DNA from: Collimonas arenae
GTDB lineage: Bacteria; Pseudomonadota; Gammaproteobacteria; Burkholderiales; Burkholderiaceae_D
Length of the DNA stretch: 64,000 nucleotides
Assembly: GCF_000786695.1 (NCBI RefSeq)
Contig: NZ_CP009962.1
Coordinates: 62,001-126,000 of the forward strand
Reading direction: 5' to 3'
This document shows positions 1-64,000 of the stretch, piece by piece. Position numbers and translations under genes: made by a program. Within the stretch, counting starts at the first letter, position 1, and every line of letters starts with the position of its first letter. The notes under the pieces are model-generated. The model saw nothing but the letters and a program-made list of their open reading frames with translations. It searched no databases and was not told the origin of the DNA.

Positions 1-1
1 C

Positions 2-1276
2 CTGCGTTTGCGCGCGACCACCGTCGTGTTGATCATGTTATGCCTGATGTATTTCATTACCTATCTGGACCGCGTCAATGTCAGCACCGCCGCAGCCGGC
101 TTCGCTAAGGAATTCGATCTATCGAAAACCGAAATCGGCCTGGTGTTCTCGGCATTCGCCTATCCCTACCTGGTGTTCCAGATTATCGGCGGCTGGGTCA
201 GCGACAAATTCGGCGCTAAACGTACCCTGATCTACTGCGGCATATTGTGGGGCATCGCCACCATCCTGACCGGTTTTGCCGGCGGCCTGTTTTCGTTGCT
301 GATGGCGCGCTTGCTACTGGGCCTAGGCGAAGGCGCTACCTTTCCTGCCGCCACTACCGCCATGTCGCGCTGGGTGGCCAAGGAAAATCGGGGTTTCGCC
401 CAAGGCATCACGCACGCATTTGCCCGCATCGGCAATGCGGTGGCGCCGGCGTTGGTGGTGTTCATCATGGCAGTGCATGGCTGGCGGGAATCGTTTTACA
501 TTTTCGGCGTGTTCAGCCTTATATGGGTGCTGGTCTGGGCCTTCGTGTTTACCGAACATCCGGAAAAACATCCGCGCATCACAACCGAAGAACTGGCGGT
601 CCTGCCGCAAGGCAAGAAGAATACGCCAAAAATTCCCTGGGGGCCGCTGTTCAAGCGCATGCTGCCGGTGACTATCGTCTACTTCTGCTACGGCTGGACC
701 TTGTGGCTGTTTTTGAGCTGGATTCCGCAATATTTCCTGCATAGCTACGATCTGGATATCAAGAAATCCGCGCTGTTTGCCTCCAGCGTGTTCTTCGCCG
801 GCGTGGTGGGCGATACCCTTGGCGGCATCGTCAGCGACAAGATCCTGAAACGCACCGGCAACCTGAAGCGGGCGCGCAGCCAGATGGTGTCGGTCTGCAT
901 GTTGTTGACCTTGCTGTCGTTGCTGCCGCTGATGTTTACCCACAATGTCTACATCTCGATATTGTCCCTCAGCGCCGGTTTCTTTTTCGCCGAAATGACT
1001 ATCGGGCCGATGTGGGCCATCCCGATGGATATCGCGCCGCAATATTCCGGCACCGCTAGCGGCATGATGAATACCGGTTCGGCGCTGGCCGCGATCATTT
1101 CGCCGGTATTGTCCGGTTACCTGATCGATCGCTTCGGCAATTGGGAGCTGCCGTTTGTCGGCAGCATGATCCTGATGGGCTTTGGCGTGTTCCTGGCGTT
1201 CCGCATGCAACCTGACAGCAAATTCGAACAAGGCGCCGCGGCCAACGCCCCGGCCACCGCCAAAGCCGGCGCATAG
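2..1276 (+). CDS. MFS transporter, ACS (anion:cation symporter) family, 5'-truncated by the window edge
   Basis: An inner-membrane permease of the major facilitator superfamily. The reading frame is open to the left edge of the window, so the first codons are missing; an in-frame TTG at 8 is unlikely to be the true start. The N-terminal stretch LDRVNVSTAA followed by GLVFSAFAYPY, the loop SDKFGAKRT after TM2, and about 12 hydrophobic segments are typical of the ACS branch (hexuronate, glucarate, galactonate and phthalate carriers). It is 13 bases ahead of a 2-keto-4-pentenoate hydratase-like gene and shares its strand with an FAD/Fe-S dehydrogenase, so an organic acid is the likely substrate. 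The exact substrate cannot be read from the sequence. Confidence 0.85.
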   Translation: MRLRATTVVLIMLCLMYFITYLDRVNVSTAAAGFAKEFDLSKTEIGLVFSAFAYPYLVFQIIGGWVSDKFGAKRTLIYCGILWGIATILTGFAGGLFSLLMARLLLGLGEGATFPAATTAMSRWVAKENRGFAQGITHAFARIGNAVAPALVVFIMAVHGWRESFYIFGVFSLIWVLVWAFVFTEHPEKHPRITTEELAVLPQGKKNTPKIPWGPLFKRMLPVTIVYFCYGWTLWLFLSWIPQYFLHSYDLDIKKSALFASSVFFAGVVGDTLGGIVSDKILKRTGNLKRARSQMVSVCMLLTLLSLLPLMFTHNVYISILSLSAGFFFAEMTIGPMWAIPMDIAPQYSGTASGMMNTGSALAAIISPVLSGYLIDRFGNWELPFVGSMILMGFGVFLAFRMQPDSKFEQGAAANAPATAKAGA

Positions 1277-1288
1277 GAGAGCAGACAG

Positions 1289-2056
1289 ATGACCGCATCA
1301 ACTTCACCGCAGCAAGAACTGGCGGCGCTGCTTAGCAAAGCCTACGGCGACCGCATCGCGCTCGAATGCATACCGGCGGAACTGGAGCCCGGCAGCAGCG
1401 AACAAGCCTATCAGGTGCAATCGGCCATGCTGGCGTACAGGCAAGCCAGGATAGGCGGCTGGAAGGTCGGCGCCAGATCGGCCGATGGTCCGGTGCAGGG
1501 AGCGCCGTTGCCGGCGGAACGCATCTATTCCGCCACGTCGGTGATCGAGCGCGGCGACTATCCGGTGCTGGGTATCGAGCTGGAAATCATGTTCTGCTTC
1601 GACCGGGATATCGAACCCGGTGACGCACCGTTGACGCCTGCGCAGGTGCTGCGCAACGTGGGCGCGATGGCGGCATCGATCGAAATCGTCTCCAGCCGCA
1701 TCGGCGGCTGGCCGGAAGTGCCGAAATTGCTGCAGCTGGCGGATTTGCAGAACCACGGCGCCTTGATTGGCGGTGAATTCATCGGCTATGACGCCGGTTT
1801 TCCGTTTACCAATCCCGTGGCGCATCTGACGCTGGGCGGCCGCGATATCTTCAACGGCAACGGCAGCAATCCGGCTGGCGATCCGCGCCGGTTATTGACA
1901 TGGTTGGTGCAGCACTGCAGCGCGCAAGGTATCGCCATTCCTCGCGGTACGGTGATTACTACGGGTTCCTATACCGGCATGCATTTTCCGGATGAACCCG
2001 GGCTGGTCATCGGCCAGATTGCGGGATTGCCACCGATTCATTTCGAATTGGCCTGA
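1289..2056 (+). CDS. 2-keto-4-pentenoate hydratase / fumarylacetoacetate hydrolase family protein
   Basis: 255 aa, the usual length of MhpD-type hydratases, which add water to 2-hydroxypenta-2,4-dienoate in meta-cleavage pathways. Family features: the segment GWKVGA near residue 52, the metal-ligand region GIELEIMF near residue 96, and the C-terminal GSYTGMHFPDEPG. The start ATG is preceded by AGGAGA, which overlaps the stop of the MFS gene, so the two are almost certainly cotranscribed. Related enzymes of the same fold decarboxylate or hydrolyse beta-diketo acids, so the reaction is not fixed. No ring-cleavage dioxygenase is in view, which leaves the pathway open. Confidence 0.8.
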   Translation: MTASTSPQQELAALLSKAYGDRIALECIPAELEPGSSEQAYQVQSAMLAYRQARIGGWKVGARSADGPVQGAPLPAERIYSATSVIERGDYPVLGIELEIMFCFDRDIEPGDAPLTPAQVLRNVGAMAASIEIVSSRIGGWPEVPKLLQLADLQNHGALIGGEFIGYDAGFPFTNPVAHLTLGGRDIFNGNGSNPAGDPRRLLTWLVQHCSAQGIAIPRGTVITTGSYTGMHFPDEPGLVIGQIAGLPPIHFELA

Positions 2057-2156
2057 TTGTTGGCCTGATTATTGACCGAATTATTGATCTAGTTATTGGC
2101 TTGAGTATCGATCTTATTATTGATCTGATTGTCGACCCGATTATTTGCCGGACTGT
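2049..2156 (+). repeat. Array of about nine degenerate 12-base tandem repeats
   Basis: Starting in the last codons of the hydratase gene, the sequence repeats with a 12-base period: TGGCCTGATTGT, TGGCCTGATTAT, TGACCGAATTAT, TGATCTAGTTAT, TGGCTTGAGTAT, CGATCTTATTAT, TGATCTGATTGT, CGACCCGATTAT and a weaker ninth copy. The consensus is close to TGATCTGATTAT. The array fills nearly all the space between the hydratase and the dehydrogenase. Because 12 is a multiple of three, frames through it read as a four-residue repeat on either strand, but no gene is likely there. Confidence 0.85.
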
Positions 2157-2174
2157 TTTTACAGGATACTTCCC

Positions 2175-5100
2175 ATGCTGGTTAAACCAATCCATTTGCT
2201 ACCCCGCGGTGCAACGTTCACGACGCCGCTGGCCGAGCAGCTGTGGCGCGAATTAAGGGGTGATGTCCTGTTCGGTCCGGCCGACCGCGGCAGGTACGCC
2301 ACTGACGCTTCGATTTACCAGATCATGCCGCTCGGCGCGGTGGTGCCGCGCGACCAGGCGGATCTGCTGCTGGCGCTGGAGATTGCGCGCGACAACCATA
2401 CGCCGGTTCTGGCGCGCGGCGCCGGCACCAGCCAGTGCGGGCAAACCGTAGGCGAAGCGCTGGTGATCGACAACAGCAAATGGCTCAACCAGGTGATCGA
2501 CTTCGACGCCGCCGCGCGCACCGTGACAGTCGAGCCCGGTATGGTCCTCGACCATCTCAATGCCTGGCTAAAGCCGTATGGCTTGTGGTTTCCGGTGGAT
2601 GTGTCTACCGCAGCCCAATGCACCATCGGCGGCATGGCCGGCAACAATTCCTGCGGCTCGCGCTCGATCGAATACGGCAACATGGTGCATAACGTGGTCG
2701 CCATCGACGCCGTGCTTGCGGACGGGACGCAAGGCTGCTTTGGCCGCCTGGAGCGAATGGCGACCGGTGGCCGCATCGGCGATATCGTCACCGGATTGCA
2801 AGGCATCGCCCGGCGCGAACGGGGCGAGATTGCCGAACGCATACCCAAGGTCTTGCGCCGGGTGGGTGGCTACAACATCGATCTCTTCGATTGCCAGAAT
2901 CCGCGCGCCTACACCGATGACGGCATGGCCAACCTGGCGCATATCCTGGTCGGCTCGGAAGGCACGCTGGCCTACAGCCGCCAGATCACCCTGGCGCTGG
3001 CGCCGCTGCCGGCTCACAAGGTACTTGGCGTGGTCAACTTTCCCACCTTCTATCAGGCGATGGACCTGACCCAGCATATCGTCAAACTTGGTCCGACCGC
3101 GGTTGAACTTGTGGACCGCACCATGATCGATCTGGCCATGGGTAACCCAGCCTTCAAGCCGGTCATTGAAAAAGCCCTGAGCGGTCAGCCGCAAGCCATC
3201 TTGCTGGTTGAATTCGCCGGCGAAAGCCACGACGTCTTGTTGCAAAAACTGTCCAGCCTGGATGAATTGATGGCTGACCTGCAATTGCCAGGCGCGGTGG
3301 TGAAAATGGCCGGCGCTTCAGACCAGAAAGCCTTGTGGGATGTGCGTAAGGCCGGTCTCAACATCATGATGAGCATGAAGGGCGACGGCAAGCCGGTGTC
3401 CTTTATCGAAGACTGCGCCGTACCGTTGGAACACCTGGCGGAATACACCAGCCAGCTGACCGAGGTATTCCACAAGTACGGAACTGAAGGCACCTGGTAT
3501 GCCCATGCCAGCGTCGGTACGCTGCATGTGCGGCCGATATTGGATATGCGCCGCGGCGGCGCCAAGGACATGCGTGAAATCGCCGAAGCAGCCTCGGCGC
3601 TGGTGCGCAAGTACAAGGGCGCCTATTCCGGCGAACATGGCGACGGTCTCTGCCGCGGCGAGTGGGTCGCGTGGCAGTACGGGCCGAAGATCAACGCTGC
3701 CTTTGGCGAAATCAAGGAGTTGTTCGATCCGCGCAATCATTTTAATCCCGACAAGATCGTGCGGCCGCCGAAAATGGACGATGCCGTCAACTTCCGCTTT
3801 GCGCCCGGTTACCAGGAATTGCCGCGTCAGCCCAAGCTGGACTGGTCATCGTGGAACGTCAAACGTAATCCGCTGACCGGCGAAGAAAGCGCTCCCGGTA
3901 CTGGTGACGACAGGACCGACGGCCTGGCCAAGCTGGTTGAAATGTGCAACAACAACGGCCATTGCCGCAAATTCGACGCCGGCACCATGTGTCCCAGCTA
4001 TCGCATCACCAAGGATGAGAAACACGTCACGCGTGGCCGCGCCAATACCTTGCGTCTGGCGCTCTCCGGCCAGCTTGGCAATGAGGGCTTGGCCAGCGAG
4101 GAAGTCAAGGAGGTGCTGGACTTGTGCGTCTCCTGCAAAGGTTGCAAGCGCGACTGCCCGACCGGCGTCGACATGGCGAAAGTCAAGATCGAAGCGCGTG
4201 CCGCCTGGATCGGCAAGCATGGCCTTGGCTGGCGCGATCGCCTGATTGCCTTCATGCCGGCCTATGCGCCCTACGCCAGCAGCGCAGGCAGCCTGATCGC
4301 ATTGGCCGAAAATATTCCGCTGCTGTCTAACTGGATAAAGAATCGCCTGGGCCTGGCGCCGCAACGCTCTTTTCCGCAGTTCAAGAAGGCCTTCCTGGCG
4401 AACGCCAGGCCGACGGCGGCGAGCGGGCGCGAAGTGCTGCTATTCGTCGATACCTTCAACAACTACATGGAACCGGAAAACGCCCGCGCCGCGCAGCAAG
4501 TACTGGAAGCCGCCGGCTACAAGGTCCACTTCAATACGGTCGCCAGCGGCAGGCCCTTGTGCTGCGGCCGTACCTATCTGTCCGCAGGCCTGGTCGACCA
4601 GGCCAAAGCCGAAGCGCGCAGGACGCTGGATAGTTTGATGCCGTATGTCGAGCGCGGCATCCCCATTGTCGGGCTGGAACCGTCCTGCTTGTTGTCGTTG
4701 CGCGATGAGTTCTTGAATTACGGTTACGGCGAAGAGGCGAAAAAGCTGGCGCAATCGGCTTATCTGTTCGAAGAATTTCTTGTGAACGAGAAAAACAACG
4801 GCCGCCTTCAACTGGACCTGAAACCGCTGTCCGGCAATAAAGTCCTGCTGCACGGCCACTGCCATCAAAAAGCCTTTGATGCTTTGCGGCCGGTACAAAC
4901 CGTCTTGCAATGGATCCCGCAGGTCGAACTGTCAACGGTAGAGTCTTCATGCTGCGGCATGGCCGGCAGCTTCGGTTACGAAGCTGAACACTACGAAGCG
5001 TCGATGGCCATGGCCGAACTCACGCTCTTGCCCGCGGTGCGCAAGGCCGGCAAAGACAGCATCGTGGTAGCAGACGGCACCAGTTGCCGCCATCAAATCC

Positions 5101-5189
5101 ACGATGGCGCGGACACGCAGGCTTTGCATGTAGCGCGGGTGCTGGCCTTGTCTTTGACGGCATCGTCGGTGACAACGCGCTCAGATTGA
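2175..5189 (+). CDS. ydiJ: FAD-binding and 4Fe-4S-binding oxidoreductase, YdiJ-like (D-2-hydroxyglutarate dehydrogenase type)
   Basis: About 1004 aa, matching the size of E. coli YdiJ (1018 aa), a D-2-hydroxyglutarate dehydrogenase. The N-terminal half is a PCMH-type FAD domain (LARGAGTSQCG, then CTIGGMAGNNSCG, then GSEGTLA) with the FAD-oxidase C-terminal domain (YSGEHGDGLCRGEW). The middle holds a ferredoxin-like 4Fe-4S module: CNNNGHCRKF with a downstream MCPS, then CVSCKGCKRDCPTG. The C-terminal half carries CCG-domain cysteines (LCCGRTYLSAG, GHCHQKA, SCCGMAGSFGYE). ATG 2175 is chosen because AGGAT lies 9 bases upstream; the earlier in-frame TTG at 2145 falls in the repeat array. The substrate is inferred from the family; a related 2-hydroxy acid is possible. 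Confidence 0.85.
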   Translation: MLVKPIHLLPRGATFTTPLAEQLWRELRGDVLFGPADRGRYATDASIYQIMPLGAVVPRDQADLLLALEIARDNHTPVLARGAGTSQCGQTVGEALVIDNSKWLNQVIDFDAAARTVTVEPGMVLDHLNAWLKPYGLWFPVDVSTAAQCTIGGMAGNNSCGSRSIEYGNMVHNVVAIDAVLADGTQGCFGRLERMATGGRIGDIVTGLQGIARRERGEIAERIPKVLRRVGGYNIDLFDCQNPRAYTDDGMANLAHILVGSEGTLAYSRQITLALAPLPAHKVLGVVNFPTFYQAMDLTQHIVKLGPTAVELVDRTMIDLAMGNPAFKPVIEKALSGQPQAILLVEFAGESHDVLLQKLSSLDELMADLQLPGAVVKMAGASDQKALWDVRKAGLNIMMSMKGDGKPVSFIEDCAVPLEHLAEYTSQLTEVFHKYGTEGTWYAHASVGTLHVRPILDMRRGGAKDMREIAEAASALVRKYKGAYSGEHGDGLCRGEWVAWQYGPKINAAFGEIKELFDPRNHFNPDKIVRPPKMDDAVNFRFAPGYQELPRQPKLDWSSWNVKRNPLTGEESAPGTGDDRTDGLAKLVEMCNNNGHCRKFDAGTMCPSYRITKDEKHVTRGRANTLRLALSGQLGNEGLASEEVKEVLDLCVSCKGCKRDCPTGVDMAKVKIEARAAWIGKHGLGWRDRLIAFMPAYAPYASSAGSLIALAENIPLLSNWIKNRLGLAPQRSFPQFKKAFLANARPTAASGREVLLFVDTFNNYMEPENARAAQQVLEAAGYKVHFNTVASGRPLCCGRTYLSAGLVDQAKAEARRTLDSLMPYVERGIPIVGLEPSCLLSLRDEFLNYGYGEEAKKLAQSAYLFEEFLVNEKNNGRLQLDLKPLSGNKVLLHGHCHQKAFDALRPVQTVLQWIPQVELSTVESSCCGMAGSFGYEAEHYEASMAMAELTLLPAVRKAGKDSIVVADGTSCRHQIHDGADTQALHVARVLALSLTASSVTTRSD

Positions 5190-5207
5190 AAATGCTCACC
5201 CATAAAG

Positions 5208-5227
5208 AAAGGCCCTCACGGGCCTTT
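5208..5227. terminator. Hairpin terminator between convergent genes
   Basis: An 8-base perfect stem (AAAGGCCC / GGGCCTTT) with loop TCAC, 18 bases after the YdiJ-like stop and 13 bases beyond the stop of the small basic protein on the other strand. On the minus strand it is followed by TCTTTAT, so it probably serves both directions. Confidence 0.75.
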
Positions 5228-5240
5228 CGTCAATACATAG

Positions 5241-5417
5241 TCATGTGTCATGGTCCTCTCTGGTTTTGCGTCCCGACAGGATCTGGTTCAGTTTCTGTTT
5301 TTCAGCCCGCCGCACCTGGCGCGCCGGGTTGTAGCCATCATGCGATCCGGCTTTCCGGGTTCTGGCGGCAACCACCAGAGGATTGCGCGGCTTCGGCAGT
5401 TTAATTGTGATTTTCAT
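5241..5417 (-). CDS. Small basic protein translationally coupled to rtcB
   Basis: 58 aa and strongly basic, starting MKITIKLPKPRNPLVVAARTR and ending in a charged tail; no membrane segment or signal peptide. The TGA stop of rtcB lies within AAAGGATGAACATGAAA, which also contains two possible ATG starts for this gene (5423 and 5417). The AAAGGA at the end of rtcB is best spaced for the second. This overlap implies coupled translation with the RNA ligase. The Lys/Arg-rich character and the coupling suggest an RNA-binding or accessory role, but I recognise no named domain and assign no function. Confidence 0.65.
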   Translation of the reverse strand: MKITIKLPKPRNPLVVAARTRKAGSHDGYNPARQVRRAEKQKLNQILSGRKTREDHDT

Positions 5418-5419
5418 GT

Positions 5420-6628
5420 TCATCCTTTTATGCAAATGACCTGGCGCAGCGTGTGCACCTCGTCGACCAGATCGGTCTGATGCGCCATGACCTGGTCGAT
5501 GTCCTTGTAGGCGGCTGGAATTTCATCGACTACGCCGCCATCCTTGCGGCATTCGATTCCCAGTGTCTGGTCGGCCAGGTCGAAGCGGCTGAAGCGACGC
5601 TTGGCTTCGGTCCGGCTCATGCGCCGCCCTGCCCCATGCGAGCAGGAACAGAACGATTCCGGATTGCCCTTGCCGCGCACGATGTAGCTCTTAGCGCCCA
5701 TGCTGCCAGGAATGATGCCGAGCTCGCCTGCACGCGCCGAGATCGCTCCTTTGCGGGTGATGAACAGGTTTTCATTACCGTGCATCTCACGCGATACATA
5801 GTTGTGATGGCAGTTGATCGCTTCGCCATCGAGTTTGAACGGCGGCAGTTGCTGCGTCAGCACGTCGACCGTGCGCCGCATCATTTCGCGACGGTTAATC
5901 AAGGCATAGTCTTGCGCCCAGTCGACGGCGTCGACGTAATCGTCGAACAGCAGCGATCCTTCGCTGAAGTAAGACAGGTCCTTGTCCGGCAAGTTGACAT
6001 GGTTGCGGGCCATATCCTTTTTTGCGGCGGAAATGAAATAGCGTCCGATCACGTTGCCGATGCCGCGCGAGCCGGAATGCAGCATGATCCAGACCCGTTG
6101 TTCTTCGTCCAGGCAGATCTCGATGAAGTGGTTGCCGCCGCCCAGCGTGCCGATCTGGCAAATCCAGGTCTGGGCAAATTTGTGCTGCATCTTCATGATG
6201 CCCTTGTGCTTGGCCACGATCCGGTCCAGCCGGTCGTTTAGCGGCCGGCCGACGCGTGCATGGGCCGAACCGCGCACCTTGTTCCACTCATGCTGTTCGA
6301 AGCCGACCGGAATCGCCGCTTCAATGGCGCTGCGCAGGCGCGCCAGGTTGTCCGGCAGCTGGCTGGCCGTCAGCGTGGTACGGACTGCATTCATGCCGCA
6401 GCCGATATCGACCCCGACCGCTGCCGGAATGATGGCGGCGCGGGTAGGAATCACGCTGCCGACGGTGGCGCCGATGCCGGCATGGACGTCCGGCATTGCC
6501 GCCACGTGCGGATACACGATCGGCAGGTTGGCGATATTGAGCAGCTGCTGGAGCGCGCTGTGATCGATATCGTCGGTAAATATGTGCACGGGCACCAGGC
6601 CCTTGTGCAAGCTCTGTTTGATTGGCAT
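5420..6628 (-). CDS. rtcB: RNA-splicing ligase RtcB
   Basis: 402 aa, close to E. coli RtcB (408 aa). RtcB joins a 2',3'-cyclic phosphate or 3'-phosphate RNA end to a 5'-OH end, using GTP and Mn2+. The metal-site and active-site residues are all present: VGVDIGCGM (D74, C77), GTLGGGNHFIE (H167), HSGSRGIGN (H184), INCHHNYVSRE (H274/H275), and SCSHGAGRRMSR with the histidine that becomes guanylylated (H331). No rtcA cyclase or rtcR sigma-54 activator is adjacent, unlike in E. coli. Instead an HNH endonuclease gene and a structured leader with a terminator lie upstream, and a small basic protein is coupled downstream. Confidence 0.95.
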   Translation of the reverse strand: MPIKQSLHKGLVPVHIFTDDIDHSALQQLLNIANLPIVYPHVAAMPDVHAGIGATVGSVIPTRAAIIPAAVGVDIGCGMNAVRTTLTASQLPDNLARLRSAIEAAIPVGFEQHEWNKVRGSAHARVGRPLNDRLDRIVAKHKGIMKMQHKFAQTWICQIGTLGGGNHFIEICLDEEQRVWIMLHSGSRGIGNVIGRYFISAAKKDMARNHVNLPDKDLSYFSEGSLLFDDYVDAVDWAQDYALINRREMMRRTVDVLTQQLPPFKLDGEAINCHHNYVSREMHGNENLFITRKGAISARAGELGIIPGSMGAKSYIVRGKGNPESFCSCSHGAGRRMSRTEAKRRFSRFDLADQTLGIECRKDGGVVDEIPAAYKDIDQVMAHQTDLVDEVHTLRQVICIKG

Positions 6629-6682
6629 AACGTTTCTCTGTCATACCGGGGTTCTCGTCACGGATCGCATGGCCGCGCCCGC

Positions 6683-6720
6683 AAAAAACAAAAACCCCGG
6701 CGAGTTTCCTCACCGGGGTT
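6683..6720 (-). terminator. Strong intrinsic terminator ahead of rtcB
   Basis: The 12-base stem (AACCCCGGTGAG with CTCGCCGGGGTT, one G-T pair) closes on a GAAA tetraloop and is followed by TTTGTTTTTT on the minus strand. It lies 55-92 bases upstream of the rtcB start, in the direction of rtcB transcription. Either rtcB has its own promoter in the remaining 55-base gap, or read-through is regulated. Confidence 0.85.
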
Positions 6721-6785
6721 CATGGTTGGAACGACCGGCTCGGGTCGGCAAAATCGCCGCATACCCCGAGCAGTCATGCGCGGGG

Positions 6786-6824
6786 CTATCTGTTGTTTGA
6801 ATTGTTGATAGCCGTCCGTGGCAT
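6786..6824 (-). CDS. Possible 12-codon leader peptide
   Basis: On the minus strand, CAGGAAAGGAACGGCC precedes an ATG that opens MPRTAINNSNNR and a TAG stop. The purine-rich ribosome-binding stretch is well placed. The 3' part of the ORF and its stop fall in the P1 stem of the structured leader, so translation would melt that hairpin. The length and position are those of a regulatory leader peptide. The composition (four Asn in twelve residues) is suggestive but proves nothing. Chance is a real alternative for an ORF this short. Confidence 0.35.
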   Translation of the reverse strand: MPRTAINNSNNR

Positions 6825-6976
6825 GGCCGTTCCTTTCCTGTAAAAATATTGTTAGTCGAAAATACCGAGTTGCGATTCTGCACCCGATGAAATCAGCGTG
6901 TCAAACAAATCACCGCAATGCGGCGTTATTCCGTTGTTTTTTTCACGCAGCCGGGCGCCAAGAATCGCGTTCCGCC

Positions 6977-7549
6977 TTAGTTCAATTCGCGCATGCGGCT
7001 GTGCTTTGGCAGGCGCGCGGCCAGGTAGTCGTGCTGGTCGGCCAGTACGTTGCGGCCGCTTAGCAGATAGTGTTCGGCGCGGCAAGGCACATACGGCACG
7101 TACAGCAGCGGGCGGAAACTCTCCAGCGCCTTGCTGCCTTTTTCCTGGTTGCAGTCCTTGCACGCCGTCACGCAATTCATCCACGTATCCCGGCCGCCGC
7201 GCGAACGCGCCAGCACATGGTCGCGCGACAATTCATTGTGGGGAAAGCGGCCGCCGCAATAGGCACAGGTGTAACGGTCGCGGCGGAACAGCAGATCGTT
7301 GTGATGGCCCAGCGGCAGTTCCAGGTGCAGCATGCGCGCCATGATGGCGCTGCCGGCGATGGCGATGATAGGTTTGACGGCGATGCGCGACTGAATGCCT
7401 GCATGGGAATAACCGCCGCGGAAAACGATGTCGCCGTCTCCAAGTTCCCAAGCCACCTTCCCGCTCGCATAATAGAGCACAGCATCTTGCGGCGAAATCC
7501 AGTCGAACGGGTTTCCCGCGATATCGAGAGTCAGGATATGGGAGGTCAT
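6977..7549 (-). CDS. HNH endonuclease
   Basis: About 190 aa. The C-terminal half has a complete zinc-bound HNH module: CAYCGG (first Cys pair, near residue 97), LSRDHVLARSRGG with the catalytic DH, WMNCVTAC with the structural Asn, and CKDCNQEKGS closing the second Cys pair. The N-terminal 80 residues lack a recognised domain. The second ATG (7549) is chosen because AAAGG lies 8 bases upstream; an ATG at 7555 is too close to it. The gene points toward rtcB on the same strand, with a 350-base gap that holds the structured leader. HNH enzymes of this kind are usually called DNA nucleases, but the position next to an RNA ligase makes an RNA or tRNA target worth considering. Confidence 0.88.
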   Translation of the reverse strand: MTSHILTLDIAGNPFDWISPQDAVLYYASGKVAWELGDGDIVFRGGYSHAGIQSRIAVKPIIAIAGSAIMARMLHLELPLGHHNDLLFRRDRYTCAYCGGRFPHNELSRDHVLARSRGGRDTWMNCVTACKDCNQEKGSKALESFRPLLYVPYVPCRAEHYLLSGRNVLADQHDYLAARLPKHSRMRELN

Positions 7550-7569
7550 TTTCATTACCTTTGCTGCTG

Positions 7570-7575
7570 ATTATA
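7570..7575 (-). promoter_or_regulatory. Consensus -10 box for the HNH gene
   Basis: On the minus strand, TATAAT matches the sigma-70 -10 consensus exactly and lies 20 bases upstream of the HNH start. A weak -35 (TTCCGA) sits about 17 bases further up. Confidence 0.5.
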
Positions 7576-7631
7576 ACCAGCATTTTCCTATTTCGGAATT
7601 CTCTCTTGCGATTGCAAGCAGCAAGAAAATG

Positions 7632-7649
7632 CTGTCACTGTACTGTCAT
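7632..7649 (+). promoter_or_regulatory. Candidate Pho box upstream of the DUF2339 gene
   Basis: CTGTCAC-TGTA-CTGTCAT: two 7-base direct repeats separated by 4 bases, matching the PhoB consensus (CTGTCAT, N4, CTGTCAT) at 13 of 14 repeat positions. It lies 130 bases before the ATG of the DUF2339 gene and reads in its direction. This predicts induction of the DUF2339/DUF3999 pair by phosphate limitation. Confidence 0.55.
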
Positions 7650-7779
7650 CTGATACGTGCAGGCCATGTATCGCAAATGGCGATCAACTGGCATTATGCA
7701 ATGGTCAGTTGGAAATATTGGGTACTGCCGAAACATCACAAACAATACCAGAGCAAATCACAATAAGCGAGCTAACACT

Positions 7780-10674
7780 ATGATTTTATGGGGAATTTTA
7801 TGTGGTGGAGTGCTGGGTTGGCTATGGCCGAGCTCGGGATTCGGCGATATCGGCATATTTATCGGCGGCCTACTCGGCTTGGTGGCGGGCTGGGGCTTGC
7901 AATTTGCCATTCGCGGAGAAATCGCGGCCGGCAATGAAAAACTGCGCAAACAGATGCAGGAGTGGTTCAAAGCGCAGGCAGGTGTAAATGGCTCGGCCGC
8001 CGCGACAGATGCCAAGCCGATTGATAAAGCCGCGATGGCTGCCGAGCTTGCGCGCACCATTGTGTCGCCCGTTTCGCCCGCTTTACCAGTTTTACCAGCT
8101 TCGCCGGTGATGCCAGATGCTGCATCCCAATTACAGGCAGCTCCACCACGCCAACCGGCTCCGATACCGGCCAAGCGTGAAATCGTCCCCGCCAAGCCTA
8201 ACGTCGTTGAGCTGGCCATCGGCGCGGCAAAGAATTGGCTCCTCGGCGGCAACACCATTGTCCGCGTCGGCCTGGTGATCCTGTTTATCGGCTTGTCCTT
8301 CCTGGCCAGTTACGCGGCGTCAGCCGGTTTGTTTCCGGTGGAATTTCGCCTGGCGGTGGTGGCTGCCGCCGGCATTGCATTGCTGGCGGTGGGTTTTGGC
8401 AAGCGCCAGGCCAAGCCGGCGTTTGCGCTGGCGCTACAAGGCGGCGGCGTGGCGGTGATCTACCTGACGGTGTTTGCTGCTTTCCGCTTGTTTGACCTGA
8501 TCGCGCCCTTGCCTGCCTTCGGCTTGATGATCGTGGTGTGCGCGCTAAGTTGTGCGCTGGCGCTGCTGCAGGATTCGCGCGGCCTGGCGGTGGCGGCTTT
8601 TGCCGGCGGCTTTGCGGTGCCGCTGCTGCTTTCCACCGGTGGCGGCAGTAGCGTTGGCCTGTTCAGCTATTACACGCTGCTGAACCTGGCGATTCTGTTC
8701 ATTGCCTACAAACGTTCGTGGCGAGTCCTGAACATCGTCGGATTTGTCGCCACTTTCGGCGTCGCTACGACCTGGGGTGTGCTGAAGTATGATCCGGCGC
8801 TGTATCTCAGTTCGCAACTGTTCCTGATTATCTTCGTGCTGATCTATGTGACGGCGGCGATCCTGTATGCCCGTAATACGCCTACCAAACTGGGCAACGC
8901 GGTCGATAGCACCTTGATGTTCGGTACCGCGCTGATTGGCTTTGGCTTGCAAGTCGGACTGGTCAGCCAATTCAAGCTGGGCACGGCGTTTTCGGCGCTG
9001 GGCTTCGCCGCCTTGTATCTGGTGCTGGCAACTGTGCTGATGCGGCGTGGCCGGCAAAATTATCGGCTGATGATTGAGTCCATGCTGGTCATCGGCATCG
9101 GCTTTGTGACATTGGCGGTGCCGCTGGCGCTGGATGCGCGCTGGACCTCGGCGGTGTGGGCGTTGGAAGGCGCCGGCGCGTTCTGGGTCGGCATGCGGCA
9201 GGCGCGATGGATGCCGCGCGCTTTCGGCTTGTTGCTGCAAGTAGTGGCAGGTTGCGCTTTCCTGGGCGGGATCGATGCCAATGTATCGACGTGGCCCTTG
9301 GCTAACCCCATGTTCATCGGCGCCATGTTGATTGCGTTGCCCGCACTGGCGATTGCCTGGTGGCTGCGCAGCGTGTTGCCGCATAGCGATTCGACCTGGG
9401 CCAAGGCCTATGCAAAAGTCGAAGCGCTGCTGGGCCAGCCGGTCTATCTGTATGGTTTCCTGTTCTGGTACCTGGCCTGGATCCTGGAAGCGTGGCGCGC
9501 CGTACCGGGTAGCGAAGCCGGCATGGCGGCTTCGCCGGTGTTTGCAGCCGGTACGCAACAAATGCTGACCATGTTTGCATTGGTGGCGAGCGCCTGGCTG
9601 TCATCGCTGCTGGGCCGCAAGACCGGCTGGGCGATCACCGGCTGGCCAGGCCGCCTTACCCTGTTGCCGCTGGCACTGGTTTTCATTGCGCAGGAATGGT
9701 CCGATGAGCGCGTGCTCTATACGCCGGCCTGGGCCATATGGCTGCTGGCGCTGGGCCTGCATTTCTGGATGCTTTACAAGAACGATACCGCGCCTGCGGC
9801 GAGTACAGGCATGCTCCGCCTTAACCGCGCCATGCACGTCGGCAGTGTCTGGTTGCTGACGCTGTTGCTGGCAGATTGCCTGTGGTTCGGGATCGACCGC
9901 GCCGGTCTGTGGCAAACCTCGTGGGCTGGCGTGGTATTGCTGGTCAGCGCCATCACAGTGTTGCTGCTGTTATCGGTCTGGGCCGGCAAGGCTAACCGGA
10001 TGACGGCCTTATCGGCATTCAGCTGGCCGCGCAATCCGCATGCCGTCGCGTATTACTGGCATGCGGCGTTGCCGCTGGTGCTGCTGGTGTTTGCCGGCGC
10101 TCTGGCGATGGCTTTGTTCTCGTCCGGACATACTGAGCCGCTGCCGTATATTCCTTTGCTCAATCCTACCGATCTGACGCTGGCGCTTGCCCTCGGCGCT
10201 CTGCTGTTCTGGCGTCGCGCGGTGACGGCGGCGCAACCGCTGCCGGTTGCCGCCGGCTGGGTGCCGCGCAAGCAGACTTTGCTGACGCTGGCGGCGCTCG
10301 CCTTCGTGGCCATTAATACGGTCTGGCTGCGCATCGTCCACCATTTCTTTGGCGTCAGCTGGGATGCTTCGGCCTTATTCGACAGTTTTGTGGTGCAAAC
10401 CGGCTTTGCCATCTTGTGGACCTTGCTGGCGCTTAGCCTGATGTTGCTGGCGCACCGCCGCGTGCAGCGTGGTTTATGGTTGACCGGCGCCGGCTTGCTG
10501 GGGCTGGTGGTGGTGAAATTGCTGTTGGTCGATTTGTCGAATGCAGGAGGCGCCGAGCGCATCGTCACCTTTATCGCTGTCGGCATCCTGATGCTGGTGG
10601 TTGGTTATTTTGCCCCTTTGCCGCCGAAAGCCGCCGTGGCGAATCCTGATCCTGTGGAGAAAACACAAGCATGA
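7780..10674 (+). CDS. DUF2339 domain-containing polytopic membrane protein
   Basis: About 964 aa. It starts with a Gly/Trp-rich hydrophobic hairpin (WGILCGGVLGWLWPSSG), then a short charged region and a Pro/Ala-rich linker (about residues 90-145). More than 20 membrane segments follow, beginning with NTIVRVGLVILFIGLSFLAS. That layout is characteristic of the uncharacterised DUF2339 family. ATG 7780 is chosen because it places the hydrophobic hairpin at the N terminus; upstream in-frame starts add a polar stretch unlike the family. Its stop overlaps the start of the DUF3999 gene by 4 bases, so the two are coupled. The molecular function is unknown; an envelope role is likely. A Pho box lies upstream. 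Confidence 0.85.
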   Translation: MILWGILCGGVLGWLWPSSGFGDIGIFIGGLLGLVAGWGLQFAIRGEIAAGNEKLRKQMQEWFKAQAGVNGSAAATDAKPIDKAAMAAELARTIVSPVSPALPVLPASPVMPDAASQLQAAPPRQPAPIPAKREIVPAKPNVVELAIGAAKNWLLGGNTIVRVGLVILFIGLSFLASYAASAGLFPVEFRLAVVAAAGIALLAVGFGKRQAKPAFALALQGGGVAVIYLTVFAAFRLFDLIAPLPAFGLMIVVCALSCALALLQDSRGLAVAAFAGGFAVPLLLSTGGGSSVGLFSYYTLLNLAILFIAYKRSWRVLNIVGFVATFGVATTWGVLKYDPALYLSSQLFLIIFVLIYVTAAILYARNTPTKLGNAVDSTLMFGTALIGFGLQVGLVSQFKLGTAFSALGFAALYLVLATVLMRRGRQNYRLMIESMLVIGIGFVTLAVPLALDARWTSAVWALEGAGAFWVGMRQARWMPRAFGLLLQVVAGCAFLGGIDANVSTWPLANPMFIGAMLIALPALAIAWWLRSVLPHSDSTWAKAYAKVEALLGQPVYLYGFLFWYLAWILEAWRAVPGSEAGMAASPVFAAGTQQMLTMFALVASAWLSSLLGRKTGWAITGWPGRLTLLPLALVFIAQEWSDERVLYTPAWAIWLLALGLHFWMLYKNDTAPAASTGMLRLNRAMHVGSVWLLTLLLADCLWFGIDRAGLWQTSWAGVVLLVSAITVLLLLSVWAGKANRMTALSAFSWPRNPHAVAYYWHAALPLVLLVFAGALAMALFSSGHTEPLPYIPLLNPTDLTLALALGALLFWRRAVTAAQPLPVAAGWVPRKQTLLTLAALAFVAINTVWLRIVHHFFGVSWDASALFDSFVVQTGFAILWTLLALSLMLLAHRRVQRGLWLTGAGLLGLVVVKLLLVDLSNAGGAERIVTFIAVGILMLVVGYFAPLPPKAAVANPDPVEKTQA

Positions 10675-12077
10675 AACATTTTCCTGGTTTGAACTGGCTG
10701 CGTGCCGCAGCCGTTGCCTGCGTGCTGGCGGCGCCGCTCGCGGCATGGCCGGCAAGCGATTCGAATACCCCGCAATCTTACGCATTGCAGCTGCCGGTAC
10801 AGTTCAACAGCGGTGCGCCGTTGCAGCGGCTGGTGTTGCCGGCGCAGGTGCTGGTGAGCCTGCAAACCGGCGGCATGAGCGATTTGCGGATTTTCAATGG
10901 ACAAGGCCAGCCTTTGTCTATGGCGATGTCAGATAGCGCCAGCCTGCGACAAACTGAAAATCAAAAAATCGTCGTGCAGTCGTCGCCAATTATAGGAACG
11001 CCGGACGTCAAAGATCTCTCCGCTTCGTCGCTACGGATCGAAGACCAGCAAGGCAAGCGAGTGGTGCAAATCGACGGCGGCGCGAGCGGTGGCGCCCAGT
11101 CAAAAACAGTCCTGGGCGCATTGCTGGATACCCGCGCCATCACCGATGCGGTGGTGGGAATGGTGCTGGATGTGGATTTACCTGATGCGCAGCCGATTAC
11201 CTTTACGCTGCAAATGAGCAAGGACTTGAAAGACTGGCGACCGTTGGCGGAAACCGTTCTTTATCGGGCCGAAGCCACGGCAGATCATCTTGGCGCCGGT
11301 CACATAGCGTTGCAGTTCGCCGAGATGAAGGATCACTACGTGCGCGTCACCTGGACCGACAGCGCCGGGCATACAGCGCCGGTGCTGATGCGTAGCGCCA
11401 CCCTCACGACCGCGCGTGGCGTCAGCAACTTGCCAAGAGTCAGCGCCGCCCTGGCCAGGCCGGTGCTGATCAATCCCTATGAACTGCGTTTTTCACTGCC
11501 CTTTGCCACTCCCGTGGCGGCGCTGGACATCAAACCGGCAGGCGACAACGTATTGATACCGGTGCGTGTGCTGGGCCGCAACGATCCCGGCCAGCCATGG
11601 GCTGTACTGGCTGCCAGCGTTATCTACCATTTGCAGACCGCGGGTAAAGTGCAAGACAGCGCGGCGATCGAATTGCCGCCCACCGCATTCCGTCAGATCA
11701 AGATCGAAGCCGACAAGAAAACCCCCGGTTTCAGCGCGCTGCCGGCAATCGCTCTGGAATTTGAACCCGCGCAGATTGTGGCGCTGGTGAACGGCCAGCC
11801 GCCGTTCACGCTGGCGGCAGGTCTTGCCAATGCCGCCAGCCCGTACCTGCCGATGCAAAGCCTGATGCCTGGTTATCAGGCTGCGCAGGAAAACAGTTTG
11901 CCGCTGGCGACTATCGACAGTTCGCCTGCTGCAGTGCAGGCAACTGCCAGCCGCGATGGCATGCCGACGCGTACGCTGATACTTTGGGGGGTGCTTCTGG
12001 TGGCCGCTCTGGCGCTGGGCGCGATGGCGTGGGTGCTGCTCAAGCAAAACAACAAGGCAGCCGCCGAAGACCAATGA
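10671..12077 (+). CDS. DUF3999 domain-containing envelope protein
   Basis: 468 aa. An N-terminal signal peptide (LRAAAVACVLAAPLAAWPASD) is followed by a large periplasmic, beta-rich region with repeated sugar-binding-like or Ig-like strands. A single C-terminal membrane anchor follows (LILWGVLLVAALALGAMAWVLL) with a short cytoplasmic tail. DUF3999 genes are commonly found directly after DUF2339 genes, as here (ATGA overlap), which supports a two-component membrane complex with a periplasmic domain. No enzymatic motif is visible. Confidence 0.82.
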   Translation: MKHFPGLNWLRAAAVACVLAAPLAAWPASDSNTPQSYALQLPVQFNSGAPLQRLVLPAQVLVSLQTGGMSDLRIFNGQGQPLSMAMSDSASLRQTENQKIVVQSSPIIGTPDVKDLSASSLRIEDQQGKRVVQIDGGASGGAQSKTVLGALLDTRAITDAVVGMVLDVDLPDAQPITFTLQMSKDLKDWRPLAETVLYRAEATADHLGAGHIALQFAEMKDHYVRVTWTDSAGHTAPVLMRSATLTTARGVSNLPRVSAALARPVLINPYELRFSLPFATPVAALDIKPAGDNVLIPVRVLGRNDPGQPWAVLAASVIYHLQTAGKVQDSAAIELPPTAFRQIKIEADKKTPGFSALPAIALEFEPAQIVALVNGQPPFTLAAGLANAASPYLPMQSLMPGYQAAQENSLPLATIDSSPAAVQATASRDGMPTRTLILWGVLLVAALALGAMAWVLLKQNNKAAAEDQ

Positions 12078-12087
12078 TCTTCGGCGG
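12061..12087. terminator. Bidirectional hairpin between DUF3999 and CPBP genes
   Basis: A perfect 10-base stem (CCGCCGAAGA / TCTTCGGCGG) with a 7-base loop that contains the DUF3999 stop codon. No long T-run follows. It lies between convergent genes. Confidence 0.6.
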
Positions 12088-12113
12088 TATCTTGGCGGCC
12101 TGTTTCGCCTGTT

Positions 12114-12995
12114 TCAATTGAGATGGGGATAGGTGAAGCCGATAAAGTGCACCGCATTGACGGCGAAATGGACGATGATCGGCGCTTCGATGCGCTGTGT
12201 CGCGAAGTAGGCATAGGCATAACCAAAGCCGGCAATCGTCGCCAGCAATACGTAAGTGCCGCCGCCGGCCGCATGTACCGCGCCAAACAAGAGAGCGGAG
12301 CAGATCAGCGCCGCCAGGTGTCCGTAACGAAAGCGCGCCAGCGACGACGCCAGGCGGTCTTGCAATATGCCGCGGAAAAATGCCTCTTCCGCCACCACCG
12401 TGAAAAACAGATTGGTGACCAGGAACAGCGCAGTGGCCTGGCTCAGTTTGACATCCGGTTTGATATAGCCGATCAAGGTTGCGGCGCCGAGCACTGCAAG
12501 CACCGTCACAATTCCCACCGGCCAGGTTCTTTTCAATACCGCGCGCCATTCAGCGACGGTGTCCGCCCGCTTGCACAGGAAGGCTAGCAAAATCAGGCCG
12601 GCTGCGCCTTTGTCGAAATTGGCGTATTGGGTGAACGCAATGGCGTCGGCAGACAGTTTCAGGTTCGAAATGACGATCGGGTTGTTGAATCCGGGAAGGC
12701 GATGCATGGCCATCGCTAGTGCCACGATGGCGGCGATGGTCAACAAAATGCAGGATAAGACTTTCCGCTTGGCCTTGGATGCAACATAGGCAATGACGCA
12801 AAAAATCCCGAGTTCCGCGACCGCCAAGAGGTTCAGCACGCCTGCGGCAAGGCCGCACCCGGCCGCGGCAATGAAAAATCCCATCCACGGCGGCACAGCG
12901 AGCCGGTCATTGATGCGAACGGGATGCAGCCAGACCGCGCAAATGGCGGCAGCAAGCAGGGTAAAGGCAAGGAAACTCAGTTCAGATAAAGGCAT
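12114..12995 (-). CDS. CPBP family intramembrane metalloprotease (CAAX protease/Abi)
   Basis: 293 aa with about eight hydrophobic segments. The three CPBP motifs are present near the C terminus: VVAEEAFFRG (Glu-Glu-x3-Arg), FGAVHAAGG (His) and HFAVNAVHF (His-x3-Asn). In this family they form the intramembrane metal site. Bacterial members cleave membrane substrates or act in bacteriocin self-immunity; nothing nearby identifies the target. It stands alone, convergent with DUF3999 and followed at its 5' side by a VOC gene on the same strand. Confidence 0.85.
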   Translation of the reverse strand: MPLSELSFLAFTLLAAAICAVWLHPVRINDRLAVPPWMGFFIAAAGCGLAAGVLNLLAVAELGIFCVIAYVASKAKRKVLSCILLTIAAIVALAMAMHRLPGFNNPIVISNLKLSADAIAFTQYANFDKGAAGLILLAFLCKRADTVAEWRAVLKRTWPVGIVTVLAVLGAATLIGYIKPDVKLSQATALFLVTNLFFTVVAEEAFFRGILQDRLASSLARFRYGHLAALICSALLFGAVHAAGGGTYVLLATIAGFGYAYAYFATQRIEAPIIVHFAVNAVHFIGFTYPHLN

Positions 12996-13022
12996 GTGGC
13001 GGCGTAGTGTTGTGCTTGGTTT

Positions 13023-13433
13023 TTAGCGGCCATCCGGCGGTCCTTTCAGTTCAACCACGGTACCTTCCGGGTCAGTAATATAGATGGACGGTCCTTCTCC
13101 TTCGGCGCCATTCCTGGAGGCCAGCGGCCCGGCATCAACCTGGTTTGCTTGCAGATGAGAGCGAATCGCAGCTTCATCGAAGGGTTCGACCCGAAAGCAG
13201 AAGTGGTCGAGATTACGCCCTTCTTTTCCCGGAGCGGCGCCGCCGGCGCTGCCGAGCTTGCCGTCGACCGGCACCAGGTCGAGCAGGGAATTGCCGGCCC
13301 GCAGTTGCACCAGGCCGATCGCCTCCTGCCGGCGCTCCACGGTGCAACCGAGCACGTTGCAATAGAAATGCAGCATCTTGTCGAGGTTGACCACGCGCAA
13401 TACCAGATGGTCGATTTCACGAATATGTATCAT
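13023..13433 (-). CDS. VOC family protein (glyoxalase/dioxygenase fold)
   Basis: About 136 aa, a single VOC module of two beta-alpha-beta-beta-beta units. Candidate metal ligands: the His of IREIDHLVLRV near the N terminus, NLDHFCFRV in the middle, and a late Glu in DPEGTVVELKGP. The order resembles small dioxygenase or lyase VOC proteins rather than glyoxalase I. ATG 13433 (MIHIREID) is preferred over an in-frame TTG 15 bases earlier. The substrate is unknown. It lies 27 bases before the CPBP gene on the same strand, so the two may be cotranscribed. Confidence 0.8.
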   Translation of the reverse strand: MIHIREIDHLVLRVVNLDKMLHFYCNVLGCTVERRQEAIGLVQLRAGNSLLDLVPVDGKLGSAGGAAPGKEGRNLDHFCFRVEPFDEAAIRSHLQANQVDAGPLASRNGAEGEGPSIYITDPEGTVVELKGPPDGR

Positions 13434-13475
13434 CTTGGGGCCGCTCAAAAAAAACCCATTGTAAATCGATGCGTG

Positions 13476-13946
13476 CTATTGCGTCCTGCGCGACACCACG
13501 AGTTTGGCCACGAACAGCTGCACAATGTCGCCGTGCTGGTTACGCGTCTCGCTGCGCAGTTTCACCATGCCGCGATCCGGCCGCGAGCGCGACGGCGTAA
13601 TTTCCAGCACTTCGCTCTCGACATGCAGGATATCGCTGGCGCGGGTCGGCATCGGCCAGCTCAGCTCACCACCCGAACCGATGATGCCGCCTTGCAGCAG
13701 CACGCCGCTGGTCACCAGCAGGCGCATGGTGATGGCTGCCGTATGCCAGCCGCTGGCGGCCAGCCCGCCAAACAAGGTGTTTTTGGCGGCAGCGTCGCTC
13801 AGATGGAATGGCTGCGGATCAAATTGCTGCGCAAACGCCAGGATTTGCTGTTCGTCCATCGCATGCTCGCCACTGGTGAAGCGTTGGCCGACTGCGAGGT
13901 CGTCCAGATACAACGCGGACTTTGGAGAAGGGGTATGTTCGCTCAT
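13476..13946 (-). CDS. MaoC family dehydratase (hot-dog fold)
   Basis: 156 aa. The hydratase signature is visible: the catalytic region FAQQFDPQPFHLSDAAA (Asp and His) followed by GLAASGWHTAAITMRL. The N-terminal DDLAVGQRFTSGEH is the usual first strand and loop. MaoC-like proteins hydrate or dehydrate enoyl-CoA thioesters, often in beta-oxidation or side-chain degradation. The next gene downstream on the same strand is the VOC protein (43 bases). No acyl-CoA genes are adjacent. Confidence 0.85.
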   Translation of the reverse strand: MSEHTPSPKSALYLDDLAVGQRFTSGEHAMDEQQILAFAQQFDPQPFHLSDAAAKNTLFGGLAASGWHTAAITMRLLVTSGVLLQGGIIGSGGELSWPMPTRASDILHVESEVLEITPSRSRPDRGMVKLRSETRNQHGDIVQLFVAKLVVSRRTQ

Positions 13947-14338
13947 TACAGTTTCCTAAGGGGTAATCAAACTTGACGGCAAGGCTTGATGATAAGACCT
14001 GACGCAATCGGCTGCCAGGCGCGCAAAAAACCATGCCGAAGAAACATCGCTTGAATGTGTGCTACCGTACAGTGTCAATCTTGCACTGCGCCTACAGTGA
14101 ACCTACGATCGCGGATAAAGACGCAGCCTCGTCTCGACCGCTGCGACGCGGTTGCCATTCTGGCGGATGGTTGTCGTTCATGGATGCCTTATCCGATCAG
14201 GGATATTGTCCGGAACTGGAAGAATTGACGATGGCTCGACATTGTCAATTTGTACATGCATCTTGATTGCGATATATAATTTATAGCGTTGTCCGATTGT
14301 CATCCTGCTTGTCATCCACCTTTCCGTTGGAGAAAAAA
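13947..14338. other. Intergenic region, no gene seen
   Basis: Divergent gap between the MaoC gene and the YSC84 lipoprotein gene. It must hold both promoters. Short ORFs here lack ribosome-binding sites and coding character, and no clear operator or repeat was found. Confidence 0.6.
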
Positions 14339-14929
14339 ATGCAAAAAAAATCATCATTCCCAAGTAAAAGTCTTGCAGCTATCGCCGTCGCCCTGGCCAG
14401 CATTACCTTCGCCGGTTGCACCACCACCATGCCGGGCAAGGATGCCAGTTCCCAAACCAGCCGCAATGACGTCAACGCAGGCGTGGACGCTACCTTGTCG
14501 AAACTGTACCAGACTGCGCCTGCATCACGTGACCTGGTGGCGCGCGCCAAGGGCGTCCTGGTATTCCCGGCAGTGCTGCAAGCCAGTTTTGTGATCGGCG
14601 CTGAATACGGCAAGGGCGCATTGCGCGTCGGTGGCCGCAATGCGGGCTATTACAGCACTACCGCAGGGTCGGTCGGCTTCCAGGCTGGTGCGCAATCGAA
14701 AGCCATCATATTGTTATTCATGACCCAGGACGCTCTGGATAAATTCCGCAACAGCAATGGCTGGACGGTCGGCGCCGACGCCACCGTGGCGCTGGCGAAT
14801 ATCGGCGCCAACGGCAACATCGATACCAACACCGCGCAACAGCCGATTATTGGCTTCGTGACCACCAATGGCGGCCTGATTGCCGGCGTTTCCCTGCAAG
14901 GCGCCAAGATCGCCAAGATCGAACTGTAA
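14339..14929 (+). CDS. YSC84-domain lipoprotein (lipid-binding SYLF family)
   Basis: 196 aa. The N terminus is a lipoprotein signal: a Lys-rich start, the hydrophobic stretch SLAAIAVALASITFAGC, and a lipobox Cys at about residue 26. The rest matches the YSC84/SYLF domain, with ARAKGVLVFPAV, GAEYGKGALRV and a Gly-rich C-terminal half (FVTTNGGLIAGVSLQGAKI). ATG 14339 is chosen because GGAG lies just upstream and it gives a clean signal; the open frame extends further up without support. These proteins bind membrane lipids and are often stress-induced in betaproteobacteria. It appears monocistronic. Confidence 0.85.
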   Translation: MQKKSSFPSKSLAAIAVALASITFAGCTTTMPGKDASSQTSRNDVNAGVDATLSKLYQTAPASRDLVARAKGVLVFPAVLQASFVIGAEYGKGALRVGGRNAGYYSTTAGSVGFQAGAQSKAIILLFMTQDALDKFRNSNGWTVGADATVALANIGANGNIDTNTAQQPIIGFVTTNGGLIAGVSLQGAKIAKIEL

Positions 14930-14970
14930 TCAAGGCAATCTCAACGTAGCAGCGAATCGTTCTGCTATCG

Positions 14971-15000
14971 ATACGGCATCTTAGGATGCCGTATTTTTTT
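14971..15000 (+). terminator. Intrinsic terminator of the YSC84 gene
   Basis: A perfect 10-base stem ATACGGCATC / GATGCCGTAT with loop TTAG, followed by seven T residues. It lies 42 bases after the stop codon and faces the end of the AI-2E family gene. Confidence 0.9.
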
Positions 15001-15044
15001 GTCGGTCATCCGGCATCCACTATCTGGCGCTTCAGTTTGTCGCT

Positions 15045-16265
15045 TTAATCGCTCAGCAGCTCAGCCACCGCATGTAAACCATCGACCCGTTTGGCGATGA
15101 CCTTGACGATGACGATGATCGGAATCCCCAGCAATAAACCCCACACCCCCCATAGCCAACCCCAGAACAGCAGCACGATAAATACCGCCGCCGCATTCAT
15201 CTTGGCGATGCGGCCGGTCATCCAGGTGGTGACGAAGGTGCCGACCAGGGTGGCGATGACCAGCGTCGAGGCGGCCACCAGCAGCATCATGTAGAACGAA
15301 TCGAATTGCATGAAGGCGGTGATGCCGGTCGCCACGGCGATCAGCAGCGGTCCGAAGTACGGAATGATGTGTAGAAAGCCGCCAGCCAGGGCCCAGGCAC
15401 CGGCGTTTTCCAGCCCGATCCAGCGGAACACGATCCACATCATGACCGCCAGCAGTGCATTGGTCACCAGCAGCATGAACATGTAACTTTGGATTGAGGT
15501 ATTGATTTCGAGCAGGATGCTGACGGCGATTTTCTTGCTGGAGAGCGATGGCCCGGTCAGTTTCACCAGCTTGCGCTTGAATGTATCGCCGGACAGCAAA
15601 AGGAAAAATACCAGGAAGGTCACCATGGCCGCCTGGCCGATGAAAATCATGGCGCCCATCGAGCCGGTCCAGATCCATTCGCTTAACTGGAAGGGAGCGG
15701 CCGCGACTACCGCTGGCGGCTGCCGTTTGGAGTCCGGTTTTACGCCGGTCGCCTGGCCGGCGGCGTTTTCGATCTCGCTGGCCGCAGCTTGCATTTTCTG
15801 GATCGTGCTGGCTTGTCCGCCTTGGTTTTTTGCGTTGACGATGGCGCGCGACAGCTGATGCGCGGCAGCAGGCAAGCGCTCCATGATGGACTGGAATTCG
15901 CCGCGCAAGGAATAGCCGACCTGGCCCAGACCCAGCACCAGGGCGGCCATCACCAGGCAGGTGCCGAACACGCGCGGCACACGGATGCGTTCCAGCCAGA
16001 CCACCAGCGGATTCAATGTATAGGCGATAAAAATCCCGAACACCAGCGGGATCAGGAATTTCTGCGCCCATTGGAGAGCGAACACCAAGGCCAGCACGGT
16101 CAGGATCCGCAGGCACACGCTGCGCACATGGGTCGGGCCGTGAGGGGAAAACGGCGCCAAAGGGCCGGTTATCGGCGTTTCTGCCGACAATTGTTCTACC
16201 GGCGCCGGATCCTGTTTTGGGTCGTCATTCGCGGCAACTGCGGCGATTGCATCTGTACTCATCAT
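15045..16265 (-). CDS. AI-2E family transporter (PF01594 permease)
   Basis: 406 aa. About 45 polar N-terminal residues (DDPKQDPAPVEQ) precede two membrane helices (ILTVLALVFALQWAQKFLIPLVFGIFIAYTLNP in part). A cytoplasmic or periplasmic linker (about residues 110-185) then leads to the C-terminal helices, with the hallmark GGFLHIIPYFGPL and the final block WGWLWGVWGLLLGIPIIVIVK. The family is named for autoinducer-2 export, but many members move other substrates or ions, so the name is not a function here. It is flanked by unrelated genes and is probably transcribed alone. Confidence 0.88.
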   Translation of the reverse strand: MMSTDAIAAVAANDDPKQDPAPVEQLSAETPITGPLAPFSPHGPTHVRSVCLRILTVLALVFALQWAQKFLIPLVFGIFIAYTLNPLVVWLERIRVPRVFGTCLVMAALVLGLGQVGYSLRGEFQSIMERLPAAAHQLSRAIVNAKNQGGQASTIQKMQAAASEIENAAGQATGVKPDSKRQPPAVVAAAPFQLSEWIWTGSMGAMIFIGQAAMVTFLVFFLLLSGDTFKRKLVKLTGPSLSSKKIAVSILLEINTSIQSYMFMLLVTNALLAVMMWIVFRWIGLENAGAWALAGGFLHIIPYFGPLLIAVATGITAFMQFDSFYMMLLVAASTLVIATLVGTFVTTWMTGRIAKMNAAAVFIVLLFWGWLWGVWGLLLGIPIIVIVKVIAKRVDGLHAVAELLSD

Positions 16266-16602
16266 CTGTGCTCATCGGTTTCGTTGGCAAGGTTGGTTGC
16301 GCACTATTTAGGCCAATCTGATAGGCGCAGCATATACAGGCTGAAACGGCATCTCGGTACGTCACCGCACAAAGCCCGTATGGTTTTTCCAGGAAGATTG
16401 TGCGCCAGATTGCGACCAAGGCGGACTTTTATTCGGGTTTGTCGGCAAGACAATGCTCAAAAAGACAAGCACATTCCCATATCTTCCAAGCAATTCCTCT
16501 GGCCGCCGAAAAGGCGTATTCTGGAAGACTAACGTGGAACGGAATCGGCTTTGCCGACCCGCTCTGCGATCATTCTTGCACAACCTGTCCGGAGTCTTTC
16601 GC
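16266..16602. other. Intergenic region, no gene seen
   Basis: Divergent gap between the AI-2E family gene and the DOPA dioxygenase-like gene. ORFs opening here are upstream extensions or shadows. No repeat or operator was recognised; GGAG at 16591 is the ribosome-binding site of the next gene. Confidence 0.55.
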
Positions 16603-16971
16603 ATGACCGTATCGCCCGAGCCGCGCATCACCAGCTATCACGCCCATATCTATTACGACGCCGCTACCATGCCGCAAGCAATCGCCTTGTGCGAAGAAGC
16701 TGCGCGCCGGTTTAGCCTGACTATGGGCCGCGCTCATCAGAAACCGGTGGGACCGCATCCTGACTGGAGTTGCCAGCTGGCGTTTGAGCCGGAGATATTC
16801 GGCGAGCTGGTTCCCTGGCTAGCGATGAACCGGGCAGGCCTGGTTATTTTTACCCATCCGCTGACCGGGGACGATTTGGCAGATCATCGCGACCATGCAA
16901 TCTGGATGGGTGCGGTGCGGCCTTTGAAATTATCGATCTTCATGAATGACTCAGAGGCATTGAGTGAATAA
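16603..16971 (+). CDS. DOPA 4,5-dioxygenase family protein
   Basis: 122 aa, the usual size of the small DOPA 4,5-dioxygenase family. Family blocks are visible: YHAHIYYD near the N terminus, GPHPDWSCQLAF in the middle (His likely in the metal site), and LVIFTHPLTGDDLADHRDHAIWMG toward the end. Plant and fungal relatives cleave L-DOPA for betalain-type pigments; bacterial members are mostly uncharacterised catechol-type dioxygenases. ATG 16603 has GGAG 8 bases upstream. It is followed after 14 bases by a secreted beta-helix protein, so the pair is probably an operon. Confidence 0.8.
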   Translation: MTVSPEPRITSYHAHIYYDAATMPQAIALCEEAARRFSLTMGRAHQKPVGPHPDWSCQLAFEPEIFGELVPWLAMNRAGLVIFTHPLTGDDLADHRDHAIWMGAVRPLKLSIFMNDSEALSE

Positions 16972-16985
16972 GAGGGGAGATTGTC

Positions 16986-17678
16986 ATGCGTCATCCTAGC
17001 TTGCAGCAATGCGCGACGATTATTCTGCTCGCCTGGCAATCGTTAAGCTTGGCGGCGGAGCGGGTCATTCCGATTGATCCGGCGCGTACCGATAAACCCG
17101 GTTTCATGGTGGTGATCGAGGCGCCGGGACATTATCAATTGGCCGGCAACCTGAAGGTTACTGACGCCAACACCACGGCGATTGAAATCAACGCCGACAA
17201 CGTTATCATCGACCTGCATGGCTTTGCTATCCAGGGCGCGACGCGTTGCCAGCAATTGCCGGCGCCATGCTGGCCGCTTGGCACCGGCAACGGCATTCAT
17301 GCGGTAAATCGCAGCCACGTCACGGTCAGGAACGGCATCGTCCAGGGCATGGGAAACTATGGCATCTATCTGGAGAGTAATTCGGCCAATCTCGACCACG
17401 TGGTGCTATCCCGCAATGGCCATGGCGGTGCGGTCTTCTTCGGCGGCGTGATCAGCAACAGCGTTGCCGAAACCAATGGCGGCGACGGCATCTTTGGCGT
17501 CGATCTCAAAGTCAATCGCAACATCATGCGGGGCAACCAGTTGCTGGGACTTGCCGCGCATGGCCAGTCCAGCTTCAGCGGCAACAAGCTCAGCGCCAAC
17601 AACGGCAATGCCGCGCAGACCAATCTCAAGTCTGCGGCGGCTGCCGGGAATACATGCAACGCAACGGCTTGCCCGTAG
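16986..17678 (+). CDS. Secreted right-handed beta-helix protein, function unknown
   Basis: 230 aa with a signal peptide (CATIILLAWQSLSLAAE). The body has the repeated short strands of a parallel beta-helix: INADNVIIDLHGFAIQG, VNRSHVTVRNGIVQG, LESNSANLDHVVLSRNG, GGVISNSVAETNGG and LKVNRNIMRGNQ, each with the Asn/Gly/Val pattern of PbH1 repeats. Such folds bind or cleave polysaccharides, but no catalytic residues of pectate lyases are evident. Two Cys pairs may form disulfides (CQQLPAPC and the C-terminal CNATAC). It lies 14 bases after the DOPA dioxygenase-like gene. Confidence 0.7.
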   Translation: MRHPSLQQCATIILLAWQSLSLAAERVIPIDPARTDKPGFMVVIEAPGHYQLAGNLKVTDANTTAIEINADNVIIDLHGFAIQGATRCQQLPAPCWPLGTGNGIHAVNRSHVTVRNGIVQGMGNYGIYLESNSANLDHVVLSRNGHGGAVFFGGVISNSVAETNGGDGIFGVDLKVNRNIMRGNQLLGLAAHGQSSFSGNKLSANNGNAAQTNLKSAAAAGNTCNATACP

Positions 17679-17689
17679 CGTCTAGCGGG

Positions 17690-18682
<993 letters not shown>

Positions 18683-18925
18683 TGTCTGCTCCGAAGTGAA
18701 GATACGATCGGCGTCGCCCGAGGCTTGACCGTGCAAAGCGCCGCAAGTTAGTATAAGCGATGCTTAAGCAATCCATCACCCGCCTTCATTCTCACGTCTG
18801 CGCACGCTGTTGTCGCACGACGGCAGTTCAACACGCCTGAAATATCAGCTGAAATACCAGCGGCCCGGTCCGCACATCGCCACACTCTGTTGTCGGCATA
18901 TCTAGTCAATTTTTAAAAGAACGGC

Positions 18926-20302
18926 ATGGAACTCCATCTATACGATAGCTGGGAACGTCGCGTCCGGCGTTTCGAAAGCATTGCCCCGAGTCAAGTGGGT
19001 TTGTACTGCTGCGGACCGACGGTGTACGACTACGCCCACATCGGAAATCTGCGCACCTATATTTTCGAGGACCTGCTGCGGCGTGCGCTGCAATTCAACG
19101 GCTACAAGGTGCAGCATGTGGTCAACATTACCGACGTCGGCCATCTGGTCTCGGACGCCGACGACGGTGAAGACAAGATGGAAAAAGGCAGTCGCCGCAG
19201 CGGCAAGAGCGCCTGGGACATCGCTGAATTCTATAGCACCGCATTCATGGCGGATTTCCGCGCGCTCAATTTGCTGGAACCCGCAACCTGGTGTCGCGCC
19301 ACTGACTACCTGCCGGAGCAGATCGGCTTCATCCAGACGCTGGAACAGAAGGGCTATACCTACCGCACCGCAGACGGTATTTACTTCGACACCAGCAAGC
19401 AGGACGACTACGGTTACATGGCGCGGCTCGATCGCAGCGCCTTGCAGGCTGGCGTACGGGTGGCAGTCGGAGAAAAACGCAACAACACCGATTTCGCGCT
19501 GTGGAAATTCAGCCCGCCCGAAGCGCAGCGCCAGATGGAATGGGACAGCCCCTGGGGCCGTGGTTTTCCCGGCTGGCACATCGAATGCTCGGCGATGTCG
19601 GCTGCGCACCTAGGCGCATGGTTCGATATCCATTGCGGCGGCGAAGACCACATTGCTGTCCATCACAGCAACGAGATCGCCCAGACCCAGGCTTGCCACG
19701 GCACCCGCCTGGCGAACTTCTGGATGCATGGCTACTTCTTGCAGACAGGCAGCGAAAAAATGTCCAAGTCCGGCGGCGATTTCCTGCGCTTGCAATCGCT
19801 GCTCGATCAAGGCATCGACCCGCTGGCCTATCGCTACCTGTGCCTGATGGCGCACTACCGCAGCCAGCTGGAATTCAGCTGGGATGGTTTGCAGGCGGCG
19901 GCAACTGGCTTGCAGCGTTTGCGCGAGGCGTATCACCGCTGGCCGGATGGCGGTGTTGCCGATGAAGCCTGGATGCTTCGTTTCCGCGACGCGATCAATA
20001 ACGATCTCAATTTTCCGCGTGCACTGGCGCTGGTATGGGAGCTGGTGCGCAGCGATGGCGAAGCGGCGGCATGCAAAGCCACCTTGCGCGCCATGGATGA
20101 AGTGTTGGGGCTGGGTTTGGCTGCGTGGCAGCCAGGCAGTTTTGAGATCCCCGAGGCAGTGACGCGCCTGGTCGAAGAACGCCAGGCCGCAAGGGAAATG
20201 CGACGGTGGGCCGAAGCGGACCGTTTGCGGCTGGCGATCAAGGCGCACGGATTCCTGGTGGAGGATACGGCATCGGGGACCTTGCTTAAACCGGAGCGCT
20301 GA
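18926..20302 (+). CDS. cysS: Cysteine--tRNA ligase, divergent lineage (likely second copy)
   Basis: 458 aa, full length for CysRS. The class I signatures are intact: HIGN in VYDYAHIGNLRT, and KMSKSGG. The zinc site is complete (Cys in YCCGPT, Cys in WHIECSAM, His and Glu in VAVHHSNEIAQ). The stretch NITDVGHLVSDADDGEDKM differs from the usual betaproteobacterial CysRS, which I recall as lacking this GHL...DGEDKM block, and resembles a separate CysRS branch. That suggests a horizontally acquired paralogue rather than the housekeeping gene. The C terminus ends in the usual short tail. No neighbouring gene explains why a second synthetase would be kept. Confidence 0.85.
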   Translation: MELHLYDSWERRVRRFESIAPSQVGLYCCGPTVYDYAHIGNLRTYIFEDLLRRALQFNGYKVQHVVNITDVGHLVSDADDGEDKMEKGSRRSGKSAWDIAEFYSTAFMADFRALNLLEPATWCRATDYLPEQIGFIQTLEQKGYTYRTADGIYFDTSKQDDYGYMARLDRSALQAGVRVAVGEKRNNTDFALWKFSPPEAQRQMEWDSPWGRGFPGWHIECSAMSAAHLGAWFDIHCGGEDHIAVHHSNEIAQTQACHGTRLANFWMHGYFLQTGSEKMSKSGGDFLRLQSLLDQGIDPLAYRYLCLMAHYRSQLEFSWDGLQAAATGLQRLREAYHRWPDGGVADEAWMLRFRDAINNDLNFPRALALVWELVRSDGEAAACKATLRAMDEVLGLGLAAWQPGSFEIPEAVTRLVEERQAAREMRRWAEADRLRLAIKAHGFLVEDTASGTLLKPER

Positions 20303-20476
20303 CGCTGGTCACACGCCGCAAAACTGGGCATCAGGAAAATTTATCGAGGACGCCGAAATACGCCATGCGAGCTGCAGTATAAAAGCGCTGCAAGCCGTGA
20401 AAATGAATCTGCGGGATTACGCAGGCTCAATCAGGATGCTGACCTGAAATTTTTGTAGCACGGGAAAATGTCGTCA

Positions 20477-20504
20477 CCGCTGCGCATGAAGCAATGCGCA
20501 GCGG
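20477..20504. terminator. Strong hairpin between cysS-like and aminotransferase genes
   Basis: A perfect 11-base stem CCGCTGCGCAT / ATGCGCAGCGG with a 6-base loop, between the convergent cysS-like gene and aminotransferase gene. On the minus strand it is followed by ATTTTCCC after a short gap, so it more likely ends the aminotransferase transcript. Confidence 0.55.
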
Positions 20505-20528
20505 CGGCAATCGATCCATTTTTTCCTG

Positions 20529-21848
20529 TTACGGCGTTTCCTGCAATACTTCACGCACCGTGCTGAACATGCGCTCGATTTCTTCCGGCTGCACGATCAG
20601 TGGTGGCGAGAAGGCCAGGATGTCGCCGGTATAACGCACCATCACCCCCTTTTCATAGCACTTGCGGAATACTTCAAAAGCGCGCGCGCCCGGCGCCTGG
20701 GGCCGCGGCTCCAGTTCAATACCGGCCACCAGGCCGAGATTGCGGATGTCCTTGACGTGCGGCGCGCCAGCCACGCTGTGAGCAGCCCTGCCGAACAGCG
20801 GCGACAGCTCGCGTGCGCGTTCGAACAGGCGCTCGCTTTGATACAGGTCGATGGCGGCGATGGCTGCTGCTGCGGCGACCGGATGGGCGGAATAGGTATA
20901 GCCGTGCATGAGTTCGATGCCGCCTACGGCTGTGGCCTGCACCACCGTATCGTGGATCTCGCGTTTGACCGCTACCGCGCCCATCGGAATCGCGGCGTTG
21001 TTGATGCCCTTGGCGAGCGTGATCAGGTCTGGCGTTACCTTGAAATATTCGGCGGCAGTCGCGGCCCCGAGGCGGCCGAAACCGGTGATCACTTCATCGA
21101 AAATCAACAGGATGCCATGCTTGCTGCACAGCGCCCGCAAGCGTTCCAGATAGCCGACCGGCGGCACCAGCACGCCGGTGGAGCCGGCCAGCGGCTCGAC
21201 GATGACGGCGGCGATGGTGGAAGCGTCGTGCAAGGTTACCAGGCGCTCCAGCTCATCCGCCAGATGCGCGCCCCATGCCGGCTGGCCGTCGCTGAAGCCG
21301 GCTTCGGCAATGTTCAGGGTATGCGGTAAATGATCGACGTTTGGCATCAGGTTGCCGGAGAACGCCTTGCGGTTGTTGAGGATGCCGCCCACCGAAATGC
21401 CGCCGAAACCGACGCCGTGATAGCCGCGTTCGCGGCCGATGAAGCGGGTACGCTGACCTTCGCCGCGGGCGCGATGGTAAGCCAGGGCAATCTTGAGCGC
21501 GCTGTCGACAGCTTCCGAGCCGGAGTTGGCGAAGAAAATCCGATCCAGGCCTTCCGGCATCAGCGCCGCCACCTTGCGTGCCGCCTCGAACGCCAGCGGA
21601 TGGCCCATCTGAAACGAGGGCGCGTAATCCATGCTGCCGATCTGGCGGGTCACTGCGGCGGTGATCTCGTCCCGGCAATGGCCGGCGTTGACGCACCACA
21701 GGCCGGCGGTGGCATCCAGTATTTGGCGGCCGTCATCGGTTTGGTAATACATGCCCTTGGCCGAGACGAACATGCGCGGCGCCTCCTTGAACTGGCGGTT
21801 GGCGGTAAATGGCATCCAGAATGCCGACAGGTCTTGGTTCGCGTTCAC
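20529..21848 (-). CDS. Class III aminotransferase (omega-amino acid--pyruvate type)
   Basis: 439 aa. PLP-fold landmarks: LDATAGLWCVNAGH near the N terminus, FFANSGSEAVDSALK, the GYHGVGFGGISVGG loop, LLIFDEVITGFGRLG (Asp contacting PLP), and TLAKGINNAAIPMGAV with the Schiff-base Lys. This is the omega-amino acid:pyruvate branch (beta-alanine, putrescine or taurine transamination). The GTG at 21848 (VNANQDLSAFWMPF) is chosen because AAGGG is upstream and the family starts there. It is divergent from a MocR-type regulator that probably controls it. Confidence 0.88.
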   Translation of the reverse strand: MNANQDLSAFWMPFTANRQFKEAPRMFVSAKGMYYQTDDGRQILDATAGLWCVNAGHCRDEITAAVTRQIGSMDYAPSFQMGHPLAFEAARKVAALMPEGLDRIFFANSGSEAVDSALKIALAYHRARGEGQRTRFIGRERGYHGVGFGGISVGGILNNRKAFSGNLMPNVDHLPHTLNIAEAGFSDGQPAWGAHLADELERLVTLHDASTIAAVIVEPLAGSTGVLVPPVGYLERLRALCSKHGILLIFDEVITGFGRLGAATAAEYFKVTPDLITLAKGINNAAIPMGAVAVKREIHDTVVQATAVGGIELMHGYTYSAHPVAAAAAIAAIDLYQSERLFERARELSPLFGRAAHSVAGAPHVKDIRNLGLVAGIELEPRPQAPGARAFEVFRKCYEKGVMVRYTGDILAFSPPLIVQPEEIERMFSTVREVLQETP

Positions 21849-21912
21849 GGGAGCCCTTAGAAGGTGGTGGGTAATGGCGTCGATTATTGCAGTTACAATC
21901 CGTATTGATAGG

Positions 21913-21975
21913 TACACTTCATACAAAATGATTAAAGTGTATTGTTATGAATAGCAATCTGTACTGAATACACTT
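21913..21975. promoter_or_regulatory. Operator-like repeats between aminotransferase and MocR genes
   Basis: Three copies of an 7-base half-site: TACACTT at 21913-21919, its complement AAGTGTA at 21935-21941, and TACACTT at 21969-21975. The last two form an 8-base perfect inverted repeat (AAGTGTAT / ATACACTT). Mixed direct and inverted repeats in a divergent gap are typical MocR binding sites. Confidence 0.6.
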
Positions 21976-21984
21976 GAGGCCACC

Positions 21985-23409
21985 ATGACCGTTCCGCAAA
22001 AGACATTGCCGCTACCCCTTCCGTTGGATCGCCAATCGGCGCTGGGGCTGGTGGAACAGGTGGTTGCAGCCCTGAGCCAGCTGATCGATAGCGGCAAATT
22101 GCGGCCCGGCGAACGGTTGCCATCGATACGCAGGTTTGCGGAAGAACAGGGCGTCAGCAATTCGACCATTGTCGAGGCTTATGAACGGCTGGTGGCCAAT
22201 GGCATGCTGCACGTGCGGCGCGGCGCCGGCTTTTTCATCGCCAAGCAAGATGTCGCCGGGACGAGCGGCATGCCGGCGATCCGGCTCAATCCCGTGATCG
22301 ATTCGGCCTGGCTGTTCTCGGAAGTGTTTGCCGACGAGCGGGTGCCGATCAAGGCCGGCTGCGGCTGGCTGCCGAGCAGCATGCTGGACGGCGAGGGTTT
22401 GCATGCGGCGGAACGGCGCATCATCCGCTCGCCCGGGGCGCAGCAGGTCGGCTACGGCCATCCGTTCGGCTACGGACCGTTACGGCAGACCATCGCCAAG
22501 TCGTTCGCCAACTGGTCGCTCGATATCGCGCCGGATCAGGTCGTCACCACCCACGGCGTGACGCAGGCGCTGGACCTGATCATGCGCACGCTAGTCAAGC
22601 CGGGCGATACGGTATTCATCGAAGAGCCCGGATACTGCAACCTGATCGCCATGCTGCGGCTGGCCGCTATCAACGTCATCGGCGTGCCGCGCACGGTGAG
22701 CGGCGTCGACCTGGACGCGCTGGAACAGCTGGCGCGGTTGCACAAGCCGAAGATTTTCTTCACCAACCCGGTGTTGCAAAATCCCACCGGCACCACTTAC
22801 ACGCCAGCGTGCGCGATGCAGGTACTGCAAGCCGCCGAGCGCCATGGTTTCTGGGTCGTGGAAGACGATCTTTACCGTGAGCTGGCGCAAGCTACCGATC
22901 CGATGCTGGCGGCATTGGATGGTTTGCGGCGCGTGATCTATGTCAGCGGTTTTTCCAAGACCATTGCGCCGTCGTTGCGGCTTGGTTTCATCGTCTGCCA
23001 AAGCGATCTCGCCAGGGAGTTCGCGCGCACGAAAATGGTTCTGACGCTGACCAATTCCGAAATCACCGAACGCCTGGTATACAACGCCCTGACAGAGGGA
23101 CATCACCGGCGTCACGTCGAACGGCTGGCCGGCACCCTGCTGACAGCACAGGCGCAGGTCAGCGCTCGCCTGCAAGACGCCGGCCTGCAGCCTTTCGGGC
23201 CGCTGCGCGGAGGCATGTTTTACTGGGCCAGCATGCCGCACAGCGCATTGAGCGCCACGGAAATCGCCGACCGGGCGCTGCAACAAGGCATCTGGCTGGC
23301 GCCCGGAGAGTTCTTCCACGTAGCGCAGCCCGAGCGTCCCTGGTTCCGCTTCAATGTCGCCTTTTCGGATGTCGCAAAATTGTCTGATTTTTTCAGTAAA
23401 CTCAAATGA
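21985..23409 (+). CDS. MocR-family transcriptional regulator (GntR wHTH plus aminotransferase-like domain)
   Basis: 474 aa. The N-terminal GntR winged helix (residues about 20-85) has LRPGERLPSIRRFAEEQGVSNSTIVEAYERL. The remainder is a fold-type I aminotransferase domain with VTTHGVTQALD, NPVLQNPTGTTY (Asn/Pro) and the PLP lysine in YVSGFSKTIAPSLRLG. MocR proteins sense PLP adducts or amines and switch neighbouring amine-metabolism genes. Here the divergent partner is an omega-amino acid aminotransferase, which fits control of beta-alanine or polyamine use. ATG 21985 is used; a purine-rich GAGG lies upstream. Confidence 0.9.
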   Translation: MTVPQKTLPLPLPLDRQSALGLVEQVVAALSQLIDSGKLRPGERLPSIRRFAEEQGVSNSTIVEAYERLVANGMLHVRRGAGFFIAKQDVAGTSGMPAIRLNPVIDSAWLFSEVFADERVPIKAGCGWLPSSMLDGEGLHAAERRIIRSPGAQQVGYGHPFGYGPLRQTIAKSFANWSLDIAPDQVVTTHGVTQALDLIMRTLVKPGDTVFIEEPGYCNLIAMLRLAAINVIGVPRTVSGVDLDALEQLARLHKPKIFFTNPVLQNPTGTTYTPACAMQVLQAAERHGFWVVEDDLYRELAQATDPMLAALDGLRRVIYVSGFSKTIAPSLRLGFIVCQSDLAREFARTKMVLTLTNSEITERLVYNALTEGHHRRHVERLAGTLLTAQAQVSARLQDAGLQPFGPLRGGMFYWASMPHSALSATEIADRALQQGIWLAPGEFFHVAQPERPWFRFNVAFSDVAKLSDFFSKLK

Positions 23410-23621
23410 GACTGGAATTGTTTGCCTGTAGCGAAAAGGGTATTAACTAGCCTTTGACCCCAAAACATAAAAGTAGCATTGATTTACACAGGCAGATCTA
23501 GCAACTTCCAACGTCGCCAACATGGGCAACTCTCCAGCCAGTACGCATATGGATTTGTGTAGTTTCCATTTGCTGATCGAGTCTTCGCGCATCCGTTTCT
23601 GGATTGTTTTGCGCTACTTGC

Positions 23622-24953
23622 CTAAGTCCGCAGTTTCTTGGCGCTTTCCCGGATGCCTTGGAAAATAGTGTCCGCGACCTGAGCCGGAAAGTTCGTTGGA
23701 ATTTGTGCGGCTGCGTTGTCGAGCGCTTCTGGCAACTGCGCCAGGATAGCATCAAGCAATTCGTCAATTCTCGTTCCGAGCCCACACTTCTGCGCAGTCT
23801 GGACCCAGTGATGCCGGCGGAATTCAGTCCATCTGTAGTGCCGGTTCTCGCCTGTTATCGCCATGGCCATTTTGACCTTTTGGGACGAGAGCTGATTGTT
23901 GGAGGTTCCCATAACAGGATATGCGGACAACACGTCATAACTGGGGGTCAACCGGAAGCGGCCCTCTGGCAAAAGGAATACGCTGAAATTTTTCGCGTGG
24001 CCATCGATGGCGCAAAGCAGCCAGAACAGAATTTGCGTGCGCATGAAAGTTATGCGGTCTTCTTCGGACGCAATAGAACCTAACAGCAATTTCATGATTT
24101 GCAAGATGCCTGGCCCTCCATCCGCTTCATATTTCAAGCTTCCAGGCGTCCCCGTTACCTGGCAAAAATCTTCTTGTGGCAAACGAATAATCCAGCTGTC
24201 GTCCGCAGCGTGTTCACGGTCGAATCGTTCGACCTCCAGCACGGTGTGCTTACCGAAGGTCCGGATTTCGCTATTGGCGACCTTGATGTCAAACGCAGCC
24301 AGAATCCGGGAGCACAGCCACTCGTTTTCGACCGATGTTGTCAGGTCGATACCCCTGTTTCCCGTGCCTATCGGAAGCTTCAGAATATGCGTGGTCGGCG
24401 TTGGCCCCAGAGGGCGCTCCCAACTGTCGCCTAATTTCAGTAATGCCGTTTTCTCCTGCGCTCCTGCCAAGGAAATTCGGAAGTCTGTGTCAGCACTGTC
24501 CTCATAGTCCTGCTGCGGAGCCGGTGTCAAACAATCGTCCAGAATCTGCTCAACATCCGATTCCGACAGCGCCGCATTTTGGATGCGGTGAACGTCGATC
24601 GGCTGAACTCCTTCCGGGAGCAATTGCAAAGCGCCGACACAGTCTCGACCAATTTGCTCCAAAAGGTCAAATGCGTCAGTCGAAGCAGCATGGAAGCGAG
24701 ACCGGATGCGTTCCCGGATTTTCTTCGTATCGGGAAGAAGGTTGTCGAAGAAAGCATCCACCAAGGGACCACGGTAAGGGTCTGCAGCCGGTCGCAGTGG
24801 CATTGACAGGGAAATAGGACGTCTGCGGACAGAACCGAGCCACGATTCGTCGTAGGATAATTCTGAAGCGCCGTTTCCCTTCAGCTCCCACGTTGCAACG
24901 GCGTCCCCATTCATCCAGACTCCGAGTCGGCGCGAGTGCGACTTGCGGCCCAT
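23622..24953 (-). CDS. hipA: HipA family serine/threonine kinase toxin
   Basis: About 443 aa, full length (E. coli HipA 440). The N-terminal HipA domain (RRLGVWMNGDAVATWEL, then FFDNLLPD) is followed by the kinase: SLAGAQEKTALLKL with the autophosphorylation-loop Ser, HILKLP, VERFDRE, the catalytic CAIDGHAKNFS, and LTPSYDVLSAYP with the metal-binding Asp. HipA kinases phosphorylate targets such as GltX and cause growth arrest or persistence when free of HipB. ATG 24953 lies 2 bases after the hipB stop, with GGGGAG upstream; a GTG at 24962 is the alternative. All visible catalytic residues are intact, so the toxin should be active. Confidence 0.93.
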   Translation of the reverse strand: MGRKSHSRRLGVWMNGDAVATWELKGNGASELSYDESWLGSVRRRPISLSMPLRPAADPYRGPLVDAFFDNLLPDTKKIRERIRSRFHAASTDAFDLLEQIGRDCVGALQLLPEGVQPIDVHRIQNAALSESDVEQILDDCLTPAPQQDYEDSADTDFRISLAGAQEKTALLKLGDSWERPLGPTPTTHILKLPIGTGNRGIDLTTSVENEWLCSRILAAFDIKVANSEIRTFGKHTVLEVERFDREHAADDSWIIRLPQEDFCQVTGTPGSLKYEADGGPGILQIMKLLLGSIASEEDRITFMRTQILFWLLCAIDGHAKNFSVFLLPEGRFRLTPSYDVLSAYPVMGTSNNQLSSQKVKMAMAITGENRHYRWTEFRRHHWVQTAQKCGLGTRIDELLDAILAQLPEALDNAAAQIPTNFPAQVADTIFQGIRESAKKLRT

Positions 24954-24955
24954 CG

Positions 24956-25204
24956 CTACCACTCTCCCCGAGAAGTAGTGCCGGTTTTTGGGATGTCGCG
25001 CACTACCAACTCCATGCCAAGCGCCGATAAAACGCTCAGCAAGCGGTCAACACTGCTTGCGCCCGGAGAGCGCTCTAGCGTGGAGACGGCCTCTTGCTTC
25101 ATCCCGATGACCGCACCGACTGCCTCTTGCGACATTTTCTTCTGGCTTCGTACGCCTTTAAGAATATGGGTTAATTGCTCGGTTGTTCGTACTGGATAGT
25201 CCAT
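24956..25204 (-). CDS. hipB: HipB-like antitoxin, HTH XRE family
   Basis: 82 aa. An XRE helix-turn-helix covers residues about 10-65 (LKGVRSQKKMSQEAVGAVIGM, KQEAVSTLERS). The C terminus is short and charged (RDIPKTGTTSRGEW), as in HipB, whose tail contacts HipA. It precedes hipA with a 2-base gap. Its own promoter region carries repeated AT-rich half-sites, expected for autorepression by a HipB dimer or HipAB complex. Confidence 0.9.
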   Translation of the reverse strand: MDYPVRTTEQLTHILKGVRSQKKMSQEAVGAVIGMKQEAVSTLERSPGASSVDRLLSVLSALGMELVVRDIPKTGTTSRGEW

Positions 25205-25220
25205 AAGGCACCTTTATAAG

Positions 25221-25310
25221 TCTATAAATTCACTATATAGAGGAAAGTACATATAATCAAATTATAGATAAGACTCTATAATATGTGATTATAGATAAAA
25301 TATTATAGAT
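25221..25310. promoter_or_regulatory. Reiterated hip operator, ATTATAGAT half-sites
   Basis: The 5' region of hipB is far more AT-rich than its surroundings and repeats one half-site. ATTATAGAT occurs at 25261-25269, 25288-25296 and 25302-25310; TCTATAAT lies at 25275-25282 in opposite orientation, giving an 8-base perfect inverted repeat with 25261-25268. TCTATAAAT (25221-25229) and the palindrome CTATATAG (25233-25240) extend the array toward hipB. This is consistent with several HipB dimer sites. Confidence 0.7.
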
Positions 25311-25443
25311 CGTTGAAAAATGCACTCGCCTCAGTATGTTGAGCTTGCAAATCAACCGGTAGTACGTTTGTGCTTTGCCTCAGCTGGCTATCTGAATACT
25401 AAAACTAACCGGCCATCTGCTCATGAATACCCAGCAGAAAATA

Positions 25444-25478
25444 AAAACCCGCGCACTCATCCACGAGGCGCGGGTTTT
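25444..25478 (-). terminator. Intrinsic terminator of the DUF4148 gene
   Basis: A perfect 11-base stem AAAACCCGCGC / GCGCGGGTTTT with a 13-base loop. On the minus strand it is followed by TTTTTATTTT, and it lies 48 bases beyond the DUF4148 stop. Confidence 0.85.
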
Positions 25479-25525
25479 GTCATTGGCAGCTTTCCCTTAT
25501 GCGGGCGAGAACTGCATGCAGGCAA

Positions 25526-25954
25526 TCAGTTGCCGGAATAAGCGTCAAGCGGATATTGCGCATTGGCGAAACCGAGTTGGCCGGAGGCGCGGGCTTGCGC
25601 CAATTCTGCCTTCACTTCAGCGCGGGTTTTACCGGGAACGCTGGAGTCCGCAGCGGTGGGGCTGACGAACACCGGATATTGCGAACCGGCGAAATCGAGT
25701 TGACCGGCGGCGCGGGCTTTCGCCAGTTCTGCTTGCACTTCAGCGCGGGTCTTGCCGGTTACATTGCTTTGTGTACGGGCAGGCAGGAAAGTCGGATAGT
25801 TCGAACCTGCGAAATCGAGTTCGCCAGCGGCGCGTGCTCTTGCCAGTTCAGACTGGACTTGGGCGCGGGTGAGCGGGGTGACGTTATCGGCTGCAAATAC
25901 AGGAGCGGAAACAATTGCTGTCAGTGCCAGAGCGGCGATCAGATTGGTTTTCAT
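25526..25954 (-). CDS. DUF4148 protein with three tandem repeats
   Basis: 142 aa with a signal peptide (LIAALALTAIVSAPVFA). The mature part is almost entirely three copies of a roughly 35-residue unit: LTRAQVQSELARARAAGELD, KTRAEVQAELAKARAAGQLD and KTRAEVKAELAQARASGQLG. Each is followed by FAGS or FANA, then YP and a linker. Ordinary DUF4148 proteins in Burkholderiales have one or two such units. They are small, abundant, secreted or periplasmic proteins of unknown role. The units are also repeated at DNA level, so expansion by recombination is likely. Confidence 0.85.
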   Translation of the reverse strand: MKTNLIAALALTAIVSAPVFAADNVTPLTRAQVQSELARARAAGELDFAGSNYPTFLPARTQSNVTGKTRAEVQAELAKARAAGQLDFAGSQYPVFVSPTAADSSVPGKTRAEVKAELAQARASGQLGFANAQYPLDAYSGN

Positions 25955-26074
25955 GATGTGTTCTTTCTTAATTTTCGAGTTGATGACAAAGTGTCAAATA
26001 CAGCGGTCAACCATCGCATGTACTGACGGGACCTGATGTTGGCGTCACCGTCGGTGCTGGGCTTGAATGAATTA

Positions 26075-26094
26075 TATCTATCACTAGGTAGATA
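26075..26094. promoter_or_regulatory. TetR-type operator candidate 1
   Basis: TATCTATCACTAGGTAGATA, a 20-base imperfect palindrome. It lies 120 bases upstream of the DUF4148 gene and about 460 bases upstream of the TetR gene. Two close variants follow at 26265 and 26361. Confidence 0.6.
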
Positions 26095-26264
26095 ATCGGT
26101 AGAAATAAAAAGCGCCTTAATTACGCGACGCCTTCTGATGCCCTACCTTCATCCCTTAGCCCGGGCACGTTGCGTGATCCAGTCCTGATATTGCCGAGGA
26201 GAAAATCTGGGTCGTGTGCGGCTTGAAACAACGTGTCTGCAACTACTGTAAGATGAATCATAGT

Positions 26265-26284
26265 TATCTATCGATAGGTAGTCA
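26265..26284. promoter_or_regulatory. TetR-type operator candidate 2
   Basis: TATCTATCGATAGGTAGTCA, matching candidate 1 at 16-17 of 20 positions and centred on CTATCGATAG. Confidence 0.6.
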
Positions 26285-26360
26285 AACATTATTTGCTTAT
26301 GATTTAAAGTCATTACCGAATCAGAGACATTGAAGCGAGATTGCTTAGAAATCTCTTGAT

Positions 26361-26380
26361 TGTCTATCTCTCAGTAGATA
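26361..26380. promoter_or_regulatory. TetR-type operator candidate 3
   Basis: TGTCTATCTCTCAGTAGATA, sharing the outer arms TCTATC and TAGATA with candidate 1. It is the nearest of the full-length copies to the TetR gene, about 175 bases upstream of its start. Confidence 0.55.
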
Positions 26381-26408
26381 ATATAACAGCGTGGCGTCTT
26401 TGTGATTT

Positions 26409-26556
26409 TTACTTGCGCACCTCAACCATTCGTTTCTTGCCGGCCTGGGGATAAAAGACGTAGCATGGCGGGGTTTGGGAATTGCAGATGCCAGCGTCGC
26501 CTGAAATTTGTTCACCACAGAATGGTGTCCCTATCTCTTTATAGGTAATGAAATCA
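26409..26556 (-). pseudogene. Possible 3' remnant of an unidentified gene
   Basis: On the minus strand a frame ends at 26409 with the readable C terminus KKRMVEVRK, preceded by QTPPCYVFYPQAG and ITYKEIGTPFCGEQISGD. The composition and codon pattern look like a real protein end. Further upstream this frame runs antisense into the TetR gene, where it stops making sense, so only about 45 codons could be genuine. It may be what is left of a gene truncated by arrival of the TetR gene, or by chance an open frame. I do not recognise the family. Confidence 0.3.
26530..26545. promoter_or_regulatory. Palindrome in the TetR leader, possible fourth operator
   Basis: CCTAT-CTCTTT-ATAGG, 11 bases before the TetR ATG. 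It shares the CTATC and TAGG elements of the three longer palindromes but with a different spacing, so it may be a degenerate autoregulatory site. Confidence 0.35.
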
Positions 26557-27173
26557 TGAAAGCCGTCTCTCCTGTACGCGAACAACTGCTGGAACACACG
26601 CTGGTCCTGCTGGGCACGCGCGGCTACAACGGTTTCAGCTATCGCGACCTGGCCGAACTGGTCGGCGTCAAGACCTCCAGTATTCATTATTATTTCCCAA
26701 CCAAGGAAGACCTGGCGCTGGCGGCAGTGCAGGCCTATGCGACCAACATCGGCGATCTTATGCGCGAGATGGATGTCAACGGGCCGCTCAAGGAACAGAT
26801 TGAAAAATACCTGGCGCTGTGGCGCAAGAACCTTGGCACCGGCCGTGTCTGCCTGTGTGGCATGCTGGCCGCCGAAGCTACCAGCTTGCCGCAAAATGTA
26901 CTGACTGCCTTGCAGACTTTCTACAGCATGCACGAAGCCTGGATTACCCAACGGCTGGAACGCGCCGTCGCAGAAAAAGGCGTGAAGCTGCCGGCTACGC
27001 CGTCGATGTATGCCATGACCATTTTGGGCGCGTTGCAAAGCGGCCTGATTTCAGCGCGTTTGTTTGGCAAGCCTTGCCGGCTTGATGCTGCATCAGCCAT
27101 GTTGCGTTCCGCGATTACGCCCGAAGGTGGCAAACAGCAAGTGGGTGAAGCTGCTGCCGTTCTGCCTTCCTGA
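26556..27173 (+). CDS. TetR/AcrR family transcriptional regulator
   Basis: About 205 aa. The N-terminal HTH reads LVLLGTRGYNGFSYRDLAEL then VGVKTSSIHYYFPTKEDLA, the TetR signature. The C-terminal ligand domain has YLALWRKNLGTGRVCLCGML, typical of the branch that controls efflux or reductase genes. ATG 26556 is chosen because the TetR domain begins right after it; the open frame starts 16 codons earlier with no family match. No target gene is adjacent on either side except DUF4148, so the regulon may include that gene or only the regulator itself. Confidence 0.88.
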   Translation: MKAVSPVREQLLEHTLVLLGTRGYNGFSYRDLAELVGVKTSSIHYYFPTKEDLALAAVQAYATNIGDLMREMDVNGPLKEQIEKYLALWRKNLGTGRVCLCGMLAAEATSLPQNVLTALQTFYSMHEAWITQRLERAVAEKGVKLPATPSMYAMTILGALQSGLISARLFGKPCRLDAASAMLRSAITPEGGKQQVGEAAAVLPS

Positions 27174-27568
27174 GTCAATCACCGCGCAAACTTGCGGGTT
27201 TGCGCAGCGAGCCTGGCCCGATCTTTTGCCGTATTGCCTGACGTCGGGCTCTCGATTTTTCGCAGGCCTCCGCTTACCCCTCCCTGTCTTTTTCTGACAA
27301 CAATACTCGCCCTCCTAGCAATACCAGACGCCTCACGCTTCTCCCATTTGCACAACAGATACACATAGAGCGTGTGCAGATTTTCAGCAATTTGGATTGA
27401 CACGGGAAAATATCGCCCCTACCATTGTTTCATATATCAATACGTTGTTTTATTAGATGAAACAATAGAGTGGCCGGAACCAGTTATCGCCTGATGCGCA
27501 TGTAGCGCATTGCGATAGCGGAGACCCGAAGCCGCCTTTGAATTTTTTTCAACCGGGAGGAGTGAGTC
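27174..27568. other. Intergenic region upstream of the porin operon
   Basis: 395 bases with no gene seen. It holds the inverted repeat at 27424-27466, an AT-rich stretch that probably includes the porin promoter, and the ribosome-binding site GGGAGGAG just before the porin start. Confidence 0.6.
27424..27466. promoter_or_regulatory. Inverted repeat upstream of porin, candidate IclR-family operator
   Basis: ATTGTTTCAT (27424-27433) and ATGAAACAAT (27457-27466) form a perfect 10-base inverted repeat, with 33 bases (about three helical turns) between equivalent positions. TGTTTCA/TGAAACA half-sites are known for IclR-family proteins such as KdgR. An IclR gene closes the same gene run at 31.2 kb, which makes it the natural candidate regulator. 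Confidence 0.5.
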
Positions 27569-28780
27569 ATGAAGAAGTCGTTAATTGTATTGTCGATGTT
27601 GGGTAGCTGCAGCTACGCCGCGCAAGCGCAAACCAATGTCACCGTGTATGGCCTGCTGGATTCGGGCGTGACCTATGTCAACAAGATCGCCGCGCCCACC
27701 GCTGCCAATGCGCGCGGTACCGGCAGCCGCTTCAGCGTTGATTCCGGCGATTTGCAGCAATCGCGTTTCGGCTTCAAGGGGACCGAGGACCTGGGCGGCG
27801 GCATGAAAGCCTTGTTTAATCTGGAGGGGGGCTTTGCGGTGGATACCGGCGCTTCCGGCCAGGGTGGCCTGACGTTCGGCCGCACCTCGATAGTAGGCTT
27901 GTCGGGTAACTTCGGTACGGTGCAATTGGGTCGCCGCAAGGACTTCATCGACGAAGTGGCTACTTACTATTCAAGCGTCTACGACTTTGGCGTATTCATC
28001 AATGGCGTCCACGACAACAACCTCGACCGCGTCGGCGGCAACCGCGCCAACAACCAGATTCGCTACGATACGCCTTTGATGAAGGGACTGGTACTGAATG
28101 CAACCTACGGTTTCGGCGAGACTGCCGGCTCGACTTCCACCGGCCAATCGATCGGACTGGGAGCGAACTATTCCAATGGCCCATTCGGCATCGGCATCGG
28201 TTACTGGCAATCCAAGCTCGGCACCATGACGGGCGGCGTGAATACCTCCAGTGATCAGGGTGCGACGCTTGGCGCCGGTTGCACGCCAAGCTATGGCCAT
28301 CCCGGCGATACCTGTATCAAAACCTGGATGCTGGGCTCCAGCTACAAGACCGGGCCGTGGCGCTTCTTCGGCGCCTGGTCGAAAGTGCTGCAACCGCTGG
28401 CAACGTATGGGGGCAGCGATGCGCCGCTGGCAAGCAAGTTTGCGGGTGCGGCAGGTTTGGCGCCGTTCACGGCCGGCGGCTCCAACAACAACAGCACCAA
28501 TGTCTTCGACCTCGGCGTGAACTATGCCGTATCAGACACCTTGCGCCTGGTCGCCAGCGTGCTGCAATCGCGCTACAGTTTTGTCGGCACAGGTACCAAA
28601 GGGCGTTTGAACCAGGTCAACCTGGGCATCGACTATGCATTCTCGAAACGCACGGATCTGTATAGCTACGTGGCGAATCTGCGTGCATCTGACATGTACA
28701 ACCCGGGAATTACCGGCGGCGCGCCTGGTGCGGACAATGCGCAAACCGCATTTACCGTCGGCTTACGTCACAAGTTCTAA
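27569..28780 (+). CDS. Gram-negative porin (OmpC-like, betaproteobacterial type)
   Basis: 403 aa with signal peptide MKKSLIVLSMLGSCSYAAQA. The mature start TNVTVYGLLDSGVTYVNK is the first beta-strand of the 16-stranded trimeric porins of Burkholderiales. Further landmarks are SRFGFKGTEDLGGGMKALF, GTVQLGRRKDF and the terminal Phe of VGLRHKF needed for outer-membrane insertion. GGGAGGAG precedes the ATG. It opens a run of four same-strand genes (porin, YfcC-type carrier, amidohydrolase, IclR regulator) and probably supplies the outer-membrane step for their substrate. Confidence 0.93.
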   Translation: MKKSLIVLSMLGSCSYAAQAQTNVTVYGLLDSGVTYVNKIAAPTAANARGTGSRFSVDSGDLQQSRFGFKGTEDLGGGMKALFNLEGGFAVDTGASGQGGLTFGRTSIVGLSGNFGTVQLGRRKDFIDEVATYYSSVYDFGVFINGVHDNNLDRVGGNRANNQIRYDTPLMKGLVLNATYGFGETAGSTSTGQSIGLGANYSNGPFGIGIGYWQSKLGTMTGGVNTSSDQGATLGAGCTPSYGHPGDTCIKTWMLGSSYKTGPWRFFGAWSKVLQPLATYGGSDAPLASKFAGAAGLAPFTAGGSNNNSTNVFDLGVNYAVSDTLRLVASVLQSRYSFVGTGTKGRLNQVNLGIDYAFSKRTDLYSYVANLRASDMYNPGITGGAPGADNAQTAFTVGLRHKF

Positions 28781-28797
28781 AGCGTTGTAACGTAAGG

Positions 28798-28830
28798 CGG
28801 GCCGGAAAGGCGCGGAGCTTTTCCGGCCCG
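28798..28830 (+). terminator. Hairpin between porin and YfcC-type gene
   Basis: A perfect 11-base stem CGGGCCGGAAA / TTTCCGGCCCG. No T-run follows. It may act as a partial terminator or as a 3' stabiliser that lets porin mRNA exceed that of the downstream genes. Confidence 0.55.
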
Positions 28831-28876
28831 CGTATCGAAAAGATACTATTCTGCAAGTCGGTAGACGGAGATCAGC

Positions 28877-30295
28877 ATGAGTGCCAGCACGACGGACAGC
28901 GAAAAACCAGACGCGCACGGCAAAAGCCGCATGTTGCATCCGGTGGCGATGATGTTGCTGATCATGCTGGTGGCGATCGGCCTGACTTATGTGCTGGATT
29001 CCGGTGAGTTTCAGCGCCATGCCAAGCTGGTGGTGCCCGGTACTTACCAGCAGATCACCAAAGAGCGCGATCTCACATCGCTGCTCGCCGCCAGTCTGCC
29101 GGCCGGCAACGCCGAGCGCGCCTATCCCGCCAGCCTGTTTTCGGCGATGGCGGCAATTCCGGCCGGTCTGGCCAAAAGTGCGCCGTTGATATTCATGATC
29201 ATGTTCATCGGCGGCATGTTCGGCGTACTGCGCAAGAGCGGCGCGCTGGATGCCGGCATCGACCGCTTGCTGGCGCGTACCGGCGGCAACGTCTACGTGC
29301 TGACGCCGGTGCTGATGCTGGCGATCGCCGCCGGCAGCACCTTTCTCGGCCTGATCTCGGAATACCTGGTGATCATTCCCATGATGCTGATTCTGGCTGA
29401 ACGCCTGAGCCTTGGCCCGTTGTACGCTACGGCGCTAGTAGCGATCGCGGCAAAAGTCGGTTATCTGGCGTCGGTCACCAATCCGCTGGCGCTGGTGATC
29501 GCGCAGCCGATCGTGCAAGTGCCTCTGCTGAGCGGCGCGGGTTTGCGGCTGGCGGTATTCGTGGTGTTCCTGGCAATCGGCATCGCCTATCTGCTGTACT
29601 ACGTGAAGCGCCAGGGCTACACGGTACCGACCGGACTGGATAACCATGGCCGTCTTTCGTTGTCGCACCGCTTCGTGCTGCTGGTGGTCGGCGCCAGCGT
29701 GGTCGCGCTGGTGATCGGCACCAGCGTCTGGAAATGGGGCGATATCCAGCTCGGCGCGTTCTATATTTTCGAAGGCATCATCATCGCCATCGCCGCCGGC
29801 ATGTCGGTGCGGGCTGCCTGCGACGCTTTCGTCGAAGGCATGAAAGGCATGATGCTGGCTGGCTTGCTGATCGGCCTCGCCAAAGCCATTGAAATCGTCC
29901 TGCACGACAGCCTGGTGCTGGATACCGTGATTTATCACCTGGCGTCCATCGTCGAAGGGCGCAGCAAGATCTTTGCCGCCGAGGGCATGATCCTGGTGCA
30001 GATGCTGCTTGACGTGCTGATTCCATCAACCTCCGGCAAAGCGGCCATCAGCATGCCCATCCTTGGCCCGATCGGCCACCTGTCCGGCGTCAGCGGCCAG
30101 AGCGTGGTGCTGGCGTTTTTATTCGGCAACGGCCTGACCAATATGGTGACGCCTACTTCCGGCATGTTGCTGGCTTATCTGGCAACCGGCAAGGTTGGTT
30201 ATGGCACGTGGATGCGTTTCATTTTGCCGCTGTTCGCTGTCTTCACATTACTGGCGATGATTTTCATGGCGTTTGCGGTGTATAGCGGCTATTGA
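28877..30295 (+). CDS. YfcC/DcuC family inner-membrane carrier
   Basis: 472 aa with about 12 membrane segments. Family hallmarks: the start of the membrane domain MLHPVAMMLLIMLVAIGLTYVLDSG, GGMFGVLRKSGALDAG, PVLMLAIAAGSTFLGLISEY, and the late block LIPSTSGKAAISMPILGPIG with GNGLTNMVTPTSG, which matches the C4-dicarboxylate/YfcC superfamily transport motif. Members take up dicarboxylates or arginine-type amino acids. CGGAGAT precedes the ATG. It lies between a porin and an N-formylglutamate amidohydrolase-like enzyme, so an acylated amino acid or related dicarboxylate is a reasonable cargo. Confidence 0.87.
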   Translation: MSASTTDSEKPDAHGKSRMLHPVAMMLLIMLVAIGLTYVLDSGEFQRHAKLVVPGTYQQITKERDLTSLLAASLPAGNAERAYPASLFSAMAAIPAGLAKSAPLIFMIMFIGGMFGVLRKSGALDAGIDRLLARTGGNVYVLTPVLMLAIAAGSTFLGLISEYLVIIPMMLILAERLSLGPLYATALVAIAAKVGYLASVTNPLALVIAQPIVQVPLLSGAGLRLAVFVVFLAIGIAYLLYYVKRQGYTVPTGLDNHGRLSLSHRFVLLVVGASVVALVIGTSVWKWGDIQLGAFYIFEGIIIAIAAGMSVRAACDAFVEGMKGMMLAGLLIGLAKAIEIVLHDSLVLDTVIYHLASIVEGRSKIFAAEGMILVQMLLDVLIPSTSGKAAISMPILGPIGHLSGVSGQSVVLAFLFGNGLTNMVTPTSGMLLAYLATGKVGYGTWMRFILPLFAVFTLLAMIFMAFAVYSGY

Positions 30296-30332
30296 GCCAC
30301 GGTTTACAGAGTTACCAAGTACGAAGGACACG

Positions 30333-31190
30333 ATGATGCAAGACGCGTATATTCTCACCCGGCCGGATGCCGCCGGCCAGATTCCACTGATATTTGATTC
30401 GCCTCACAGCAGCCGCTTTTGCCCGCCGGACATGCAGGCGGTAGCGCCGGAAGCCGCGCTGATGTCGGGCTGGGACGCGTATGTCGATGAACTATGGAGC
30501 GGTGCGCGGCAATCTGGCGCAACCTTGCTGGCGGCGCGCGTACACCGCAGCTACATCGATCTAAACCGCAGCCGTAGCGACATCGATCCGGCGCTGATGG
30601 CCGAGCCATGGCCCGAACCGATCCAGGTGTCGGAAAAGAGCAAGGCCGGCATGGGGCTGATCCGCCGCTATGCCTTGCCCGGTGTGCCGATGTACGAGCG
30701 CAAACTGAGCGTGGCGGAAGTGCAGCAGCGCATAAGCCGTTATTACGATCCCTACCACGCCGAACTACAACAGTGGATCAACAACGCCCACGCGCGTTTC
30801 GGCCAGGTTTGGCATATCGATTGCCATTCGATGAAATCGGTCGGCAATGCGATGAATATCGATAACGGCGCGCGGCGTCCGGATTTTGTGCTGGGCGACC
30901 GTGATGGCAGCGCCGCCGATCCGGCCTTCACGCAATGGGTTGCGCAACAGCTGCAAGCGCAAGGTTATACGGTCAAGATTAACGATCCTTATCGCGGCGC
31001 CGAGCTGGTGCGCGCCTATAGCGATCCGCAACATGGCCGCAACAGCATGCAGATAGAAATCAACCGTGCCCTGTACATGGATGAACAGAGCCTGCAGCGC
31101 AGCGCTGGCTTCGCCACACTGCAGAACAATCTGACGCAACTGGCAGAGGGGATGTCGAGGTATATTAGCGACAAATTAACCCGAAATTAA
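30333..31190 (+). CDS. N-formylglutamate amidohydrolase family protein (HutG-like)
   Basis: About 285 aa. Expected blocks are present: LIFDSPHSSRFCPPD near the N terminus (metal His), VHRSYIDLNRSRSDID, WHIDCHSMKS (metal-site Asp and His), and EINRALYMDE close to the C terminus. HutG hydrolyses N-formyl-L-glutamate in histidine breakdown; relatives act on other N-acyl amino acids. No other hut gene is nearby, so a non-histidine substrate is plausible. AAGGA lies before ATG 30333 and an adjacent ATG at 30336 is equally usable. It begins 37 bases after the carrier gene, supporting an operon. Confidence 0.85.
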   Translation: MMQDAYILTRPDAAGQIPLIFDSPHSSRFCPPDMQAVAPEAALMSGWDAYVDELWSGARQSGATLLAARVHRSYIDLNRSRSDIDPALMAEPWPEPIQVSEKSKAGMGLIRRYALPGVPMYERKLSVAEVQQRISRYYDPYHAELQQWINNAHARFGQVWHIDCHSMKSVGNAMNIDNGARRPDFVLGDRDGSAADPAFTQWVAQQLQAQGYTVKINDPYRGAELVRAYSDPQHGRNSMQIEINRALYMDEQSLQRSAGFATLQNNLTQLAEGMSRYISDKLTRN

Positions 31191-31211
31191 CTTGATTAGA
31201 ATTTGGACAGC

Positions 31212-31973
31212 ATGGCCGATTACACCGTTGCCGCAGTAGATGAAGCATTGGCGCTGCTTTTGCTGGTAGCGCAAAGCCCGGGACTGGGCGTGACCGAATT
31301 GTCAATTCGCTCCGGCAATACCAAGGCTCGCACCTTCCGTCTGCTTTACACGCTTGAACAGCGCGGCCTGCTGCATCGCGAGGGCGATACGCCGACCTAT
31401 CACCTCGGCTACAAGGCGCTCTACCTTGGCGTTGCCGCGCAAGAGCAGGTCAGCCTGGTGCGGGTGGCGCGCAGCCATCTGCGCGACATCGGCGGCATTT
31501 GCAATGAAAACGTCCAGGTGCGGGTGCGCGATGGGCTGGAGATGGTGTGCGTGGCGCGCTGGGAATCGACCCAGGCAATCCGCGTGCATACCGATGTCGG
31601 CAACCGGCGGCCGCTGTATGCGGGGGCGTCCGGCAAGGTGCTGCTGGCGCATGCGCCGCAGCAGGTGCAACAGGCGGTGCTGGAAAGTACGCTGACGCGC
31701 TTCACCGACAATACGATCATCGATCGCACCGCCCTGGAGAAAGAATTGCAGCAAGTGCTGGCGCAGGGCTATAGCGTCTCGTTTGCCGAAAGATCCAGCG
31801 GTGCAGTGGCGATTGCCGCGCCGATCATGGACGCCGATGGCGAAGTAATCGCTTCGCTTAGCATCGCTGGCCCAGCCAGCCGCATCACCAGCGACAACCT
31901 GCAGGGTTTCATTGATCTGGTGGTACAGCGCGCGCGCGACCTGTCGCTCGGGCTGGGATATGCGTACCGGTAA
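31212..31973 (+). CDS. IclR family transcriptional regulator
   Basis: About 253 aa. The N-terminal winged helix is VDEALALLLLVAQSPGLGVTELS then TKARTFRLLYTLEQRGLL. The effector domain carries GICNENVQVRVRDG, HTDVGNRRPLYAGASGKVLLA and the late AERSSGAVAIAAPIMDADGE, all IclR landmarks. ATG 31212 is preferred to a TTG at 31203. It closes the porin/carrier/amidohydrolase run after a 21-base gap, which makes it the likely local regulator, probably responding to the imported compound and acting at the repeat near 27.44 kb. Confidence 0.9.
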   Translation: MADYTVAAVDEALALLLLVAQSPGLGVTELSIRSGNTKARTFRLLYTLEQRGLLHREGDTPTYHLGYKALYLGVAAQEQVSLVRVARSHLRDIGGICNENVQVRVRDGLEMVCVARWESTQAIRVHTDVGNRRPLYAGASGKVLLAHAPQQVQQAVLESTLTRFTDNTIIDRTALEKELQQVLAQGYSVSFAERSSGAVAIAAPIMDADGEVIASLSIAGPASRITSDNLQGFIDLVVQRARDLSLGLGYAYR

Positions 31974-31996
31974 AAGGCTATCCCTGGCGTCAATTC

Positions 31997-32866
31997 TTAC
32001 AGGTGCAGTTCATACACGGTCCAGCGTGGGGCATATTCGGTGAATCCGAGTTTTTGATGCAAGCGCATGGACGCTGCATTGCTGCTTGCTACCAAGGCCC
32101 GCATTTCCGGTTGCTCTTTTGCCGCCAGCTCCATGGCCGCCAGATGATAAAGTTTTTCAGCCAGCCCTCTGCCTCGCCATTGGCCAAGCACGCCGACGGC
32201 CTCGACGGTGCAGCCGTCAACCAGGATGAACGCCTGGTATTTACCGTGTGCGTCCATCAATATCAGGCTGGCATCCTGATTGGCTGCAGCCCATTCTTCG
32301 CGCATGGTTTCCAGATCGGGAATCGGTGAATTCGGCACGCCCGAGAATGATTCTGCATAGCATCGATGCAGTTCGCCCCAGTCTGGGTTGCCGATGCGGA
32401 CGATCTGCAGGCCATCCGGCAACCCGACCGGCTCGGCGAATGGCAAGGCCCGTGAAAAATTGACAAATTCAAACAAGGGCTTGAATCCAGCCTGTTGCAA
32501 GCCGTCGCGCTTTGCCATTTCACCCGCCCGCACGCTGCCCCGGAGCCGTTGCGCGCCGGCTGCGCGAACCTTCTCGCTGACAAACGCAATCAAGGCAGAC
32601 GCTGCTTCCATATCGGCGGCGACCAAGGGCGACGCATAGGCGCAGCCGTATTCGGCAATGCCCAGGGTAACCCAGCCTACGCATCCCACAACTTGTTGAC
32701 CGCGCCAGATCATGGCGACCTGTTCTCCATGTGCGCGTGCCGGCCCCAGCAAATCATGCGCCAGCGGATTTCCGGTACAGGGCGTCAGTTGCGCGTCCCA
32801 TAGCTGTTGCAGAGCAGGCAATGCGGGGTGACTCAGCGTGCTGATCCTCAGTGTCGGACTGTTCAT
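31997..32866 (-). CDS. GNAT family N-acetyltransferase
   Basis: 289 aa, long enough for two GNAT folds. The C-terminal half has the acetyl-CoA loop VGVLGQWRGRGLAEKLYHLAA and the terminal ASNAASMRLHQKLGFTEY, both diagnostic. The N-terminal half looks like a second, weaker GNAT unit (VVGCVGWVTLG, AYASPLVAADMEAA). The substrate is unknown. Its ATG overlaps the stop of the LysR gene by 4 bases, so the pair is translationally coupled. Confidence 0.83.
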   Translation of the reverse strand: MNSPTLRISTLSHPALPALQQLWDAQLTPCTGNPLAHDLLGPARAHGEQVAMIWRGQQVVGCVGWVTLGIAEYGCAYASPLVAADMEAASALIAFVSEKVRAAGAQRLRGSVRAGEMAKRDGLQQAGFKPLFEFVNFSRALPFAEPVGLPDGLQIVRIGNPDWGELHRCYAESFSGVPNSPIPDLETMREEWAAANQDASLILMDAHGKYQAFILVDGCTVEAVGVLGQWRGRGLAEKLYHLAAMELAAKEQPEMRALVASSNAASMRLHQKLGFTEYAPRWTVYELHL

Positions 32867-33756
32867 GCTGTTTGTCCAATATAGCCGGATAGCCCTGTCA
32901 CCAGCGCATCGAAGGCAATTCGGCAGCGTTCGCTGGAGCGCAAGTCCTCATGCATCACTATCCAGGTTTCCAGTTCGCTGCTGACGGCGCTTGCCAGTAC
33001 CGGCTGCAAATCGGGATTGTGCATGGCCAGCGGCGTCTGGCACATGCCGATGCCATAGCCGGCGCGGATCGCGGCCAGCTGCGCCAGTTGGTTGTCGGTG
33101 CACAGGGAAAACATGTCGCGCGACAGCGCCAGGCCGCGCTGTTGCATGGCGCGGATGTAGCCGGTTTCCTGGTCGAAACCGATCAGCGCGTGCTGCCTGA
33201 GATCGGCCACGCTGGCCGGCATTCCAGCTCGCTCCAGATAGCGGCGATGCGCAAACAGCGCGAGCGGAATGGCACCGATCCGGCGCGCAATCAGCGCACC
33301 CTGGCTAGGTTGCACCATGCGTACGGCAATGTCGGCGTCGCGCTGTAACAGGTCCTGGGTGCGGTTCGACAGCACCAGTTCGATAACGATATCCGGATGG
33401 GCTTCGCGCAAGGCAGTCAGGATTGGCGGCAATATTTCAGCACCGACCACGTCGGATGCGGTGATGCGCACCGTGCCGCGATGGCTGGCCGCAGTCGATG
33501 CGCGTCGCAGCGCATTGGCGGTGACGCGCAGGTTGTCGGCGAAAGGACGCAAGGTCAGCGCGGTGTCGGTTGGCGAGAGCCCGGTTTGCGAGCGCGTAAA
33601 CAATTTTACGCCCAGCGCCTGCTCCAGCGCTTCTATCTGGCGCCCGATCGTTGGCTGGGTCAGGCCCAGGCTACGGGCGCCGCCGGACAACGAGCCTTCT
33701 TCCAGCACGGCCAGGAAAGCACGGTATAGATCCCAGTCGGGTTCTTGGGTAGTCAT
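32863..33756 (-). CDS. LysR family transcriptional regulator
   Basis: 297 aa. The wHTH reads FLAVLEEGSLSGGARSLGLTQPTIGRQIEALE, followed by the dimerisation helix and a periplasmic-binding-like effector domain (GTVRITASDVVGAEILPP, then DIVIELVLSNR). It is divergent from an NAD-binding oxidoreductase gene; the 96-base gap contains ATAGCAGCTAT (33767-33777), a short dyad that may be an operator. The GNAT gene downstream is coupled to it. Confidence 0.9.
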   Translation of the reverse strand: MTTQEPDWDLYRAFLAVLEEGSLSGGARSLGLTQPTIGRQIEALEQALGVKLFTRSQTGLSPTDTALTLRPFADNLRVTANALRRASTAASHRGTVRITASDVVGAEILPPILTALREAHPDIVIELVLSNRTQDLLQRDADIAVRMVQPSQGALIARRIGAIPLALFAHRRYLERAGMPASVADLRQHALIGFDQETGYIRAMQQRGLALSRDMFSLCTDNQLAQLAAIRAGYGIGMCQTPLAMHNPDLQPVLASAVSSELETWIVMHEDLRSSERCRIAFDALVTGLSGYIGQTA

Positions 33757-33852
33757 ACAAATATGTATAGCAGCTATGTTGAGATAGCCAATTTTAAACT
33801 AATGATGGCACTGTTACGCTGGACTCCTACATTCTTTTCAAGGAGATTCATC

Positions 33853-34857
33853 ATGGAACAGCAAACCCTGAAAACGCAGCAGCAACCAAAGATAGCCCTG
33901 GTTCTCGGCGTCACTGGCGGTATTGGCAATGCCGTGGCGCAAAAACTGTTGCAGCGTGGCTGGCAAGTACGCGCCTTGCACCGGCGCGCCGACCAGATGC
34001 TCGCAGCCGAGCGCGCCAATGGAAGTAATAGCGGCATCGTCTGGCGTCAGGGCGACGCCATGCAAGAGGCGGACGTAATCGCTGCCGCCGAGGGCGCCGC
34101 GATCATCGTTCATGCAGTCAACCCGCCGGGCTACCGCAACTGGGCCACACTGGTCGTGCCGATGATAGAGAACAGCATTGCGGCAGCGCGGGCTTGTGGC
34201 GCCCGCATCGTGCTGCCCGGCACCGTGTATAACTATGGCGCTGACGCCTTTCCGGATCTGAAAGAGACTTCACCGCAGAATCCGAGCACGCGCAAGGGTG
34301 CAATCCGGGTCCAGCTCGAAAACCGGCTGCGCACTGCGGCGCAGAGCGGCGTGCGGTCGCTGGTGGTGCGGGCCGGCGATTTTTTCGGGCCGCATATGGC
34401 TAATGCCTGGTTCTCGCAAGGCATGCTGAAGCCGGGCCAGCCGGTGACTGCGGTCACCTATCCCGGCAAGCGTGGCATCGGCCATCAATGGGCTTATCTG
34501 CCGGACGTGGCCGAGACCATGATGCAACTGATTGAGCGCGAAGAGGCCCTCGCCGCGTTCGACACCTTTCACATGAACGGCCACTGGGATGCCGACGGCA
34601 CGCAAATGGTAGCCGCCATCGGCCGCGTTACCGGACAGGCGGATCTGAAAGTGAAAGGTTTCCCTTGGTGGCTGCTGCCGCTGGCTGCGCCCTTTTTGCC
34701 TTTGATGCGCGAGTTGCGCGAGGTCGGCTATCTGTGGCGCCAACCGTTGCGGCTGGACAACCGGCGCTTGCTCAAACTGCTGGGCAACGAGCCTCATACC
34801 GGCTGGGACCAGGCAGTGCACAGCACGCTGGCGGGCATGGCCTGCATCAAAGAATGA
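33853..34857 (+). CDS. NAD(P)-dependent epimerase/reductase-like protein (atypical SDR)
   Basis: 334 aa. A Rossmann start with ALVLGVTGGIGNAVAQKLLQRG is the TGxxGxxG-type dinucleotide motif. VHAVNPPGYRNW and LPGTVYNYGADAFPDLKE follow, with Tyr in the extended-SDR position but no full YxxxK. Other members act on nucleoside-sugar or quinone-like substrates. AAGGAGAT precedes ATG 33853. It is divergent from the LysR gene, which is its probable regulator. Confidence 0.82.
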   Translation: MEQQTLKTQQQPKIALVLGVTGGIGNAVAQKLLQRGWQVRALHRRADQMLAAERANGSNSGIVWRQGDAMQEADVIAAAEGAAIIVHAVNPPGYRNWATLVVPMIENSIAAARACGARIVLPGTVYNYGADAFPDLKETSPQNPSTRKGAIRVQLENRLRTAAQSGVRSLVVRAGDFFGPHMANAWFSQGMLKPGQPVTAVTYPGKRGIGHQWAYLPDVAETMMQLIEREEALAAFDTFHMNGHWDADGTQMVAAIGRVTGQADLKVKGFPWWLLPLAAPFLPLMRELREVGYLWRQPLRLDNRRLLKLLGNEPHTGWDQAVHSTLAGMACIKE

Positions 34858-35048
34858 TTGGCAGGCAACAATATATTTTGCTGCAACTGGTGCCCTGGAA
34901 TTCATGTCGGGGGATAATGCGTCTTGAACCTGATTCACAATCGGCTGCAACCGCATGCATCTCCCCGGAGGCGACAGGCGGATGCGGCCATCAATATTGG
35001 AAGTAACGCATTTTGAACACGACAAGAACCAAGCGCTGGACCGGCAAG

Positions 35049-35552
35049 ATGGATTCCCTGACAACAGATTATCTGAAAGATGTCATGGGCAAGATGGAAG
35101 TGTACGGCGACCGCGTACAGTTCGGACTGACCAGCCCGGGCCCGCGTCCGTATTATCAGCTCACCAATAGTTCCGAAAAGAAAATGGCCTTTGACGGCAA
35201 CAATCATTTGTTGCACCCGAAAGAAGATGAGTTTGTCGGCGTCAACAGCACCCCGATATTTTCTTTGGAGCAGATCAAGGCAGCTATCGCCGCCGGCGGT
35301 TTCCGTTCCACCAGCGGCACTCGCAGTTCAAGCGGCACGCGTAGCGCCAGCAGTGGCGGCAGCCCGCGCGGCGGTTCGGTGGCGATGAAAGCCAAGGACC
35401 TGATCGACGCAGCAAGATATGAGTATTTCAGAAGCAACCGTCAAATCATGCCGGACGGCATCGGCGAACACTCCGCTGAAATCACCGAACTGATGCTCAA
35501 GGGCAGCTCGGCAGCGGATGCGTTCGGCGAAGTGATCAAACGGCATTTCTGA
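35049..35552 (+). CDS. Hypothetical protein with Ser/Gly/Arg-rich linker
   Basis: About 167 aa if ATG 35049 is used; a TTG at 35013 would add 12 residues and has a GGAAG upstream, so the start is uncertain. The N-terminal part (LTTDYLKDVMGKMEVYGDR) is mixed alpha/beta. A low-complexity hinge of Ser, Thr, Gly and Arg (residues about 86-108) connects it to a helical C terminus (AKDLIDAARYEYFRSNRQ, ITELMLKGSSAADAFGEVI). No signal peptide or membrane segment. I do not recognise the family. Base use matches neighbouring genes, so it is probably native. Confidence 0.6.
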   Translation: MDSLTTDYLKDVMGKMEVYGDRVQFGLTSPGPRPYYQLTNSSEKKMAFDGNNHLLHPKEDEFVGVNSTPIFSLEQIKAAIAAGGFRSTSGTRSSSGTRSASSGGSPRGGSVAMKAKDLIDAARYEYFRSNRQIMPDGIGEHSAEITELMLKGSSAADAFGEVIKRHF

Positions 35553-35624
35553 TTGCGTTGCCGTTGCTGCGGCCCAGGATTAATCTTGGGCAGCAGTATT
35601 TATCAAATCGCAGTTTCTAAAAAG

Positions 35625-36053
35625 ATGGCAAGCATGAAGATGGCAAGTATGGTTCGAGCACTTCTTTTGATTGTTGCCGCCACGGCTACTTTTCCCGCCT
35701 GGGCCGGCTGCGCGGTCGCCGACGCATTGATCGGCCAGTACGGCATTTCTTTTTCCGGCTTTACCCATGCACTGCCACGCGTAGCCCTGCCTGCCGAACA
35801 GCAAAGCGGGCCGGACGCCTTGGTTACGCTGGCGCTGCCCAACCAGAACGGCCAGGTAAGCGACGGTTTTTCTCATAGCGCCTTGATTAACAAGGACAAG
35901 AAGCGGGTCTGGATTTTGCGCACGGGCGGCTTCGCCGGCGTCTATGAATGGTATGGTCCGGTAGCCTTGCCGACCGCCAGTTTTGCCGCTTGCGCCACTG
36001 AACCCGGGCATCAGCCGCAACCCCGGCGCCAGCCGGCGGGCGCTGCCAGCTAA
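35625..36053 (+). CDS. Small secreted protein, function unknown
   Basis: About 142 aa from ATG 35625. The N terminus carries MASMKMASM then VRALLLIVAATATFPAWAGC, a signal peptide with a Cys after Ala-Gly, so it may be a lipoprotein or a periplasmic protein. The mature part (GISFSGFTHALPRVALP, VWILRTGGFAGVYEWYGPV) has no known domain. ATGs at 35625, 35634, 35640 and 35649 are all in frame because a 15-base unit is duplicated there, so the true start is not certain. It ends convergent with a TetR gene. Confidence 0.6.
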   Translation: MASMKMASMVRALLLIVAATATFPAWAGCAVADALIGQYGISFSGFTHALPRVALPAEQQSGPDALVTLALPNQNGQVSDGFSHSALINKDKKRVWILRTGGFAGVYEWYGPVALPTASFAACATEPGHQPQPRRQPAGAAS

Positions 36054-36071
36054 GACGGCGCTTTGCTGCCG

Positions 36072-36692
36072 TCAGCGTTTTGCTGCAACCTGGTAATACC
36101 CCAGGAACATATCTACCGCCGAATCCAGCACCTGCTGCTGCATCGCCTCCGACAGCGGCGGCTGGTCCATCGTGACCTGCGGCCAGAATGCGAAGGTTTT
36201 CAACAAGCTTTGCAACTGATGCGCCGCGAAAGCCGGATCGACCGGCTTCAGCTTGCCATCGGCTTGCGCCGCGCTGATCCAGACGTTAACCCCTTCTTCC
36301 CGCTGGTTCATCCTGGCGACCATATCTTGCGTTCGTTCTGGCGAGTGAATGGTGGCGGCAATCGCCACGCGCGCCAGGTCGAGGAAATTGTTGTCGCTGA
36401 GCATGCGCATCTTGGATTGCATCAGCTCGTAGAGCTGCTCGCGCAGTGGCCGGTCGGCACGATAGCTGAGCGCCATCTGGTCAGCGCTGGTCTGCCATAA
36501 CTGCGTCAGGATTTCAGCGAACAATTCTTCCTTGCCCGGAAAATGGTTGTAGACCGTGCGTTTGGATACTTCGGCCCGGGCGGCGATCTTGTCCATGCTG
36601 GTGGTTTCGAAGCCGTTGCTGCGGAATTCGGCGATTGCTGCCCGGATGATGGCCTCCCGTTTACGGTCGGTGAGGCGTTGCGTCGTGGCCAT
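36072..36692 (-). CDS. TetR/AcrR family transcriptional regulator
   Basis: 206 aa. The HTH is FRSNGFETTSMDKIAARAEVS with KRTVYNHFPGKEELFAEI directly after, the classic TetR module; the C-terminal half is all-alpha (TetR_C type, VARMNQREEGVNVWIS). It is divergent from a small NAD(P)H-binding protein, with a strong palindrome in the 125-base gap, so it probably represses that gene and itself. Confidence 0.9.
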   Translation of the reverse strand: MATTQRLTDRKREAIIRAAIAEFRSNGFETTSMDKIAARAEVSKRTVYNHFPGKEELFAEILTQLWQTSADQMALSYRADRPLREQLYELMQSKMRMLSDNNFLDLARVAIAATIHSPERTQDMVARMNQREEGVNVWISAAQADGKLKPVDPAFAAHQLQSLLKTFAFWPQVTMDQPPLSEAMQQQVLDSAVDMFLGYYQVAAKR

Positions 36693-36760
36693 GGTGTTGT
36701 TTCTGAATGTCGGATCGTTTAATTTTACACCAGACAGTATACTTTCTGAAAAATAGAAAC

Positions 36761-36776
36761 TACACTGTGCAGTGTA
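36761..36776. promoter_or_regulatory. Palindromic operator between TetR and NAD-binding gene
   Basis: TACACTG-TG-CAGTGTA: 7-base perfect arms with a 2-base centre, 42 bases before the ATG of the NAD-binding gene. It is the size of a TetR dimer site and sits where a repressor would block both promoters. AGTATACT lies just upstream and could be part of a -10. Confidence 0.65.
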
Positions 36777-36817
36777 ATAATTTGCCGGACAACCGGCTAA
36801 CTACATCGGAATGCGCA

Positions 36818-37477
36818 ATGAAAGTAATACTGTTTGGGGCCAGCGGCATGGTTGGACAAGGCGTGCTGCGCGAGTGCCTGCTTGACGGCGACGTTGAAAA
36901 AATACTGGTGATCGGACGCGCGCCGATTGCCATCGCGCATGACAAGCTGAGTGAAATCATCTTGCCGGATTTGAGTTCGTTGGCTAGTCACACCGACGCC
37001 TTGCAAGGATATGACGCCTGCTTTTTCTGTCTCGGCGTATCTTCGGCCGGCATGTCGGAAGCATGCTATAGCGCGCTGACTTACGACCTCACGCTGACGA
37101 TCGCGAAGACGCTGGCGGCGTGCAATTCGGGCATGACCCTGACTTACGTGTCGGGCGCGGGCACCGATTCCAGCGAACATGGCGGCAGCATGTGGGCCAG
37201 GGTGAAGGGACGTACCGAGAATGCCCTGCTGCGGCTACCGGTCAAAGCGGCTTTCATGTTCCGTCCGGGGATCATCCAGCCGATGCATGGCGTGGTGTCC
37301 AAGACCCGCTCCTATCGCGTGTTCTATATGTTCGCGTGGCCACTGTTGCCGTTGCTGAAGCGCATCTTCCCCAAATACATCACCAGCACCGAGCAAATCG
37401 GCCGGGCGATGATCAAGCTGGCGCGCTACGGCGGCCCCAGGCAGGTGCTTGAGACCGCCGACATCAATGCCGTTTAA
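36818..37477 (+). CDS. NAD(P)H-binding epimerase-like protein
   Basis: 219 aa. It opens MKVILFGASGMVGQGVLREC, a GxxGxxG Rossmann motif in the atypical SDR (NmrA/Tat-interacting-like) form. The central YVSGAGTDSSEHGG and the segment ARVKGRTENALLRL replace the standard Tyr-x3-Lys, and FRPGIIQPMHG follows. These proteins often act as reductases of unknown substrate or as redox sensors. The longer open frame upstream has no family match. Divergent TetR regulator with an operator in between. Confidence 0.85.
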   Translation: MKVILFGASGMVGQGVLRECLLDGDVEKILVIGRAPIAIAHDKLSEIILPDLSSLASHTDALQGYDACFFCLGVSSAGMSEACYSALTYDLTLTIAKTLAACNSGMTLTYVSGAGTDSSEHGGSMWARVKGRTENALLRLPVKAAFMFRPGIIQPMHGVVSKTRSYRVFYMFAWPLLPLLKRIFPKYITSTEQIGRAMIKLARYGGPRQVLETADINAV

Positions 37478-37504
37478 GCGGCAATATCGGCGGAGATGCC
37501 AGCT

Positions 37505-38128
37505 TCAGGGCAAACCGTTGCGGCCATGCCGCAGAAATCCCGGACGCTGGCTAAGTCTGTCGAAATAGGCGGCGACGGCGGGATAGTGCGCATGCTGTAG
37601 CGGCGTCATCAGCCAGCGGTTGACCGACAAGCCGAGCGGGATGTCAGCCAGCGAAAACGAATTGCCTGTTACATATGCGCCGGTAGTCGCCAGTTGCTGT
37701 TCAAGAATGCCGATGTGTCTGGTCCAGCTGGCCACCGATGCCGCCAGCGCAGCGGCGTCGCTATAGTCGGGATTTTTCCGGACCAGCGCCACGAAGGCGT
37801 AGCGCCAGGAGTTGTTCAGTTCGGTTGCCTGCCAGTCCATCCATTGCTCGATTCTGGCCCGCTCGCGCGGCGCGACGGGCAACAGTCGGCCGTCGCCGTA
37901 GGCCGCCGCCAGGTAGCGGATGATGGCGTTGGATTCCCATAAAACGAAATCGCCATCGCAGAGAACCGGCACCATCGCGTTCGGATTCAAGGCCAGGTAA
38001 TCTGCCGTATCGGTAGCGCGAAAGCCGCTGCCCCAGTCTTCCCGTTCGAACGGCAAACCCAGCTCATCACAGGCCCACAGCACTTTGCGGACATTGATGG
38101 ACGAGGCTTTTCCCAAAATTTTCAGCAT
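37505..38128 (-). CDS. Glutathione S-transferase family protein
   Basis: 207 aa. The thioredoxin-like domain starts MLKILGKASSINVRKVLWA, with the Ser of the catalytic loop, then LNPNAMVPVLCDGDFVLWES (cis-Pro and the Glu-Ser glutathione pair). The C-terminal all-alpha domain begins near residue 88 (ERARIEQWMDWQATEL). It is most like the small betaproteobacterial GSTs. ATG 38128 is preferred to an upstream extension. It is convergent with the NAD-binding gene and unrelated to the HU gene at its 5' side. Confidence 0.9.
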   Translation of the reverse strand: MLKILGKASSINVRKVLWACDELGLPFEREDWGSGFRATDTADYLALNPNAMVPVLCDGDFVLWESNAIIRYLAAAYGDGRLLPVAPRERARIEQWMDWQATELNNSWRYAFVALVRKNPDYSDAAALAASVASWTRHIGILEQQLATTGAYVTGNSFSLADIPLGLSVNRWLMTPLQHAHYPAVAAYFDRLSQRPGFLRHGRNGLP

Positions 38129-38306
38129 GAGGACTCTCTTTTTTTGTCGCACAACCGGTTTTTATGCTAAAGATACACACCGCTGCAAGCGGAATTTTAA
38201 AAGCAATTTGTCTGAAACCCGCGATTGCGGTAGTCTACATCGCCGATTCCAAGCAAATACGGTGCTAGAATTTGCAACTCACCACTTTTTTTGAGGATTT
38301 AACGAA

Positions 38307-38591
38307 ATGAACAAAACCGAATTGATCGACGCCATTGCTACCGACTGCGAAATCTCGAAGGCCGCTGCACAGCGCGCGTTGGAGTCCGTCGTCGACAACG
38401 TGATCAAGGCTGTTACTAAGGGCAGTACTGTTCAATTGATTGGCTTTGGTTCGTTCTCTTCCGGCAAGCGTGCTGCTCGCACCGGCCGCAATCCACGTAC
38501 CGGCGAAGCAATCAAGATCGCTGCAGCCAAGACCGTGAAATTCACGGCTGGTAAAGCATTCAAAGATGCAGTGAACAAGAAGAAGAAATAA
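38307..38591 (+). CDS. hupB: DNA-binding protein HU (HU-beta type)
   Basis: 94 aa. The fold is complete: [20 protein letters not shown], the saddle, and the DNA-contacting arm with [18 protein letters not shown] then [15 protein letters not shown] is an abundant nucleoid protein that bends DNA. The C-terminal tail ends KKKK, as in many betaproteobacterial HU proteins. GAGGAT lies before the ATG and a strong terminator follows, so it is a single-gene transcript. Confidence 0.95.
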
Positions 38592-38624
38592 GGTAACAAT
38601 CGTCATTCAGTCAGACTGAGTGCC

Positions 38625-38658
38625 AGCCCCTTGAAGCAATTCAAGGGGCTTTTCTTTT
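38625..38658 (+). terminator. Intrinsic terminator of the HU gene
   Basis: A perfect 11-base stem AGCCCCTTGAA / TTCAAGGGGCT with loop GCAA and tail TTTCTTTT, 33 bases after the HU stop. Confidence 0.92.
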
Positions 38659-38659
38659 A

Positions 38660-38759
38660 GGGCTTACGCAAAACTGCCCTGAGCGCGTTGCATCTCCTCG
38701 CTGGCCGTTCGTACTGTCTTCGTCGATATAGCTTGCCAGGACGATTTTGCATAAGTCCC
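38660..38759. repeat. 100-base element with imperfect terminal inverted repeats
   Basis: The left end GGGCTTACGCAAAAC and right end GATTTTGCATAAGTCCC are imperfect inverted copies (12 of 14 in the core). It has no ORF. It looks like a dispersed intergenic repeat or very small MITE-like element, lying between the HU terminator and the isochorismatase-like gene. Confidence 0.55.
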
Positions 38760-38777
38760 GATGTTCTGTGGAATCGA

Positions 38778-39647
38778 TTAACCGCCAGCTGCTTTATGCC
38801 GCAGTTCCGCCATCACCTGCGCTGCGCTGACGCTGCGTGCGCCGTTTGCCGTCATGGCGGCGATGAAGTCCCTGGCCTGTCGTTCAAAGCCGTTCACCGG
38901 GCTCATGCAATCCGTAATCAACACCAGCTTTGCCATATTGGCCGCGCCGAAATCGGCGACGATATGTTCCACGGTGGCCCTGACGCAATGGCTGGATGCT
39001 TCGCCAGCGATGTAGATGCAATCCGCTTGCGCCAGGTTGTCGAGAAAATCGCGGTTCGGCATGGTGGCGGCATCGTCCGGATCCGGCACCTCCGCCTGCA
39101 CTGCTGAATAGTGTTCGGTCCAGGGATTGGCTCCCTTGCAGATCATGTTCACGCTGCGCAGCGTGCTTTCTTCCCAGCGGTTATAGGCATGCCTGACTGC
39201 GGCATGCACGTTCTGGCCCCAGGAGCCGATCTCGCAATGCACCGGCCACACCATCAGCTGGTAGCGCCCCGCTGCTTCAAGCTGGTCGAGATAGTTCAGC
39301 ACTCTTGACAGCGCTTGCGGGTTCTGCGGGAGATATTTTCCGGCGCGCACATCGGCTGCCGAGATCTGGGTAAAGGGTGCGACTGCGGCGTTCGCCGCGC
39401 TGCTCCAGAAGCCTGGATGCGCAATATCGAGTCGATGATGGGAGTCGAGCGTGACGCTGATATTGTTGATGGCGTCGCCGCCGGCCCCGATGATTTCCGC
39501 CACGCGCAGCATGTCCGCATGCGCCCCGGATACCGCCAGCGATGGCCTTGCCGCATCGACGCCGCCGGGCAGATAAGCGTCTGGCAAATCGCAAAAATCA
39601 TTTTGCGGATCGATGATCAACAAGTGCACATTGGGCGGCATCGGCAT
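38778..39647 (-). CDS. Isochorismatase-like cysteine hydrolase
   Basis: 289 aa, longer than typical (about 200). The triad is visible: Asp in LLIIDPQNDFCDLP, Lys in NMICKGANPW, and Cys in IAGEASSHCVRATVEHI. The long N-terminal half keeps the metal-site region (ISVTLDSHHRLDIAHPGFW) and WPVHCEIGSWG. Nicotinamidases are close relatives, with DxH and the catalytic Cys, so an amide hydrolase acting on nicotinamide-like or related compounds is possible. It is not coupled to its neighbours. Confidence 0.8.
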   Translation of the reverse strand: MPMPPNVHLLIIDPQNDFCDLPDAYLPGGVDAARPSLAVSGAHADMLRVAEIIGAGGDAINNISVTLDSHHRLDIAHPGFWSSAANAAVAPFTQISAADVRAGKYLPQNPQALSRVLNYLDQLEAAGRYQLMVWPVHCEIGSWGQNVHAAVRHAYNRWEESTLRSVNMICKGANPWTEHYSAVQAEVPDPDDAATMPNRDFLDNLAQADCIYIAGEASSHCVRATVEHIVADFGAANMAKLVLITDCMSPVNGFERQARDFIAAMTANGARSVSAAQVMAELRHKAAGG

Positions 39648-39703
39648 TTCCTTTGCAGTCGGTGAGGTGGCGACTATCAGCCACCGCCGGAATTATGTCC
39701 TGG

Positions 39704-40183
39704 TCACAGCGCGGCCAGCATCTTGCGCATGGCATCCTGCACGGCCGGTTCGGTCAATCCCAGATGTCCCTTGGTCTCGATCAGATGGTCGCGGCAGGCG
39801 GCGGGCCAGCCGAACGCATCGTCGTCCAGCGCCAGCCAGCTGGTCGGCTTGCGTCGTTCGACATCGCGCAAGACTTGCATGCCGCGCGGCATGGTGTCGA
39901 ATTCCGCCGGCGTCAGTTTTGGATGGTGGAAGGTCGAGCCGATCACGCGCTCGCGCAAGGTTTCGCTGAGTTCTTGCCTAGTATCGTCGAAGCCGAGTGC
40001 ACGTACCCAGCTGGTGGACAAGACGATCTTGACGTCGGGGTGCGGCGCCAGCAATTCTTCCAGGATCGGCATCCATTCAAAGAAGTCGCGGTCCGGCGTG
40101 GCGATGTACAAGCCACGCTTGCGATTACGGATGACCTTGGAGTCGTGCAAAACGCCGTTGTAGTCGAGATATAGGATTTTCAT
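39704..40183 (-). CDS. HAD domain protein, 'Swiss Army Knife RNA repair' type, with altered motif I
   Basis: 159 aa. Motif I reads [11 protein letters not shown], motif II is VLSTSW, and the late acidic motif is [12 protein letters not shown]. This short HAD form resembles the domain found in Swiss Army Knife RNA repair proteins and in stand-alone bacterial proteins. In standard HAD phosphatases the second motif I residue is Asp (DxD); here it is Asn (DYN), which would weaken phosphatase chemistry. Start at ATG 40183. It is divergent from a luciferase-like monooxygenase, and RNA repair is a family-level association, not shown here. Confidence 0.7.
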
Positions 40184-40385
40184 GGCGGTTTTTTGTTGGT
40201 TGGTTGGCCCGTTGGGCGTGCTGCGCAAAGAGATCGCATCTGCAGGAATGCTGCTAATGGCGCTATTAGACCATCAAGTTTACTCCAAGGGAATGCGATC
40301 CCGCCAAAACGGCGCCGCGCCAGCAGGCTTGAAGCGCTGCGGCTATACTCGAAAGCCGCACAAACAGTCGAACAAGGAAGTACCC

Positions 40386-41381
40386 GTGATCCCAATTTCT
40401 ATTCTGGACCTGGTCCGCATCCGGGAAGGCAGTGATGCCCGCGTCGCGCTCGATCATGCACGCGATCTGGCGCTGCATGCCGAAGGCTGGAACTATCGCC
40501 GTTTCTGGATGGCCGAGCACCACAATATGCGCGGCATCGCCAGCGCCGCCACCGCCGTGGCGATCTGCCACGTGGCTGCCGGCACCAGCAGCATCCGCGT
40601 CGGCGCCGGCGGCGTCATGTTGCCTAATCATTCGCCGTTGGTAATCGCCGAACAGTTCGGCACGCTGGCCTCGCTGTTCCCGGGACGTATCGATCTCGGC
40701 CTGGGACGCGCACCTGGTACCGATCAGGTCACCACCCGTGCGTTGCGGCGTGATCCGGCCAGCGCCGAATCGTTTCCGCAAGACGTGCTGGAACTGCAGG
40801 CTTTCCTGGCGCCGGCCGAGACCGGCCAGCGCATCGTCGCCGTACCGGGCCACGGCACCAACGTGCCGCTGTGGATACTGGGATCGAGCACTTTTGGCGC
40901 GCAATTGGCGGCCGAGCTTGGCTTACCCTACGCCTTTGCCTCGCACTTCGCGCCGGATTCGCTGGAAATGGCGTTGCAGATGTATCGCGCGCGCTTCAAG
41001 CCTTCCAGGCAGGAATCCAAGCCGCATGCCATGGTCGGCGTCAACATCATCGCCGCCGATACCGATGCCGAAGCGCGTCGCCTGGCTACTACCCAGCAAA
41101 TGTCGTTCACCGACATGCACCGCGGCGTGCGCGGCCTCAGCAAGCCGCCGATCGACGATATCGAAACCTATTGGACGCCGCTGGAAAAAGCCCAGGCTTC
41201 ACACATGCTGGCGCATTCGATCATCGGTTCGCCCGAGACCGTGCGTGAGGGAATCGAACGATTCCTGCTGCTGACCGGCGCCGACGAACTGATGATTGTT
41301 TCGGATGTATTTGAGCACAAGGCCCGCCTGCATTCGTATGAAATCATCGCCGATGTGGCCCGCAGCGTCGAACGTATCTGA
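40386..41381 (+). CDS. LLM class flavin-dependent oxidoreductase
   Basis: 331 aa. Landmarks of the bacterial luciferase-like family (MsnO8 type) are present: [17 protein letters not shown] near the N terminus, [35 protein letters not shown], and [16 protein letters not shown]. These enzymes use reduced flavin and oxygen to oxidise a small organic substrate. Start is GTG 40386, with AAGGAA 5 bases upstream; an earlier open frame has no family match. It is followed after 17 bases by an ACC-deaminase-like gene, so the two are probably an operon. Confidence 0.9.
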
Positions 41382-41398
41382 TCGATCTGCCTCGCCGG

Positions 41399-42313
41399 AT
41401 GCGCTTTCCTCGCCTGCCCTCGCCCTGCCAGCTCATCGAAAGCGAGGCTTTCCTTGGACGCAGGGTGTGGCTGAAGCGCGACGATCTGCTGCATCCCGAA
41501 GTATCCGGGAATAAATTCCGCAAGCTCAAATATCCCTTGTTAGCGTTGCAGGGACAACATCCGGTCCTGGTGACCATGGGCGGCCCATGGTCGAACCATT
41601 TGCATGCGCTGGCCCATGCCGCTGCACTGAGCGGCTGGCAGAGCACGGGACTGGTGCGCGGCGCGCCGGGAATGACAACCGCTACGCTTGACGACTGTAG
41701 CCGTCTTGGCATGCAGATCCGGTTCGTGTCGCGGGAAGACTATCGGCAACTGCGGGAGGACGCGCAAGCCTGGCGGCGGCATATCGACAATGTCGACGAC
41801 AGCCATGTCTGGCTGCCGGAAGGCGGCAGTTCACCGGTAGCGTTGCGCGGCGTGGCCGAGCTGGTCGACGAAATCGAAGATGCGCTGCAGTTCATTCCCG
41901 AAGTCATCATGGTTGCCTGCGGAACGGGGGCGACCCTTGCGGGAATATTGGCGGGTTTGCGCGGCCGCGGCCGGGTGGTCGGCGTCGCTGTGCTGAAGAA
42001 CGCCGCCTACCTGCATCAGGAGATTGCGCGCTTGCTGCAACAAGCCGGTTATCCCGCCTACCAGAATTATCAGCTCCTGACAGACGCCCATCATGGCGGT
42101 TATGGCAAGGCGCCGTCTGAGCTGCTGCAGTTTTGCCGCGATTTTTCGCAGGCATTGAATGTGCCCATCGAACCGGTCTACACCGGCAAGCTATTCCACG
42201 CGCTAAGAAACCTGCAGCGGGCGCATGCGTTTGGCGAGACAGAACGCGTGCTTGCGGTGCATACCGGCGGCATGCAGGGAGCACGCGGTTTTGCCGCGCT
42301 CAATAGTCTTTAG
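41399..42313 (+). CDS. ACC deaminase / D-cysteine desulfhydrase family PLP enzyme
   Basis: 304 aa, fold-type II PLP family. The PLP lysine lies in GNKFRKLKYPL, the phosphate-binding loop is VACGTGATLAGILAGLRG, and NHLHALAHAAALSGW is the substrate loop. True ACC deaminase needs specific Tyr and Glu residues that I cannot confirm; sequences like this are as likely to be D-cysteine desulfhydrases or racemase-like. It overlaps the DUF1127 gene by 14 bases at its convergent 3' end. It follows the flavin monooxygenase, with which it may share a substrate. Confidence 0.78.
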   Translation: MRFPRLPSPCQLIESEAFLGRRVWLKRDDLLHPEVSGNKFRKLKYPLLALQGQHPVLVTMGGPWSNHLHALAHAAALSGWQSTGLVRGAPGMTTATLDDCSRLGMQIRFVSREDYRQLREDAQAWRRHIDNVDDSHVWLPEGGSSPVALRGVAELVDEIEDALQFIPEVIMVACGTGATLAGILAGLRGRGRVVGVAVLKNAAYLHQEIARLLQQAGYPAYQNYQLLTDAHHGGYGKAPSELLQFCRDFSQALNVPIEPVYTGKLFHALRNLQRAHAFGETERVLAVHTGGMQGARGFAALNSL

Positions 42314-42566
42314 TCCGATGGGTGTGTTTGCGTAGCGGCACTGAATCGAGATAGCCGATATCACGCAATACATGATCGCTCAGATCGTCCAGAGTGATCA
42401 GCGGCCTGGCCGGCTGCGTTTCCAGCCGTTGTGCCCACCAGCCGCCAATCAGCTTCAAAAACGACGGCAGGTTTTGCAATGGCGAGCCCGGCACACGAGG
42501 CAACGCGGCGAAGGATGAACCAGATAATGCTGTAGCAGTTTGGCAAGATGTCGATGCGCAGTTCAT
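42300..42566 (-). CDS. DUF1127 domain-containing small protein
   Basis: 88 aa. The C-terminal 45 residues have the DUF1127 (YjiS) motif, LDDLSDHVLRDIGYLDS preceded by a Trp- and Arg-rich helix. In other alphaproteobacteria and betaproteobacteria DUF1127 proteins are RNA-binding and connect to phosphate or stress responses. The N-terminal 40 residues are low-complexity and may be an over-extended start. Convergent 14-base overlap with the ACC-deaminase-like gene. Confidence 0.75.
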   Translation of the reverse strand: MNCASTSCQTATALSGSSFAALPRVPGSPLQNLPSFLKLIGGWWAQRLETQPARPLITLDDLSDHVLRDIGYLDSVPLRKHTHRTKDY

Positions 42567-42612
42567 GGCGGCCTCACAGGTAAATTGAAGGGTTTTTCAA
42601 AAGCAACTTCAG

Positions 42613-42691
42613 TACTGGTAAGAATATCCAACCAACGACACTTAGGGAAACTACTTGTTCTAACCATCTTGGTCAGCTATGCTTACCAGTA
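42613..42691. promoter_or_regulatory. 10-base inverted repeat upstream of the LysR gene
   Basis: TACTGGTAAG (42613-42622) and CTTACCAGTA (42682-42691) are perfect inverted copies 59 bases apart, in the divergent gap between the DUF1127 and LysR genes. The right copy overlaps the alternative LysR start at 42691. The spacing would suit looping by a tetrameric LysR protein, but chance cannot be excluded. Confidence 0.35.
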
Positions 42692-43671
42692 TGAGCCGAC
42701 TCCCACTCCATACCCTCCCCGTCTTCCGCAGCGCCGCCCGGCTGCAGAATTTGCGCGCCACCGCCGTCGAAATGCACCTGACCCACAGCGCCGTCAGCCA
42801 GCAGATCGGCGTGCTGGAACAGCAGCTTGGTTTTGCGCTGTTCGAGCGGCGCGGTCGACGCATCGTCCTCAACGAAGCGGGTCATACCTTTCTCTGCAGC
42901 GTCGAATCGGCGCTGGCGCAGCTCGACGCGGGAGTGCAGGCCGCTGCCGCCACCGCGATCGGTACAGCGCAACGCCTGCGGCTGACAGTGATGCCGTCAT
43001 TTCTGCAACGCTGGCTGCTGCCGCGCATGCAGCGTTGGCGTGAGCGTCATCCGGATATCGCGCTGGAACTACATTCGTCGCAGCAATTGATGGATTTGCA
43101 GCGCGACGGCTTTCATGCCGCCTTGCGCCAGGGGAAAGGCGGCTGGCCCGGTTTGAGCGACGAACGCCTGATCGATAGTCCGTTGGTGGTGGTGGCCTCA
43201 CCCGGCACTGCGCGCCGCTTGCAAGGCGGCAGTCTCGCCACGCTAGCGGACGAACCGCTGCTCGGCGCTGCTGAATACTGGGACCGCTGGTTCAGCGAAG
43301 CAGGATTGAAGATACGCAGCAATCCTGTGGCCAATTTCAACGATGCCGGCTTGATGCTGCAAGCCGCGGAACAGGGTTTGGGGATCGCGCTGGGGCGTGA
43401 ATTCATGGTGGCCGATGCTTTGCGCGACGGCTTGCTGGTGCAGCTTTCCGAACAGCGGCTGGCGCCGGAGGTCGATCATGCCTCTTACTTTCTGGTGTAT
43501 CCGCCCGCGCTGAGTAACTGGGCGCCGCTGCAAGCCTTGCGCTGCTGGCTGCATGACGAAGTATGCGATTTACAGAAAAACATGACGCCGGCTGCGCCGG
43601 TCATCGCGCCGGTCGATGCTGCTCCGCCGAAAAAAGCGACGCGTGTTAAAGCTGCAAAGCCGAAACCATAG
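42679..43671 (+). CDS. LysR family regulator, GcvA-like
   Basis: 330 aa from ATG 42679 (or 326 from 42691). The wHTH LPLHTLPVFRSAARLQNLRATA then LTHSAVSQQIGVLEQQLG is the GcvA-like type. The effector domain follows (QRLRLTVMPSFLQRWLLPRM). The C terminus has an unusual tail rich in Pro, Ala and Lys (DAAPPKKATRVKAAKPKP) not typical of LysR proteins, possibly the result of a rearrangement, because it ends right where an MFS gene remnant begins. Target genes are not obvious; the divergent DUF1127 gene is one candidate. Confidence 0.87.
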   Translation: MLTSMSRLPLHTLPVFRSAARLQNLRATAVEMHLTHSAVSQQIGVLEQQLGFALFERRGRRIVLNEAGHTFLCSVESALAQLDAGVQAAAATAIGTAQRLRLTVMPSFLQRWLLPRMQRWRERHPDIALELHSSQQLMDLQRDGFHAALRQGKGGWPGLSDERLIDSPLVVVASPGTARRLQGGSLATLADEPLLGAAEYWDRWFSEAGLKIRSNPVANFNDAGLMLQAAEQGLGIALGREFMVADALRDGLLVQLSEQRLAPEVDHASYFLVYPPALSNWAPLQALRCWLHDEVCDLQKNMTPAAPVIAPVDAAPPKKATRVKAAKPKP

Positions 43672-43674
43672 CGT

Positions 43675-44059
43675 CAGCGCTGGGAATGGTCGGCGCCTTC
43701 GGCTCGCTCGGTCAGTTTGCGATGCTGCCTTCCAATATGTCCTGCTGCCGGCGACACCGCTTGCCACCTATGTCTTTGCCACCGTCATGGGGCTGATATG
43801 GCTGGGCACCGTGCCGCTGTCGAATGGCGTGGTGGGGCAGATTTTCGGTTATCAATACATCTCCACGCTGTACGGCTTCGTGTTCCTGAGTCATCAGCTA
43901 GGCAGCTTTCTCGGCGTCTGGCTGGGTGGCGTGCTGTTCGACATGACCGGGAATTACCAGGCGGTCTGGGCGATCGCAATCGGCCTCAGCGCAGTGGCCG
44001 CGATCATCAGCCTGTCGATCGATGACCGGGCGGTGCAAGCCAGGCCGGCGCACGCTTGA
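43675..44059 (+). pseudogene. Remnant of an MFS transporter gene
   Basis: Two MFS fragments in different frames. The first reads LGMVGAFGSLGQFAMLP in one frame, then the sequence shifts to FATVMGLIWLGTVPLSNGVVG, GYQYISTLYGFVFLSHQ and LGSFLGVWLGGVLFDMTGN in another, ending in SLSIDDRAVQ. The middle transmembrane segments between them are missing, so the gene has both a deletion and a frameshift. It abuts the LysR stop, suggesting that LysR once regulated a transporter here. Confidence 0.75.
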
Positions 44060-44061
44060 AT

Positions 44062-44211
44062 ATGCCTGAACCATCATCCGCCCGCATTGTGAAATGGCTG
44101 GCTATCCTGCTTGGATGGCTGCTGTTGCTGGGACTACTGTCCCTTTGCCACCGGGATGATTTGCGGCCGGATTTCTTGCTGGAGATGGTTTCAGGAAATC
44201 TCATGTGCTGA
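44062..44211 (+). CDS. Small membrane protein
   Basis: 49 aa: a polar start MPEPSSARIVKW, one membrane helix (LAILLGWLLLLGLLSL), and an acidic end (CHRDDLRPDFLLEMVSG). It begins 2 bases after the MFS remnant stop and was probably the second gene of that transporter operon. It may no longer be expressed if the operon has decayed. Confidence 0.45.
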   Translation: MPEPSSARIVKWLAILLGWLLLLGLLSLCHRDDLRPDFLLEMVSGNLMC

Positions 44212-44274
44212 GCGAGTTGACGCGCTGGCGGCAAACGGTGGTTAGAATGGCGGCTGAAATAGTTTATTCATGCC

Positions 44275-44892
44275 ATGACCGAGCACACCAAACGCCTCAC
44301 CTGCGCCAGATGCCAGCGCCCGCAACGGACCTGCATCTGCGGTTTCATTACGCCCACGCCGCATGCAGTGGAAGTGCTGATCCTGCAGCACCCGCTGGAA
44401 GTACATAACGCAAAAGGCAGCGTACGCCTGCTCAACCTGAGTTTACCGCATAGCGAGGTATTGGTCGGCGAGACGTTTGCCGAACCGCTACTGAGGCTGC
44501 GGCTCGCGCAGGATGGAAAACAGTCGATCCTGCTGTATCCGGACAGCTCCGAAGATGAAGGTCTCAAGCTGCCGATCCCACCGGTTTTAGATGCGACGTT
44601 GCTGCAGGATCCGACAGGATTGCGCCTGGTTGTCCTGGATGGCACTTGGCGCAAAAGCCGCAAAATGCTGTATCTCAATCCTTTGCTACAGACGTTGCCG
44701 CGCCTGCCTTTGCGCAATCCGCCGCCATCCCTATATGCGATTCGCAAGGCGCAGGCTCCGGGGCAGCTGTCGACGCTCGAAGCAACTTGTTATGCCTTGA
44801 CGCAATTGGAAAGAAGCGAGCAGAAATATCAGCCTTTGCTCAATGCGTTTACCGGCTTTGTTGCGCAGCAATCTGCTTATGCAGAAGCCTAG
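44275..44892 (+). CDS. DTW domain tRNA-uridine aminocarboxypropyltransferase
   Basis: 205 aa. A zinc-type N terminus (CARCQRPQRTCICG) is followed by LILQHPLEVHNAKGSVRLL and the defining DTW motif, here VLDGTWRKSRKML. PPSLYAIRKAQAPGQLSTLEA completes the family pattern. Enzymes of this group (E. coli TapT) transfer the aminocarboxypropyl group of SAM to uridine 47 of tRNA, making acp3U. The motif is DGTW rather than DxTW with a second acid, which is the common form. It is transcribed alone. Confidence 0.87.
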   Translation: MTEHTKRLTCARCQRPQRTCICGFITPTPHAVEVLILQHPLEVHNAKGSVRLLNLSLPHSEVLVGETFAEPLLRLRLAQDGKQSILLYPDSSEDEGLKLPIPPVLDATLLQDPTGLRLVVLDGTWRKSRKMLYLNPLLQTLPRLPLRNPPPSLYAIRKAQAPGQLSTLEATCYALTQLERSEQKYQPLLNAFTGFVAQQSAYAEA

Positions 44893-44939
44893 GCGGACAG
44901 TATTGTGTAAGTGGATTCATCCGTCGATTCGTAGCCGTA

Positions 44940-45608
44940 TCATGGATGCGTACCGGATTTCTCATCCTTGTGATTCCGGGACAATAGGGCAATCACTTCC
45001 TCGTCTTCGACCTGCCGAAAATCCCGATAAAACTGCCCCACCGCGAAAAAGCCCGTCGGCGCGAGGAGGCAGAAAATCCTGTCGGCCAGCGGCCGGACTT
45101 GCTCCAGGCTCTCCGGCGCCGCGACAGGCACCGCACATATCAATTCAGCCGGCTGTCTGGCGCGGACCGTATGCAAGGCGGCGATCATCGTCGCGCCGCT
45201 TGCCATGCCGTCATCTATTACTATCGCGATACGGCCGCGAGGATCGATGGCTTGCTGGTGCGGTGTAAAGCGAAGCCGGCGCTCTCTGAGCAGCAGAAGT
45301 TGCCGGTGCTTTTCTTCTTCGAGAAAAGCGCCGGTTCCACCTGCCTCGTCGGCAAAGGAGTTGATATAGACCCAACCGGTCTCGTCGATCGCACCGATCG
45401 CACATTCTTGATGAAAGGGTGCGCCGAGCTTATGCACCAAGACAATATCCAGCTCGCCATCCAGCCGCTGCGCCAGCACCTTCCCCATGGGGACTGCGCC
45501 ACGGGGAATCGCCAGGATCAACGGGTTTCGCCCTTTATATTCGTGCAAATCATGCGCCAGCATTTGCGCTGCTTCCGTCCGATTTGCAAAAATCTTCAGC
45601 ATATTCAT
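44940..45608 (-). CDS. Phosphoribosyltransferase family protein
   Basis: 222 aa. The PRPP-binding loop is clear, IAIVIDDGMASGATMIAAL, with the upstream AIPRGAVPMGKVLAQRLDGE and LDIVLVHKLGAP. These belong to a group of small phosphoribosyltransferase-like proteins often linked to stress responses in Burkholderiales, usually near universal stress proteins. Here one lies 75 bases upstream on the same strand. Substrate unknown. Confidence 0.87.
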   Translation of the reverse strand: MNMLKIFANRTEAAQMLAHDLHEYKGRNPLILAIPRGAVPMGKVLAQRLDGELDIVLVHKLGAPFHQECAIGAIDETGWVYINSFADEAGGTGAFLEEEKHRQLLLLRERRLRFTPHQQAIDPRGRIAIVIDDGMASGATMIAALHTVRARQPAELICAVPVAAPESLEQVRPLADRIFCLLAPTGFFAVGQFYRDFRQVEDEEVIALLSRNHKDEKSGTHP

Positions 45609-45683
45609 CAGATGTTGATTTGATCGCGGTGCAGCGCCATTTTGTACGTTGAAGAAGGCGCAAGATTCAAACCTACATGTTGT

Positions 45684-46121
45684 CTAATGGAATACCAGCA
45701 CCGGATTTTTGCTGTGCGTGAGTACTTTTTCCGTTTCACCGCCGCCAAAAAGTCCTTTCACGCCTCTCCTGCCATGCGAGGCCATGGCGATCAGGTCGCA
45801 ATGCTTGTCTTCCGCCACCTTGATGATTGCCTCATAAGGATGATCGTTGATGACATATTCCGTTTCGCACTCCACGCCGGCTTCTTTTGCAGCCTGTTCT
45901 ATCGCCTGCAGGAACCTGCCGGCCTGAGCGATGCCGACGCTGTCGAATTGCTCCTTGGTATCGACCAGCGTATGCAAATGGCGGCTAAATACGTGATATT
46001 CGGGGATGACATGCATGCCGGTTACCCGGGCATGGTTTTCCTTGGCAAATTGCATGCATTGCTTGATCGCTGCTTCGGATGCTACGGAACCATCGGTCGG
46101 TAATAGCAGATGCTTGAACAT
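45684..46121 (-). CDS. Universal stress protein, UspA family
   Basis: 145 aa. The N-terminal strand and loop read HLLLPTDGSVASEAAIKQC, and the nucleotide-binding end is LIAMASHGRRGVKGLFGGGE, which is the ATP-binding GxxGRRG pattern. Usp proteins of this type accumulate in stationary phase or under respiratory stress. GAAGGAGAAGG lies before the ATG, an exceptionally strong ribosome-binding site. The phosphoribosyltransferase gene follows on the same strand. Confidence 0.9.
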   Translation of the reverse strand: MFKHLLLPTDGSVASEAAIKQCMQFAKENHARVTGMHVIPEYHVFSRHLHTLVDTKEQFDSVGIAQAGRFLQAIEQAAKEAGVECETEYVINDHPYEAIIKVAEDKHCDLIAMASHGRRGVKGLFGGGETEKVLTHSKNPVLVFH

Positions 46122-46510
46122 TTCCTTCTCCTTCAGTTCAATCCCTCGGTGTAGCGAGGTTGCCTGGAAAGCCTTGTTTCATCGCGATGTTCCATGACGA
46201 AACTGGCTGGTTCCACATTAAAGAATATGAAAAATATAGAAGGAATTCCAGTGAAGTTTATCCCCCGCCGGGGCCGTCAATTCAGCCGTTGGCAGATGTA
46301 AAACATTATCCGGATGGCATGTCTTGCAAAGCTGGATAGCGCATGCTGTTTGAATTGGCGCCAGCGGTTGTTTCAATTGCGTTCGCCGCATGTGAAAGCA
46401 TTGCGCAGTTGCCGTATGTCCAATAGAATCGTCGCTGGAACATGCCCGCCAAGGGTAACCAGGTTCCAACGTCGCTCGGACGGTTCCGGGCGCTAACGTG
46501 AAAGAAATCC
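46122..46510. other. Intergenic region, no gene seen
   Basis: Divergent gap between the universal stress protein and alaC. ORFs in it lack ribosome-binding sites and coding character. No repeat or operator was recognised. Confidence 0.55.
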
Positions 46511-47710
46511 ATGTCTGAATCCCAAGCTCCGCGTAAATTTTCTCGCATCGAACGCCTCCCTCCCTACGTATTTAACATCACCGCCGAATTGAAGATGGCG
46601 GCACGCCGTCGTGGCGAAGATATCGTCGATATGTCGATGGGCAATCCGGACGGCGCCACGCCGCCGCACATTGTCGAGAAACTGATCGAGGTATCGCAAC
46701 GTCCCGACACCCACGGTTATTCGGCATCCAAAGGGATTCCCAGGTTGCGGCGGGCGATCGCCCACTGGTATAAAAAACGCTACGACGTCGAGTTCAATCC
46801 GGACACCGAAGCGATCGTCACCATCGGCTCCAAGGAAGGGCTGGCGCATCTGATGCTGGCGACCCTGGACCGCGGCGATACGGTGCTGGTGCCAAATCCC
46901 AGCTACCCGATCCACATCTATGGCGCGGTGATCGCCGGCGCCGATATCCGTTCGGTGCGCATGAGTCCAGGCGTCGATTTTTTCGCCGAACTGGAGCGGG
47001 CGATACGGGAAAGCTATCCCAAACCGAAAATGATGGTGCTGGGTTTCCCCTCCAACCCCACCGCGCAATGCGTCGAGCTGGAGTTTTTCGAGCGTGTGGT
47101 CAAGCTGGCGAAGGAGCACAACATCCTGGTGGTGCATGACCTGGCGTACGCCGATATCGTTTTCGATGGCTGGAAGGCGCCGTCGATCATGCAGGTGCCG
47201 GGCGCACGCGATGTTGCGGTGGAGTTCTTTACGCTCTCCAAGAGCTACAACATGGCAGGCTGGCGCATCGGATTCATGGTCGGCAACAAGGAGTTGGTGG
47301 CGGCTTTGGCGCGCATCAAGAGCTATCACGACTACGGTAGTTTCACGCCGGTGCAGGTGGCTGCCATTGCCGCGCTGGAAGGCGACCAGCAATGCGTCGA
47401 GGATATTTGCGCCAAGTACCAGAGCCGGCGCGATGTCCTGGCCAAGGGCTTGCACGAAGCCGGCTGGATGGTCGATATTCCGAAGGCGTCGATGTACATC
47501 TGGGCCCGCATACCGGAGCAGTACCGGCATCTGGGATCGCTGGAATTTTCCAAGCAGTTGCTGGAAAAGGCCAAGGTCTGCGTCTCTCCCGGCATCGGCT
47601 TCGGCGAGTACGGTGACGAGTATGTGCGCTTTGCCTTGATTGAGAACGAAGCCCGGATCCGGCAGGCGATTCGTGGCATCAAGACAATGTTGCGAGAGCC
47701 TAAGGCCTGA
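46511..47710 (+). CDS. alaC: Alanine transaminase AlaC
   Basis: 399 aa. The family pattern is complete: [17 protein letters not shown] at the start, [50 protein letters not shown], and the PLP lysine in [18 protein letters not shown]. AlaC makes alanine from pyruvate and glutamate. In many betaproteobacteria alaC precedes hom and thrC; here neither follows. A terminator-like hairpin lies 50 bases after the stop. Confidence 0.92.
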
Positions 47711-47760
47711 GGAAACGGAAATCCACGTCCGTTACTTGGGTTATTTACTAGCGTCACTTC

Positions 47761-47787
47761 AGCCGGCAATGATGTCTAGCGCCGGCT
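47761..47787 (+). terminator. Terminator-like hairpin downstream of alaC
   Basis: AGCCGGC / GCCGGCT, a 7-base stem with a 13-base loop followed by TTTCCT. Confidence 0.55.
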
Positions 47788-47819
47788 TTCCTAAAAGCTA
47801 AGGTCTAAGGTCATTGGCC

Positions 47820-47845
47820 GCAGAGCGATCAGCAGATCGCTCTGC
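47820..47845. repeat. Perfect 11-base inverted repeat
   Basis: GCAGAGCGATC / GATCGCTCTGC with loop AGCA. It lies in the 560-base gap between alaC and tagH. No T-run follows; the function is unknown. Confidence 0.5.
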
Positions 47846-48168
47846 TCGCCATCCGTGAGAATGTTGTCAAGCATTTGACTCGCATGACGGGTATAGCTTC
47901 GCCAAGTGTCCTGTCTTTCATCGTTGCCTTTCCTCTTCCGCCTTGCCGGCACTTGGACAATGGCGCATTTCCCGCCCTGTATTTCCAACTAAATCCACCC
48001 ATAGACAAATCGCAAGCAAATCCTTTGTTGTCTCTGGGATATGGCTTGTGTTTCAAGCTGACACAAAATGTCACCAAAGCTGACAAGAGAGGGCAGTTTT
48101 GCAGGTCGCGATCCCGCCAATTACCAGGTTTTTCGGGCTTCTCGCGCCGATTTCCGGCGGCATGACTT

Positions 48169-48184
48169 GGGCATGAAACTTGCA
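48169..48184 (+). promoter_or_regulatory. Candidate sigma-54 promoter of the type VI signalling cluster
   Basis: GGGCATGAAACTTGCA: GG at 48170-48171 and GC at 48182-48183 have the required 10-base spacing, and the flanks match the consensus TGGCACG-N4-TTGCW at most positions. It lies 88 bases before the tagH start. Sigma-54 control with a bacterial enhancer-binding protein is known for several type VI secretion loci. Confidence 0.5.
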
Positions 48185-48271
48185 GTCAGGCAAACATGAT
48201 AGACACACAAAATTTGCGCAAATTCTGTGTGTTTGCACTGTGTCTGAAAAAATTTGGCCTGGACCGTATCG

Positions 48272-49474
48272 ATGATCAAAATTAGTGTTATTTCTTACAA
48301 CAATACTGCGCCCGAACTGCCTATGTCGGCTGTGTTCGGCCGTGAGCCGAAAACCCTGGGCCGTAGTGAAGACAATTATTTCGTGCTGGCGGATCCGCGC
48401 AATCTTGTCTCGCGCACCCAGGCCGAAATCAAAAGCGATGGCATCCGCCAGACCATCACTAACCTTAGTCGTGCCAATCCGATATTGCTGAACGGTCGCG
48501 AGATCGACGCCGAATGTGAATACGATTTGCAGATCGGCGATGAACTGCAGATCGGACTGTATTTGCTGCGTGCCGAAGCGCAGCTCAATTTAATGAAAGA
48601 TAGCTCAGACATGATCTCGACCAATCCGGCGCGCCGAGTCAATGCCAGCAAACCGCTGCTTAGCGTATCCGAGACGCGCCTGGCGGCCCTGGCGCAACTG
48701 AATCTGGAGTTGGCCGCCACCGCCAATGCGGCGTTGCCGACTTCTCCGGCTGCCGCAGCTGCGGTAGCGCGTTCTGCGAACCTGGCCAACCAGGCGCCGG
48801 CCGCCCATGCGCTCACAGCGCCAAGCCAAAGCGACGACAGCCAGCAGCAGGCCGAACCGGCCGCTTCCAGCGATGCACTGGTCCAGGCATTCATGAAAGG
48901 CGCAGGCCTGCCGCCTGACACGCTGCCGTCAAACCTGACGCCCGAGTTCATGGAAACCGTCGGCAAGTTGTTGGCGATTGCCGTGCAAGGCACGATTGAT
49001 TTGAATGCCGCCCGTTCATTGGTAAAGCGCGAAGCGCACGCCGATGTCACCAAGGTGGTGGTGCGCAACAATAATCCGCTGAAATTTTTCCCGGACAGCC
49101 AAACCGTGCTGAGCCAGATGCTGCGCAAGAAAATGCCCGGTTTCATGACCGCCACCGAAGCCATGCAGGACGCTTACGAAGATCTGCATGTGCATCAGCT
49201 AGGCGTGGTGTCGGGCATGCGCGCCAGCATGAACGAGGTCTTGCAGCGCTTCAGTCCGGAAGTGATGGAGAAACGTTCGAAAAAAGGCGGCGTGCTGGAT
49301 AAATTGCTGCCGGGTACGCGCAAAGCCAAGCTATGGGATGCCTATGTCGTGCGTTATCAACGCATCATTGCGGAATCGTCGCAGGACGATTTCCAGACCT
49401 TGTTCGGCAAAGCTTTTTTGCAAGCCTATGAACGAAAAATCGAAAAGATGAAGAAGGTCATTCAGAATGCATAG
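48272..49474 (+). CDS. tagH: Type VI secretion-associated FHA protein TagH
   Basis: About 400 aa. The N-terminal FHA domain (residues 1-100) has FGREPKTLGRSEDNYFVLAD, RTQAEIKSDG and LNGREI, the phosphothreonine-binding loops. An Ala/Gln-rich linker (about 120-200) leads to the TagH C-terminal domain: FMKGAGLPPDTLPSNLTPEF, NNNPLKFFPDSQTVLSQML and LPGTRKAKLWDAYVVRYQRI. TagH (Fha) is the phosphorylation-controlled scaffold of type VI secretion. ATG 48272 is chosen because the FHA domain starts there; the frame extends a few codons upstream. The kinase, phosphatase and TssQ genes follow, but no structural tss genes are in view. Confidence 0.88.
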   Translation: MIKISVISYNNTAPELPMSAVFGREPKTLGRSEDNYFVLADPRNLVSRTQAEIKSDGIRQTITNLSRANPILLNGREIDAECEYDLQIGDELQIGLYLLRAEAQLNLMKDSSDMISTNPARRVNASKPLLSVSETRLAALAQLNLELAATANAALPTSPAAAAAVARSANLANQAPAAHALTAPSQSDDSQQQAEPAASSDALVQAFMKGAGLPPDTLPSNLTPEFMETVGKLLAIAVQGTIDLNAARSLVKREAHADVTKVVVRNNNPLKFFPDSQTVLSQMLRKKMPGFMTATEAMQDAYEDLHVHQLGVVSGMRASMNEVLQRFSPEVMEKRSKKGGVLDKLLPGTRKAKLWDAYVVRYQRIIAESSQDDFQTLFGKAFLQAYERKIEKMKKVIQNA

Positions 49475-49719
49475 AACTCATTTCACCCATAGCCGTGAGT
49501 GCGAACGCGGCTATTTGGGAGGTAGTGCAAGGCGCGTCGCGCAGCCAAGGGTGGTTCTCTTGGCAAGCGACGGATGGCCGCCCCACGCAACGCAGCAATA
49601 CGCCCAAATAGCCCGTTCCCTCCGGGTTGTTGCCAGAACCGGCGCTGGCCGCGTTGCACTCCTTGCCGGCGCCGTTTCTGGCAACAACGCATCTCACGGC
49701 TATGGGTGAAATGAGTTCT
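49473..49719. mobile_element. 247-base MITE-like element with perfect 27-base terminal inverted repeats
   Basis: The ends at 49473-49499 and 49693-49719 are perfect inverted copies (27 of 27), beginning AGAACTCATTTCACC and ending with the mirror. Two nested inverted repeats lie inside: GGCTATTTGGG/CCCAAATAGCC (49509-49519 and 49603-49613) and GTTGCCAGAA/TTCTGGCAAC (49629-49638 and 49676-49685). There is no transposase ORF and no clear target duplication. It starts at the tagH stop and its right end contains the start codon of the next gene, so it has been inserted between two genes of one operon. Confidence 0.75.
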
Positions 49720-50496
49720 CGGCTGCTCAGCGACACTGCGGTACCGGTGGTGCTGAGCCTGGCGCAGCTGAGTCATGCGGGTGGGCGGCAAGTCAACCAG
49801 GATTCCTGGGGCAGCGCACAGCAGGACGACCTGACTTGCATCATTGTTTCCGACGGCGTCGGCGGTGAATACGGCGGTGAAATTGCATCGAATGTCGTGG
49901 TCCATTCGATCATGGAAGTATTTGTCGAAGAAGCATCCTTCGGACCGCGCGCGCTGCAATCCTATGTCGATCACGCCGTCGCGCAACTGTACCGGCGACA
50001 GGCGCAGATCCCGCGCCTCAAAGACATGAGTGCGACAGTGGCGACGTTGCTGATCGACCAAAAGAATCGCTGCGCGCTATGGGCGCATATGGGCGATACC
50101 AGGATCTACCAGTTTCGCCGCGGCCAATTGTTGAACTACACCAAGGATCACAGCCTGATCCAGCAATTCGTCGATGCCGGTCATTGTTCGCCGGACCAGT
50201 TGCGTCGCCATCCGCGCCGCAGCATCCTGTGCGCGGCTGCCGGCGTCGAGGGTAGTGGACCGGCGGAGGTCATGCAGAACGCGATCCAGATACAAGACGG
50301 CGATGCCTTCCTGATCTGTACCGACGGTTTCTGGGAGTGGATCAGCGAAGCGGAAATGGTGCGCGCAGCGACCCAGGCCGGCTCGGCCCAGGACTGGCTC
50401 ACCATCATGCATACGGTGGTGGAGCAAAATGGCCGGGCTTCCAGCGTGCCGCTGGATAACTGTACGGCATTCACGATTTACGTCGGCAACCCATAA
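49711..50496 (+). CDS. PP2C-family serine/threonine phosphatase (PppA-like)
   Basis: 261 aa from ATG 49711 (264 from 49702). PP2C landmarks are GGRQVNQDS, VSDGVGGEYGGEIASN (metal-binding Asp and Gly-Gly), LWAHMGDTRIYQFRRG and FLICTDGFWEWIS. PppA removes phosphates from Fha/TagH and keeps type VI secretion off. Both possible start codons lie inside the right terminal repeat of the inserted element, so the first residues (MSSRLLSD) are partly encoded by it. It was probably coupled to tagH before the insertion. Confidence 0.9.
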   Translation: MSSRLLSDTAVPVVLSLAQLSHAGGRQVNQDSWGSAQQDDLTCIIVSDGVGGEYGGEIASNVVVHSIMEVFVEEASFGPRALQSYVDHAVAQLYRRQAQIPRLKDMSATVATLLIDQKNRCALWAHMGDTRIYQFRRGQLLNYTKDHSLIQQFVDAGHCSPDQLRRHPRRSILCAAAGVEGSGPAEVMQNAIQIQDGDAFLICTDGFWEWISEAEMVRAATQAGSAQDWLTIMHTVVEQNGRASSVPLDNCTAFTIYVGNP

Positions 50497-50581
50497 CCGG
50501 TAACAAACAATCATTAGCTGGCCATGACAGACGGCTTGATCACACATTGAATAATATGACTAACGTCGAATCCAACTGAAC

Positions 50582-52324
50582 ATGCAAAACGCCCAATCGG
50601 TTGAACCGCAAGAATCATCGGCAACGGCTGTCGAGAACTGCCTGCCGAAAGGTACGCGCCTGGCCGATTTTGAAATCATCGGCGTGATCGGCGAAGGCGG
50701 TTTTGGCATCGTCTATTTTGCCTTCGACCGCTCGCTGCGGCGCATGGTCGCCATCAAGGAATATATGCCGGGCGCATTCGCCGGGCGCGGGCCGGACAAG
50801 AAAGTGGTGGTGCGCTCGCAGCGCCATCGCGAAACCTTTACCATCGGTCTCAAGAGTTTTATCAAGGAAGCCCGCCTGCTGGCGCAATTCGACCATCCGG
50901 CGCTGATCAAGGTATACCGCTTCTGGGAACAGAACAATACCGCCTACATGGCGATGCGTTATTACGAAGGCCGCACGCTCAAGAGCGTGGTGCAGAACAC
51001 ACCGGGCCAGGTGACCGAAGCATGGCTCAAAAGCATGCTCAAGCCGATGCTGGAAGCGCTGGCGGCCATGTACCGTGTGCAGATCTTGCATCGCGATATC
51101 TCACCCGACAACATCATGATCCAGAAAAGCGGCGAAGCGGTGCTGCTGGATTTCGGCGCGGCGCGCCAGATTATCGGCGACATGACGCATTCGCTAACAG
51201 TGATCCTGAAGCCGGGTTATGCACCGGTCGAGCAATACGCCGACGATGCAATGATGAAGCAAGGGCCGTGGACCGATATCTACTCCTTGTCGGCGGTGAT
51301 TTACTTCGCCATCCTCAAGACGGCGCCGCCGACGTCCGTCGCACGCATGATCAAGGACCCGATCGAGCTGCTGCAAAACGGCCAGCACAGCGGTTTCAGC
51401 AAGGAATTCCTTGCTGCGATCGATAAGGGGCTGGCAGTCAAGCCGGACGACCGGCCGCAATCGATTGAAGAATTCCGCAAACTGCTCGACCTGGAACTGT
51501 CGGTGCCGATACCAATGCCTGATAGTGATGTCGTGCCGCTTGTCATCTCCAGCGCTGGCAAACGCAAATCGCGGTCTGGCGCGGGCGCTGCCGCTGCTGC
51601 CGGTAAGCACGGTGGAAATGGCCATGCGACGCCACCCGTCGTCAACGTGATGGAGCGGCCGTTGCATGCGCCGGCCTTATGGATTGCGGGAGCGGTTTGC
51701 GTGGTGCTCGCCAGCGCCTATTTTTGGCTCAGGCCGGCACAGCCGCAGATGCCTGAGGTATCGCTGGTTGCGTCTCATATGCCGGCGAGTCTGGCGCTAC
51801 CCGCAACTGTCGCGCCGCAGCCGGCGCCAAACGCCGCAGTGGCCGGCGAGCAAATCCTGGATGAAGAAACCATCAGTTGGGAAACCCTGAAAGAGCTGAA
51901 AGGCGTCACCGCGCAGCAAATTACCGCTTTCCTGCAAAAATACCCTGGCAGCAAGCACGCTGAAGTTGCCCGCGCCCGACTGGCGGAGTTGCAAGGAAAG
52001 AGCGCTGCCGATACGTCAGCCAAGCTGGCCGAAGTGAAAGGTGCCGAAGTGAAAACGGCGGAAGCCAAATCAGCCGACGCCAAGGCGGTTGAGGTGAAAC
52101 CCGTCGATGCTACCGGTGTGGTGACGCTGACGATCAAGCCCTGGGGTAACGTTGTGGTGGATGGCAATTTGAAAGGCGCCAGTCCGCCGTTGAAGAAGTT
52201 GGTCCTGCCGGAAGGAAAGCACCAGATCAAGGTGGTGAATCCGAGTTTTCCGGATCGTGTCTTTGAAATTGACGTCAACCAGAAAAAATCGCGTAGTATC
52301 GACTACGATTTTTCGTCCCGCTAA
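50582..52324 (+). CDS. Serine/threonine protein kinase with PEGA domain (PpkA-like)
   Basis: 580 aa. The kinase domain covers residues about 28-300: GEGGFGIVYF (glycine loop, 37-42), MVAIKEYMPG (Lys59), ILHRDISPDNIMI (catalytic Asp172) and LLDFGAARQ (DFG at 190). A basic linker is followed by one membrane helix (about 364-383, ALWIAGAVCVVLASAYFWL), then a periplasmic part with a repeated KSADAK/EVKTAE region and a C-terminal PEGA domain (TLTIKPWGNVVVDGNLKG). The PEGA domain suggests sensing of an envelope signal. It pairs with the upstream phosphatase and TagH to control type VI secretion. Confidence 0.9.
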   Translation: MQNAQSVEPQESSATAVENCLPKGTRLADFEIIGVIGEGGFGIVYFAFDRSLRRMVAIKEYMPGAFAGRGPDKKVVVRSQRHRETFTIGLKSFIKEARLLAQFDHPALIKVYRFWEQNNTAYMAMRYYEGRTLKSVVQNTPGQVTEAWLKSMLKPMLEALAAMYRVQILHRDISPDNIMIQKSGEAVLLDFGAARQIIGDMTHSLTVILKPGYAPVEQYADDAMMKQGPWTDIYSLSAVIYFAILKTAPPTSVARMIKDPIELLQNGQHSGFSKEFLAAIDKGLAVKPDDRPQSIEEFRKLLDLELSVPIPMPDSDVVPLVISSAGKRKSRSGAGAAAAAGKHGGNGHATPPVVNVMERPLHAPALWIAGAVCVVLASAYFWLRPAQPQMPEVSLVASHMPASLALPATVAPQPAPNAAVAGEQILDEETISWETLKELKGVTAQQITAFLQKYPGSKHAEVARARLAELQGKSAADTSAKLAEVKGAEVKTAEAKSADAKAVEVKPVDATGVVTLTIKPWGNVVVDGNLKGASPPLKKLVLPEGKHQIKVVNPSFPDRVFEIDVNQKKSRSIDYDFSSR

Positions 52325-52345
52325 TATTTTCGTCAAGAGCACTGA

Positions 52346-52828
52346 ATGTCCACATCTTTGAATACACTTTTCTACCGCATCGGCAGCGCCGCCACAATGG
52401 CTGCATTGTTAGCGCTTGCCGGTTGCGACGGCATGGACCCGGCGCAAAAAACCGCAGCGCCGGCAGCGACGCCAAGCGCGGCAGCACCGGTCGCGGCCGT
52501 GATTGCGCCTGAACCGCCGGCACCGCCCACGGCCCTCAATGAAGGTATTGCCCTGTACAACAAAGGCAGCTACAGCGCTGCCGTCAAGCGTCTCGCCAAT
52601 GCCCCGGAAATCTGGACGGCGGATATTGGTTTCCAGACCGAAGCCTTGAAATACATGGCGTTCAGCTATTGCGTCACTTCCCGGAAGAAGCTGTGCCGGC
52701 AGCAGTTTGAAAAGGCCTTGAGACTGGATCCGAATTTCGACCTGGCGCCGGGAGAAAAGGGTCATCCGCTATGGGGGCCTGCGTTCAACCAGGCCAAGCG
52801 GGCCGTGACAGCCAGCGCCAAGAAGTAA
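52346..52828 (+). CDS. tssQ: TssQ family type VI secretion-associated lipoprotein
   Basis: 160 aa. A lipoprotein signal (AALLALAGCDGMD, Cys at about residue 27) is followed by an Ala/Pro-rich stretch and a TPR-like domain: LNEGIALYNKGSYSAAVKRL, LKYMAFSYCVTSRKKLCRQQFEKAL. TssQ lipoproteins are encoded with TagH, PppA and PpkA in Burkholderiales type VI clusters. Its stop overlaps the first base of a 179-base repeat element. It starts 21 bases after the kinase gene. Confidence 0.75.
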   Translation: MSTSLNTLFYRIGSAATMAALLALAGCDGMDPAQKTAAPAATPSAAAPVAAVIAPEPPAPPTALNEGIALYNKGSYSAAVKRLANAPEIWTADIGFQTEALKYMAFSYCVTSRKKLCRQQFEKALRLDPNFDLAPGEKGHPLWGPAFNQAKRAVTASAKK

Positions 52829-53006
52829 GAGGCTGTTGCAACACATCTGGCGTTGTTGCCCTTGCAGGGCGCCCGGGCTTACAAGCCCGGGTCGTTCCGC
52901 AGGCAGACGACAGTGTCGTCTGAAACCCCCTGCTACGCCCTCCTGGCCGTACTACTCGTACCGTCTTCCTCGGCCCATCTGGCCATCTGTGTTTGCAACA
53001 GCCTCT
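52828..53006. repeat. 179-base element with 18-base terminal inverted repeats
   Basis: The ends AGAGGCTGTTGCAACACA and TGTGTTTGCAACAGCCTCT match as inverted repeats with a single extra base. Inside are further hairpins, including CCCGGGCTT/AAGCCCGGG and GACGACAGTGTCGTC. No ORF. Typical of dispersed REP/MITE-like intergenic elements. Confidence 0.65.
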
Positions 53007-53007
53007 A

Positions 53008-53163
53008 AGAACCTATTCGAAATCTTACTGCGAGGCCGTCAACGGGGCGCATGCGCTGCTCAAAATGCTCACATACTCAAGTATGCTCCGCTTTTTGCGC
53101 TGCTCTTTACCCCGCTGACGACCAAGTCAGCGTAGCTGAGGCTACAGATTTCGAACAGGTTCT
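53008..53163. repeat. 156-base element with 18-base terminal inverted repeats
   Basis: The ends AGAACCTATTCGAAATCT and AGATTTCGAACAGGTTCT are inverted repeats with one mismatch. It begins two bases after the previous element, so two different repeats stand back to back in the gap between tssQ and the LysR gene. Confidence 0.65.
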
Positions 53164-53199
53164 AAGTACCTGCGCGGCCGTCGTTCGGCGGCCGCATCG

Positions 53200-54117
53200 T
53201 CAGCGCCGAAACGACGGCGCTGAAAAGCCCGGCAGCAAGGGAATTCTTTCGGTCAGGAATTGCATGAACACCGTGGCGCGCAAGGATTGATAGCGGCGCG
53301 AGGGATATAGTAGAGAAGCTTCCTGTCCGGGTGTGCTCCAGGCCGGCAGAATCCGCTGCAGCTGGCCCGATTCGAGCAAATCATGCACCAGCCAGGACGG
53401 ACAGATCCCGAGGCCGGCGCCCTTCAGGAAACTCTCGCGTATCGCCATTGAGCTGTTCACCTGGTAACGGCTGCGCGTGACAATTTCCAGCGTCCCTTCG
53501 GGACCGCTAAGCGTAGTCACTTCGCCGTTGGCAGGACGGGCAAAGCCAATGTAACGGTGCGCGGCGAGATCATCGGGCGTCAGGATCTCAGGGTGGCGTT
53601 GTAAATAGGCTGGCGCCGCCACCAGATAGCGTTCTGCGCTGGCGATCTTGCGGGCGATCATGTTCGGCGGCAGCGAGCCCGCGAGCCGTAGCGCAACATC
53701 GACGCCATCCTCCACCAGATCGACAAAACGGTCATTCAATATCAGTTCGACTTCGATCTCCGGATACAACGCCAGAAACTCCAGCACCAACGCATTCAAT
53801 CGCAGCTGGCCCAAGCCCAGCGGAGCGTTGACGCGTAACAGGCCCGCCGGTCGTTCAGTCAGGCCGCGGGCGTCACTGACCGCTTCGCTGAATTCTTCCA
53901 GCACGCGTTTGGCGCGCGCATAGAAACGCCGCCCCTGCTCGGTCGGCGTCAGGCTGGTGGTGCTGCGCTCCAACAGCCGTACGCCGAGTTCTTTCTCCAG
54001 CGCGGCGATGATCTTGCTGACAGTCGGCTGGGTACTGCGCTGTTCGCGCGCCACTGCCGACAGGCTGCCGAGTTCCACCGCACGCACGAAGCTGCGGCAG
54101 GCTTTGATTTGATCCAT
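53200..54117 (-). CDS. LysR family transcriptional regulator
   Basis: 305 aa. The wHTH is CRSFVRAVELGSLSAVAREQ then RSTQPTVSKIIAALEKELG. The effector domain begins LLRVNAPLGLGQLRLNALV and contains ILNDRFVDLVEDGVDVALRL, the LysR substrate-binding pattern. It is divergent from the SGNH hydrolase gene, with a palindrome directly in front of its own start, so it probably regulates that gene and itself. Confidence 0.92.
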   Translation of the reverse strand: MDQIKACRSFVRAVELGSLSAVAREQRSTQPTVSKIIAALEKELGVRLLERSTTSLTPTEQGRRFYARAKRVLEEFSEAVSDARGLTERPAGLLRVNAPLGLGQLRLNALVLEFLALYPEIEVELILNDRFVDLVEDGVDVALRLAGSLPPNMIARKIASAERYLVAAPAYLQRHPEILTPDDLAAHRYIGFARPANGEVTTLSGPEGTLEIVTRSRYQVNSSMAIRESFLKGAGLGICPSWLVHDLLESGQLQRILPAWSTPGQEASLLYPSRRYQSLRATVFMQFLTERIPLLPGFSAPSFRR

Positions 54118-54120
54118 GCC

Positions 54121-54135
54121 ATTCCAATATGGAAT
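54121..54135. promoter_or_regulatory. LysR operator candidate ATTCCAATATGGAAT
   Basis: ATTCCA-ATA-TGGAAT, perfect 6-base arms, 4 bases from the LysR start. A further GGAATGG half-site lies near 54171. Confidence 0.5.
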
Positions 54136-54240
54136 AAGTGATATGAAATTATGATCCCTAGTACAGTTATTTGGAATGGCTTATCTTGATGCCTGACTTG
54201 ATTCATATCGAACCCTCGATTTGTCCACTGGGAGCATCGC

Positions 54241-55515
54241 ATGAACACTCGGAAAATTCTGGCAACCCTGGCCTGCCTGCCTTTATTCACTAGCGCCGCA
54301 TTGGCAGCCGCACCTGTGGCGGAAGCGCCCCCGGCAGTAGAGCACTGGGTCTCCAGCTGGAGCGCCAATCCACAACCGATATGGGAGCCCGGCTTCGCTT
54401 TGCCGACCAATATTCCGGCGACCTTATCGAATCAGACCGTGCGCCAGGTCGCCCGGATCAGCGTTGGCGGCAAGCGCGTCCGGGTTACCTTGTCGAATGA
54501 ATATGGAACCACGCCGCTGGTGATCGGCGCGGCGCATATCGTGCTCGCTGGAGACGGTTCGGCAATCGTTGGCGGCTCGGACCGGGTTCTTACTTTCGGC
54601 GGCCGTAGTTCAGTGACGATTGCACCGGGCGCGCCGGTGATCAGCGATCCGGTCGATCTGGCGCTTGCGCCGCTGGCTGAGGTAGCAATCAGTCTCTACC
54701 TGCCGCAAACCACCGCGCTTAGCACTTTTCACTGGGATGGCAAGCAGAGCGCTTATATTGCGCCGGGCAACCAGGTCGCCGCCGTTGCGATCAAGAGCGA
54801 CTCCAATATTGAAGCGCGCTTGTTCTTAAGTACGATCCTGGTGGACGCGCCAGCCGCCACCAGGGTAGTGGCGACCTACGGCGATTCGATTACCGACGGC
54901 GCCGGTTCCACCTCCAATCGCAACCGGCGCTGGCCCGACTTGCTGGCGCAACGCCTGGCCGGACGGCAGATCGCAGTGTTGAACGCCGGGATCTCCGGCG
55001 CCAGGGTGTTGAGCGACAAGATGGGCGTCAATGCGCTGGCACGCTTTGACCGCGACGTGTTGAACCAGCCGAACCTCGACACGGTGATCCTGCTGATGGG
55101 CATCAACGATATCGGCTGGCCGGGCAGCAGCCTGGCGCCGGACGCGCCCACGATCCCGGTCGAGCAGCTGATCGCCGGCTACCGGCAATTGATTGCGCGT
55201 GCCCACATGCGGCATGTGCGGATAGTCGGCGCCACCCTGACGCCGTTCGAAGATGCCTTGCAGGGCTCGGATCTGCACAACTACTATTCGCAGGCCAAGG
55301 AGCAAAGCCGGCAAGCGGTCAACCAATGGATACGCAGCAGCGGCGAGTTTGATGCAGTGATCGATTTCGACGCCGTCACCAGGGATCCGCAACATCCGCA
55401 ACGCTTTCTGTCTGCCTATGATTCTGGCGATCATTTGCATCCGGGTGATGCCGGCTACCAGGCTATGGCGGAGGCGATCGATTTGACGAGTCTTTTGCGG
55501 AATGATCAACGCTGA
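54241..55515 (+). CDS. Secreted SGNH/GDSL hydrolase
   Basis: 424 aa with a signal peptide (LATLACLPLFTSAALAA). A jelly-roll-like N-terminal part (VEHWVSSWSANPQPIWE, VARISVGGKRVRVTLSNEYG) is followed by the hydrolase domain: catalytic Ser in TYGDSITDGAGS, GISGARVLSD, Asn in LLMGINDIGWPG, and Asp/His in DHLHPGDAGYQ. These are lipases or esterases that deacetylate carbohydrates. It stands opposite a LysR regulator. It is the most likely effector of that pair. Confidence 0.9.
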   Translation: MNTRKILATLACLPLFTSAALAAAPVAEAPPAVEHWVSSWSANPQPIWEPGFALPTNIPATLSNQTVRQVARISVGGKRVRVTLSNEYGTTPLVIGAAHIVLAGDGSAIVGGSDRVLTFGGRSSVTIAPGAPVISDPVDLALAPLAEVAISLYLPQTTALSTFHWDGKQSAYIAPGNQVAAVAIKSDSNIEARLFLSTILVDAPAATRVVATYGDSITDGAGSTSNRNRRWPDLLAQRLAGRQIAVLNAGISGARVLSDKMGVNALARFDRDVLNQPNLDTVILLMGINDIGWPGSSLAPDAPTIPVEQLIAGYRQLIARAHMRHVRIVGATLTPFEDALQGSDLHNYYSQAKEQSRQAVNQWIRSSGEFDAVIDFDAVTRDPQHPQRFLSAYDSGDHLHPGDAGYQAMAEAIDLTSLLRNDQR

Positions 55516-55646
55516 GCGAGTATTGCGATGGCCGTTTTAGAATAGGAGCGCGCCGGTTTGAAATAGGTTTTTGCCTCTAATCGGCGCCAAAACGGCGTCG
55601 TTTCAGCGATTTTCAGCGACTTTTCAGGTAGATTCCAGCCCAGTAG

Positions 55647-57770
<2,124 letters not shown>

Positions 57771-57830
57771 TTAAATGGGGTCGGAGTTTTTTTTCGCGGC
57801 TTTTGCGAAAATTACTCCGACCCCATTTAA
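57771..57830. repeat. REP-like hairpin with perfect 17-base arms
   Basis: TTAAATGGGGTCGGAGT (57771-57787) and its exact reverse complement (57814-57830) enclose a T/A-rich loop with its own CGCGG/TTTTGCG complementarity. The GGGGTCGGAGT arm is a familiar sequence next to REP-associated tyrosine transposases in other genomes. It lies directly after the FadH stop and probably also terminates it. Confidence 0.65.
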
Positions 57831-57890
57831 CGGGCTACGAAGTACATGCATTTGCATTCGAAACGGTGGTTACTCCGTGGATGCAAGCCG

Positions 57891-59247
<1,357 letters not shown>

Positions 59248-59280
59248 TGGATAGCAGCGGCAACTGAAATCGGCGATGAC

Positions 59281-59311
59281 CATGCCGGAGTGCGTCACGT
59301 GCTCCGGCATG
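59281..59311 (+). terminator. Hairpin downstream of pip
   Basis: Perfect 10-base stem CATGCCGGAG / CTCCGGCATG with an 11-base loop that contains CACGTG. No T-run follows, so its role as a terminator is uncertain. Confidence 0.45.
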
Positions 59312-59348
59312 TGTGCCGAGCGATGATGGTTTGTCCAAAGGGATCGGT

Positions 59349-59855
59349 ATGTCGCAACCACCTCGTTTGCAATATATATTGATCGCCCTGCTGGCGACGC
59401 TCGCGTTGACCTCGTCAGCTTGGGCCGAAACCATGAAAAACTGGTTCAACGATCCATTCATCCAGGTCCGTAACGCCGTGCCGGATTGCCCGTTGCCGTT
59501 AGGCCCGCTGGTGAGCGAGGAAGAGGCGCGCAAGGAATCTCATTGGCGCACTGAACGCGGCACCAGTTGCTGGCTTGCCGGCCAGTGCAGCAAGCCGAAT
59601 TCCTATCTGTACGACGCGCCGATCGCACATGCGGTGCAAGCGCATTTCTCCAATGATCCGGCGTTCGCCCGCAGCAGCTTGTGGCTGACGTTCCAGCGGC
59701 GTTTTGTCTGGGTGGAAGGATGCAGCGCTGATCCCGCCATCAATGCCGCCGCGCTGGAGGCGTTTATCCGCGTCGAAACCGATGTGGAACGCGTGATCGT
59801 TAATGTGCGTATGCCAGGCCAGGGCAAGGCGCCCTATCCGCTTGCGCACCCCTGA
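59349..59855 (+). CDS. Secreted protein of unknown function, possibly BON-like
   Basis: 168 aa from ATG 59349 with AAAGGGA upstream. A signal peptide (YILIALLATLALTSSAWA) is followed by a Trp/Cys-containing region (GTSCWLAGQCSKPNSYLYD) and a C-terminal part AALEAFIRVETDVERVIVNV that resembles the alpha-beta pattern of BON domains. I am not certain of that assignment. Two Cys pairs could form disulfides. It converges with the di-heme peroxidase gene across a 14-base gap. Confidence 0.65.
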   Translation: MSQPPRLQYILIALLATLALTSSAWAETMKNWFNDPFIQVRNAVPDCPLPLGPLVSEEEARKESHWRTERGTSCWLAGQCSKPNSYLYDAPIAHAVQAHFSNDPAFARSSLWLTFQRRFVWVEGCSADPAINAAALEAFIRVETDVERVIVNVRMPGQGKAPYPLAHP

Positions 59856-59869
59856 GCAGTCCCGCTCAA

Positions 59870-61276
59870 CTATTCAATACGCTTCGCGCCAGACTTGGCC
59901 GAATAGCCGTCGTTCAGTGTTTTCAGGAAAGCGATCAGGTCGCCGATTTCAGCGTCATTCATCGCCGGCGCCTGGCCTGCCTTGCGGTTGAAAGGGGCGT
60001 CAAGGCGATCGATGTTATCGCGATAGCGCCGCGGCAGATCGTCGAACTTGGCGACCTTGCCTTTGACTTTGGGGTACCACTTGGCGGGATCGGTGTCGCG
60101 CTCTACGTAAAAATGCAGCATGTCTTCCAGCGTGTGGAAACGGCCGTTGTGAAAGAACGCTCCGCGCGTCGCCACGTTGCGCAAGGTGGGCGATTTGAAC
60201 ATGCCGCAGAACTCTGATTCCTTCGCCATGTCTTTACGATCCGGTCCGCAGATGCCGAGATCGACGTAGTTCGGATTGCGGTTCGCTGCGATCTCCGGAT
60301 TGCGCGGCACGCCCAGCGCCTGGAACCCGAAATCGGTGAATTGCGCAGGCCGACCTCCCGGCCCAGGCGTATCGACATGGCACTTGGCGCAATTGCCTTT
60401 ATTTGGATTGTTGAACAAGCCGTAGCCGCGTAGTTCGGCTGGCGTGAAATCGGCGTTGCCGGCCATCGCAGCATCAAATTTGCTGGTGTAGGGATGGAAG
60501 CTGGCGTCTTCAGTCTGGAACGCTTCCAGCGCCAGCGTCGCCTTTTCCAGCGCCACTGTCGGATGATCGAAGATATCGGCGCCGTATACTTGCCGGAACT
60601 GCGCCACATAGGCGGTCTTCTGCAATTTGGCGACTACCTCTGCAGGACTCAGGTTCGCCATTTCGTTCACATTGAGCAAAGGGATCAAGGCCTGTTGGTG
60701 TAAGGAATCGACCGCACCGTCATGCGTAAAGCCGCCTGTCGGACCTTCGTCTTCGGTTTCATCCGGCCCCGGCACATAGTAATGGCGGGTGAACTTGGGC
60801 GTGAATCCCAGGTAGCGCAACGACGGTGTTGCGCGCGTGCCCTGCCGTTGCATATCGGCGCCGCCCAGTTGCACCGCCAGGGCGTTCGGCGGGCCGTAAG
60901 CGTGATCGGGACTGTGGCAGGTAGCGCAGGACAACTTACCAGAAGCCGACAGCGATGTATCAAAAAAGAGCTGCTTGCCGAGTTGCGCAGCCGGGCTCAA
61001 GGTGGCTGGCGGCTCAGGGTAGCGTACCCACATTTTCAATGCAGGCTTTGGCGCAGCCGCAGCCGCAGCCGCAACCGCAACAGCAACCGCAACAGCAACC
61101 GCAACGATCGCTGGCGTGGCCGTCGCAGTAGTCGTTCGCGCCGGACCGTTGCTGTCGTGGCAGCCGCTCAACAGCGCCGCAGCCGCAACCGCAACCGCAA
61201 CCAGCGCCTGCCATCCGGCAGCGCTGTCAAAGTACCTGAAATCAAACTCGCTATGATTGCTGCCGAAGACTTTCAA
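59870..61276 (-). CDS. Di-heme cytochrome c peroxidase family lipoprotein (MauG-like)
   Basis: 468 aa. The N terminus is a lipoprotein signal (VAVAVAAAALLSGC, Cys at residue 39). An Ala/Val low-complexity stretch (residues about 57-75) comes from a hexanucleotide repeat. Two c-type heme sites follow: LSCATCHSPDHAYG (C117, C120, H121) and GNCAKCHVDTPG (C296, C299, H300). The body matches CcpA/MauG-type peroxidases (LGKQLFFDTSLSASG). Its partner upstream on the same strand, 81 bases away, is a phosphoesterase; this pairing recurs in Burkholderiales. Confidence 0.88.
   Translation of the reverse strand: MKVFGSNHSEFDFRYFDSAAGWQALVAVAVAAAALLSGCHDSNGPARTTTATATPAIVAVAVAVAVAVAAAAAAAPKPALKMWVRYPEPPATLSPAAQLGKQLFFDTSLSASGKLSCATCHSPDHAYGPPNALAVQLGGADMQRQGTRATPSLRYLGFTPKFTRHYYVPGPDETEDEGPTGGFTHDGAVDSLHQQALIPLLNVNEMANLSPAEVVAKLQKTAYVAQFRQVYGADIFDHPTVALEKATLALEAFQTEDASFHPYTSKFDAAMAGNADFTPAELRGYGLFNNPNKGNCAKCHVDTPGPGGRPAQFTDFGFQALGVPRNPEIAANRNPNYVDLGICGPDRKDMAKESEFCGMFKSPTLRNVATRGAFFHNGRFHTLEDMLHFYVERDTDPAKWYPKVKGKVAKFDDLPRRYRDNIDRLDAPFNRKAGQAPAMNDAEIGDLIAFLKTLNDGYSAKSGAKRIE
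61053..61106 (-). repeat. Hexanucleotide repeat in the peroxidase gene, nine units
   Basis: GCARCM (mainly GCAACC, GCAGCC, GCAACA) repeated nine times on the plus strand. In the minus-strand gene it encodes alternating Val-Ala. Unit gain or loss would keep the frame and change linker length. Confidence 0.8.
61179..61202 (-). repeat. Hexanucleotide repeat in the peroxidase signal region, four units
   Basis: Four units of the same hexamer type (one GCAGCC and three GCAACC), encoding part of the hydrophobic core of the lipoprotein signal. It is separated by 72 bases from the longer array. Confidence 0.75.
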
Positions 61277-61357
61277 TCCGTTCCGATCTATTTGCTGTTC
61301 TGCCTGAATCGGGGCCGAGCGACTCTACCTGAGCGGCTCTGCCCCGTTTGAAGGCGC

Positions 61358-63769
61358 TTAGAAGTTGAACATGGCCATCAGGTCGCCGATGGCGGTGGTG
61401 TTGACCGGACGGTACTGGTCGGCTGCGACGCTGACCGGATTGGGCAGGTTGTCGCGGCTGCGTGGCGACAGCGGCGGCAGGCGCCAGTTGCGTTCGATGA
61501 ATTTCGTCACCGACGAATGGTCGTAGTAGGTGTGATCGATAAAACCGGTACGGGCATACGGCGATACCAGCAGGAATGGAATGCGCGGACCGTCGCCGAA
61601 GAAATCGACGTTCTGGATATAGCCGCTGTCGAAATGGCCGCCGCCCTCATCGGTGGTGACCAGGATCGCGGTATGCGCCCACAGTGTTGGATTGGCCTTG
61701 ACCTTGGCGATCAGGTCTTGCAGGAAGGCTTCGTAGCGGGCCGGCGCAGAGTAGCCCGGATGGCCGCTGTCGAGATTCTTCGGCACGACGAACGATACTG
61801 CCGGCAAAGTGCCCTTGGCGACATCGCTATAGAACGTGGTCAGGCCGGCCAGGCTGGATTTCAGGTTGCTGTTCATGACATTGCTGGATGCCACCAGCGG
61901 GTCGCCGATGGCGTTGTACTGCGCGAACTGGGCGACCGACACCGGAAAACCGAACGAGACGGCATCGGCGGTCACGTCGGAAATGTCGCGGCCTCCGGTA
62001 TACCATTTCCAGGCGACGTTTTTCTTGGCCAGGCCTTCGGCGATGGTCGGCACGGTTTGCGGCGGATAGTTATAGTTGTTGGGACCGATCGGCTGGATGT
62101 TGCCGTTCATGTCGTAGCCTGGATTGTAATTGTTGACCAGGTAGTATTTGCCGGCGTCGCAATTGCTCTTGACCTTCTTGCCGTTGAGAAAATTCAAGAT
62201 CGGGGCGACGCCGGGCTGGCTGGCGTCCGAGCAATTGACGTAGGAGCCGCCCTGGTAGCCATCCTGCGAATAAAAATTCGGAGTTTGCGCCAGCGGGTTC
62301 GGATTCTCGATCTGGTTGGCCGGCGGCGTGCCTACGGCGCCGCCGTTGTTGAAATAAGGCAGGTCGGCGGTGGCGATGGTGTAGAAGTTGGCGCCGGTGC
62401 CGCCCATGATGCCCTGGTGATAGTTATCGCTCAGCGCATATTGCTGCGCCAGCGATTTGAAGAAAGGCGCGTCGCCGCTAGCCATGTTGAGGAAGCCCAT
62501 CAGCTCGCCGCCCTGCCCTGGATTGCTCGGCGTGATGCCCTTGGTATCGCCGCCCTGGCCGACCGTCGCCGCCACCCAGGTAAACAAATCCAGCTTGGAA
62601 TTGTCGCCGCCGGTCTGTTGCCACATTTGGAAGAAACGATGCACCGGATCGCCCGTTTGGGCGCTGGTCGCCGTCCCGTAGGGTACATATTTGGTCAGCT
62701 GGAACGGGCCGCTAGGCAGGTTGCCCGGGAAACGGGTATCCGGCACTCCGCCTGGATCCTGGAAGGTTGGCGGTGCAAGTTCGCCGATCGCAGTCGGTTG
62801 CGGCAAGGTGGCGTAGGCAGTCGAGCGCGTCGGGTTGATCGTGTAGGCGGTTTGGGTTGCACCCTGGTTTTGCATGGCCAGGCTGAAGTTCGGGCCTGGC
62901 GTGCCGTCGGCGTTGATGATCCCTTGCGATAGCAAATTTTTCACGGTCTGGCCGCTTGGCGGCTGGTACGCACCGAACACCGCATCGAAGGTTTGGTTTT
63001 CGCCGACGACTACGATGACGTTCTGGATCGGCGTGGTGGTCGGGCCGTTGTTCAGCGCCACTACTGACTGGATCGCTGTTGCCGGCAAGGAGCCGCTGAC
63101 ATTGCCGGTAGGCGGAATCGTCAGCACTGCGCGATTGGCGTCGGCGCCCACCGCAACCTGACCGGTGTGGACGGTAAAGCGGGTCAGGTCGAACAGGTTG
63201 TCGAGCGGATCGCTGGCGACCGCCTGATACGTTGTACTGCCGATCGGGTCGGCGGTTTCGCTGGCGGGCACGCCCAGCGCGGTGAATAGCGCTTGCAGCG
63301 GCAAGGAGACATCGCTGACGGCTTGTGCAATGCTGGCAGAGCTAATTTTCGCCGCGCTGATTTGCGCAGGAGTCGGGTTGCCGCCAGGGACCAGGCCCAG
63401 CACGCGCTGGGTTACCAGCGAAGTCAGCGGATTCAGGTTGGCTTGTATTGCGTTGCCGCCATTTGGATTGATGACCGAGGACAAAGTGGCGGCGCTGCCG
63501 TCGGCGTCGTTAAACGGTGCGGTGAGGATAAATGGTCCGGTGCCTTTCAGCGGCAGGGTGAATTTGCCATTGCCATCGGTTAATGCCGTCTGCACGTTCT
63601 GGCCGCTGCTGTCGGTAATCGTAATAGTCACGCCCACCAGCGCCTTGCCTGTCGCTGCGACGCCGCTGACCATAGCGGTTCCGCCGTTGAACGAGTTGCC
63701 GCTACCGCCGCTGCAGCCGCACAGATAGACCAGCGTCGCGCAAGCCAGCGCCAGGGAATGAGGTTTCAT
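61358..63769 (-). CDS. Phosphoesterase family lipoprotein (phospholipase C/acid phosphatase AcpA-like)
   Basis: 803 aa. The signal LALACATLVYLCGC gives a lipoprotein. An Ig-like N-terminal domain (about 30-100, GVAATGKALVGVTITITDSS) is followed by the phosphoesterase fold: VIVVVGENQTFDAVFG (metal site), GGELMGFLNMASGD, IMGGTGANFYTIATAD, ILVTTDEGGGHFDSGYIQ and LLVSPYARTGFIDHTYYDH. Related enzymes are PlcN-type phospholipases C and AcpA phosphatases, all surface or secreted and often phosphate-regulated. A possible Pho box lies upstream. The di-heme peroxidase gene follows on the same strand. Confidence 0.87.
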   Translation of the reverse strand: MKPHSLALACATLVYLCGCSGGSGNSFNGGTAMVSGVAATGKALVGVTITITDSSGQNVQTALTDGNGKFTLPLKGTGPFILTAPFNDADGSAATLSSVINPNGGNAIQANLNPLTSLVTQRVLGLVPGGNPTPAQISAAKISSASIAQAVSDVSLPLQALFTALGVPASETADPIGSTTYQAVASDPLDNLFDLTRFTVHTGQVAVGADANRAVLTIPPTGNVSGSLPATAIQSVVALNNGPTTTPIQNVIVVVGENQTFDAVFGAYQPPSGQTVKNLLSQGIINADGTPGPNFSLAMQNQGATQTAYTINPTRSTAYATLPQPTAIGELAPPTFQDPGGVPDTRFPGNLPSGPFQLTKYVPYGTATSAQTGDPVHRFFQMWQQTGGDNSKLDLFTWVAATVGQGGDTKGITPSNPGQGGELMGFLNMASGDAPFFKSLAQQYALSDNYHQGIMGGTGANFYTIATADLPYFNNGGAVGTPPANQIENPNPLAQTPNFYSQDGYQGGSYVNCSDASQPGVAPILNFLNGKKVKSNCDAGKYYLVNNYNPGYDMNGNIQPIGPNNYNYPPQTVPTIAEGLAKKNVAWKWYTGGRDISDVTADAVSFGFPVSVAQFAQYNAIGDPLVASSNVMNSNLKSSLAGLTTFYSDVAKGTLPAVSFVVPKNLDSGHPGYSAPARYEAFLQDLIAKVKANPTLWAHTAILVTTDEGGGHFDSGYIQNVDFFGDGPRIPFLLVSPYARTGFIDHTYYDHSSVTKFIERNWRLPPLSPRSRDNLPNPVSVAADQYRPVNTTAIGDLMAMFNF

Positions 63770-64000
63770 GGATTATCCTGTTATCAGATGGTTGAGTAAT
63801 CAGGCTGAAAGGCAAGCGCGATGGGCGTGTGCGGCGTGCATTTGAGCAAATTTTTATTGTCGCAACCATATATGACTGCCTGATGTCAGAACGCGTTAAG
63901 GTTTGCGAAAAACAACAAACCGTTTAGAGTAGATCGTCCCTTGCTCTGGATTAATTATTGTGTTGCATGTAATTGCCAAGTGGAAATAAAAGGTAATCTA
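63770..64000. other. Upstream region of the phosphoesterase gene, no further gene seen
   Basis: Contains ACAGGAT as the ribosome-binding site on the minus strand, the candidate Pho box, and an AT-rich right end. No ORF with coding character. Confidence 0.55.
63872..63889 (-). promoter_or_regulatory. Candidate Pho box upstream of the phosphoesterase gene
   Basis: On the minus strand, CTGACAT-CAGG-CAGTCAT: two 7-base repeats with a 4-base spacer, each matching the PhoB half-site at 6 of 7 positions. It lies 103 bases before the ATG. Weaker than the one at 7632, but the downstream gene is a phosphoesterase, which makes it credible. Confidence 0.45.

Follow-up and report, generated by a model that had tools for sequence, protein, structure and literature searches.

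Background

Attenuators of the trp and his type combine a leader ORF, mutually exclusive hairpins and a terminator placed before structural genes. Compared by published descriptions, the known system closest to the locus reported here is the PA5471.1 leader of armZ (PA5471) in Pseudomonas aeruginosa. Three papers describe a 13-aa leader ORF upstream of the RtcB-like armZ with a terminator between them, and an attenuation proposed to answer ribosome stalling (PMC12057347, PMC3516279, PMC13041342). The gene armZ lies in a possible operon with the release-factor-like PA5470, and ArmZ is known as anti-repressor of an efflux pump. In a P. aeruginosa mutant without the CCA-adding enzyme, one of the papers reports more PA5471.1 leader mRNA bound to ribosomes and an involvement of codons 3 and 4 (PMC13041342). 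One paper assigns PA5471 to the PRK09588 cluster, and a review considers MexXY apparently the sole case in which an anti-repressor is under the control of a leader peptide. For RtcB proper, there are descriptions of a regulated ligase, the E. coli rtcBA operon being activated by RtcR (PMC9650030, PMC5175333), and of the RtcB2-PrfH pair, to which E. coli ATCC25922 owes protection against colicin E3 (PMC9223846). Here, we analyze the rtcB leader of Collimonas arenae, which we consider likely to be a ribosome-mediated transcription attenuator.

Results

The rtcB locus and its leader

All coordinates refer to the window, i.e., the whole stretch of DNA that was analyzed (64,000 nt of Collimonas arenae NZ_CP009962.1, positions 62,001 to 126,000), in which the following features were considered:

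7555-6977, minus strand: HNH endonuclease (PF14279/PF01844 match)
6875..6904, minus strand: promoter-like site TTGACA-18-CAGAAT ahead of the leader (consensus scan, 10/12)
6831..6838, minus strand: leader Shine-Dalgarno (SD) GGAAAGGA, within segment A (from the sequence; aligned in 47 Oxalobacteraceae leaders)
6786..6824, minus strand: leader ORF of 12 codons, MPRTAINNSNNR, stop TAG (invariant ATG, kept frame)
6784..6813, minus strand: hairpin H1 in the ORF (GGCTATC / GATAGCC), with the stop codon in its 3' arm (covariation)
6764..6785, minus strand: alternative hairpin B:C, with B = CCCCG (6785-6781) and C = GCTCGGGG (6771-6764) (conserved pairing)
6738..6771, minus strand: alternative helix C:E1 around a small hairpin, with E1 = CCCGAGC (6744-6738) (covariation)
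6728..6739, minus strand: E2, GCCGGTCGTTCC, predicted to pair with the SD region (off) or the terminator 5' arm (on) (covariation; masked folding)
6692..6721, minus strand: intrinsic terminator, 13 pairs and a T run (folding, terminator scan)
5420..6628, minus strand: rtcB (here named RtcB1 type), RNA ligase of 402 aa (PF01139, 434 bits, E 8e-130)
5241..5423, minus strand: small basic protein gene with the core PRNP...R.AG.H...RR (conserved 3' of rtcB; dN/dS)

The RtcB carries a full-length PF01139 domain (residues 28-402, profile positions 1-426 of 426, Pfam profile search) and is the sole RtcB match in its genome. It scores below the cut-offs of both TIGR03073 (148.9 vs. 271.8 bits) and PRK09588 (179.3 vs. 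407 bits); among five loci over the TIGR03073 cut-off, a leader-like ORF was seen by eye in two (L166 and L170). An earlier, sequence-only reading of this DNA had remarked on the absence of RtcA and RtcR, which extends beyond the window, as profile searches of the whole genome gave 0 matches for RtcR (PF06956) and RtcA (PF01137) and the control genomes used to check the search did give matches. It had also placed the HNH endonuclease and RtcB on the same strand, with a structured RNA and a strong terminator between them, and all of this was borne out, the RNA (6870-6629) folding far better than shuffles (z -5.2, 0/200). Of the small protein, read there as 58 residues with a start overlapping the rtcB stop, the overlap (ATGA) belongs to a 60-aa form starting with the ATG at 5423, whereas the alternative 58-aa start lies at 5417, just past the stop; the stop end of the ORF is at 5241. 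No release-factor gene follows rtcB at the locus, where the small basic ORF is succeeded by a long ORF on the opposite strand.

The intergenic RNA is the 5' leader of the rtcB mRNA; along this stretch the promoter-like site, the SD, the 12-codon ORF, the hairpins, the strong terminator and rtcB follow one another. The promoter is probably constitutive. Similar -35/-10 sequences were seen by eye in relatives, and both the -35/-10-like site (6904-6875) and the leader ORF had been overlooked within what was earlier called a three-hairpin RNA. With 0 Rfam matches at gathering scores and no tRNA found in the window, an Rfam RNA or a tRNA-like RNA was rejected as the identity of the leader.

Conservation of the leader ORF

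The leader ATG is invariant in 47/47 Oxalobacteraceae leaders, and the start-to-stop length (33-51 nt to a fixed column) is a multiple of three in every one of them, a rule not kept by the stretch after the stop. Of 108 distinct regions upstream of rtcB in Beta- and Gammaproteobacteria, 86 show the SD-ORF-terminator layout, with 72 different peptides among the 86; in this count identical regions entered once, genomes and loci overlap between collections, and hand corrections were applied (L119, L128, L137, L139, L143, and L150 skipped; L032, L096, L098, L099, L108, and L120 fixed). For the remaining 22 regions the layout was not recorded, and a possible leader seen by eye in L008 stands outside the count. 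A stricter and fully automatic rule (ATG, 8-18 codons, 40-135 bases to the terminator, SD of 4 bases), which omits the 19/108 regions without an automatic terminator, selected 83/89 regions with a terminator vs. 99/2670 shuffles (3.7%), or 74/89 vs. 27/2670 with an SD of 5 bases. Judged by these sequence features, the leader ORF appears translatable and upstream of a regulated gene. In the leader ORFs examined, codons for the same amino acid do not form a run and no amino acid dominates, on which grounds attenuation by a single amino acid was rejected.

Covariation and ribosome-masked folding

For the off-state structure, in which the SD is paired downstream, changes on both sides were found at 14/40 pairs, a number reached in 0/500 shuffles and above that of slid versions (≤ 5), over which the structure has an advantage since it was drawn from the window's own sequence. 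Such changes occur at 5/9 pairs of the SD:E2 helix (86.7% of cells paired), 2/7 of H1 (91%) and 2/7 of C:E1 (99.4%), while B:C (99.6%) shows little variation and 0 such pairs. The RNAalifold consensus of the same alignment contains H1, C:E1 and the terminator and lacks the SD:E2 helix. The predicted antiterminator is conserved, with covariation not above shuffles (3 both-side pairs, reached by 460/500), two of the three pairs lying in the small hairpin common to the off state; the CCGG:CCGG core shows no variation, and in the GUUC:GAAC part as many as 18/47 rows lack pairing at one pair.

In the masked folding, bases covered by a ribosome at a given codon were withheld from pairing in 47 Oxalobacteraceae leaders (L098 was left out of this test). 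The mean chance of the terminator 5' arm being in upstream pairing was 0.28 without a ribosome, 0.74 with one at codons 0-3 and 0.26 with one at the last codons; in the window, this 5' side (6721-6712) is the predicted partner of E2. The difference amounted to 0.476 vs. 0.028 with the middle shuffled (9/564 shuffles reach it) and exceeded 0.2 in 45/47 leaders. For Oxalobacteraceae alone, the folding thus predicts that a ribosome on the first codons brings about antitermination. Leaders from outside this family gave no clear switch (difference 0.045, 165/456 shuffles as high, > 0.2 in 3/38), and no common switch was resolved with one structure for all clades. In the part of the single-sequence folds that was output for Gammaproteobacteria, Rhodocyclales and termite-gut groups, the leader start region pairs downstream. 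Pairing of C with the terminator 5' arm was rejected as the antiterminator, being weaker than E2 by hand and not chosen by the folding.

Distribution of the leader and loss of rtcB

A covariance model built from 28/47 Oxalobacteraceae leaders with the RNAalifold structure gave 79 strong leader matches in the family, those to the 28 leaders not being independent because the model was built from them. They precede intact rtcB1 (44), frame-shifted rtcB1 (3; G279, G311, and G357), tandem acetyltransferases (GNATs, 6) or, with rtcB1 gone, directly the small basic gene (26); in G003, G011, and G012 the leader is kept without any RtcB match. Which loci counted as GNAT-leader or small-gene loci was decided by inspecting 33 leader places, where the small gene of G011, missed by the pattern, was identified by eye; weak matches in G018, G154, and G378, together with a second, weak match in G412, were left out as unconvincing. 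Leaving the GNAT cases aside, the small gene follows 72/73 strong leaders (43/44 with intact rtcB1, 3 with broken rtcB1 and 26 without) and stands after rtcB in 45/46 family genomes with an RtcB1-type match, which supports rtcB and the small basic protein as one unit. Leader, rtcB and small gene largely stay together, and leader and small gene do so even more.

The small basic protein

The small basic protein has no Pfam or NCBIfam match and no release-factor match. At E ≤ 0.001 its family numbers 672 database members (of the 120 matches listed, those bearing a name are hypothetical or uncharacterized), and the median dN/dS of the gene, from the first 45 codons without gaps, is 0.11. The AlphaFold2 model shows two helices with an uncertain fold (pTM 0.36), and a search for relatives with solved structures returned nothing beyond one match at E 0.53. 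This unnamed family is under strong selection beside the putative sensor even where RtcB is lost and is therefore a candidate translation-stress factor. On the best reading, this protein of ~58 aa is the most retained target of the attenuator, and it probably binds the ribosome or RNA.

Discussion

A model of the switch

In the proposed mechanism, the promoter would yield a leader beginning with a strong SD and the 12-codon ORF. With the ribosome absent or already past, segment A (the SD region) would pair with E2 and C with E1, the terminator would form, and rtcB and the small gene would be off. A ribosome lingering at the start or the first codons would cover A, so that B:C could form and E2 could pair with the terminator 5' arm, allowing transcription to continue into these two genes; both the switch and its direction are predicted for Oxalobacteraceae. 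Causes of lingering could be, we infer, uncharged, damaged or missing tRNA, failing initiation or ribosome-targeting drugs. The products would handle damaged translation RNAs, RtcB by ligation and the basic protein, we infer, by binding the ribosome or RNA. In short, according to this model, struggling ribosomes probably switch on an RNA ligase and a small basic protein.

Alternative explanations

Autoregulation, in which the small basic protein (or RtcB) would bind the leader RNA and set termination with the ORF being secondary, is in our view unlikely. In its favor, the protein is basic, and no other partner of the leader is retained as often as the gene for this protein (the 72/73 strong leaders above), but protein binding needs no frame and the frame is kept in 47/47 leaders; RtcB cannot be a required binder because leaders persist without an RtcB match, and six leaders precede GNAT genes instead, although these genomes encode the small protein elsewhere (beside the other leader in those read), from where it could act in trans. 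We would also be surprised by an attenuation specific for certain tRNA species, e.g., a sensor of anticodon-nuclease damage, in which middle-A codons (Asn, His, Gln, Lys, Tyr, Asp, Glu) would slow the ribosome. Such codons are in excess (37% in 33 hand-picked representative leaders vs. 28% in 299 gene starts of the loci, 0/10000 resamples), yet the A-rich H1 loop could account for this bias, no amino acid dominates, the peptides differ (72 among the 86), and according to the folding the ON position is reached on the first codons and not on the later middle-A ones.

It is very improbable that the locus is the module suggested by the sequence-only reading, in which the HNH protein would cut and RtcB reseal, with the RNA as substrate, guide or switch. 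All parts are adjacent on one strand in the window and the switch option agrees with the attenuator reading, but the four elements do not stay together in other genomes: HNH lies within 1.5 kb in just 7/46 family genomes with an RtcB1-type RtcB and is retained in six Collimonas genomes where that rtcB is gone, and it was rejected as a partner. The RNA, conserved and covarying, survives as a candidate switch, whereas its roles as RtcB substrate or guide were dropped given the leaders of G003, G011, and G012. Equally little credence is due to the view that the region simply terminates transcription of the upstream gene and that its hairpins and ORF arose by chance; it does directly follow HNH and shares its strand, but the leader is kept without an HNH neighbor, its frame, SD and compensatory changes are conserved, shuffled sequences seldom show the ORF layout, and a promoter-like site lies in between.

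Comparison with known systems

The attenuator favored here differs from those of the trp and his type in having no codon run for a single amino acid, its predicted ON position being initiation and the first codons. As in rtcB2-prfH, RtcB would be accompanied by a protein that acts on damaged ribosomes, the difference being that the small basic protein has no release-factor match. With E. coli rtcBA it has in common that expression of an RtcB ligase is regulated; the window genome, however, has no RtcR or RtcA match, and control appears to act at transcription termination, which offers translation failure sensed through a leader ORF as a candidate answer to what triggers bacterial RNA repair without RtcR. 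The likeness to armZ is a short leader ORF and a terminator before an RtcB-family gene, with early codons implicated, and the involvement of codons 3 and 4 in PA5471.1 fits the early-codon model; the partner here is a small basic protein and not of the release-factor type (PA5470/prfH). A broader possibility, held tentatively and at somewhat less than even chances, is that Beta- and Gammaproteobacteria widely share a sensor of translation damage whose main output is a new, small rescue factor (the PRNP...AG.H family) that binds the ribosome or RNA, RtcB being optional, and that the armZ leader is a specialized case of an older rule by which RtcB genes without RtcR are ribosome-controlled. If true, the clinically studied armZ leader would gain a wider context.

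Organization of the locus

The features on the minus strand, in order of transcription, were as follows:

7555-6977, minus strand: HNH protein, first in order
6976-6629, minus strand: gap of 348 bases between HNH and rtcB
6628-5420, minus strand: rtcB
5423-5241, minus strand: small basic ORF, with an upstream ATG overlapping the rtcB stop

A single RtcB match was found in the C. arenae genome, and none for RtcA or RtcR. The gap holds a strong terminator and a promoter-like site, and its stretch 6870-6629 folds with a z-score of -5.2, beating 200 of 200 shuffles, while no Rfam match was obtained for the gap at gathering scores. The structured RNA claimed by the sequence-only reading is real, as is the claimed unit of rtcB and the basic protein; nothing was found in support of the RNA being a guide or substrate. 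The HNH nuclease, proposed in the same reading as a module partner, was found no more than 1.5 kb upstream in 7 of the 46 genomes of the family with an RtcB1-type match (the type encoded in the window), and close to the leader in six same-genus genomes without such a match (six fetched); in the other 30 loci of this check it was near the leader in none. It is an incidental local neighbour.

A leader ORF between a promoter-like site and a terminator

Between the promoter-like site and the terminator lie, in order, GGAAAGGA, an ATG, 12 codons (MPRTAINNSNNR) and a TAG. Across 47 aligned Oxalobacteraceae leaders the ATG is invariant, the stop falls in a single column for 46 of the 47 rows, and the length from ATG to stop column is divisible by three in every leader (five values, 33 to 51 bases); lengths of the post-stop stretch fall in all remainders (22, 18 and 7 rows). 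A rule-based search with hand fixes was applied to 108 distinct regions upstream of rtcB. The layout of Shine-Dalgarno (SD) sequence, short ORF and terminator was recovered in 86 of them, which encode 72 different leader peptides and range from Collimonas to Rhodocyclales, Steroidobacter, Marinobacter, Alcanivorax and relatives of Thiothrix. Under a stricter automatic rule the layout was present in 83 of 89 regions with an automatic terminator (Oxalobacteraceae 46/46, others 37/43), against 99 of 2670 shuffles (3.7%). We consider this leader architecture close to certain.

Leader structure and predicted response to the ribosome

The off-state fold comprises the SD region (A) paired with the downstream segment E2, a hairpin inside the ORF (H1), segment C paired with E1, a small hairpin and the terminator, with 93.4% of cells paired over the 47 leaders. 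Changes on both sides occur at 14 of 40 pairs, a count inflated by relatedness and referring to a structure derived from the window's own sequence; none of 500 shuffles reached 14, and slid versions gave at most 5. Such changes indicate that the leader structure is under selection. In the SD:E2 helix 5 of 9 pairs covary and 13% of cells are unpaired, and the pairing of C with the upstream segment B is equally good (99.6% of cells). RNAalifold unaided recovered H1, C:E1 and the terminator; SD:E2 was absent.

Each leader was also folded as far as the loop of its terminator, keeping a ribosome footprint of 30 bases single-stranded at various codons. In the 47 Oxalobacteraceae leaders, the mean probability of the terminator 5' arm being sequestered increased from 0.28 ribosome-free to 0.74 when codons 0-3 were occupied, and was 0.26 when the ribosome stood at the last codons; the increase was greater than 0.2 in 45 leaders. 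When the region from stop codon to terminator was shuffled the effect was lost (mean 0.028), the observed value being reached by 9 of 564 shuffles. The responsible structure in the window's leader is E2 (GCCGG..GTTC) with GAAC..CCGGT of the terminator, and E2 would therefore choose between leader SD and terminator. Counting against this switch, covariation of the E2:terminator pairs was not above shuffles, mainly because these pairs are invariant. Based on this modelling, an ON logic at early codons is likely in Oxalobacteraceae. Also against it, masked folding did not reproduce the switch behaviour in 38 leaders of other clades (0.045, a value reached by 165 of 456 shuffles); in those clades the architecture alone is established.

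Codons with a middle A are enriched in the leader ORFs (37% vs. 28%), as might be expected if the leader sensed damage by anticodon nucleases. However, the enrichment is modest and the H1 loop may be its source. We regard it as a lead. Between terminator and rtcB start (6629-6691) lies a further copy of AACCCCGG, with similar copies in relatives; it could pair with the terminator 3' arm and perhaps exert translational control on rtcB.

Genes preceded by the leader

A covariance model built from 28 leaders was run on 392 family genomes, of which 73 yielded a total of 79 strong matches (E ≤ 6.1e-16). Among these 73 is every one of the 46 with an RtcB1-type match at ≥ 74% identity, 44 of which carry rtcB1 at full length. 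Intact rtcB1 follows 44 of the 79 leaders, and a frame-shifted rtcB1 with the small gene still next follows three; in 26 cases rtcB1 has been lost and the leader lies directly 5' of the small basic gene. The remaining six leaders precede a pair of GNAT acetyltransferases, all in one genus (g64). The frame-shifted copies (G279 and G311, two of the 46, plus G357) are in pieces in different frames and still separate the leader from the small gene, as though in the process of being lost. Where rtcB1 is missing, 3' remnants begin near rtcB nucleotide 1140, 1168-1173, 1181, 1184 or 1195, and G108 retains a 5' remnant (1-121); the other such loci had no recognisable remnant, and G003, G011 and G012 had no RtcB match altogether. 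These differing junctions point to several independent deletions of rtcB1.

Outside the GNAT group, leader and small gene occur together in 72 of 73 cases (the exception, G274, has an ATPase-like ORF after rtcB), and the small gene follows rtcB in 45 of the 46 genomes with an RtcB1-type match. Its median dN/dS is 0.11 (11 sequences, seven from genomes without rtcB1; 55 pairs, first 45 codons). Given this co-presence, the rtcB1 losses and the dN/dS, the core consists of the leader and the small gene, with RtcB as a frequent partner.

Database searching gave 672 members of the small-protein family (E ≤ 0.001). A P-R-G-H-R skeleton is invariant in 58 aligned members picked from matches, and the four members scanned against Pfam and NCBIfam had no significant match. 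The family occurs in 31 of 369 genomes spread over the class. Of 30 loci examined, 12 have rtcB sequence within 1.5 kb upstream, partial matches counted, and the window's locus is one of these. The predicted model shows two helices at low confidence; from its charge and company, one might guess that the protein acts on the ribosome or an RNA target.

Several further observations were made. In the six GNAT genomes a second leader copy stands before tandem GNATs (L212:4483-4926, L213:7578-8530, L214:7600-8552); the pair of G251 is PF00583, and the top NCBIfam match of the pair scanned, RimI, was far under its cut-off. In Collimonas-genus G006, G009 and G013 (L070, L071, L003) the two rtcB types share a strand at a distance of about 2.3 kb, the second rtcB of G009 being split across two matches. 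By eye, tRNA-like stretches stand just 5' of the other type (~60% identity) in several relatives (L012, L017, L027, L029). A gammaproteobacterial small-family gene with no rtcB nearby (L235, G654) is preceded, ~330 bases upstream, by a strong terminator and an apparent leader ORF of greater length.

Comparison with known systems

A search by title and abstract start, with most subscription papers and preprints outside its range, returned no leader peptide before rtcB besides that of armZ and no description of the small-protein family. By eye, leader-like ORFs precede two of five PrfH-type rtcB2 genes, with possible ORFs MKNTLLPFADLFS and MQQLHLQYLFGI and SD-like sequences upstream of rtcB2-prfH at L166 and L170. 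In Pseudomonas aeruginosa, PMC12057347 and PMC3516279 describe the RtcB-like armZ (PA5471), possibly in an operon with the release-factor-like PA5470, as controlled by PA5471.1, a 13-aa leader ~250 bp upstream, through a proposed transcription attenuation responding to ribosome-targeting drugs. According to a 2026 study (PMC13041342), loss of the CCA-adding enzyme makes the armZ leader mRNA more ribosome-associated, with codons 3 and 4 involved, in agreement with the early-codon switch predicted here. By family score the window's RtcB is not of the armZ type, and its partner protein differs. The interpretation that best fits the structured RNA is a translation-sensing attenuator, a variant on known attenuators, whose most faithful target is a small protein without a family name.
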